Assembly: GCA_024711005.1 (NCBI GenBank)
Contig: JANJTQ010000223.1
Span: forward strand, 1 to 37,623
DNA: 37,623 nt
DNA from: Opitutaceae bacterium
GTDB taxonomy: Bacteria; Verrucomicrobiota; Verrucomicrobiia; Opitutales; Opitutaceae
Direction: 5' to 3'
Position 1 is the first letter of the stretch, and every line of letters starts with the position of its first letter. Below are positions 1 through 37,623 of this stretch, in pieces. A program made the translations under genes and the position numbers. A model generated the notes under the pieces. It did not search any database, was not told the origin of the DNA, and worked only from the letters and a program-made list of their open reading frames with translations.

Positions 1-1046
1 GGAGTCTCGTCGGTCGCGGCGTGCAACACATCCTCGACTCCGCAACGAATCCAACGGGTGGAACCGTGCAGTGATTCGCGATTTTGTTCGGCGGCGGTCA
101 ACAGCGTCACCGGCACATCCAGCATTTCGATCCAGGAGCGCAGCACTTTGCTCGTCGGCCAGTTTTCGAGACACACGATAAAGTCCGGCTTCAGCCGCTC
201 CGCCACCGCCGGCGACCGCAACAGTACGTCATACGTGGTCACCACCGGCGCTCCGTCCGTCGCGTGCGAACGCAAGGGATTCAGCGCATCCGCCAGCACC
301 GGCCAGCCGCGTTCTCGCGCAAGCAGCCACACCGCATCGCTCCACCGTTTCGGGTCCGCAGGCTGCGCAGGCCCCGCGATGATCAACCCGCGACCCTTGG
401 CCGGAAGCGCCACCCGGGTGAACGGCTCCGGCTTCGGAGACGCCGACTCCGCAAAAAAACCGTCCCAATCGCAAATCCCCAAAGCCGTCGCCGTCCCATC
501 GGCGATGGGTGCCAACGGATCGCGAAACGGCGCGTTCAGGTGCACCGGGCCACGCTGCGCACGATCGACCGCGTGCGCCACGGTTTGGCGAAGATAACGC
601 AGGAGAGGCACCTTCGCCTCCGGCAGACAAAATTCGTGATAAAATCTTACGAACCCGCCAAACAGCTTCTGCTGATCGATGGTCTGGCCGGACGAACAAT
701 CGCGCATCTCCGGCGGACGATCCGCCGTGATCACGATCAGGGGCACGCCGCTTTCATTCGCCTCGATGACCGCCGGAAAATAATTGGCGCCCGCCGTGCC
801 GCTCGTGCACACGAGTACGACCGGCCTCGTTGTTTGTTTGGCAAGACCCAGCGCGAAAAACGCCGCCGAGCGTTCGTCCAACACGGGAATTGCCTCGATC
901 CCCGGATGCCGCGCCAGCGCCATCGTGAGCGGAGTCGATCGCGATCCCGGAGACACCACCGCGTGCGTCACCCCGCGCCGCACCAGCGTTTCGGCCAGCA
1001 CGCTACACCACAAGGTGTTGGTATTCCGGACATCCAGCTCGTTCAT
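1..1046 (-). CDS. menD: 2-succinyl-5-enolpyruvyl-6-hydroxy-3-cyclohexene-1-carboxylate synthase (MenD), N-terminal part, runs off window start
   Basis: Reverse-strand translation from ATG at 1046: MNELDVRNTNTLWCSVLAETLVRRGVTHAVVSPGSRSTPLTMALARHPGIEAIPVLDERSAAFFALGLAKQTTRPVVLVCTSGTAGANYFPAVIEA, with typical MenD/ThDP-enzyme N-terminal motifs. Not in the ORF track because it is open at the edge. Confidence 0.9.
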   Translation of the reverse strand, partial: MNELDVRNTNTLWCSVLAETLVRRGVTHAVVSPGSRSTPLTMALARHPGIEAIPVLDERSAAFFALGLAKQTTRPVVLVCTSGTAGANYFPAVIEANESGVPLIVITADRPPEMRDCSSGQTIDQQKLFGGFVRFYHEFCLPEAKVPLLRYLRQTVAHAVDRAQRGPVHLNAPFRDPLAPIADGTATALGICDWDGFFAESASPKPEPFTRVALPAKGRGLIIAGPAQPADPKRWSDAVWLLARERGWPVLADALNPLRSHATDGAPVVTTYDVLLRSPAVAERLKPDFIVCLENWPTSKVLRSWIEMLDVPVTLLTAAEQNRESLHGSTRWIRCGVEDVLHAATDET

Positions 1047-1207
1047 GAGCCGGCCACCGTATCCGCCTCCCGCTCCAGCTCAACCGCGAACACCGGACGA
1101 CACCAAAATCATGCATCCCGCCGCGCCGATCGCTGGTTTCCTGTTTTCCCCGCGCTTGACTCCACCCGGCCCGATCCCGCAACGTCGCCGGCTCACCTTT
1201 AAAAACT

Positions 1208-1321
1208 ATGGGCCAACAATCCAACAAACACATCAAGAAGAAGCGCCGCATCGCCTACCACAAACGTAAGAAAGAACTCGCGGCCGCCGCCAAGAAGCCC
1301 GCCGCCAAGGCGAAGAAGTAA
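1208..1321 (+). CDS. 37-aa highly basic small protein (PVC signature-protein-like)
   Basis: ATG..TAA frame MGQQSNKHIKKKRRIAYHKRKKELAAAAKKPAAKAKK, followed directly by a Rho-independent terminator. Below the ORF-track length cutoff. Confidence 0.75.
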   Translation: MGQQSNKHIKKKRRIAYHKRKKELAAAAKKPAAKAKK

Positions 1322-1344
1322 CCGGCTTCACCTCCGACTCTTTA

Positions 1345-1374
1345 AAACCGCAGCCTTACCGCTGCGGTTTTTTG
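1345..1374 (+). terminator. Rho-independent terminator of the small basic ORF
   Basis: AAACCGCAGC-cttacc-GCTGCGGTTT perfect 10-bp stem followed by TTTGTT. Confidence 0.85.
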
Positions 1375-1447
1375 TTGGCCCGAACTCAACACGAAGAACC
1401 GAGCGCCAAACTCGGGCGGCGCGACACCCTGGCCCGGAACAGTCGAA

Positions 1448-2878
1448 TCATCCGGCCTTCGCAATCACCGCGAACTTCCCGATGATTCCGTCAAAGCTGC
1501 CATTCGAGAAAAAGATCACCACGCGTGGCTTGCCGGTTGCCTTCGCCGGCAGTGACGCCTCAACCAGTTTTTCCAACACCTCCGCATTCGTGGCCGCGGT
1601 GAAACCTCGAATTCCCCGCGCACCGAGATACTCGATCACTGCGACGGAATCGAAGCGCTCCTCCGCCTTCAATTTGTCGGCACGGTTCACCGCTCCGAGA
1701 TAAACCTCGTCGGCGCCCGCCAGCGCGCTCATGAAGCCGGCCTGCAGCGTCTGGGTGCGCGCGGTATTGCTCCGCGGTTCGAACACCGCCGTGAGGATCG
1801 CCCCGGGGAAGCGGTTTCGAAATGACTTGAGCGTTTCCGCCAGCGCCGTCGGGTGATGTCCGAAATCCTCGATCACCGTAAGCTCCGGCGTGCTCACCAG
1901 CACCTCCTGCCGACGTTTCACTCCGCGAAACTTTCCCAAGGGGGCGAGAGACAGCCCGGTCGGTTTCTCAGGAGATACGACCAGCGCCGCCGCCGTCGCC
2001 GCCATCGCCGCGTTACGTGCATTATAAAGACCGGGAGTCGTCCACGTTACCCGTCCCCACACTTCAGCCCCCCATAACAGCGTGAAACTCACACCGGCGG
2101 ACGTCTCGGAAAATTCCGCGATACGCACGTCGTTGTTTTCGCCGGTGCCTACGCGCACGACTCGAGTCCACGGCAGTGCGCCAAGTGCGCTCAGGTTGTC
2201 GTCGTCGCCGTTCATCACCACAAAACCGTTGCGCGGCACAATTCGTGTCAGATGGGAAAACGTCCGCTGCACGTCGGCCAGATCGCGAAAGATGTCCGCG
2301 TGGTCGAACTCCAGGTTGTTCAACACCGCGACATGCGGCGCATAGTGAATGAACTTCGACCGCTTGTCGAAAAACGCGCTGTCATACTCGTCACCCTCGA
2401 TCACGAACGGATCGCCCGGTGTCCCGAGGTGATTGCCCATGGGCGGATCGATCGGTACGCCACCGATCAGGAACCCTGGATCGCGCCCGTTTTCCCGAAG
2501 CAAAAACGCGGTAAGCGAAGTCGTGGTCGTCTTCCCATGCGTACCGCACACGACGATATTTTTTCGCGTCTTGAGAACCGTGTCGTGGAGCAGCGCGGGC
2601 AGCGAGGTGAACGGGAGGACGCGTTCGTCCAGAAGCCATTCGACCTCGGGATTGCCGCGGGACATCGCGTTGCCAATCACGACGAGATCGGGTGCCAGTT
2701 TTTCGAGCCGTGCGGGGTCGTAGCCTTCGTGCAAGGTAATCCCGGCATCGGCCAGGACGGTACTCATGGGCGGGTAAACGCCGGTGTCGGCGCCGAGCAC
2801 CTCATGCCCGGCCGCGCGCGCCAGCAGCGCCGCGTTGCCCATCGCCGTTCCACAAATGCCCATGAAGTAGATTTTCAT
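1448..2878 (-). CDS. mpl: UDP-N-acetylmuramate:L-alanyl-gamma-D-glutamyl-meso-diaminopimelate ligase
   Basis: 476 aa; MKIYFMGICGTAMGNAALLARAAGHEVLGAD..., CGTHGKTTTTS ATP-binding motif, EGDEYDSAFFDKRSKF; Mur ligase of Mpl type. Confidence 0.93.
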   Translation of the reverse strand: MKIYFMGICGTAMGNAALLARAAGHEVLGADTGVYPPMSTVLADAGITLHEGYDPARLEKLAPDLVVIGNAMSRGNPEVEWLLDERVLPFTSLPALLHDTVLKTRKNIVVCGTHGKTTTTSLTAFLLRENGRDPGFLIGGVPIDPPMGNHLGTPGDPFVIEGDEYDSAFFDKRSKFIHYAPHVAVLNNLEFDHADIFRDLADVQRTFSHLTRIVPRNGFVVMNGDDDNLSALGALPWTRVVRVGTGENNDVRIAEFSETSAGVSFTLLWGAEVWGRVTWTTPGLYNARNAAMAATAAALVVSPEKPTGLSLAPLGKFRGVKRRQEVLVSTPELTVIEDFGHHPTALAETLKSFRNRFPGAILTAVFEPRSNTARTQTLQAGFMSALAGADEVYLGAVNRADKLKAEERFDSVAVIEYLGARGIRGFTAATNAEVLEKLVEASLPAKATGKPRVVIFFSNGSFDGIIGKFAVIAKAG

Positions 2879-3202
2879 TCAATGTCCGAGTGTGGGCCGA
2901 CGATGGAGCATAATCAGCCGCCCCGTGAAGTCCGTTTTCTTCGGCCTGTGTTTATCGTGCGCCTTTACCTCGCAAACCAACTCGGCAGGAAAGAACGCAC
3001 CATCCGGGGCACCCGCTCCGCCTCCACCTCCGATCCCCTCCTCTGCACCAAGCACTGGTTCACGCCCATGCCGGGCACACGAGGCGGGCCAGCGGCCCGT
3101 GCCGCCGAGGGCAACGCCGGACCAGCGCCCTTTCTCGCTTCACTCGCAGAGCGCCAGCGATGGCCCGGCCTATTTCGCAGGCACACCCGAACGCAAAGAA
3201 TG

Positions 3203-3239
3203 CTTGGAGTGTCAGGACCGGACGACCATGCACTCCAAG
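3203..3239. repeat. Short inverted repeat CTTGGAGTG...CACTCCAAG in the mpl/lipoprotein intergenic region
   Basis: 9-bp perfect arms at 3203-3211 and 3231-3239 with a 19-nt spacer. Confidence 0.6.
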
Positions 3240-3329
3240 GGGCGTCTTTGACCTCGACCGCTACTCCACTCGTTGCGTCCTTACTCTCTTCCTGCCTTCG
3301 CGCGTACACTCCGAACCGCTGAATCTAGA

Positions 3330-4268
3330 ATGAAAACATCAGACCGCGTTCATCCCTATCCCTGGTTCCTCGTCGTACTCCTCGTCGTCTGCACGCTTCT
3401 GCAAGGATGCGCTTCGTCCACGACCGCGTCGCCCTGGACTCGCGCCACATGGAACCACGAATCCGCCTGGATCGGCGACACCGGTGAATGGCGCGCCATC
3501 GTCTCCGAACATCGCGCCCGCTTGATCTACCTCGGACCGAAAGACGGCAAAACCAACCTGCTGTACGCGCCCTTCGCTCCAGAAGACACCCGCCCGCGTG
3601 GCGGACATATTTTCTGGCTCGGGCCGCAATCCGAATGGACCGGCAAATGGGGCACTTGGCCGCCTCCCGACGAGTGGGAGCAACTGCCCGCCCGCCTTGC
3701 CGAAGTCCGGGCGAACTGGCTGCACCTGACGTTGCCCCGCCCGGATAAGACCCGGCCACAATTGAGCCGCGCCTATTGCTGGAAGAACGGCGTGTTGCAC
3801 TGCCGCGTCGCCTGGGCCGGAGGCGTGGGCGACCACCAGGCCATCCAAATACTGCAGTTGCCGCCTCACGCGATCGTCGAGGCCCTCCCTTCGCCGACCA
3901 CCACCCCGGGCTTCGTGCGTTTTGACACCAAAGGAAAACAGACGCGCACCCACGAGGCCCTTGGCGAAAGCGCCACGCGCGTCTCCGCAAAAACCCTGCG
4001 CATGCAATCGCGAGTCGATCCCGATAAATACGGCTTCCCTCCGCACACGCTGAACGCCCGCATCGGCGACCATGGCCTGGCGCTGGGCGCGGGCGCATGG
4101 GAAGGCGTCGCGATGGAATCCCCCGATCACGGCTTCGACACCCAGGTCTTTCTCGGCGGGCAGAAATATCCCTTCGTTGAAATCGAACAACTCACGCCTC
4201 GCTTGAAAAACCGCGGCGAAACGGAAAACTCAGTCACGATCTGGATCAAACCAACGCGGCGCTTGTAA
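3330..4268 (+). CDS. Putative lipoprotein of unknown function
   Basis: From ATG at 3330: MKTSDRVHPYPWFLVVLLVVCTLLQGCASS, signal peptide with lipobox LLQGC; 312-aa frame. Confidence 0.75.
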   Translation: MKTSDRVHPYPWFLVVLLVVCTLLQGCASSTTASPWTRATWNHESAWIGDTGEWRAIVSEHRARLIYLGPKDGKTNLLYAPFAPEDTRPRGGHIFWLGPQSEWTGKWGTWPPPDEWEQLPARLAEVRANWLHLTLPRPDKTRPQLSRAYCWKNGVLHCRVAWAGGVGDHQAIQILQLPPHAIVEALPSPTTTPGFVRFDTKGKQTRTHEALGESATRVSAKTLRMQSRVDPDKYGFPPHTLNARIGDHGLALGAGAWEGVAMESPDHGFDTQVFLGGQKYPFVEIEQLTPRLKNRGETENSVTIWIKPTRRL

Positions 4269-4316
4269 CCTGCGCAACTATGAACATGTGCAGGAGAGCC
4301 CCCGTTTTGGCGACCG

Positions 4317-4985
4317 ATGCGTTGGCTCATTCATTTTCTTCTGCCGCTTCTTTGTCGAAATGAGGCGATGAAGCACATGCCCGGCTCGCAGCCTTGGCTG
4401 GGTTTGGTCTTGATGCGCAACGCATCGCTTCACGATCACAAGGCGGTCGGCCCTGCGCTTGTGCTCGCGTCCTCACGCTTCGGTGCCGAGGGCTTCGACG
4501 AACTCCTTGATGTCGCGGAGAAGATGGAGGCGCTGCGACACTCTTCAGACCGGCAAGCAGCGAGGGCCATCGAAGCGATCTATGAGGACGAGGATTACAG
4601 ACGCTTCCGGCGTCGCGCTCTGCCCGCCTGCGTGGGTGCTCCCGAACACATCCAACTTTTCGATGAGACGATGCGAGGGAATGATCTCCTTGAACTTCCC
4701 GGTGCCTACAAACGTCTCCCTCATCCTTTCACCGTCTTGTTCGCCAATACCGGAAATCCGGCGTGGTCGGGCGTGATCCCCGGGGCGATGCTTCCGCTGG
4801 TGATAGAAGTACTGCTGCGGGATCGCTTCAAAACGCCGCCGCCGCCGTCCGGCCGTCTTCAAATTCGCTCGCGGTACTTCAGCCCGCGTTCGGTGGCGTC
4901 CCCCGCTCTTACCCCAGCAACTCCTCGGCATGGGCCAGCGCGCTCTTTGCCGTGCGGTCACCGAGCATGCGGGCAAGTTCACTGA
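4317..4985 (+). CDS. Hypothetical protein, possibly degraded; 3' end overlaps recN tail-to-tail
   Basis: Open frame with protein-like composition up to about residue 180; the last ~76 nt lie over the end of recN (antisense). Start could be 4317 or a downstream ATG. Confidence 0.4.
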   Translation: MRWLIHFLLPLLCRNEAMKHMPGSQPWLGLVLMRNASLHDHKAVGPALVLASSRFGAEGFDELLDVAEKMEALRHSSDRQAARAIEAIYEDEDYRRFRRRALPACVGAPEHIQLFDETMRGNDLLELPGAYKRLPHPFTVLFANTGNPAWSGVIPGAMLPLVIEVLLRDRFKTPPPPSGRLQIRSRYFSPRSVASPALTPATPRHGPARSLPCGHRACGQVH

Positions 4986-6567
4986 TGCGAGCTTTCCGGT
5001 TGGCTTGTATTGGTGAAATGGTGACAACTGCGCGATCTTTGGACTGATCTTTTTCGACCACCAAGTGGCTGTCCCCTTGCGCCGCGACCTGCGGAAGATG
5101 GGTGATGCAGAGCACCTGATGGGCCTTGGAAATTCCGGCCATTTTCTCGCCGACAACACGGCCGATTTCTCCGCCCACATTGGCGTCCACCTCGTCAAAA
5201 ACCAACACCGGGACATCATCGAGGTCGGCCAGCACGGTTTTCAGGGCAAGCATGACTCGTGCAAGTTCGCCGCTGGAGGCAACGCGGTTGAGCGGAAGCG
5301 CAGGCTCGCCGACATTGGGCGAGAACAGGAACTCGGCACCGCAATCCCCCGTCGGCCCGAGTTGGTCCAGCGGAACGATGCGGATCTGAAAATCGGCTTT
5401 CTTGAATCCCAGTTGGGCGATGCTCCCCGCCGCGATCTTGGCCAACGCACGCGCGGCCTTCTCGCGCAACACCCTCAGCACCGACGCCTCTTTGCGCGCG
5501 ATGCGCTCGGCGTCGGCGATCTGTTTCTCGATGCGGATAAGCGTCCCCTCCAAGTCTCCTTGGATTTCCAGCCGGCGGCGCATGTCGTCCCGCGCTTCGA
5601 TGACCGCACGCACATCGCCGCCGTGTTTGCGCTTCACCTCAAGCCACGTGTTCATGTTGGCCTGAAGTTGCTCGGCTTGCTCCGGGTCAAAATTGAATTG
5701 TCCACAAAGCGACTCGAACTCCGCTCCCAGATCGGCGAGTTCGATGCTCGCGGCCGAAAGTCGATCGGCGAGCGCCTTGCTCGCCGGGTCGAGATTTTCC
5801 AACTGGCGCGCTTCGCGGAGAAGCGACGCGACGCGGCCGGTGGCGCCATCCTCGCCGGTGAGTCCATTGGCCAGGGCCGCCGCAAGGCCGGTGAGTTCCT
5901 GTGCTTTGCTCAGACGCTGAAAATCGCGCTCCAGCGCCTCGATCGCCTCCTCGGTGAGGTCGAGCGCATCGAGGCGGGCGAGTTGATTTTCGAGAAACTT
6001 AATCTGATCGGGCGAGAGCTTGGTCTCGCCCGCAATGCGATCGCGCTCGGAGAGCAAGTCGCGCCAAACGCGGTACTTTTCCGCATAGGCCGCAAGCGCG
6101 TCACCGGATCGTCCGTAGAGATCGAGCAAATCGAGCTGACAACTCTCCTTGAGAAGGCGGCGCGGTTCGCTGGGACCATGAAAATCAATCCAAGCCTCGC
6201 CGAGGCGTTGGAGCGCGGCGAGTGTGGCGAGCCCGCCGTTGACGGTGAGCTTGGGTGCCTTGTCGCGCGGAAGGCTGCGCTTGAGGATAAGCATGCCCTC
6301 GTCGCACGGCGGCAGATCGAGTTCGGCCAGCAGCGAGTCGATCGCCGTGGTGTCTTCGAAATACAACGACGCCTCGACCTCGCAGGCGGCCGCGCCCTGG
6401 CGAATGAGGGTTTTGTCGGCGCGCTCGCCGGCCAGCAGCGAAAGCGCGCCAAGCAGGATGCTTTTACCCGCGCCGGTTTCTCCGGTGACGACCGTGAAGC
6501 CGGCCTCGAAGTCGAGAGAGACTTCTTCCAACAGTGCCAGATTTTTGATGCGAAGCGATTGGAGCAT
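4909..6567 (-). CDS. recN: DNA repair protein RecN
   Basis: 552 aa; MLQSLRIKNLALLEEVSLDFEAGFTVVTGETGAGKSILLGALSLLAGERA; C-terminal LVFDEVDANVGGEIGRVVGEKM and QVLCITHLPQVAAQGD. Confidence 0.95.
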   Translation of the reverse strand: MLQSLRIKNLALLEEVSLDFEAGFTVVTGETGAGKSILLGALSLLAGERADKTLIRQGAAACEVEASLYFEDTTAIDSLLAELDLPPCDEGMLILKRSLPRDKAPKLTVNGGLATLAALQRLGEAWIDFHGPSEPRRLLKESCQLDLLDLYGRSGDALAAYAEKYRVWRDLLSERDRIAGETKLSPDQIKFLENQLARLDALDLTEEAIEALERDFQRLSKAQELTGLAAALANGLTGEDGATGRVASLLREARQLENLDPASKALADRLSAASIELADLGAEFESLCGQFNFDPEQAEQLQANMNTWLEVKRKHGGDVRAVIEARDDMRRRLEIQGDLEGTLIRIEKQIADAERIARKEASVLRVLREKAARALAKIAAGSIAQLGFKKADFQIRIVPLDQLGPTGDCGAEFLFSPNVGEPALPLNRVASSGELARVMLALKTVLADLDDVPVLVFDEVDANVGGEIGRVVGEKMAGISKAHQVLCITHLPQVAAQGDSHLVVEKDQSKDRAVVTISPIQANRKARISELARMLGDRTAKSALAHAEELLG

Positions 6568-6750
6568 GGAAGCGCGTCGAGTGAGCTTGTTCGCGCGACG
6601 CGGGGCAAGTCGCTTTGCGCTACTTCTGTCACCCGCTGGACCCCGGTCATGCGCGAATGCCCGACGCCCCGTGGCGGAGATGAAAAAGACGAATAATTTT
6701 TCTTGCGGAGTGCCGGTGATCTCCTGCTTACTCCGCGACTCGTTTTCGTC

Positions 6751-6827
6751 GGACCCTTAGCTCAGTTGGTTAGAGCGTTTCCTTGACATGGAAGAGGTCA
6801 CTGGTTCGAGTCCAGTAGGGTCCACCA
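6751..6827 (+). tRNA. tRNA-Val (GAC), CCA encoded
   Basis: GGACCCT/AGGGTCC acceptor, GCTC/GAGC D-stem, TTTCC-TTGACAT-GGAAG anticodon arm, GGTTCGAGTCC T-arm, 3' ACCA. Confidence 0.95.
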
Positions 6828-6834
6828 TTTTTAT

Positions 6835-6868
6835 AAAGTCGCTAAGTCGAACGACTTAGCGGCTTTTT
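6835..6868 (+). terminator. Terminator hairpin after tRNA-Val
   Basis: AAAGTCGCTAAGTCG/CGACTTAGCGGCTTT long stem followed by TT. Confidence 0.8.
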
Positions 6869-6914
6869 CATGATAGAACGCACGCGCTCCAAGCTGCCGC
6901 GTCGGTATGCCTGT

Positions 6915-7862
6915 TCAACGCGCAGCGAACCACGCCAGCGCTTCTTTGCGATCGAGTGCGATCTGCGTGCGCAGCGCCTCCACTCCGTCGAATTTTTTCT
7001 CAGGGCGAAGAAAGCTCAGCCATTCAATGGTCAACTCATCGCCTTCGCCGAAAGGACAGTCCGCGAGCACATGAATTTCCAAGCGGGGACTCGTCGCGTT
7101 TTCGACAGTCGGCCGGAGTCCGTAATTCGCAACCGCCGGAAGCGACTCCGCTGTTTTCGCTCCCGACACCCGCACGGCATATACGCCGAACCGGGGACGC
7201 AGGTCGGGCTCCCAAGTGACGTTGAGCGTCGGAAATCCGAGCTGGCGTCCCAATTGTTTGCCGGGGGCGACCACGCCCTCCGCGAAATAGGTGTAACCCA
7301 GCAACGCATTGGCCTCCTCCATGCGCCCCTCGTCAAGATAGGCGCGAATGCGCGTGCTGCTGATGGGCTCGCCGTTTTGGTTGATGCGCGGAGCACTCAC
7401 GATGGCGAGGCCATGCTTTTTTCCTTCGGCCACAAGCAGGGCGATGTCTCCACGTCGTCCACGTCCGAAACGCCAGTTCTCGCCCACATAGATCGTCGAG
7501 AGGGTCGGCAGCGCTTGTTTGAGGCGCGGTAAAAAATCTTCCGCCTCGATACCTGCGTAAACGGCATCGAAGGGCTGAGTGATCACCGCATCGACGCCGA
7601 GCCGGGCAAGCTGCCGGTTTTTCAAGGCGGGCGTCATGATCAGGCGCACGGGGTTCTCAGGTCGGAACAAGCGGCTCGGATGCGGCCAGAACGTGAGCAC
7701 CACGGCAATGCCTCCGCTACGACGGGCCGAGTGCACGGCGGCCTCGATCACCGCATGATGCCCCAAATGCACACCGTCGAACATACCGATCGCCAGGTGC
7801 AAGGGCCGCGCAGGCAGTGCGGCGGAAGCGTCGGAGATCGAATTGTAGAAGCGGGTATTCAC
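6915..7862 (-). CDS. ribF: Bifunctional riboflavin kinase/FAD synthetase
   Basis: LHLAIGMFDGVHLGHHAVI nucleotidyltransferase motif; ISSTRIRAYLDEG; PTLNVTWEPDLRPRFGVYAVRV flavokinase domain. Confidence 0.93.
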   Translation of the reverse strand: MNTRFYNSISDASAALPARPLHLAIGMFDGVHLGHHAVIEAAVHSARRSGGIAVVLTFWPHPSRLFRPENPVRLIMTPALKNRQLARLGVDAVITQPFDAVYAGIEAEDFLPRLKQALPTLSTIYVGENWRFGRGRRGDIALLVAEGKKHGLAIVSAPRINQNGEPISSTRIRAYLDEGRMEEANALLGYTYFAEGVVAPGKQLGRQLGFPTLNVTWEPDLRPRFGVYAVRVSGAKTAESLPAVANYGLRPTVENATSPRLEIHVLADCPFGEGDELTIEWLSFLRPEKKFDGVEALRTQIALDRKEALAWFAAR

Positions 7863-7974
7863 GCGATCGGTGTGGGATGACCTCTTTCCTCGTCCTTTTA
7901 ATCGTTATCTTTCGTCACGAATGCGGACAGGCGCAGAAAAGATTAAAAAAAGAACGAAGCAGCCGGGAGCGGAC

Positions 7975-8706
7975 TCAGCCGCCAAACGCGACGCTGGGGG
8001 CGGCCTCGTAGCCGGGAATGAGCACCTTCTCGATCTCGGAAGGCGTCATCTTCTGCAATTGCTCCAACGTGACCGCACGCGACACGTTGAGCGAGCCCGA
8101 GGAGATGCGACGCAAGGCCTTCAAGTGCGCACCGCAGCCGAGTCGTTGGCCGAGGTCGTGAGCGAGCGTGCGGACATAGGTGCCCTTGGTGCAGAGAACG
8201 CGAAAATCAATCTCGGGCGATTCCCAGCGCGTGAGCTCGTAGCTCATCACGCGAATGAAGCGCGGCTCACGTTCAATCTCTTCGCCGGCGCGGGCGCTTT
8301 TGTAGAGCGGCTTGCCGCCGATCTTGATGGCCGAGAACATCGGCGGAATCTGGTATTGGTCGCCGAGGAACCCGCTGAGCGCCTTGCGCACGTCGTCCTC
8401 CGAAAGCGCGGGCACCGGGGTCGTGGCAAGCACTTCGCCCTCGGCGTCCTGGGTGTTGGTGACTTCGCCAAGCTTGATGGTGCCGGTGTACTCCTTCTCG
8501 ACGCTCATCAGGTATTGCGAGAGGCGCGTGGCCTTGCCGACAAGCATCACAAGCAAACCGGTCGCCATCGGGTCGAGCGTGCCGGCATGGCCGATGCGCT
8601 TCATTTTCAGGATGCCACGCAAACGCGCGACCACGTCATGCGAGGTATGCTCGGGCGGCTTGTCGATGAGGAGCACGCCGTCAAATTCGTGAACAGGCGC
8701 GCGCAT
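7975..8706 (-). CDS. truB: tRNA pseudouridine(55) synthase TruB
   Basis: [22 protein letters not shown]...[31 protein letters not shown]. Confidence 0.95.
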
Positions 8707-9719
8707 CAGGTGGCGGATTTCCGTAACGCGTCCACCGAGGCGATCTGCTCGCCGAGGGCGACGACCACACGTGCCTTAAAATCGGCGATGGATGTGTTTT
8801 TGAGGTTGAGGCCGGCGGCGCACGCGTGACCACCGCCGTTAAAACCGGCGGCGATGCGGTCGACGCGATAAACAGGATCCTTCGAGCGCAGACTGGCCTT
8901 GATCGATCCGTCTTGCTCTTCGATGAGCACGCCGATTTCGACGCCCTCGATGGAACGCGCGTAATCCACCAGACCTTCGGCATCTTCCGGGCTGGTACCG
9001 GTGGCGGCATAGATGCCGTTGGGCAGCGTGCCGATGCAAACGCGTCCGTCGCATTCATAGCGAAGCGATGCCAAGAAACGTTGAAGAAGGTCCAGCTTGC
9101 CCGGGGTCTCGCGCTCGTAGAGTTCGGCGGCCGCGGCGGCAGGCTGGGCGCCGCGGGCCATGAGCTCGGCGACAATCAGGAACGTGCGTCGGGATGTGGA
9201 GCTGAAGCGGAACTGGCCCGTGTCGGTCGCGATCCCCGCGTAGAGAGACTGTGCGGCTTGGGCGTCGATCGGCAGATGATGATCGATGAAAAGACCGGCG
9301 AGAATCTCTGCCGTGGCGCACGATCCGACATCGATGAAGTTGTGTTCACCGTAACCGGAGTTCGAAAGGTGGTGATCAATGTTGGCGAACGGCGCGGGGA
9401 AACGCGCTTTGAATTGCGCCCCCGCCCTGCCCTGATCGGCGCAATCGACGTAGATCGCAGTCAACTCACCCTCGGGAAGGCCGTCGAAGCGCACCAGCGG
9501 CGTGTCACCCACCGCGAACTGAATACGACGCGGGACCGGGTCGGGGTTGGCGCAGATGACATCGATGTTGAGTGCGCGCAGCACGCGGGCGAGCGCGACC
9601 TCGGAACCGATGCAATCGCCATCGGGACGAGCGTGGGAAATAACCACCACCCGGCGGCCCGCGAGCGACCTCAGAAATGCGCCGAAACGCTCGTAAAATT
9701 CAGGATAGATCAACTCCAC
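8706..9719 (-). CDS. nrnA: DHH/DHHA1 phosphoesterase (NrnA-type oligoribonuclease/pAp phosphatase)
   Basis: [33 protein letters not shown] (DHH), C-terminal GGGHACAAG (DHHA1). GTG start at 9719 inferred; the longer ATG ORF runs through rbfA. Confidence 0.85.
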
Positions 9720-9726
9720 AACCGGC

Positions 9727-10110
9727 TTACTCCTTGTCTTCGGGTTGCGGCTGGGCGGCGTTCCGGGCTTTGTCCTGCTCGGCAATCTCATCGAGAACCG
9801 ACAGGATGCGGTTGCCGCGCGCAGTGGACGTATCCATCGCGTAGGTGAAATGCGGCATGTTCTTGAGCACGACACGACGCCCCAGCTCGAAGCGGAAATC
9901 CTTGGAGTGATGTTTGAGCCAGCGAAGACACTTGATCTCGTCCTCTTCGTCACCGGTCACGGCGATGAAGACTTTGCCTTCATGAAGATCGGGCGAAACT
10001 TGAACGCCGGTGATGGTGATCGCGAGCGCCTCATCCTTGTAGCGCTTGCGCAGGATGTCGCTCAGCTCGCGCTGGAGGAGTTCGTTGACGCGAAGGGTGC
10101 GGGTGGACAT
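9727..10110 (-). CDS. rbfA: 30S ribosome-binding factor A
   Basis: RTLRVNELLQRELSDILRKRYKDEALAITITGVQVSPDLHEGKVFIAV; operon position after infB. Confidence 0.92.
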   Translation of the reverse strand: MSTRTLRVNELLQRELSDILRKRYKDEALAITITGVQVSPDLHEGKVFIAVTGDEEDEIKCLRWLKHHSKDFRFELGRRVVLKNMPHFTYAMDTSTARGNRILSVLDEIAEQDKARNAAQPQPEDKE

Positions 10111-10116
10111 GGGCGG

Positions 10117-10163
10117 TGACTAGTTACTGGAGCCTAGTTGCTAGAAGCCAGCGACTAAAAGCC
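10117..10163. repeat. Degenerate ~15-nt tandem repeat between infB and rbfA
   Basis: ACTAGTTACTGGAGC / CTAGTTGCTAGAAGC / CAGCGACTAAAAGC, three diverged units filling most of the 59-nt gap. Confidence 0.6.
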
Positions 10164-10169
10164 ATGAAT

Positions 10170-12674
10170 TCAGAGCGAGGCGCGGACCTTTTGAATCTCG
10201 TAACACTCGATGACGTCGCCGATTTCGTAACCGTTGAAGTCGCCGAGCTTGATGCCGCATTCGATACCGGCACGGACCTCGTTGGCGTCGTCCTTGAAGC
10301 GCTTGAGCGTGCTGACCTTGCCTTCGAAGATGATCTCCTTCTTGCGACGCAGACGAGCGGAGGCGTTGCGCGTGATCTTGCCTTCGGTAACGAGACAGCC
10401 GGCCACGAAACCCTTGGCGAGCGGGAACGTCGCGCGCACTTCGGCGGCGCCGGTTTTGTTCTCCTTGAGGTCGGGATCGAGCATGTCGGCCATCATATCG
10501 CGGACCTTGTCGGCCAGCTCATAGATGATGCCATAGGTCTCGATGCGCACACCGTGATGCTTGGCGACGGCGGTGACGCCATTCTCCAGCTTGGTATTGA
10601 AGCCCACCACGACCGCGCCGGCGGCGCTGGCCATGAGAATGTCGGTCTTGGAAACGAGCCCCACCTCGATCGAAACAATCTCGATCGAGACCTTGTTGCT
10701 CTTGATGTTTTCGAGAACGTTGCGCACGGCCTCGGTCGAGCCGAACACGTCGGTCTTGACGATGAGTTTGAGAACCTTCGCCTGGGTGGCGGCAATGTTG
10801 GCGAAAAGACTCTCGACGGAGACTTCCTTGGGCGCGGCGTCGGCGGCGCCGACATTCTTGCGGATCAGGTGCTCGGCCTCTTCGGCGAGCTTTTCGGCTT
10901 CGCGGGCATTCTTGGCGGACTTGAACTCGGCTCCGCTGTCGGGCGCCCCCGACCAACCAATCACGCGCACCGGGGTGGCGGGAGGAGCCTCTTTGAGATT
11001 CTTGCCGGCGTCGTCGAACATCGCGCGGACTTTCGCCCAATGGGGACCGCATACGATGGAATCACCCACACGCAGCGTGCCACGCTGCACAATGACCGTG
11101 GCGAGCGGGCCGCGACCGACCTCGATCTGCGACTCGATGATGACACCACTGGCCTCGGTTTTCGCGTTGGCCTTGAGTTCCAGCACGTCCGCCTGAAGGA
11201 GAATCATGTCCAGCAGATCGGTCACACCGGTTCCCTTGATCGCGGAAACGGGCACAGTGACGGTCTCGCCACCCCAGTCTTCGGGGGCGATGTTGCGCTC
11301 CTGCATCTGCTGCTTCACGCGTTCGATGTTGGCGCCCTTCACATCCATTTTGTTCACGGCGACCATCAGCGTGACACCGGCGTTTTGTGCATGCTTGAGG
11401 GCTTCGTCGGTCTGCGGCATGAAGCCGTCGTCGGCGGCAACCACAAGGACGGCGATGTCGGTGACGTCGGCGCCGCGGGCGCGCATCTTGGTGAATGCAG
11501 CGTGTCCCGGAGTGTCGAGGAAGGTGATCTTGCGGTCGGCGTGTTCGATTTGATACGCGCCGATGTGCTGGGTGATGCCACCCGTCTCGCCAGCGGCGAC
11601 GTCCGCCTTGCGGATGGCGTCGAGCAAGGAGGTTTTGCCATGGTCGACGTGGCCAAGAATACAGACGACGGGCGGACGCGGCGCGAGGTTCTGCATCTCG
11701 GCTTCGGCGGCGGCCTTTTCCTTGTTCTTGGCTTTTTCCTTGGCCGACTGCTGGGTCTGTTGCGCCGCTTCGCCGCGATGCTTGATCTCCAGCATGAAGC
11801 CGTGTTTCTCGGCAACCTTGATGGCGATCGGCTCCTCGATGGTTTGATTCATCGAGGCGAAAATTCCCATCTCCATAAGTTCGGAGATGAGTTTGAACGG
11901 CTTCATGCTCAGCGCAGTCGCGAAATCGCGGACGATGATCGGCGGCTTGAGATGGATGACCTTGATATCGCCCTCCGTGGTGATCGTGGCGGTCTGGGCA
12001 GGCGGAGTGGCCGGCATCGCGGGATTTCCGGGAGCGGACACGATGGCAGGCGGCGGTTTGGGCGCGCCGGGAATCGGCATCGGCGGGCGCGGAGCCGAGA
12101 CCGGCATGGGAGCGGACGACGCGGGCTTGGCAACGGGCGGCGGGAGCACCGGGGCCGGACGCGGAGCCGATATAGTCACCGGCGGGCGCACTGGGGCAGG
12201 CGCTGAAACGGGGGCGGGACGCGAGAGGGGAGGCACCGGAGCGGGCGATGTTGAAGGACGCGGGGGCGGGGCTTGCGGAACCGAGACAGGACGTGGAGCC
12301 GAGACGGGGGCGGCGGGAGCCGGTGCGGCCGGAGCGGGTTTCGGCGGCACGACCGGAGCGGGAGCGGGCGATAACGCCGCAGCTTGGGCGGCCTTCGCTT
12401 CTTCCTTCTCACGCAGGACGTCTTCGGCGCTCTTCACGGTTGGAATTTTGAACGGTGCTGGCGCGGCTTCGTGCGCTGGTTCGGCAACGGCGGGAGCGGC
12501 GGCGGCGGCCTTGGCGGCAAACTCTTTCTCGATCTCCTCTTCGTAGATCTTATTGAGCGTGCTGGACACCGATTTTGTCTCCGCAGAAACGAAGCCACGC
12601 TCCTTGAGCAAGGCCAACATTTCCTTGGCCTCCATGTTATGACGTTTGGCGAGTTCGTGAATGCGGATGCTCAT
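10170..12674 (-). CDS. infB: Translation initiation factor IF-2
   Basis: N-terminal [29 protein letters not shown]-domain [38 protein letters not shown]; long Pro/Ala/Ser-rich linker. Confidence 0.97.
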
Positions 12675-12725
12675 TAAGTAAGTAGCGGCTGAGAAAGGAT
12701 GGGAGATTGAAGGGCTCTGCGCGCT

Positions 12726-13955
12726 TTATTGCGCGCTGCTCACGCTGGCGATAATGGTGGCAGCCTCTTCGGAAGAGAACCCGGCGTCGACGAGATCGTC
12801 GGCACCGACGCCCTCGAAGGCGGCGGGGGAATTGATTCCGATCGCGACGAGACGCTCGGCGAGCGTCGCATCCAAACCGAAAGTCTTCACGAGTGTGTCG
12901 ATGGCGACCGCCCGAGGATCGGTGGAAACAGCGTGGAACTCTTCGATGTCCAGACGCCAGCCGATCAATCGGGAGGTTAAACGCGCATTCTGGCCTTTGC
13001 GGCCGATGGCGATTGCGAGGTCCTCGGTCGCAACCTTCAGCAGGATACGATGAGTCTTTTCATCGAGAATGATCTCGCGCGGCGCGGCCGGCTTGAGTGC
13101 CTCGATCACCATCTGCTTCGGGTCGGCAAAGTAGTTGATGATGTCGATCTTTTCGCCGTTGAGCTCGCGCACAATGGTCTTCACGCGAGCGCCACGGGCT
13201 CCAACGCAGGCGCCGACGGGATCGACCTTGGGGTCGGTACTGGTGACCGCAATCTTCGTACGATAACCGGGCTCGCGGGCGAAGGCCTCGATCTTGACGG
13301 TGCCATCGGCGATCTCGCCGACTTCGACTTCAAACAGACGGCGAACAAACTTCGGGCTGGCCCGGGTGAGCATCAACTCGGGGCCGCGCGGAGTGCTGTC
13401 AATGGAGAGCAGCAGGCAGCGGATGCGGTCGCCGGGCTGATATTCTTCGCCAGGGACCTGCTCTTTGCCGGAAAGGACGGCCTCGGCTTTGCCTAGGTCG
13501 ACGAAAATGTCGTTACGCTCTTTGCGACGCACCGTGCCAGTGACGATGTTGCCGACCATGTCCTTGAAGTCGTCGTAAATGCGGTCCTTCTCGAACTGGC
13601 GAAGTTTTTGCATCACGGCCTGGCGGGCGGTCTGCGCGGCAATACGCCCCAGTGTGGACGGATCGATCTCCTTTTCGAGAATCTCGCCGAGCTGGATGCC
13701 CGGCTGAATCGCCTGGGCCTTTTCGATGTGGATTTCGGCCCGGGGGTTGCTAACCGAGTCAACAACCTTAAGTAGCGTCCAGGCGTGGAGTTGTCCGTTT
13801 TTAGGGTTGATATCGATCTTGATATCCTGACCCGAGTTAACGCCTTTAAGCGCAGCGGTTTTGATTGCATTGACGATCGCCGCAATCATGTCGGCGCGAC
13901 CAATGCCCTTTTCTTTCTCCATGTATTCGAGAACTGAAAGAATTTCGCTGCTCAT
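12726..13955 (-). CDS. nusA: Transcription termination/antitermination factor NusA
   Basis: [35 protein letters not shown]1 and KH motifs ([40 protein letters not shown]); C-terminal HhH. Confidence 0.96.
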
Positions 13956-14028
13956 AGGATATGTATTTGGGAAAAAAAAGGCGGGCCGAATGGCCCACCT
14001 TTTGGAAAGTGAACGTTGTTAGAAAGGA

Positions 14029-15345
14029 TCAAGGTAGCTTGCGCGGCAAAATCTTGTCAAGTCCCGCGCCGGTTGGAGGAGCCCCTTGCCCTTGCAAACG
14101 CGATTCATGGGCCAGCATCCAGCCTAACAAACCTTGAATTGGTCCCTGCGCAACCGGCCGAACACGTCCGTCGAATACGCCAAGCGCACGCAATACGCGC
14201 ACTCCCGCCGCCGGCGCGTCCCCGGCGAACCATCCGGTCCAGGCCGCCTCCAGCTCCAGCCCGGTCTCGGCCGTCCAAAGCGGCATGAAGCCATCTCCGA
14301 TCAAGTTGTCCAACCGGCTGCCGCTCAAGGCACCGCCGCAGACATCATCCTGCAAACGCGCACGCTGGTCGGTCAATCGCACCTTCCGCCGCCAATCTCC
14401 GGTGGATGTCGCCGCTTGGCTAACCGCCAATTCGCGAAGGCTGGAGCTGTCCCGCAGTCGCTCGGGCCAATTCGGTCGTGAGATGCACCACGCGGCGTAC
14501 TGGCGCAGGCGCAACCTCGGATGATTAAGGGGCCGCACTCCCTGCAAGCTCCAGCGTCCGGTCTCCGCAAGGATCTCAAAAATGCGCCCTGCGTCTACCC
14601 GTCCGCTTGCCCACTCGTTCAATGGCAACGCCGACGCCGCCGACAACATCGGGGCACGATTGAATCGATAACCAAGAATCTCCAGCGCCGCATGGTGACA
14701 CGCCCCCTCCCATCCCAGCCGCTTGATGCGCTCGCGGGCGAAATACACCTTGCTCCGCCACCGCTGCTCCGCCTGTGCCCGCAGCAGTGTATCCAGTTCT
14801 TGGTGACTGAGCGCCCCGAGAATTTCCTGCGCGTGATGCAGCGGTCGCCCCGCCAGCTGCTCCATGGCGTCCTCCTCGGCATATTCCTCCAGACCGTGGT
14901 GCAACAAGGGCAGCAGGCACAGCACGGGAATCGTCCGTCCGCCCGCGCCTCGCGTGCCGGTCTCGGCGCAGGGAAACAACACCACATGCAAAATCACGTT
15001 GTCGTAAGCGCTGTCGGTAAGGTGTCCGTGAGCGGCCCAATCTTTTGCATGGAGATGGAGCTCGACGTCCCCGGTGACCTCGCGGCCGGCAATCAACAAC
15101 CGCGCTTGGGCGAAATCCGGTCCGCCCAGATGATTCCAACGCCCGGGGTGCAGAATCTTCAACGCCCGTCCATCGGCCGTCCGTGCCCCCGCACTATCGA
15201 AATCACCGCGCTGCCAAATCTTCTGCAGCAACCGTTCGGGAAAGGAGAAGGCGCCATAAAGCCCCTGGACTTCGGCCACGGCATCGACGGGAGACAGGGT
15301 TGTTTCGTATTCATTCATGTGGACGGCGTCGCCAGTCATGTGCAT
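14029..15345 (-). CDS. DUF2851 family protein
   Basis: FSFPERLLQKIWQRGDFDSAGARTADGRALKILHPGRWNHLGGPDFAQARLLIAGREVTGDVELHLHAKDWAAHGH...YDNVILHVVLF. Start may be 15318. Confidence 0.8.
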   Translation of the reverse strand: MHMTGDAVHMNEYETTLSPVDAVAEVQGLYGAFSFPERLLQKIWQRGDFDSAGARTADGRALKILHPGRWNHLGGPDFAQARLLIAGREVTGDVELHLHAKDWAAHGHLTDSAYDNVILHVVLFPCAETGTRGAGGRTIPVLCLLPLLHHGLEEYAEEDAMEQLAGRPLHHAQEILGALSHQELDTLLRAQAEQRWRSKVYFARERIKRLGWEGACHHAALEILGYRFNRAPMLSAASALPLNEWASGRVDAGRIFEILAETGRWSLQGVRPLNHPRLRLRQYAAWCISRPNWPERLRDSSSLRELAVSQAATSTGDWRRKVRLTDQRARLQDDVCGGALSGSRLDNLIGDGFMPLWTAETGLELEAAWTGWFAGDAPAAGVRVLRALGVFDGRVRPVAQGPIQGLLGWMLAHESRLQGQGAPPTGAGLDKILPRKLP

Positions 15346-15871
15346 TTGCCCGATTCAGTCCAGCCACCTTTGCGGAAAGTCTTTGCTCGGCCCGGTCAAT
15401 CCGTGCCCGCAGATCGGCAAGAGGGACCCAAATCGCACCGGTTGCCTCGATGGTGTTGCGCTCGGCCTGATCGCCGGTGGCAACTTCACACAGCGCCGGG
15501 TCTGCCGAGCGACCGACCATTTGCTCAATGACATCATCGGCCGTGAGCGACGATGGTGTGTAGACCACGGCAAACGTCGCCTGCCGCGAAGGATGCTCGA
15601 CGACAATTTCCCGTCCTCGCCCATCCACGACCACCGTGACACGCATCGACTCCGCATCGTGGAGCGCTCCGAGTCGCTGGATTAATTGCGAGCGGGCCGC
15701 ATCTCGGTCCCGTTTCAACAAACCGCGCAACTCGGGCCATGCATGGAGCACATTGGCCGCGTCCACGAGCAGGTGTTTTTCAAATGCCACGATGTATCGT
15801 GAACGCCCCTTCGTCCGCGCAGCAATGCGGGAAACCGTGAAAACGTGCGTCACCATCGTTCGCTTGATCAT
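15311..15871 (-). CDS. NYN-domain (YacP-like) putative RNA-binding/ribonuclease protein
   Basis: KHLLVDAANVLHAWPELRGLLKRDRDAARSQLIQRLGAL...VTVVVDGRG...ADDVIEQMVG. ATG at 15871 chosen because the longer ORF start lies inside the tRNA-Ser gene. Confidence 0.8.
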   Translation of the reverse strand: MIKRTMVTHVFTVSRIAARTKGRSRYIVAFEKHLLVDAANVLHAWPELRGLLKRDRDAARSQLIQRLGALHDAESMRVTVVVDGRGREIVVEHPSRQATFAVVYTPSSLTADDVIEQMVGRSADPALCEVATGDQAERNTIEATGAIWVPLADLRARIDRAEQRLSAKVAGLNRANAHDWRRRPHE

Positions 15872-15916
15872 CGCCGGGCGGTTATCAATCACCCACGGCG
15901 CCCACTGGAAAGACGA

Positions 15917-16007
15917 TGGCGGAGGAGGAGGGATTCGAACCCCCGGTAAGCTTGCGCCTACGTCTGATTTCAAGTCAGGTGCCTTAAACCAACTCAGCCA
16001 CTCCTCC
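15917..16007 (-). tRNA. tRNA-Ser (TGA), CCA encoded
   Basis: Reverse complement GGAGGAGTGGCTGAGTTGGTTTAAGGCACCTGACTTGAAATCAGACGTAGGCGCAAGCTTACCGGGGGTTCGAATCCCTCCTCCTCCGCCA; long variable arm; CTTGAAA anticodon loop. Confidence 0.95.
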
Positions 16008-16143
16008 GTGGTTGCACTGCGAAGAAGTCAATCGAAGGCGGCATCACTGCAAGCCGGTAATTTGCCGAATTTAAACTACTGATGGCCGACGGGGAATTTC
16101 TCTTGAAAGCCGCTGCCATTCGCCAACATCAACCGCTTCAAAC

Positions 16144-17160
16144 ATGAAGAAAGCCCTTCTCACCGGTATCACAGGACAGGATGGATCGTATCTCGCCGAG
16201 CTGTTGCTCTCCAAGGGCTACGAGGTGCATGGCGTCATCCGTCGTGCGTCCACCTTTAACACCAGCCGCATCGATCACCTTTACAGCGACCCGCATGTCA
16301 ACGGCGTACGCTTGTTCCTGCATTACGGCGACCTCGCGGATTCGGTGCAGATGGTAAAACTCCTCTACCAGCTCCAGCCCGACGAGATCTACAATCTCGG
16401 AGCCCAGTCCCATGTTCGCGTTTCTTTCGATGTTCCTGAATACACAGGTGACGTCGTCGGCCTTGGCGCGCTGCGTATCCTGGAAGCGGTTCGCGAGGCG
16501 GGTCTGGTGGAACGCGTCCGTTATTATCAAGCCTCCTCCTCGGAGATGTTCGGCAAGGTGCAGGAAGTGCCCCAGACGGAGAAAACCCCGTTCTGGCCCC
16601 GTTCGCCTTACGGCTGCGCCAAGATGTATGCGTACTGGCTGACGATTAACTATCGCGAGTCCTACAATCTGCACGCCTCCAACGGCATTCTCTTCAATCA
16701 CGAATCACCCCGCCGCGGTGAAACCTTCGTCACCCGCAAGATCACCCGCGCCGTCGGTCGCATCAAACTCGGCCTGCAAGACTCGCTCTACCTCGGCAAT
16801 CTCGACGCGCAGCGCGACTGGGGGTACGCCAAGGAATACGTTGAGATGATGTGGATGATGCTCCAGCAGGACAAACCCGACGACTACGTGGTCGGCACCA
16901 ACGAAACCCACAGCGTGAAAGAGTTCTGCCAGGTGGCGTTTGCCCGCGCCGGTCTGGACTGGGAGAAGTACGTCAAATACGACCCCCGCTACGAGCGTCC
17001 CGCCGAAGTCGAGTTGCTCATCGGCGACGCGGCCAAGGCCAAAAAGCAACTCGGCTGGGAGCCCAAGGTTCGCTTCAAGGAACTCGTCGAGATCATGGTC
17101 GACCACGACCTCGAACTGGCCAAACGCGAGGCCCAGATCGCCAAGTTGCCCACGGCCTGA
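16144..17160 (+). CDS. gmd: GDP-mannose 4,6-dehydratase
   Basis: [46 protein letters not shown]...[44 protein letters not shown]. Confidence 0.97.
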
Positions 17161-17283
17161 TCCACCCAATCGGGCAGCACGAAGGATCGGGGAAACGCCG
17201 GCCATCCAGGTTCAAAGCCGCAACATCCGGCCCGGCATTCTTCCCGATTCCCTCTCGCCCACTCCGCCTCACGTCTCCGTCCC

Positions 17284-18219
17284 ATGAAACTCTATATTGC
17301 AGGTCACAACGGAATGGTTGGCTCCGCCCTCGTGCGACGCCTCGAGCGCGAGCCCGGAGTCACGCTCGTGCTGCGCACGCGCAAGGAACTCGACCTCACG
17401 TCGCAAGCCGCCGTGGAGGCGTTCTACGCCGCCGAGAAACCCGACGTCGCGATCATCGCGGCCGCCAAGGTCGGCGGTATCCACGCGAACAATACGTACC
17501 CGGCCGACTTCCTTTACGAGAACCTCGCCCTCGCGGCCAACACCATCCACGGGGCCTACCGGCACGGAGTGAAGCGCCTGCTCTTCCTCGGCAGTTCGTG
17601 CATCTACCCGAAGCACGCCCCGCAGCCCATGCCCGAGAGCTGCCTGCTCACGAGCGAGCTCGAACCCACCAACGAGGCCTACGCCATCGCCAAAATCGCA
17701 GGCCTGAAGCTCGCGCAGTATTACCGCAAACAACACGGCGTGCTGTTTCACTCCGCGATGCCGACCAACCTGTACGGGCCGGGAGACAATTATCATCCGC
17801 AGAATTCGCACGTTCTTCCCGCCCTCATTCGCCGCTTCGACGAGGCGCGAGCCGCCGGCAAGTCCGAGGTCGTCGCGTGGGGCACCGGAACACCCAAGCG
17901 CGAATTTCTTCATGTCGACGATCTCGCCGACGCCTGCGCGTTCCTGCTGCGGCAGGAGAATCCGCCCGACTGGATCAACGTCGGCACCGGCACCGACGTG
18001 ACAATTAAAGAGCTCACCGAAACCGTGGCGGCCGTCACCGGTTTCGCGGGCAAAATCACGTGGGACGCTTCGAAGCCCGATGGCACGCCGCGCAAGCTCA
18101 TGGACGTGTCAAAACTCGCCGGACTCGGTTGGAGCTCCCGTATCTCCCTGCGCGAAGGTCTGCAGAAAACCTACGCCGCGTTCCAAGCCGAACGCGCCGC
18201 CGGAACGCTGCGAACCTAA
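17284..18219 (+). CDS. fcl: GDP-L-fucose synthase
   Basis: [21 protein letters not shown]...[63 protein letters not shown]. Confidence 0.97.
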
Positions 18220-18242
18220 GCGATCCGCAGCCTTCCGAACTA

Positions 18243-18298
18243 GGTGGCAGCGAGGCTGGGGTTTCTTTAGCCACCCGCCCACCAGCCTCGCTACCTCC
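18243..18298. repeat. Inverted-repeat element containing CGAGGCTGG...CCAGCCTCGCTACCTC
   Basis: CGAGGCTGG (18251-18259) / CCAGCCTCG (18282-18290), interleaved with GGTGGC (18243-18248) / GCCACC (18270-18275). Confidence 0.65.
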
Positions 18299-18314
18299 GC
18301 GACCATCTCTGAAC

Positions 18315-18337
18315 AAACGCGGCGTTCGACCGCGTTT
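18315..18337. terminator. Hairpin between convergent fcl and helicase genes (probable bidirectional terminator)
   Basis: AAACGCGG-cgttcga-CCGCGTTT perfect 8-bp stem. Confidence 0.65.
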
Positions 18338-18347
18338 GCTTTGAATT

Positions 18348-20987
18348 TCAAGCCGCCGGCTCGGCCTCTTCCGAAGCCTCCGTGAGCTGCACCAAATCGT
18401 GCAGCGACGAGAAATGCCGACTTAGATCGAAGTCGCCGCCCAAACCGCCCACCACGCGGTTGAACAAATCTTTTTTCGAGGCCTGCAATGCCTGGATGCG
18501 TTCCTCGATCGTGCCGGCCGTAACCATGCGATAGACAAAGACCGTGCTCTTTTGTCCGATGCGGTGCACGCGGTCCACCGCCTGCGCCTCGACCGCGGGA
18601 TTCCACCACGGGTCGAGCAGGAAAACGTAGTCCGCGGCATGCAAGGTGATACCGGTTCCGGCCGCCTTGAGCGAGACGAGCATCACGGCCGCGCCTTCGG
18701 CATTTTGGAACGATTGCACGGGCTTGAGGCGGTCCAGCGTCATGCCGGTGAGTTCGTAACGCGGCAGATCGGGGAAACTCTCCGCCAGCGCCGCGCGCAC
18801 CCGATCGAGCAACATCACGAATTGCGAAAAGATCACGACCTTGTGGCCGCTTCCAATGACCTCGGCGAGTTTCTCGACCAGCAACGTGATCTTGCCGGAA
18901 TCGGACAGCGGGGCCTTGAGCCAAGGCAACATGTCGGGGTCGCAGCAGACCTGGCGCAGACGCGTGAGGAGCGCGAGGAAACCAAAGGATTTTTCGCGCA
19001 TGGCCGCACCGACGTCGTCACCAAGGCGGTTGAGGCCTTCGGAGCAGATCTTCGCGTATTCGGTGCGCTGCACCTCGGTAAGCGGACAATGAAGGTCGAT
19101 CTCAACCTTCTGCGGCAGCTCGGTGGCCACTTCGTTTTTCGTGCGTCGCAGGATGAACGGAGCGAGTTGCGCGCGCAGGCGCTCCAACGTGCCGGAGCGA
19201 TCGGTGTTCAACGCCGCTTCGAAAATCACGCGCGAACCGAGCAGGCCCGGAAGAAGGAAGCGGAAGATCGACCAGAGATCGAGCTGACGATTTTCCAACG
19301 GCGTGCCGGTCAGCACAATGCGGTGACGGGCCCGGACGGCGAAGCACGTCTGCGTGATCTTGGCGTCCGGGTTCTTGATGAACTGGCCTTCGTCGAGGAC
19401 CGCGTAGGAGAACTCGTGCTGGCTCAGCAAGGCTCGGTGCTTGCGAAGCTGCGTGTAGCTCGCGAGCCAGATGACCGAGTCCTTGCGCGACGTGAAATCG
19501 TTGCCCGTCTTGAGCACGTCGACGGTGAGATGCGGATAAAAACGCAAAATCTCCTCGCGCCACACCGGCACCACGCTGGCGGGGCACACGATGAGACTCG
19601 GCCGGTCGTTCTGCGGACGTGACGCGAGCAGCGTGAGCACCTGGAGCGTTTTACCCAAGCCCATCTCGTCCGCGAGAAGCCCGTGGCAACCGACGTCGCA
19701 CAAGTGGTGCAGCCATTCGACCCCGCGACGTTGGTACGGCCGGAGCAATTCGGGCAGCGTCGGCGTGGCCGCGGTCATGGTGAGAACCTTCTGGCGCCAG
19801 GCCTCTAACTCGGGGGAAAGCGTGAGTTTGACGCGGCTGTCGCTGTAGAGGGAAAAAATCAGGTAGGGCGAAAGCTCGCCGGTGGTCCGCGCCTCGGCGG
19901 TCGTGCGATGCCAGGCGCTGATCGAGGCAAGTCGCTCGATCGGCAACGACACGATTCCGATACTCGGAATGATCACCGGGGAGGTGCCCAGTTTCGTGAG
20001 GATGGAAACCTCCTCGTCGGTGAGCAGACGTTCGCCGGCCTTGAAGATCCAGCGCAAGTCCAGCCCCTGCCCTTCGGACTTGCCCTTGCGCGTGGTGGCG
20101 ACGGCCTCGACGGAGATTTCCTTGGTGCCTTGGAGCAACATCAAGGACTGCTCGTCGAGTTCCACCGAGAAAAGTTTTTTCCAGGCCGGCAGCGTTGTGC
20201 GGAGAAAGTTCGGGATCTCGACCACGGAGCCAAGCACGTAGAGTCCGGTTTCCTGGTTGTATGCGAAGTGGGCCTTGCGTGCGTAGGCGGCGAGACCGAT
20301 CAACTTGGCGCGTTCGCTGGAACTGACCGCCGCGTGGCCATGGCCGGCGGCCTGCGCGGCCTGGCCGAGCGCAGGCACGCGCTTCTTGTCGGGGTTCACC
20401 CACTTCGCCTGAAACGTAAGACCGTCGGTCGTGGTGGTGAAAACGAGAATCAACGTGCGTGACGCGGCCCGGGCGGCTGCACCGGCGGGGGTACGACGCG
20501 AGCCGGCCGGAGCGCGCGCGGGTGTTGAGCGGGAGGCGACGGGCGCGGGCGAATGGCCGTTGGTGTGTGCCGCCGCGGATGCGTGCCCCGAGCCGACACC
20601 GTTGCCGTTCGTGGCCGGCATCGGTGACGCAGGGGGAAGGTCGTCGGGGAGCGGAGAGATTTCGTCGGCGACGAGTTCCTCAATTTCGTGCAATCCGGCG
20701 ACTGCCAGCGAATGAGCCAGATCGATGTCCGTGGACGAGGACCGCACGGAAACACCGTCAGCCGTCCACTCGATCACGGCGTATTCGTCCTTCTTGTCGA
20801 TGCGGCGATGAATAATCGCGTCAGAGGCGGTCAACTCAAGTTCGCGCACCTCGCCTTCGCGATAGATGCGGTGCCCTTCTTCCAACTGGGCATCGCTGAA
20901 GTGACGTTCCCAATCGTGTTCGAGTTTACCGAACCAGAATTCAAGGGACTGCGGGGTATAGACTCGTTTCGGGCCGTGCGTTTGCAT
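18348..20987 (-). CDS. SNF2/SWI2-family helicase with degenerate SWIM-like N-terminus
   Basis: LLADEMGLGKTLQVLTLLA, VLDEGQFIKNPDAKI, VLTGTPLENRQLDLWSIFRFLLPG, ILRRTKNEVATELPQK, FSQFVMLLDRV, DPWWNPAVEAQAVDRVHRIGQ. Confidence 0.94.
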   Translation of the reverse strand: MQTHGPKRVYTPQSLEFWFGKLEHDWERHFSDAQLEEGHRIYREGEVRELELTASDAIIHRRIDKKDEYAVIEWTADGVSVRSSSTDIDLAHSLAVAGLHEIEELVADEISPLPDDLPPASPMPATNGNGVGSGHASAAAHTNGHSPAPVASRSTPARAPAGSRRTPAGAAARAASRTLILVFTTTTDGLTFQAKWVNPDKKRVPALGQAAQAAGHGHAAVSSSERAKLIGLAAYARKAHFAYNQETGLYVLGSVVEIPNFLRTTLPAWKKLFSVELDEQSLMLLQGTKEISVEAVATTRKGKSEGQGLDLRWIFKAGERLLTDEEVSILTKLGTSPVIIPSIGIVSLPIERLASISAWHRTTAEARTTGELSPYLIFSLYSDSRVKLTLSPELEAWRQKVLTMTAATPTLPELLRPYQRRGVEWLHHLCDVGCHGLLADEMGLGKTLQVLTLLASRPQNDRPSLIVCPASVVPVWREEILRFYPHLTVDVLKTGNDFTSRKDSVIWLASYTQLRKHRALLSQHEFSYAVLDEGQFIKNPDAKITQTCFAVRARHRIVLTGTPLENRQLDLWSIFRFLLPGLLGSRVIFEAALNTDRSGTLERLRAQLAPFILRRTKNEVATELPQKVEIDLHCPLTEVQRTEYAKICSEGLNRLGDDVGAAMREKSFGFLALLTRLRQVCCDPDMLPWLKAPLSDSGKITLLVEKLAEVIGSGHKVVIFSQFVMLLDRVRAALAESFPDLPRYELTGMTLDRLKPVQSFQNAEGAAVMLVSLKAAGTGITLHAADYVFLLDPWWNPAVEAQAVDRVHRIGQKSTVFVYRMVTAGTIEERIQALQASKKDLFNRVVGGLGGDFDLSRHFSSLHDLVQLTEASEEAEPAA

Positions 20988-21155
20988 CCAACGTAAAAGG
21001 TCGAACGTAGGATGCGAAAAGGTGCGGGCAACCCTTAATTCACCACGGCGGAAAGTTCGATGAAAAGTGCCGCCGAATCAGTCTGTTGGGCGCAAACACC
21101 AAGAGTGCGAATCATCCGCGTTTACAGCTCCGCCCACCCTGATCGCATCCGCGTT

Positions 21156-22457
21156 TTACCGGCACCCGGCGAGCACTTCGCGCAGCAATGTCAGCGTGCG
21201 ACCCACGGCTCCTTGATTCGCTTGTCGCCAGGTCTGTGCCGCCTCCGCCATGCGGGTGCGCGCCGGGGCGTCGGCCCAGAGCGACAGCACCGCCGCGCGC
21301 AATGCCGCCGCGTCGGCCACCGCCAGCGCCGCGCCCTCCGCACGCATGTCGCGGGAGATCGCTCGGAAGTTCGACATCTCGGAACCAAAGACCACCGGCT
21401 TGCCCAATGCCGCCGCCTCGACCGGCGTCTGACCTTCGTGGTGTGGCGGCAGGCTTTTGCCCACAAACACCAGCTCCGCGAGCTGGGTGAACCGGCGCAA
21501 TTCTCCCGTTGTGTCGCCCACCGCGATGTCCACCGCCACGCCCGCGGACGCCGGTCCGCGTGAACGGAAATGATAGGTCGGTCCGGCGCCTTGCAGCAGC
21601 GCCTCGACCTCCGCACGGCGTTCCGCATGACGCGGCACGATCAGCAACCGCACCGCCCTGCCCTCGGCCTGCAAGGCCTTGAAAATCTCGATCAGCACCG
21701 CCTCTTCGCCCGGCCAGGTGGACGAGCCGAGCAGCACGGGTTCGTCGCCAAATCCAAGCTCGCGACGCAACGCGGTTTTCTCCGCGTCGGAGATCAACGG
21801 GATCGCCACATCGAGTTTGATGTTGCCCGTCGTCACCACGCTGTCCGCGGCAAAACCGATTTCGCGAAAGCGCTCCGCATCGTGCTCCGAGCAGGCGAGC
21901 ACCCGGCTGATACCGCGAAACAACGGACGCGCCAACGCACGCAGTTTCATCATGCGGCGGAAGCTGCGATCGGAGAGCCGGGCGTTGACCGCCAGCACCG
22001 GCACACCACGCGTCTGTGCCTGGCGGATGTGCTCGGGCCAGCGCTCCCCTTCGAGCAGAATCACCAAATCGGGGGAAACCTGTTTCCATGCCCGCCGCGA
22101 AAACAGCCACCAATCGATGGGGAAATAACCAATCCCAATCGTGAGCGCCGCATAACGCTCGCGGGCGAGCGCGTAGCCCGTGCTGGTCGTCGTGGTCAGA
22201 TAAACCTCCACGCCGGGTTCGGCATGCAGCGCCTCCAGGAGTGGTGCAATCGCCAGCATCTCGCCCACGCTCACCGCCTGCAGCCACACACGGCGGACAC
22301 CGGCTCGTTTCGTCGGCAACGTTGGAATCGCCCCGAAGCGTTGCGCAAAGTTTTCCTGGTAACCACCCCGCCGCCGCATCCGAAGCAGATAATACGGCGA
22401 GGCCAGCAACATCGCCGGCGGAAATAAAAACCGATAGAGCCAGATCATCGTGTCCAC
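21156..22457 (-). CDS. waaA: 3-deoxy-D-manno-octulosonic acid (Kdo) transferase
   Basis: QAVSVGEMLAIAPLLEAL, YLTTTTSTGYALARERY, EGERWPEHIRQAQTRGVPVLAVNARLSDRSFRR, LLGSSTWPGEEAVLIEIF. Confidence 0.93.
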   Translation of the reverse strand: MDTMIWLYRFLFPPAMLLASPYYLLRMRRRGGYQENFAQRFGAIPTLPTKRAGVRRVWLQAVSVGEMLAIAPLLEALHAEPGVEVYLTTTTSTGYALARERYAALTIGIGYFPIDWWLFSRRAWKQVSPDLVILLEGERWPEHIRQAQTRGVPVLAVNARLSDRSFRRMMKLRALARPLFRGISRVLACSEHDAERFREIGFAADSVVTTGNIKLDVAIPLISDAEKTALRRELGFGDEPVLLGSSTWPGEEAVLIEIFKALQAEGRAVRLLIVPRHAERRAEVEALLQGAGPTYHFRSRGPASAGVAVDIAVGDTTGELRRFTQLAELVFVGKSLPPHHEGQTPVEAAALGKPVVFGSEMSNFRAISRDMRAEGAALAVADAAALRAAVLSLWADAPARTRMAEAAQTWRQANQGAVGRTLTLLREVLAGCR

Positions 22458-23501
22458 TCAGGAGGCGTTGCCCCGCGCCGGCGCGTCCGCCGGAGACTCG
22501 CTGTCATCGCCATCGTTGTCACCCGAGACGAACGTCAAATTAAACAGGGGAAGCATGCACAATAGTCCGATCACCGTCAGGCCCAGCACCGCGTACCCCG
22601 CGATGTCGTGCACCTTGCCTTCGATCGCCTCGGGGCCGTAATTATACGCCCAAGCGGTCAAAAACAGGCTGCGTATAAGGTTCGTGAAAAAGGCAAAGCC
22701 GATCGCCGATACAACCAGCCCGATCTTCTTCCAAAGCTTGTCGAGGAACACCGCCGCGAGAAATGACCCTGCGAACAGACAGGCCGTAAACGAACGAATG
22801 CCCGAACACGCCTCGGCCACGCCGACTTCGCCCGTGGGCAAAACGAGGACGTTGCCCCGCTGCTCGATCTGCATTCCCAGGATGTCGAATACGAAAAACA
22901 CGACCGACGCCACGCGGTTGAGCATGAAGAGGCTGAGGTTGTTCTCGATGACCGACACCATTGGCGCCGACACCAGCCAGACAAGCGCGGGAAAAAGAAA
23001 CAACGACACAAGCCTCACGCGCGCATCCTCGAACAGCCCGACTTCTCCCGGAGCCGCGGTGCGGTCGAGCATGGAGGGTTCGGGCGTGTTGAGAAACAGC
23101 AACGGAAGCACCAGTACACCGGTCCCAAGCGACAAGGCCAGCGTGCCAGGATACGAGGCGCCCGCTCCCGCGCGGTAGAGCGCACCTATCAAGAAGAGCA
23201 ACGCGCCGCCGACCATCGCCGCGTACGCCAGAATTCCCAGCGTCCATCGCGCTCCGCCGGTCGCACGCGGACTGTCCGGAGCAGCGCAGGTTCGCAACGC
23301 CGCAAGAATCCGCGGCCAACGGTCATAGACCACGAACCCCACGAACGCCGGCACCAGCCAACCGAATCCGTAATCCTCCTTGGTGCTCCACCAATGAGAC
23401 TGATCCCATGCCACGAACCCCATAAACGCGGCGCCAAGCAGCAATGCGGTCAAAAAGGGGGCGGACACGGCGGCGGTCCATTGTTTCCAAAAGCTCATCA
23501 T
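22458..23501 (-). CDS. Exosortase/archaeosortase-family transpeptidase
   Basis: Multi-TM protein with Cys (EACSGIRSF), Arg (FTNLIRSLFLTAWAYNYG) and His (GKVHDIAGYAVLG) motifs of the exosortase triad. Start at 23501 or 23498 (ATGATGA overlap with upstream gene). Confidence 0.85.
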   Translation of the reverse strand: MMSFWKQWTAAVSAPFLTALLLGAAFMGFVAWDQSHWWSTKEDYGFGWLVPAFVGFVVYDRWPRILAALRTCAAPDSPRATGGARWTLGILAYAAMVGGALLFLIGALYRAGAGASYPGTLALSLGTGVLVLPLLFLNTPEPSMLDRTAAPGEVGLFEDARVRLVSLFLFPALVWLVSAPMVSVIENNLSLFMLNRVASVVFFVFDILGMQIEQRGNVLVLPTGEVGVAEACSGIRSFTACLFAGSFLAAVFLDKLWKKIGLVVSAIGFAFFTNLIRSLFLTAWAYNYGPEAIEGKVHDIAGYAVLGLTVIGLLCMLPLFNLTFVSGDNDGDDSESPADAPARGNAS

Positions 23502-24160
23502 GGGGAACGTTCGAATTGTCCGATACCGCTGCGCCCGGCCAGCACTTTCGCAAGCGAACGGTCGTGAATCCGGGACAGCGCCACGAGCGCACAAATGGCT
23601 CCGATTAATGCAAGCGCCATGTCCGACTGCGTATCCCACGCATAGCCTTGGGTCCCGAGAAAACTCTCCGCCGCTTCGCCGCTCATTTCGGCGACGGCCC
23701 ATTCGACCAATTCGTAGAACGCACTGAATGCGAGACACACGCTCACGATGACAAATCCCAGCCAGCGGCTCGTCCGGCCATCGCCGCGATCACCCAGCGG
23801 CGAGGTGCGCAGCAAAATCTCCCGCGTAAGAATCGCCGGAACGAAGCCCTGAACAAAATGACCGACCTTGTCGTAGTTGTTGCGCGTTCCTCCGGTGAGA
23901 CCACTCAGCCAGTCAAAGGCCGGAACACGCGCATACGTGTAATGCGCTCCCACGAGCAGCACCACGCAATGCACCCCAGCCAGCACGAGCAGCAACGTGG
24001 ACAGCGGAAATCGCTTCCGCAGCCCGACGATCAATCCGGCGGCGATCACCACAGGCCCCGCCTCCAGCCACCAGGTAAGCCGGTCAAAAGGCGCGACCCA
24101 TGACCACACGACCACCGGCGCCAGCAGCGCAAAAAACCACAGGAGTCGGCGGTCGTTCAT
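23498..24160 (-). CDS. DUF2238 / YjdF-like inner-membrane protein
   Basis: YDKVGHFVQGFVPAILTREILLR..., FYELVEWAVAEMSGEAAESFLGTQGYAWDTQSDMALALIGA. Confidence 0.85.
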   Translation of the reverse strand: MNDRRLLWFFALLAPVVVWSWVAPFDRLTWWLEAGPVVIAAGLIVGLRKRFPLSTLLLVLAGVHCVVLLVGAHYTYARVPAFDWLSGLTGGTRNNYDKVGHFVQGFVPAILTREILLRTSPLGDRGDGRTSRWLGFVIVSVCLAFSAFYELVEWAVAEMSGEAAESFLGTQGYAWDTQSDMALALIGAICALVALSRIHDRSLAKVLAGRSGIGQFERSP

Positions 24161-24251
24161 ATAGAGATCAATGGATCAGCGGCCGATGCCCGAGGCGGCA
24201 CAAGCGTCACGCCAGGCGACGGCCCTGTTTCGATCCCCGGGCGGATGCTCA

Positions 24252-25577
24252 TCACACCGCGGTGAACACCAACGAGCAGTTGGTCCCGCCAAAGCCGAAG
24301 CTGTTGGCGAGCGCCGCGCGCACGGTCTTCTTTACCGCGACATTGGGAGTGACGTTGATGCCGAGTTCGGCGATGGCCGGGTCGAGATTGTCGAGGTTGA
24401 TGGTCGGAGGAACCAGGCCCTCCTGAATAGCCTTCACCGCGGCAAACGCGCCCATCGCACCCGCGCCGCCCAGCAGGTGGCCGGTCATCGACTTGACGCC
24501 GCTCACGTGAAGCGTGGCTCTGTTCTCCGCGAACACCGTCGCGATGGCGATCGACTCCTCGCCGTCGCCGCCGGGCGTCGAAGTGGCGTGTGCCGACACG
24601 TAATCGATCGCGCTCGCGGGCAGTTCCGCCGAGGCGAGCGCCGCGAGCATCGAGCGCTGCGACCCCTCCGCGCCGGGAGCGAGCGAGGACAGGTGGTAGG
24701 CGTCGGCCGACGCGCCGTAACCGCGCAACTCGGCGTAGATACGCGCGCCGCGTTTCACCGCGTGTTCATATTCCTCCAGCACAAACACCACCGCGCCCTC
24801 CGAGAGCACGAAGCCGTCGCGGTCCTTGTCGTAGGGACGCGAGGCTTTTTCCGGCGCGTCGTTGCGAGTCGAGAGCGCGCGCATCTGCGCAAAGGCGCCC
24901 ACCACCAACGGCGTGGTCGCCGCCTCCGTGCCACCCGCGATCATCACCTCGACATCGCCACGAGCGATGGCCGCCGCCGCCTCGCCGAGCGCATGCCCGC
25001 TCGTCGCGCAGGCCGATGAGACGGACATGTTGGGTCCGCGAAAATCGAGCAGCAGGCTCACCTGGCCGGCGAGCAGATTGGGAGCGACTTGAATAATGTA
25101 GAATGGCGAGATCTTCCGAAAACCGCCGGCTTTAAACGTGTCATGCATGGCCTCGACTTCGGGCAACCCGCCCATGCCGACACCGAGGGTGACGCCCATG
25201 CGCTCGGGTCGTATTGATGCACGGTTCGCATCAAGACCCGAGTCGGCATACGCCTCGACCGCCGCCGCTGCGCCCAGATGGGTGAAGCGACCGAACTTCT
25301 TCGCGTCCTTCGGCGAAAACACCGCGGTCAACGGCTCGCCGTCCGGCCCCCGCGGATGCAGTGGCGTTGTCAACGGGCGCGTCGGTTCGAAGCCTTTGAC
25401 CTCACCGCTGATTTGGGCGGTGCAACCCGTGGCATCAAAGCGCGTGAGCGGCCCGATGCCCGAACGACCGGCCGCCAAGCCGGCCCAAGTGTCGGTTGCG
25501 TTCAAGCCCAGCGGGGTGACCGCACCGAGCCCGGTGACGACGACGCGACGACGAACAGAAGGTTTAAAGGAATGCAT
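24252..25577 (-). CDS. fabF: Beta-ketoacyl-[acyl-carrier-protein] synthase II (FabF-like)
   Basis: RRVVVTGLGAVTPLGLNATDTWAGLAAGRSGIGPLTRFDATG; VSSACATSGHALGEAAAAI (active Cys); THATSTPGGD-like AHATSTPGGDGEE; SFGFGGTN. Confidence 0.92.
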   Translation of the reverse strand: MHSFKPSVRRRVVVTGLGAVTPLGLNATDTWAGLAAGRSGIGPLTRFDATGCTAQISGEVKGFEPTRPLTTPLHPRGPDGEPLTAVFSPKDAKKFGRFTHLGAAAAVEAYADSGLDANRASIRPERMGVTLGVGMGGLPEVEAMHDTFKAGGFRKISPFYIIQVAPNLLAGQVSLLLDFRGPNMSVSSACATSGHALGEAAAAIARGDVEVMIAGGTEAATTPLVVGAFAQMRALSTRNDAPEKASRPYDKDRDGFVLSEGAVVFVLEEYEHAVKRGARIYAELRGYGASADAYHLSSLAPGAEGSQRSMLAALASAELPASAIDYVSAHATSTPGGDGEESIAIATVFAENRATLHVSGVKSMTGHLLGGAGAMGAFAAVKAIQEGLVPPTINLDNLDPAIAELGINVTPNVAVKKTVRAALANSFGFGGTNCSLVFTAV

Positions 25578-25718
25578 GTATATAGGTATAAACCCGATTA
25601 ATCGCCGGACAAATCCACGCCGACAATTTCAAATTCTCCGCAAACCTCAGGCAACACGTCCACAGGGGGGCTTTGACTTTGGCGCGGGCGGAACTTTACC
25701 TACCCGTCCTTTTTACTG

Positions 25719-26216
25719 ATGTCTCAGCTCCACCCTTACTGGCGCATGGAATATATCGAGGCGCCGCGCATGCCCGATTTCAAGCGGCCCTTCGCCGAAT
25801 TACCCGCCTTGGGCGATGATCGCACCGCCCTGATCGTTCATCGCAGTGCCCTCTCCTACTTGATGCTCAACCGGTTTCCCTACAATCCCGGCCACCTACT
25901 CGCGATTCCCTTTCGCGAGATCACCGACATCGAGGAACTCACCCCCGCCGAAAGCGCCGATCTTTTTTCCATCATGACGTTTGCGAAAAAGATTCTCGGC
26001 ACCGCCCTCAAGCCCGACGGGTTTAATCTCGGCTTTAACCTCGGCTCGGCCTCCGGCGGCAGCATCCCGCATCTGCACGGCCACATCGTGCCGCGCTGGA
26101 ATGGCGACAATAACTTCATGCCCGTCCTCGGCCAGACTCGCATCCTTCCCCAAGCCTTGGACTCGACGTGGGAGCGGCTCACCGCTGCCGCGGCTGAAAT
26201 GGCCAATGCCCGATGA
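25719..26216 (+). CDS. HIT-family hydrolase/adenylyltransferase
   Basis: FPYNPGHLLAIPFREI...GFNLGFNLGSASGGSIPHLHGHIVPRWNGDNNFMPVLG (HxHxH motif HLHGHIV). Confidence 0.92.
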   Translation: MSQLHPYWRMEYIEAPRMPDFKRPFAELPALGDDRTALIVHRSALSYLMLNRFPYNPGHLLAIPFREITDIEELTPAESADLFSIMTFAKKILGTALKPDGFNLGFNLGSASGGSIPHLHGHIVPRWNGDNNFMPVLGQTRILPQALDSTWERLTAAAAEMANAR

Positions 26217-26310
26217 CCAACTCCCAATGAAGAATTCCCCGACCTTCATGCCGACTCCGCGCCACCGCTCTTCGCCATTGAACATTGGTCATTGGTCATT
26301 GGTCATTTCC
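26198..26310. repeat. Two facing 5-heptad CATTNNN elements (inverted pair) between HIT gene and phoH
   Basis: 26276-26310 CATTGAA CATTGGT CATTGGT CATTGGT CATTTCC; reverse-complement partner at 26198-26232 (AATGGCC AATGCCC GATGACC AACTCCC AATGAAG). Confidence 0.75.
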
Positions 26311-26319
26311 TAAGGAGCC

Positions 26320-27309
26320 ATGGCGACCAAGACCCTCCACTTCCCCTCCGCGCGCCATCTCCACCAGCTCTACGCCGGTCGCGAGGACAACCTTGCGTTC
26401 ATCGAGAAACACCTCGGCGTAAGCCTTGTGAGCCGCGACGACTGGCTTCAAATCGACGGTCCCGAGGCGGCCATCGCCCAAACCGAATCGCTCCTCGGTT
26501 TCCTCAACGAAGCCCGCACGCAAGGCGTTCAGATTCGCACGACGGATCTCACCCGGTTCACCGAGATGATCGCACGCGGCGAGGCCGATCATCTCCGCGA
26601 ACTCTTCGGCAAGCCCCTCGTGGTCGCCACCAATCGCAAGACCATCGTCCCCAAGACGCTCGGCCAGAAGCTTTACCTTCAGTCGATTCAGACCCATCCG
26701 CTCGTCTTCGGCATCGGCCCCGCCGGCACCGGCAAGACCTATCTTGCGATGGCCGCCGCCGTCTCCGCCCTCCTCAAAAACCAGGTCCAGCGCATCATCC
26801 TCACCCGCCCCGCCGTCGAGGCCGGCGAGGCCCTCGGTTTTCTCCCCGGCGATCTCAACGAAAAGATTCTCCCTTATTTGCGGCCGCTCTACGACGCGAT
26901 GCACGACATGCTCGACGCCGAGGACGTTGCCCGCCTCACCGAAAAAACCGTGATCGAGATCGCCCCGCTCGCCTACATGCGCGGCCGCACACTCTCCAAC
27001 TCCTTTATCATTCTGGACGAGGCGCAAAACACCACGCCCGAGCAGATGATGATGTTCCTCACCCGCCTCGGCGAAGAGTCCCGCATGGTGGTCACCGGCG
27101 ACATCACCCAGATCGACCTGCCGCGCGCGAAACAATCCGGACTGCTCGAGGTCCAACGCATCCTCCGCGACGTCCCGGGCGTTGAGTTCCATCAATTTAG
27201 CGGCGCCGATGTCGTGCGCCACCCGCTCGTCTCGAAAATCATCGAGGCTTACGAGCGCTACAAAAACCCCATCGCGACCGCCGAGGGCGACCGCGACGAA
27301 ACCCGCTAA
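26320..27309 (+). CDS. phoH: PhoH family ATPase
   Basis: IVPKTLGQKLYLQSIQTHPLVFGIGPAGTGKTYLAMAAAVSALLKNQVQRIILTRPAVEAGEALGFLPGDLNEKILPYLRPLYDAM; FIILDEAQNTTPEQMMMFLTRLG. Confidence 0.95.
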   Translation: MATKTLHFPSARHLHQLYAGREDNLAFIEKHLGVSLVSRDDWLQIDGPEAAIAQTESLLGFLNEARTQGVQIRTTDLTRFTEMIARGEADHLRELFGKPLVVATNRKTIVPKTLGQKLYLQSIQTHPLVFGIGPAGTGKTYLAMAAAVSALLKNQVQRIILTRPAVEAGEALGFLPGDLNEKILPYLRPLYDAMHDMLDAEDVARLTEKTVIEIAPLAYMRGRTLSNSFIILDEAQNTTPEQMMMFLTRLGEESRMVVTGDITQIDLPRAKQSGLLEVQRILRDVPGVEFHQFSGADVVRHPLVSKIIEAYERYKNPIATAEGDRDETR

Positions 27310-27315
27310 AACGAG

Positions 27316-29706
27316 ATGCCCTCTTTCCTTAAATCCTTCCTGAACCGCAACCAGCCGCGCACGCGCAAGACCGCCGCGGTCTCGGGCACGGTGGAGTTTC
27401 TCGAAACCAGCCGGCTCATCACCCTCCTGATTTTCGCCGCGACCACCGCCGCCATCGTGATCATCAGCTTCGTTGGCATCTCCACCGCGAATCTCCCCGT
27501 CCTGCCCAATCAGATCGCCAGCCTGCGCATCGTCGCCAGCGCCCCATTCAGCTACCCCAGCGCGGAAAAAACCCGCATCGCCAGCGAACAGATCCGCGAC
27601 CGCCTCCCGCCCGTCTACCGCCTGGACTTCGAGTTATTGAACCAGTTCGAAACCCACCTCCGCGAACTGCTCGCCGCCTTGGATGCCTTCGAGCGCGACC
27701 ACCCCGACGGTGATCCCGCCACCTCCCCCGCGCGGAAAGAAGCGCTCACCGACCTCGTCGAGGCCTTCAACGCCAAGGGCCCCTACCAAGCCTCGGTCGC
27801 CGATGTCACCACGCTCTTCAAGGCAGGCTCGTCCGCCGCCCGTGCCGCGCTCGTCGAAAGCGGCCTGCGCGTCCTCCGCGACATTTATAACGAGGGCATT
27901 CACGACGGTCGCTCGCTCGGCCCCGAGACACCCGCCCGAGTCACCATTTCCCAGATCGTCAGCGCCGATGGCACCGTCACCCGACGCTCTTCCGAATCCT
28001 TGGAACAGGCCCTCACCGCGCTCCGCATCAACCTCGCGGCAGAGGCCGGCGGACGCGAACTGGGCCTTCCGCTCTTCCGCATTTTCCGCAACGGCGTCAC
28101 CCCCAACCTGATCTTCGATCTCGAAGCCACCCGCCGTCTTCAAGAAAACGCCAACCGCGAACTCAAGCCCGTCATCGTCGACGTGGCTCGCGGCCAGACG
28201 ATCATCGAACCGGGCCTGCGCGTCACCCCCGAGCAATACGAGATGCTCACCGCGCACCGAAAATTCCTTCTTGAACACAGCGACATCGCCCTCGAGGAAG
28301 GCCTCCAACTCTTCGGTCGCGTGCTTCTCGTGCTCGCGATGCTCATCGCCAGCGTTCTCTACATCCGCATCGAGGACCGCGAGACGCTCCTCAGCAACGG
28401 TCGCATCGCCCTCCTCGCCCTCGTCGTCACCTTGAACCTGGGCTTGGTTCGCGCCACCTACGCCCTCAGCAGTCTTCCGTTCTTCATTGAAAACTCCGTT
28501 GCCGCGTCGTTGCTGCCCTACCTCGCACCCGTCGCCATCGCGCCGCTGATCGTCGCCATTCTCATCAATGCGGGTTCCGCCATTTTCATGGCGTTGTTCA
28601 TCTCGATTTTCACGAGCATCATCTACGGCAACCGGCTCGATCTTCTCGTCCTTACCTTTCTCGCCTCGGTCGTCGCCATCTTCTGGGGCACCCACACCCG
28701 CAACCGCAGCAACGTTCTTCGCGCGTCCATATTCGCGGGCATCACCGTCGCCGTCTTCGCGCTCATCATCGGGTTCATCGACCGCCTGGAGTTCCTCACC
28801 ATTCTCAAGCACATGGCGGCCGGCCTCGCCACCGGAGTGCTCACCGGCGTGATCGTCGTCGGTCTGCTTCCTGTCCTCGAAGGGCTTTTCAAGCGCACGA
28901 CCGACATCACGCTCCTCGAACTCACCGACTACAATCATCCGCTCCTCCGTCTCATGCAGCTGGAGGCCCCGGGCACCTACCACCACTCGCTGGTCGTCGC
29001 GCAGCTGTCCGAGAACGCCGCCGCCGAGATCGGAGCCAATCCCCTTCTCGCCCGTGTTTGCGCCTTGTTCCATGACATCGGGAAGACCGGCAAACCCGAG
29101 TACTTTGCCGAGAACCAGCGCGATGGAACCAACCCCCACGATCTCAGCAACCCGTCGCTCTCCGCCCTGATCATCAAGAGCCACGTCAAGGATGGCGTCG
29201 ACCTCGCCATCAAACACAAGCTACCGCGCGCCGTCATCGATGTCATCCAGCAGCATCACGGCACCACCTTGATCCGCTATTTCTACCACCGCGCCGTCAG
29301 TTACACCCGCCCGCCGGCTCCCGTCCCTGGCAACGTCACGCCATCCAAAGACCCGTTCTCGCCCGCTCTACCCGGCCTCGGCCCCGTGCCTGTCAGCGAG
29401 AGCACCTACCGCTACGACGGACCGCGTCCCCGCTTCAAAGAAAGCGTCATCATTCATCTGGCCGACGGCGTCGAAGCCGCCTCCCGCTCTTTGCGCAAGG
29501 TCACCCCGCAGCACCTGGGCGAAATCATCGACCAGATCTTCCACGACCGCATGGAGGACGGCCAGCTCGACGAAGCCCCCGTCACCTTCGAGGAACTCGC
29601 CAAAATCAAGACGAGCTTCACGTTCACGCTCCTCAACATGCTCCACGGCCGTGTCGCCTATCCGCAGGAAATCGACGCCTCGCTACCCAAGCCCGCCACG
29701 CTCTGA
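27316..29706 (+). CDS. pgpH: 7TM-HD family membrane phosphohydrolase (PgpH/YqfF-like, putative c-di-AMP phosphodiesterase)
   Basis: Extracellular domain, multiple TM helices, HD domain APGTYHHSLVVAQLSENAAAEIGANPLLARVCALFHDIGKTGKPEYFAENQ; adjacent to phoH and ybeY. Confidence 0.9.
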   Translation: MPSFLKSFLNRNQPRTRKTAAVSGTVEFLETSRLITLLIFAATTAAIVIISFVGISTANLPVLPNQIASLRIVASAPFSYPSAEKTRIASEQIRDRLPPVYRLDFELLNQFETHLRELLAALDAFERDHPDGDPATSPARKEALTDLVEAFNAKGPYQASVADVTTLFKAGSSAARAALVESGLRVLRDIYNEGIHDGRSLGPETPARVTISQIVSADGTVTRRSSESLEQALTALRINLAAEAGGRELGLPLFRIFRNGVTPNLIFDLEATRRLQENANRELKPVIVDVARGQTIIEPGLRVTPEQYEMLTAHRKFLLEHSDIALEEGLQLFGRVLLVLAMLIASVLYIRIEDRETLLSNGRIALLALVVTLNLGLVRATYALSSLPFFIENSVAASLLPYLAPVAIAPLIVAILINAGSAIFMALFISIFTSIIYGNRLDLLVLTFLASVVAIFWGTHTRNRSNVLRASIFAGITVAVFALIIGFIDRLEFLTILKHMAAGLATGVLTGVIVVGLLPVLEGLFKRTTDITLLELTDYNHPLLRLMQLEAPGTYHHSLVVAQLSENAAAEIGANPLLARVCALFHDIGKTGKPEYFAENQRDGTNPHDLSNPSLSALIIKSHVKDGVDLAIKHKLPRAVIDVIQQHHGTTLIRYFYHRAVSYTRPPAPVPGNVTPSKDPFSPALPGLGPVPVSESTYRYDGPRPRFKESVIIHLADGVEAASRSLRKVTPQHLGEIIDQIFHDRMEDGQLDEAPVTFEELAKIKTSFTFTLLNMLHGRVAYPQEIDASLPKPATL

Positions 29707-29726
29707 TCCCGTTCGTTCGTCGTTCC

Positions 29727-30299
29727 ATGCCCGTCCGTCCTCTCGACATCCTCAACGCCCACCCGCGCCTGCGCCTCGATAAAAAAGCCGTGGCCAAGAT
29801 CATCGCGACGCTCGACGCCCACCGCGACAAATTCCTCGGCGGCTGCCCCGATGGCGAGCTGTCGCTCGCATTCCTCACCGACGCCAAACTGGCGAAACTC
29901 CACGACGACTTCCTCGATGATCCCACCACCACGGACGTCATCACCTTCGAGGGACAACCCGCGTTCGGAGTCGCCGGCGAGATATGCGTGTCCGCCGACA
30001 CCGCCGCGACGTATTCAAAAAATAACGACCGCAAATTCGCCGAGGAGCTCACCCTCTACGTCGTCCACGGCTGGCTCCACCTCGCCGGCTACGACGACCT
30101 CCAGCCGGCCAAAAAACGCAAGATGCGCGCCGCCGAAGCCCGTGCGATGAAGCTCCTCCACGCCGCCGACGCCGTGCCCGCGTTCAGTCTCCTTCCGCCC
30201 CCTTCCCCTACTCGTTCTCGTTCTCTTACTCGTTCTCGTTCTCCCAAGCCGAACACCCGCGGGTTAAGAAAACCCAAGAAAGAGAAAGAGAACGAGTAA
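29727..30299 (+). CDS. ybeY: Endoribonuclease YbeY with repeat-derived C-terminal tail
   Basis: FLDDPTTTDVITFEG...GEICVSADTA...ELTLYVVHGWLHLAGYDDLQPAKKRKMRAAEARAM. Confidence 0.9.
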   Translation: MPVRPLDILNAHPRLRLDKKAVAKIIATLDAHRDKFLGGCPDGELSLAFLTDAKLAKLHDDFLDDPTTTDVITFEGQPAFGVAGEICVSADTAATYSKNNDRKFAEELTLYVVHGWLHLAGYDDLQPAKKRKMRAAEARAMKLLHAADAVPAFSLLPPPSPTRSRSLTRSRSPKPNTRGLRKPKKEKENE

Positions 30300-30312
30300 G
30301 AGAACGAGAACG
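30213..30312. repeat. Long inverted repeat of GTTCTC hexads at 3' end of ybeY
   Basis: CGTTCTCGTTCTCTTACTCGTTCTCGTTCTC (30213-30243) vs GAGAAAGAGAACGAGTAAGAGAACGAGAACG (30282-30312): 31-nt arms, one mismatch. Confidence 0.85.
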
Positions 30313-30314
30313 AT

Positions 30315-30941
30315 TTGAAGCCCGTGCCCGGCCCGACTCTCACCACCGACGCCATCGTCCTGCGGGCATGGCCGCCGGCCGATCACTTTCAGGCCTTCAC
30401 GGTCCACACCCCGGAGCAGGGCGCGTTGCGCATCATTCAGCGCATTCCAAAAAAACCCTCCGCCGCCCACCTCGCGCTCGATCTCTTCGACGAGGTCGCC
30501 TTTCTTCTCGAAGGAGCTCCGCAAGGCGACGCGTGGTTCGTCAAAGAAGCGCGTCTGCTCACCCGCCACGCCGGTATCGGTCGCCGCTACAAATCGCTCG
30601 TACACGCCTCCGCCTTCACCTCGCTTATCGCCCGCAACCCCGGCCCTGATGAAAGTCATGCGACTGTCCACGAACTCCTTCGCACCGCACTTGCGGCCTT
30701 CGCCGCATCGGAACGTCCCGACATCGTGTATTTGAAAAGCCTCTACCGTTTCGCCCGCGACGAAGGACTTCCCCTGAAACAGCAATGGTTCCCCTCGCTC
30801 CCCGCCGCCGACCGCCCCCTCGCGATCGCCCTGATTAACCAGCCGCTGGCGGCCCAAACCACATCTTCCGCCGACGTCACCCGTATTCTCCAACGCCTCG
30901 AAGACTATCTCCGCCACCACACCGAAATCCGTCTGGATTAA
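30315..30941 (+). CDS. recO: RecO-like protein (OB-fold N-terminus)
   Basis: TTDAIVLRAWPPADHFQAFTVHTPEQGALRIIQRIPKKPSAAHLALDLFDEVAFLLE; position after ybeY; no zinc-finger Cys seen. Confidence 0.6.
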   Translation: MKPVPGPTLTTDAIVLRAWPPADHFQAFTVHTPEQGALRIIQRIPKKPSAAHLALDLFDEVAFLLEGAPQGDAWFVKEARLLTRHAGIGRRYKSLVHASAFTSLIARNPGPDESHATVHELLRTALAAFAASERPDIVYLKSLYRFARDEGLPLKQQWFPSLPAADRPLAIALINQPLAAQTTSSADVTRILQRLEDYLRHHTEIRLD

Positions 30942-31045
30942 GGCGCCTGCACGTGGGAGCGTCTCGATCATGAGCGGCGGTCCGCCACTTGCTCGCGAGA
31001 ATCGGAGCAAACTCGCCCCCACGAGATTCACCCCATTTCGCCCCC

Positions 31046-31128
31046 TTTTTGCGTATTCTGCGGCTTCTTGCGGCCAATCTCCCCGTCCGGTCTTTCTTTC
31101 GTGTAGTTCGTGTGTTTCGTGGTGAACC
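31046..31128. repeat. Two adjacent short degenerate repeats upstream of the helicase gene
   Basis: TTTTTGCGTATTCTGCGGCTTCTTGCGGCCA (31046-31075) and TTTCGTGTAGTTCGTGTGTTTCGTGGTGAACC (31097-31128). Confidence 0.5.
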
Positions 31129-31146
31129 TTCCGACTCCGCGCACGC

Positions 31147-33717
31147 ATGGAATTCGACCTCGATCAACGCACCGCATCCCTGAGCATCGGCGAATTTTCC
31201 GCCTTTCTCATCGGCCCGCGCGAGCCCGGTGACGGCTCCGGCGCGCAAGGACTCTGGCGCGCGCAGCTCGGCACCCGCTGGCATCAAGAACTTCGCGCCA
31301 CCACCACGAGTTCCACCCCCGGCGCCACGTTCGAGGTTCCCGTCACCGGCCGCGTCTTTCATGCCGGCTGGACGCTCACCCTCACCGGTCGCATCGACCA
31401 ACTCCTCCCGCCGACCCCGGCTTCGCCCGCCGCCATCCTCCGCGAGATCAAGACCACCCTCGATCCGATCCCCGCGCCCGAGGAAGACCTGCGCGCCGCT
31501 CATCCGGACTATTTCGCACAACTCGCCACCTACCTCACCCTCCGCCGAATCGCCGATCCTGCGGAAAAAATCCGCGGCGAACTCGTCTTCGTCGAGGCGG
31601 GCAGCGGACTGATCCAAACAATCGCATTCACCACGGCCGACGAAGCGCCCTTCCGCGTCCAGCTCGAGCGCGTCGCCGAGTTCCTCAACCTCCGCCTTCG
31701 CGCCCGCGAACGTCTCCGCAATCTCTCCTTTCGTTCCGCCTTTGCCGAGTTACGCGAAGGCCAGCAAACGACCCAGGCCGACCTCGCCGCCGCGCTCGCG
31801 AGCCATCAACACGTCCTCTTCACCGCCCCCACCGGCTTCGGCAAAACCGGCGCACTCCTCGAATGCGCCCTCGGCGCGATGAAAGCCGGCCGCTACTCCC
31901 GTCTCCTCTACCTCACCAGCAAAGCCACCGGTCAACTCCAGGTCCTCCGTACCCTCGAATCCATGACCGCCGCCCCAAACCCGGTTTGTCACTTATTAAG
32001 TGACAAACCGGCCGGGGCCGTTTCCTCCGAAACCGTCAAAACTCCCGTGTCCACCTGGCATGTCCGACCCAAACACGAGCATTGCCTCACTCCCGAATGC
32101 TTCTGCCAGCGTCGCGAATTCAACCACCCCGAAAGCATCGCCCAGCGGTGGTCGCGGGCCGGACTTTCACGCTTTTATCTGTTTGAAGACGAGGCTCGCG
32201 ACCTTGATGCGCTCCGCTCCGCCGGTCGCAACGCGCAGATCTGCCCCTACGAAATCACCCGCACCGCCCTCGCCTTTCAGGACGTGTGGATCGGTGACTA
32301 CAACTACGTCTTCGCCCCCGCCAATCGCGGACTCTTCTACAACCAGCCCGGCTTTAATCCCGCCGAAACCCTCCTCGTAATCGACGAGGCGCACAACCTT
32401 CCCGCCCGCGCCGCCGACGCCCGTTCGCACACCGTCCTCGTCGACGATGCCCGTCGCGTGCTCTCCGAACTCGACTACGTCCGTGCCCCCGCCGCGCTCC
32501 AGCGCGCTTGGGAAACATGGACGCTCCTCCTGTCGTCCATCAACCCCTGCGATGCACTCGATTTTGCAATGGAAGACGACGTGGCCGACACCCTCCGCCG
32601 ACTCGCCGAACTCCTCACCCTCACCCCGCTCGACTACGAGGAGATCGAGCAGCCGGTCCGTGAACTCCTGTGGCAGGTCCCCGCGCTCGCCGAGTGGTTT
32701 GCGCAGCATTTTCCCCGCCTTGTCTGGAGTCCCCGCGCCGGCGAACTCCGACTCACCTGCCTCGACGCCGCGCTTCCGACGGGAGAGATCCTTCGCGATT
32801 ACGCCGGGGTGATCTTTGCCACCGCGACCCCAGGCCCCGCCGCCGCCTTCACCGAAGCCTGCGGACTCTCCGAAGGTAGGGCGGGGACTCCGCTCCCCGC
32901 CTCCCCGCCCCGTAGCAGCCGAGGTAACGAGGCTGACGCATCGACCTCCGTCCCCATCGATCATCGCTCATTGAACATCGGTCATTCCTTCACCTCCGTG
33001 ACGGCGCATACCCCATGGCGCGACCATGCCTACGAGATCGCCTACGACGTGAGGGTTGACACGACCTATCAACAGCGGGCCCGCCACGCCGGCACGACCG
33101 CCGACACCATCGCAGCCCTCCACGAAGCCGCCTCCGCCATTGGTCATTCGTCATTGGGCATTGGTCATTCCGCACCGACAGGCGCGATCGCCGTCTTCTT
33201 CCCGAGCTACGCCTACGCGGAGTCCATCTCTGCCACGCTCGACCAACGCCATCCGCACCTGCGTGTCGCCCTGCAACCCCGTCTCAGCGGACTCGCCGCG
33301 CAATCCGCCTGGGTCGACGAATCCCTCGCGTTTTCCGATGCGCTCTTCCTCGTCCTTGGCAGCAGTTTCGCGGAAGGCATCGATACGCTTGGCGGCCGCA
33401 TCAGCCACGCGCTGGTCGTCGGCCCCGCGTTGCCGGAAGTCAACGCCGTCCAGAAAGCCCGCCTCGCCGCGCTCCGCGGTCATACGCGCGAAGCGGCCTT
33501 TCAACGCGTCTACCAGATTCCCGGTATCCAAAAAGTGAATCAAGCGCTCGGTCGTCTCGTACGCGCCCCTGGCCAGCACGCGAAGGTGATCCTGCAATGC
33601 CGTCGTTTCATCGAGCCCGCCTACGCCTCCCTGCTCGACCGGGATTACCAATTCGGCGAAACCATCACCACCCCCGCCGACCTCACGACGTGGCTGGGCA
33701 AGGATTCAACCCTTTAG
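31147..33717 (+). CDS. PD-(D/E)XK nuclease fused to Fe-S XPD/DinG-family helicase
   Basis: N-term LGTRWHQEL, LTGRIDQLL, AILREIKTT, YFAQLATYL (H-D-ExK-QxxxY); helicase APTGFGKTGALLE, CLTPECFCQ...ICPYE cysteines, VIDEAHNLP, FATATPG, QALGRLVRAPGQ. Confidence 0.85.
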   Translation: MEFDLDQRTASLSIGEFSAFLIGPREPGDGSGAQGLWRAQLGTRWHQELRATTTSSTPGATFEVPVTGRVFHAGWTLTLTGRIDQLLPPTPASPAAILREIKTTLDPIPAPEEDLRAAHPDYFAQLATYLTLRRIADPAEKIRGELVFVEAGSGLIQTIAFTTADEAPFRVQLERVAEFLNLRLRARERLRNLSFRSAFAELREGQQTTQADLAAALASHQHVLFTAPTGFGKTGALLECALGAMKAGRYSRLLYLTSKATGQLQVLRTLESMTAAPNPVCHLLSDKPAGAVSSETVKTPVSTWHVRPKHEHCLTPECFCQRREFNHPESIAQRWSRAGLSRFYLFEDEARDLDALRSAGRNAQICPYEITRTALAFQDVWIGDYNYVFAPANRGLFYNQPGFNPAETLLVIDEAHNLPARAADARSHTVLVDDARRVLSELDYVRAPAALQRAWETWTLLLSSINPCDALDFAMEDDVADTLRRLAELLTLTPLDYEEIEQPVRELLWQVPALAEWFAQHFPRLVWSPRAGELRLTCLDAALPTGEILRDYAGVIFATATPGPAAAFTEACGLSEGRAGTPLPASPPRSSRGNEADASTSVPIDHRSLNIGHSFTSVTAHTPWRDHAYEIAYDVRVDTTYQQRARHAGTTADTIAALHEAASAIGHSSLGIGHSAPTGAIAVFFPSYAYAESISATLDQRHPHLRVALQPRLSGLAAQSAWVDESLAFSDALFLVLGSSFAEGIDTLGGRISHALVVGPALPEVNAVQKARLAALRGHTREAAFQRVYQIPGIQKVNQALGRLVRAPGQHAKVILQCRRFIEPAYASLLDRDYQFGETITTPADLTTWLGKDSTL
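31981..32011. repeat. Perfect palindromic repeat inside helicase CDS
   Basis: CCGGTTTGTCACTT-att-AAGTGACAAACCGG, 14-bp perfect arms. Confidence 0.85.
32880..32989. repeat. Composite in-frame repeat block inside helicase CDS
   Basis: GGCGGGGA-ctccgc-TCCCCGCC hairpin (32880-32901), CAGCC-gaggtaacga-GGCTG (32916-32935), five heptads CATCGAT CATCGCT CATTGAA CATCGGT CATTCCT (32955-32989). Confidence 0.7.
33138..33172. repeat. Heptad CATTNNN element inside helicase CDS
   Basis: CATTGGT CATTCGT CATTGGG CATTGGT CATTCCG. Confidence 0.75.
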
Positions 33718-33761
33718 TTAGGTGATCGTCGCTCCCTCTGGAGCCCCCGTCCCGTCAAACC

Positions 33762-34181
33762 ATGCCAACGCCTCCTTCATTCCCTCTCCCAAAAATGGGA
33801 GAAGTCGTGCCGCTTCCCCGCATCAAGGAAATCTGCGCGTTCTACGGACTTCACGATCTTTGGAAAACGATCGAGGCCGATCCCCCGGTGCGCCCTTTCA
33901 AAAGCGATGGCTGCACCGGCTGGGTCAACGAGTGGAAGGGCATCAGCATCTACTCCGCCGGTTTCCTGCATGACCTGAAATATTGGGCCGGTTACCCCGG
34001 CGACGACGTCGGACGTCTCGTCGCCGATGCCGAGTTGATGATCGATGTCGCCCGACTGCTCAAAGGCACCGTGATGGCCGAAACCATGTTTCACGGCGTG
34101 CGCGTCGGCGGACACGAACACCTGAAAGCCGATTTTTCCTGGGGCTTTGGCCGTCGGCCTCTCTCCGAGTCACATCTTTAA
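33762..34181 (+). CDS. Small protein with PLA2-like DGCTGW...HDLKYW signature
   Basis: FKSDGCTGWVNEWKGISIYSAGFLHDLKYWAGYPGDDVGRLVADAELMIDVARLL. Confidence 0.65.
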   Translation: MPTPPSFPLPKMGEVVPLPRIKEICAFYGLHDLWKTIEADPPVRPFKSDGCTGWVNEWKGISIYSAGFLHDLKYWAGYPGDDVGRLVADAELMIDVARLLKGTVMAETMFHGVRVGGHEHLKADFSWGFGRRPLSESHL

Positions 34182-34352
34182 TTTTCGCCCAGCTCTTATC
34201 CGGGTCCCTCCACCCGCCCCTTGCACTAACTGAAGGTCCCTGGATATCGGCCACCTCGCTTGACATACATCGGGAGTGGGCCGATGGGTAAACCCGTCTT
34301 TTCCCCCGCCATGATCACCACGAAAAACCATAAAAACTATCTGCATGATAGT

Positions 34353-34548
34353 GTGGTTCTTTTGGTCTCTCCTGGCACAGCCGGTGCCGGAAACTGACGA
34401 GCCCGTCCGCCTTCCGGCGGCTACGGAATCGGCCGGGTTTCCTGAGCACCGGAACTACCTCTGACATTCAGCCCCTCGAGGGTGAACACAGGGGAAATCT
34501 TCCTCTCGGCGCGCGCGATGCCGATTTCACGCCTGTGTAAACTTCACC
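34353..34548 (+). ncRNA. Candidate structured RNA / 5' leader (unidentified)
   Basis: Nested complementarities GTGGTTC/GAACTAC, CCGGTGC/GCACCGG, GGAAAC/GTTTCC, CCGCC/GGCGG; then GGTGAACACAGG/CCTGTG-TAAAC-TTCACC, GAAATC/GATTTC, CGGC/GCCG. No long ORF starts here on +. Confidence 0.4.
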
Positions 34549-34646
34549 GCGCCGTACCACCGCACGGTCTCCTTCATCGGGAATTCAGCGCCCGCATACA
34601 CCCCGGGAACGCGCCCGAAAGACCCCCAGCTCCGAACAAACATGCC

Positions 34647-35054
34647 ATGAACACCAAACCCATTTACGTCTCCCAAACCGACAGCCTGAAACTTCGCCTG
34701 CGTCTGCCCGCTTTCGCCGAACACAAACGCTTTCGCGAGGCCGCCCATCAACTCAAAGCCGAACTCGACCGCGCCATCATCGTCAACGACGACGCGCTCT
34801 CCGACGATATCGTTGCGCTCGATTCCTTCGTGAGCATCCAGGACCTCGAATCCGGCGAACTCGAAGACTACACGCTCACGTTGCCGGAATTGTCCGATGC
34901 CGCGCTCAACCGCATTTCCGTATTCTCTCCGCTGGGCACCGCGATGCTCGGCTACGCCGCCGGCGATGAGTTCAGTTGGTCGATGCCCGGCGGCCTCCGT
35001 CGCCTGCGCATCGTAGCCGTCTCCCCTCCGGGCGTTCCCGCCGTCCAGTCGTAA
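34647..35054 (+). CDS. GreA/Rnk-family (nucleoside diphosphate kinase regulator-like) protein
   Basis: DIVALDSFVSIQDLESGELEDYTLTLPELSDAALNRISVFSPLGTAMLGYAAGDEFSWSMPGGLRRLRIVAV; ATG at 34647 preferred over the ORF-track start 34482. Confidence 0.85.
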   Translation: MNTKPIYVSQTDSLKLRLRLPAFAEHKRFREAAHQLKAELDRAIIVNDDALSDDIVALDSFVSIQDLESGELEDYTLTLPELSDAALNRISVFSPLGTAMLGYAAGDEFSWSMPGGLRRLRIVAVSPPGVPAVQS

Positions 35055-35106
35055 CCCGCACACTCAATCTCACTCTTAAATTTCTCCCAACGTTTCTTAT
35101 CTAATC

Positions 35107-35457
35107 ATGAACACCACCGGCTACACGGGCTCCTCCTCTGAAACTTGGCTGCTCTCCCGCAAAGTCCTTTCCGAATCAGGCCTAGACGGAACCGTCATCC
35201 TGATCGGCCCGGGCGTGGAAACTCCACCCGCCGACCTTCCGTTGCCCCAGCCCATCGTCCTGTTTGTCAGCGATGGCGACATCACGGCGCGGGTCGGCGT
35301 GTCGAACTACATCCTCGCCAAAGACCAGGCGCTCCACATCCCCGAAGGCAAATCCTACACCCTTCGCAATCACACCGACGCCCCCGCCAAGGTGCTCACG
35401 CTCGCTTTTCCGGCTCCACGACGCGAGGCTCCTTCGCTCTTGGTCGAGTTCCCGTAA
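35107..35457 (+). CDS. Small cupin-like protein
   Basis: QPIVLFVSDGDITARVGVSNYILAKDQALHIPEGKSYTLRNHTDAPAKVLTLAFPAP. Confidence 0.65.
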   Translation: MNTTGYTGSSSETWLLSRKVLSESGLDGTVILIGPGVETPPADLPLPQPIVLFVSDGDITARVGVSNYILAKDQALHIPEGKSYTLRNHTDAPAKVLTLAFPAPRREAPSLLVEFP

Positions 35458-35506
35458 TTCCCCGCACACGCCCCCCGGACCTTGCGGCAACAGTCCGCCT
35501 CCCTCG

Positions 35507-35537
35507 ACGACCGCCTTCACCGGCGGTCGTTTTTTTG
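35507..35537 (+). terminator. Rho-independent terminator after cupin gene
   Basis: ACGACCGCC-ttcacc-GGCGGTCGT followed by TTTTTT. Confidence 0.88.
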
Positions 35538-35681
35538 CGGCATGTCAACCGACCCGGAAGCCGCCGACCGGCCCACCGTGTTTCTCATGCATAATCGGGG
35601 ATTCCCTCGCACCCGGTTTCGCTCCAGATTGCCGGCCTCTTCAAGTTTGACGCGCATCCACGTCGCTTGCCCCACCATCCC

Positions 35682-36488
35682 ATGATTCCTCCGGACTCCA
35701 CCTACACTCTCGCCGTGTTCCTCGACCTGGAGAACATCGCCCTCGGCGCGCAAGACGCCCGTTTTCCCCAGTTCGACATCGGCAAGGTCTTCGAGCGGCT
35801 GCTCATCAAGGGCAACATCGTCGTCAAAAAAGCCTACTGCGACTTCGACCGCTACAAGGATTTCAAGCGTCCGCTCCACGAGGCCGCGTTCGAACTCATC
35901 GAGATTCCACACATCCGCCAGTCCGGTAAAAACTCCGCGGACATCCGCATGGTCGTCGACGCCCTCGACCTCTGCTACACGAACGACCGCGTCAACGCGT
36001 TCGCAATCATCAGCGGCGACTCCGACTTCTCCCCGCTCGTCAGCAAACTCCGCGAAAACGGCAAAACCGTCATCGGCGTCGGCGTCAAAAACTCCAGCTC
36101 CGACCTGTTCATCAACAACTGCGACGAATTCATCTATTACGACGATCTCGTGCGCACCGCCCCTACCAAGGCCCGCCCTCGCGGCGCCTCGGCCAAAACC
36201 ACCGCTCCCAAGGCTGCCGCCGCAGTCGCCGAACCCAAACGCCCCGATCCGGCCAAGGCCCTCGACCTGGTCATGGCCACCGTCAACGCCCTCATCGATG
36301 AACGCGGCGCCGACGAAACCATCTGGGCCTCAATGGTGAAACAGGCCATCAAGCGCCAGAATCCCGGTTTTAACGAACGCGCCTACGGCTTCAGCGCCTT
36401 CACCGATTTGCTCCTCGACGGTCAAAAACGCGGACTCCTCAAACTCGAGGAAAAGGCAGGCAACTGGCAGGTACGCCTCGTCGAATAG
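35682..36488 (+). CDS. NYN domain + C-terminal OST-HTH/LOTUS-like protein (LabA/DUF88 family)
   Basis: LAVFLDLENIALGAQD...KNSADIRMVVDALDLCYTNDRVNAFAIISGDSDFSPLVSKLRENGKTVIGVGVKNSSSDLFINNCDEFIYYD; C-term MVKQAIKRQNPGFNERAYGFSAFTDLLLDGQKRGLLKLE. Confidence 0.88.
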   Translation: MIPPDSTYTLAVFLDLENIALGAQDARFPQFDIGKVFERLLIKGNIVVKKAYCDFDRYKDFKRPLHEAAFELIEIPHIRQSGKNSADIRMVVDALDLCYTNDRVNAFAIISGDSDFSPLVSKLRENGKTVIGVGVKNSSSDLFINNCDEFIYYDDLVRTAPTKARPRGASAKTTAPKAAAAVAEPKRPDPAKALDLVMATVNALIDERGADETIWASMVKQAIKRQNPGFNERAYGFSAFTDLLLDGQKRGLLKLEEKAGNWQVRLVE

Positions 36489-36601
36489 AAACCGGTCGCC
36501 GCCTCCCGCGCCACGGATTCAGGGCCCCAGCCCAAAGATCCGCGCCACCGCCGGGATTTCCCGCTTGTCCGTCCCTGTCACGAACGGCACAACCAACCCC
36601 C

Positions 36602-37132
36602 GTGCCCGTACCGAAAAGCTTCCCCGTCGCCGACATCCACGCAGCCATTGACCGGCTCGCCCGCGCCATCAGCGAGCGCCATCCACAAACGGCCCCTCTC
36701 GTCCTCCTAGGCATCGCCAACGGCGGCATGGAATTGTCCCGCCGCCTGGCCGCGAAACTGGGCGCCAAGGCAGGCACCCTCGACATCTCGTTTCACCGCG
36801 ACGACATCAGCCGCAATCCCATCCCCAAGGAATTCGAGCCTACTCGCATCCCCGCCGATGTGACCGGTGCGACTGTTATCCTCGTGGACGATGTGCTCTT
36901 TTCCGGCCGCACCGTAAAAGCCGCCCTCGACGAACTCTTCGACCACGGTCGCCCCGCCAAGGTCGAGCTCGCCACCCTCATCGATCGTGGCGGACGCAAA
37001 CTTCCCGTCGCCGCGGACTACACCGGACTCCCCCTCGCCGTCACCGCCCGCTGCAAGGTCGTCGTCAAGCTCGACCCAACCGACCCCGCCCGTGACTCCG
37101 TGACGATCATCCCTTCCAAACCCACGACCTAA
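36602..37132 (+). CDS. pyrR: Bifunctional pyr operon regulator/uracil phosphoribosyltransferase PyrR (GTG start)
   Basis: LARAISERHPQTAPLVLLGIANGGMELSRRLAAKL...LDISFHRDDISRNP...VILVDDVLFSGRTVKAALDELFDHGRPAKVELATLIDRGGRKLPVAADYTG. Confidence 0.93.
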   Translation: MPVPKSFPVADIHAAIDRLARAISERHPQTAPLVLLGIANGGMELSRRLAAKLGAKAGTLDISFHRDDISRNPIPKEFEPTRIPADVTGATVILVDDVLFSGRTVKAALDELFDHGRPAKVELATLIDRGGRKLPVAADYTGLPLAVTARCKVVVKLDPTDPARDSVTIIPSKPTT

Positions 37133-37148
37133 ACCTTCCACCGCCGAC

Positions 37149-37170
37149 CATCGGTCATTGGACATTGGTC

Positions 37171-37183
<13 letters not shown>
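37149..37183. repeat. Heptad CATTNNN element spanning the possible pyrB start codon
   Basis: CATCGGT CATTGGA CATTGGT CATGCGT CACTTTC. Confidence 0.65.

Positions 37184-37623
<440 letters not shown>

Follow-up and report, generated by a model that had tools for sequence, protein, structure and literature searches.

Four loops of a DNA helicase in an Opitutaceae genome, three of them occupied here, appear to be permissive sites for the in-frame insertion or expansion of repeats dispersed in the genome, a reading to which we give a probability of about three in four. The helicase gene lies on the forward strand at 31147-33717 of the window, the whole stretch of 37,623 nucleotides that was analysed, and the source assembly comprises 5.0 Mb in 351 contigs. 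The open reading frame encodes 856 amino acids, in which DEAD_2 and Helicase_C_2 were matched by Pfam. The best structural match of its predicted model is Finegoldia magna DinG (PDB 9kqh; Foldseek, E 3.9e-40, 18% identity), and a relative of the helicase is present in 195 of 200 family genomes. Residues C313, C320, and C366 and those of the DEAH box are invariant, and the Fe-S region is presumed. By its helicase motifs, putative Fe-S cysteines, and predicted fold, the product belongs to the DinG/XPD family. It has fold and motifs in common with F. magna DinG and XPD helicases and differs from them in the repeat-filled loops between the motifs. Within the N-terminal 200 amino acids (31147-31750), GRIDQL...REIKTT resembles a PD-(D/E)XK nuclease motif, which may indicate a nuclease fused to the DinG-type helicase.

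The loops are designated S1 (about residues 133-143), S2 (274-300), S3 (574-620), and S4 (660-680). The earlier note proposed that the gene had absorbed at least three repeat elements, and the frame indeed stays open through all of them over the 856 residues. Loop S2 contains a perfect palindrome, CCGGTTTGTCACTTATTAAGTGACAAACCGG, at 31981-32011 (two arms of 15 bp around one central base), which lies in frame and encodes PVCHLLSDKPA (residues 279-289). Its arm of 15 bp exceeds the maximum of 12 bp in 200 codon shuffles of the helicase gene, and its DNA hairpin has a z of -6.3. Loop S3 holds a GC hairpin, GGCGGGGACTCCGCTCCCCGCC, at 32880-32901 (residues 578-585; hairpin z -2.5), with similar copies on contigs C157, C87, C12, and C204 of the same genome. 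A GTAG-tagged REP-like element, GTAGCAGCCGAGGTAACGAGGCTG, lies on the forward strand at 32912-32935 (residues 589-597, SSRGNEA) and is also found in the helicase of relative G009; the REP hairpin by itself (32908-32940) is of unremarkable stability (z -1.2). The same loop contains a degenerate heptad array of the TCATTGG family at about 32958-32988 (forward strand; residues 604-614, IDHRSLNIGHS), which matches at 73% the heptad array of loop S4, CATTGGTCATTCGTCATTGGGCATTGGTCATTC, at 33138-33172 (forward strand; residues 664-676, AIGHSSLGIGHS). Both inserts show lag-7 periodicity, each at p<0.01 compared with codon shuffles. The segment 32880-32989 had been described as one composite block; it does contain a GC hairpin, a REP, and heptads, but these are three unrelated elements and not a single unit. 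It gave 52 matches in its own genome, most of them to the REP GTAGCAGCCGAGGTAACGAGGCTG and a few to the GC hairpin. Together with the roughly 50 palindrome sites described below, these matches bear out the view of the palindrome and the block as genomic repeats.

The AlphaFold model of the helicase has a mean pLDDT of 79.6, with values below 50 at residues 26-37, 280-297, 314-329, 577-612, and 668-672. Three of these five segments (280-297, 577-612, and 668-672) coincide with the inserts at 279-289, 578-614, and 664-676, which is consistent with the predicted location of all inserts in loops, bearing in mind that shallow alignment depth in variable loops can also lower pLDDT. The remaining segments lie in the presumed Fe-S region (314-329) and near the N-terminus (26-37). 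The same loops differ in length among 57 family orthologs, are variable across all of them, and are rich in A, P, S, and T. The named relatives in the comparison were Rariglobus sp., Opitutus sp., Opitutaceae MAGs, and Geminisphaera colitermitum. As had been anticipated, close relatives either lack the inserts or carry others: in S4, G010 (83% identical) has none and G004 and G009 have different sequence, and the S2 palindrome is missing in G003, G005, G007, and G009. Identical peptides in the same places across distant genera, which the earlier note would have taken as a sign of ancestral coding sequence, occur only superficially. CHL(L/I)xD-like peptides are present in S2 of several genera, but the DNA encoding them is usually that of the palindrome family of the respective genome, and it is missing from other relatives.

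The palindrome is dispersed in its own genome, where about 50 sites were found, with perfect arms mostly of 9-21 bp, compared with 0 sites for a reversed-pattern control. The element is about 25-40 bp long with a symmetric core of 19 bp; its outer arms vary in sequence, yet are often self-complementary to 15-21 bp, and decayed copies are common. The exact pattern GGAATCGGACATTCCRDAGC, an ill-chosen query, gave zero matches. Rfam gave no hit. Most copies lie outside genes, and insertion into genes may therefore be rare and old. In a simple codon-usage scan, from which loci L106-L108 were excluded (at least L108 is DNA of a relative), 11 of 45 sites fell within coding ORFs and left the frame open; 10 of these lie in the sole stop-free frame and one, a variant copy, in its other open frame. 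Adding a further variant copy in an AMP-binding gene, the total is 12 in-frame sites in 11 genes. The hosts assigned by Pfam are an OGG1-like glycosylase, NnrE/D, an M32 carboxypeptidase (Taq), an RsmE-type methyltransferase, an HPPK-PabB fusion (two copies), a class-V aminotransferase, a SAM methyltransferase, and GH20-like, AMP-binding, and 3-beta-HSD-like proteins. The earlier claim was supported for the helicase and too low in scale, since the palindrome is found in 11 genes and the loops are repeat-filled family-wide. Two more sites flagged as genic contain a stop and resemble the 3' ends of genes. At loci L128, L143, and L112, palindromes seem to be located where a gene ends and may provide its stop codon.

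Empty sites were observed in other hosts as well. The carboxypeptidase insert is missing in G003, G005, G007, and G008, and the NnrE/D palindrome is missing in G005; G003, G005, and G007 make up the other branch of the genus in a tree built from the cores of helicase and carboxypeptidase. G000 has a single palindrome in the methyltransferase gene, and G002 has two. Compared with a PDB relative, the aminotransferase gains a net length of only about 3 residues from its palindrome, which may therefore have overwritten a native loop. Palindromes are often paired, about 46-57 bp apart, and some pairs are inverted like REP dimers (L110, L112, and L116; sites in G032 and G224). Four palindromes form a tandem array with a spacing of exactly 90 bp at G002:C2:108234-108522 (L226). 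The data analysed revealed neither a transposition event nor a target duplication, nor an enzyme that would mobilise the palindrome.

The palindrome core TGTCANNTANTANNTGACA was found in 18 of 24 chosen genomes and its reversed control in none, and it is nearly confined to Opitutaceae, with one imperfect match in 264 genomes outside the family (phylum sample, n=289). Its copy number ranges from 0 to 74 within a single genus, and in the complete genome G032 the palindromes are spread along the chromosome with no domain visible. The palindromes of different genomes have distinct dialects, which differ as blocks. CTTA occurs in 81 of 84 arms and TT before TGTCA in 80 of 84 in G000, whereas G002 has CCTA in 44 of 44 arms and AG in 41; the prevailing forms are CGTA in G032, AACTA in G035, and ATCTA in G225. 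Five loci (the helicase, NnrE/D, 3-beta-HSD-like, methyltransferase, and carboxypeptidase genes) are occupied in both G000 and G002, each in its own dialect, and three positions per arm differ between the two genomes at these loci. Likewise, the congeners G032 (CGTA) and G091 (CCTA) each show their own dialect in helicase loop S2. An exception is the helicase palindrome of G225, which does not match the majority dialect of that genome. Two dialects are found within one gene at L154, the PabB gene of G009 (CHLLGDT, CHLIGDT, and CHLISDK).

The REP-like element at 32912-32935 has the structure GTAG-CAGCC-loop-GGCTG and about 40 copies in its own genome, which agrees with GTAG REPs in tag, stem-loop, and copy number. 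Opposite-strand pairs about 50 bp apart, as expected of REP dimers, are present on contigs C165, C143, C120, C222, C253, C179, C47, C52, and C273. Among 16 copies read, a clear coding context was seen for the helicase copy only and not for the 15 others. The genome has RAYT-type transposase genes (Y1_Tnp) on C18 and C219. The REP core CGAGGTAACG was not found within about 1.5 kb of either gene in this incomplete assembly, and the two genes were not taken as carriers of the helicase REP.

Heptad periodicity extends across the family. Lag-7 identity in S1 to S4 of the 57 orthologs gave z-values of 8.3, 14.2, 12.0, and 10.3 compared with codon shuffles and recurred at lags 14 and 21; these values overstate certainty because the orthologs are not independent. 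The helicase core of the same orthologs also gave large z-values, owing to relatedness, but the 7/14/21 pattern was absent. Individually, 57 of 159 loop inserts were significant for lag-7 (p<0.01). The variety of heptad units is a stronger argument than the z-values: TCATTGG, AGCTCCC, CTCAACT, AAATCCC, CAGCGAT, and GTCCACC are found, depending on the genome. AGCTC heptads fill the helicase loops of G002, a genome with 26 occurrences in 166 kb, and there were none in 395 kb of the genome containing the window. Strong heptad arrays are rare in 432 kb of the latter and, besides those in the helicase, lie near gene starts, indicating that coding loops in this genome do not generally take up heptads. 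The helicase is special in this respect among the sampled genes. An intergenic array at 26275-26310 consists of the same heptad as the S4 array. This array and another TCATTGG array at 37149-37170 lie just upstream of start codons (an ORF at 26320 and an aspartate carbamoyltransferase-like ORF at about 37190), and similar arrays are found at the starts of two further genes, one FeoB-like (L189:5034-5069) and one BatA-like (L191:12970-13007), which hints at a role in the 5' leader. The L189 and L191 heptads were rejected as genic cases on account of their positions before or at the start of these genes.

We considered several explanations for the filling of these loops. In the preferred one, dispersed repeats of the same genome would insert or expand in frame in the permissive helicase loops and would be retained there because they do little harm. 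The palindrome would be a short element of about 25-40 bp, resembling the Rickettsia palindromic elements (RPEs), that spreads in the genome and survives in genes only in its stop-free reading phase, giving the peptide (V/K)CHL(L/I)(S/G)D(K/T). The REP and the heptads would be further dispersed repeats captured by these loops, and each lineage would re-supply the loops from its own dialect via new insertion or conversion between copies. A bolder reading, somewhat less likely than not, is that the palindrome is mobile and that it and the genome-specific heptads reach the same coding loops again and again in the dialect current at the time, so that the loops would evolve with the repeat population and not by ordinary descent. 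A possible but less likely alternative is the inheritance of one ancestral set of genic insertions, whose copies were later homogenised by gene conversion or template switching with little present mobility. The palindrome does occupy the same loops in congeners, the carboxypeptidase site is unoccupied in the early-branching G003, G005, and G007, and the combination of perfect arms and diverging outer arms is in keeping with quasi-palindrome correction. Indeed, at the loci common to congeners, an ancestral insertion followed by concerted change fits as well as new insertions. However, it would be unusual for copies of 25-40 bp in unrelated contexts to undergo conversion, the methyltransferase differs in copy number between G000 (one) and G002 (two), and the S2 palindrome is found again in several genera that are separated by empty relatives.

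It is rather unlikely that the palindrome is a species-specific site for a dimeric DNA-binding protein, either a regulator or a chromosome organiser, with functional genic copies in tolerant loops and dialects co-evolving with the protein. DNA uptake sequence dialects provide a parallel for such co-evolution. The symmetric 19-bp core, nearly invariant within each genome and changing as a block from one genome to another, and the palindrome pairs spaced about 46-57 bp apart are compatible with a binding site, whereas the many decayed copies, the variable yet often self-complementary outer arms, the genome-wide spread in G032, and a copy number of 0 to 74 in one genus argue against it. Dialects may be renewed by new insertion, by conversion between copies, or through co-evolution with a binding protein. 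That the inserts are native, fast-evolving low-complexity loop sequence resembling repeats by chance or common composition is highly improbable; the variability and composition of the loops in all orthologs would agree with this, but exact dispersed copies with matching dialects, a 7-base periodicity out of step with codons, and empty sites in relatives contradict it. A chance low-complexity origin was rejected on heptad periodicity, arm-length shuffles, dialects, and genome copies.

On the preferred reading, the helicase inserts would clearly illustrate how 'junk' repeats turn into protein in nature. The case for selfish repeats as lasting protein sequence has so far usually been argued from Rickettsia. 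The free-living Opitutaceae offer many cases in named enzymes of known structure, with empty sites and species-specific dialects. The rate at which repeats enter genes, the loops that receive them, and the in-step change of palindromes at unlinked coding loci become measurable in this system.

Heptanucleotide tandem repeats are known in bacteria as the cyanobacterial STRR and the TAACTGA repeats of Beggiatoaceae (PMC4679880). The Opitutaceae heptads resemble them in their 7-base units, genome specificity, and mostly intergenic location, and differ in forming short arrays within the coding loops of one enzyme family-wide. Intragenic GTAG REPs, as described in the text of PMC3733652, are most numerous in Opitutus terrae; their hosts are often DNA repair genes and include RNA helicases as well as uvrA and DNA ligase. 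The helicase REP at 32912-32935 is of that kind and from the same bacterial family, and going by that text it therefore represents a phenomenon already known in Opitutaceae. In contrast, the palindrome at 31981-32011 is almost loopless and without a GTAG/CGTC tag, and the TGTCA/GTCAC motif does not occur in the text of PMC3733652. Our literature search found no paper on a short non-GTAG palindrome family of Opitutaceae and no description of dialect matching at orthologous coding loci or of recurrent heptad uptake into the loops of one enzyme. The RPEs of Rickettsia are dispersed palindromes located in frame in exposed regions of many unrelated genes; inserts are shared by orthologs at a given locus, and near-identical sites are occupied by different families (PMC10969869, PMC3767692). 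They are about 100-150 bp long and rickettsial (Rickettsia/Wolbachia) (PMC10969869, PMC3767692). The Opitutaceae palindrome is similarly genome-dispersed and in frame in unrelated genes (12 sites, 11 genes), but it is a single near-perfect palindrome of 25-40 bp with a genome-wide dialect. Its length and near confinement to Opitutaceae make it RPE-like in behaviour and not a member of the RPEs. Since Rickettsia RPEs and intragenic GTAG REPs have been described, in-frame palindromes are known as a kind. The palindrome lacks the GTAG/CGTC tag and the length and taxonomic range of RPEs, yet it belongs to this known phenomenon of in-frame palindromes.
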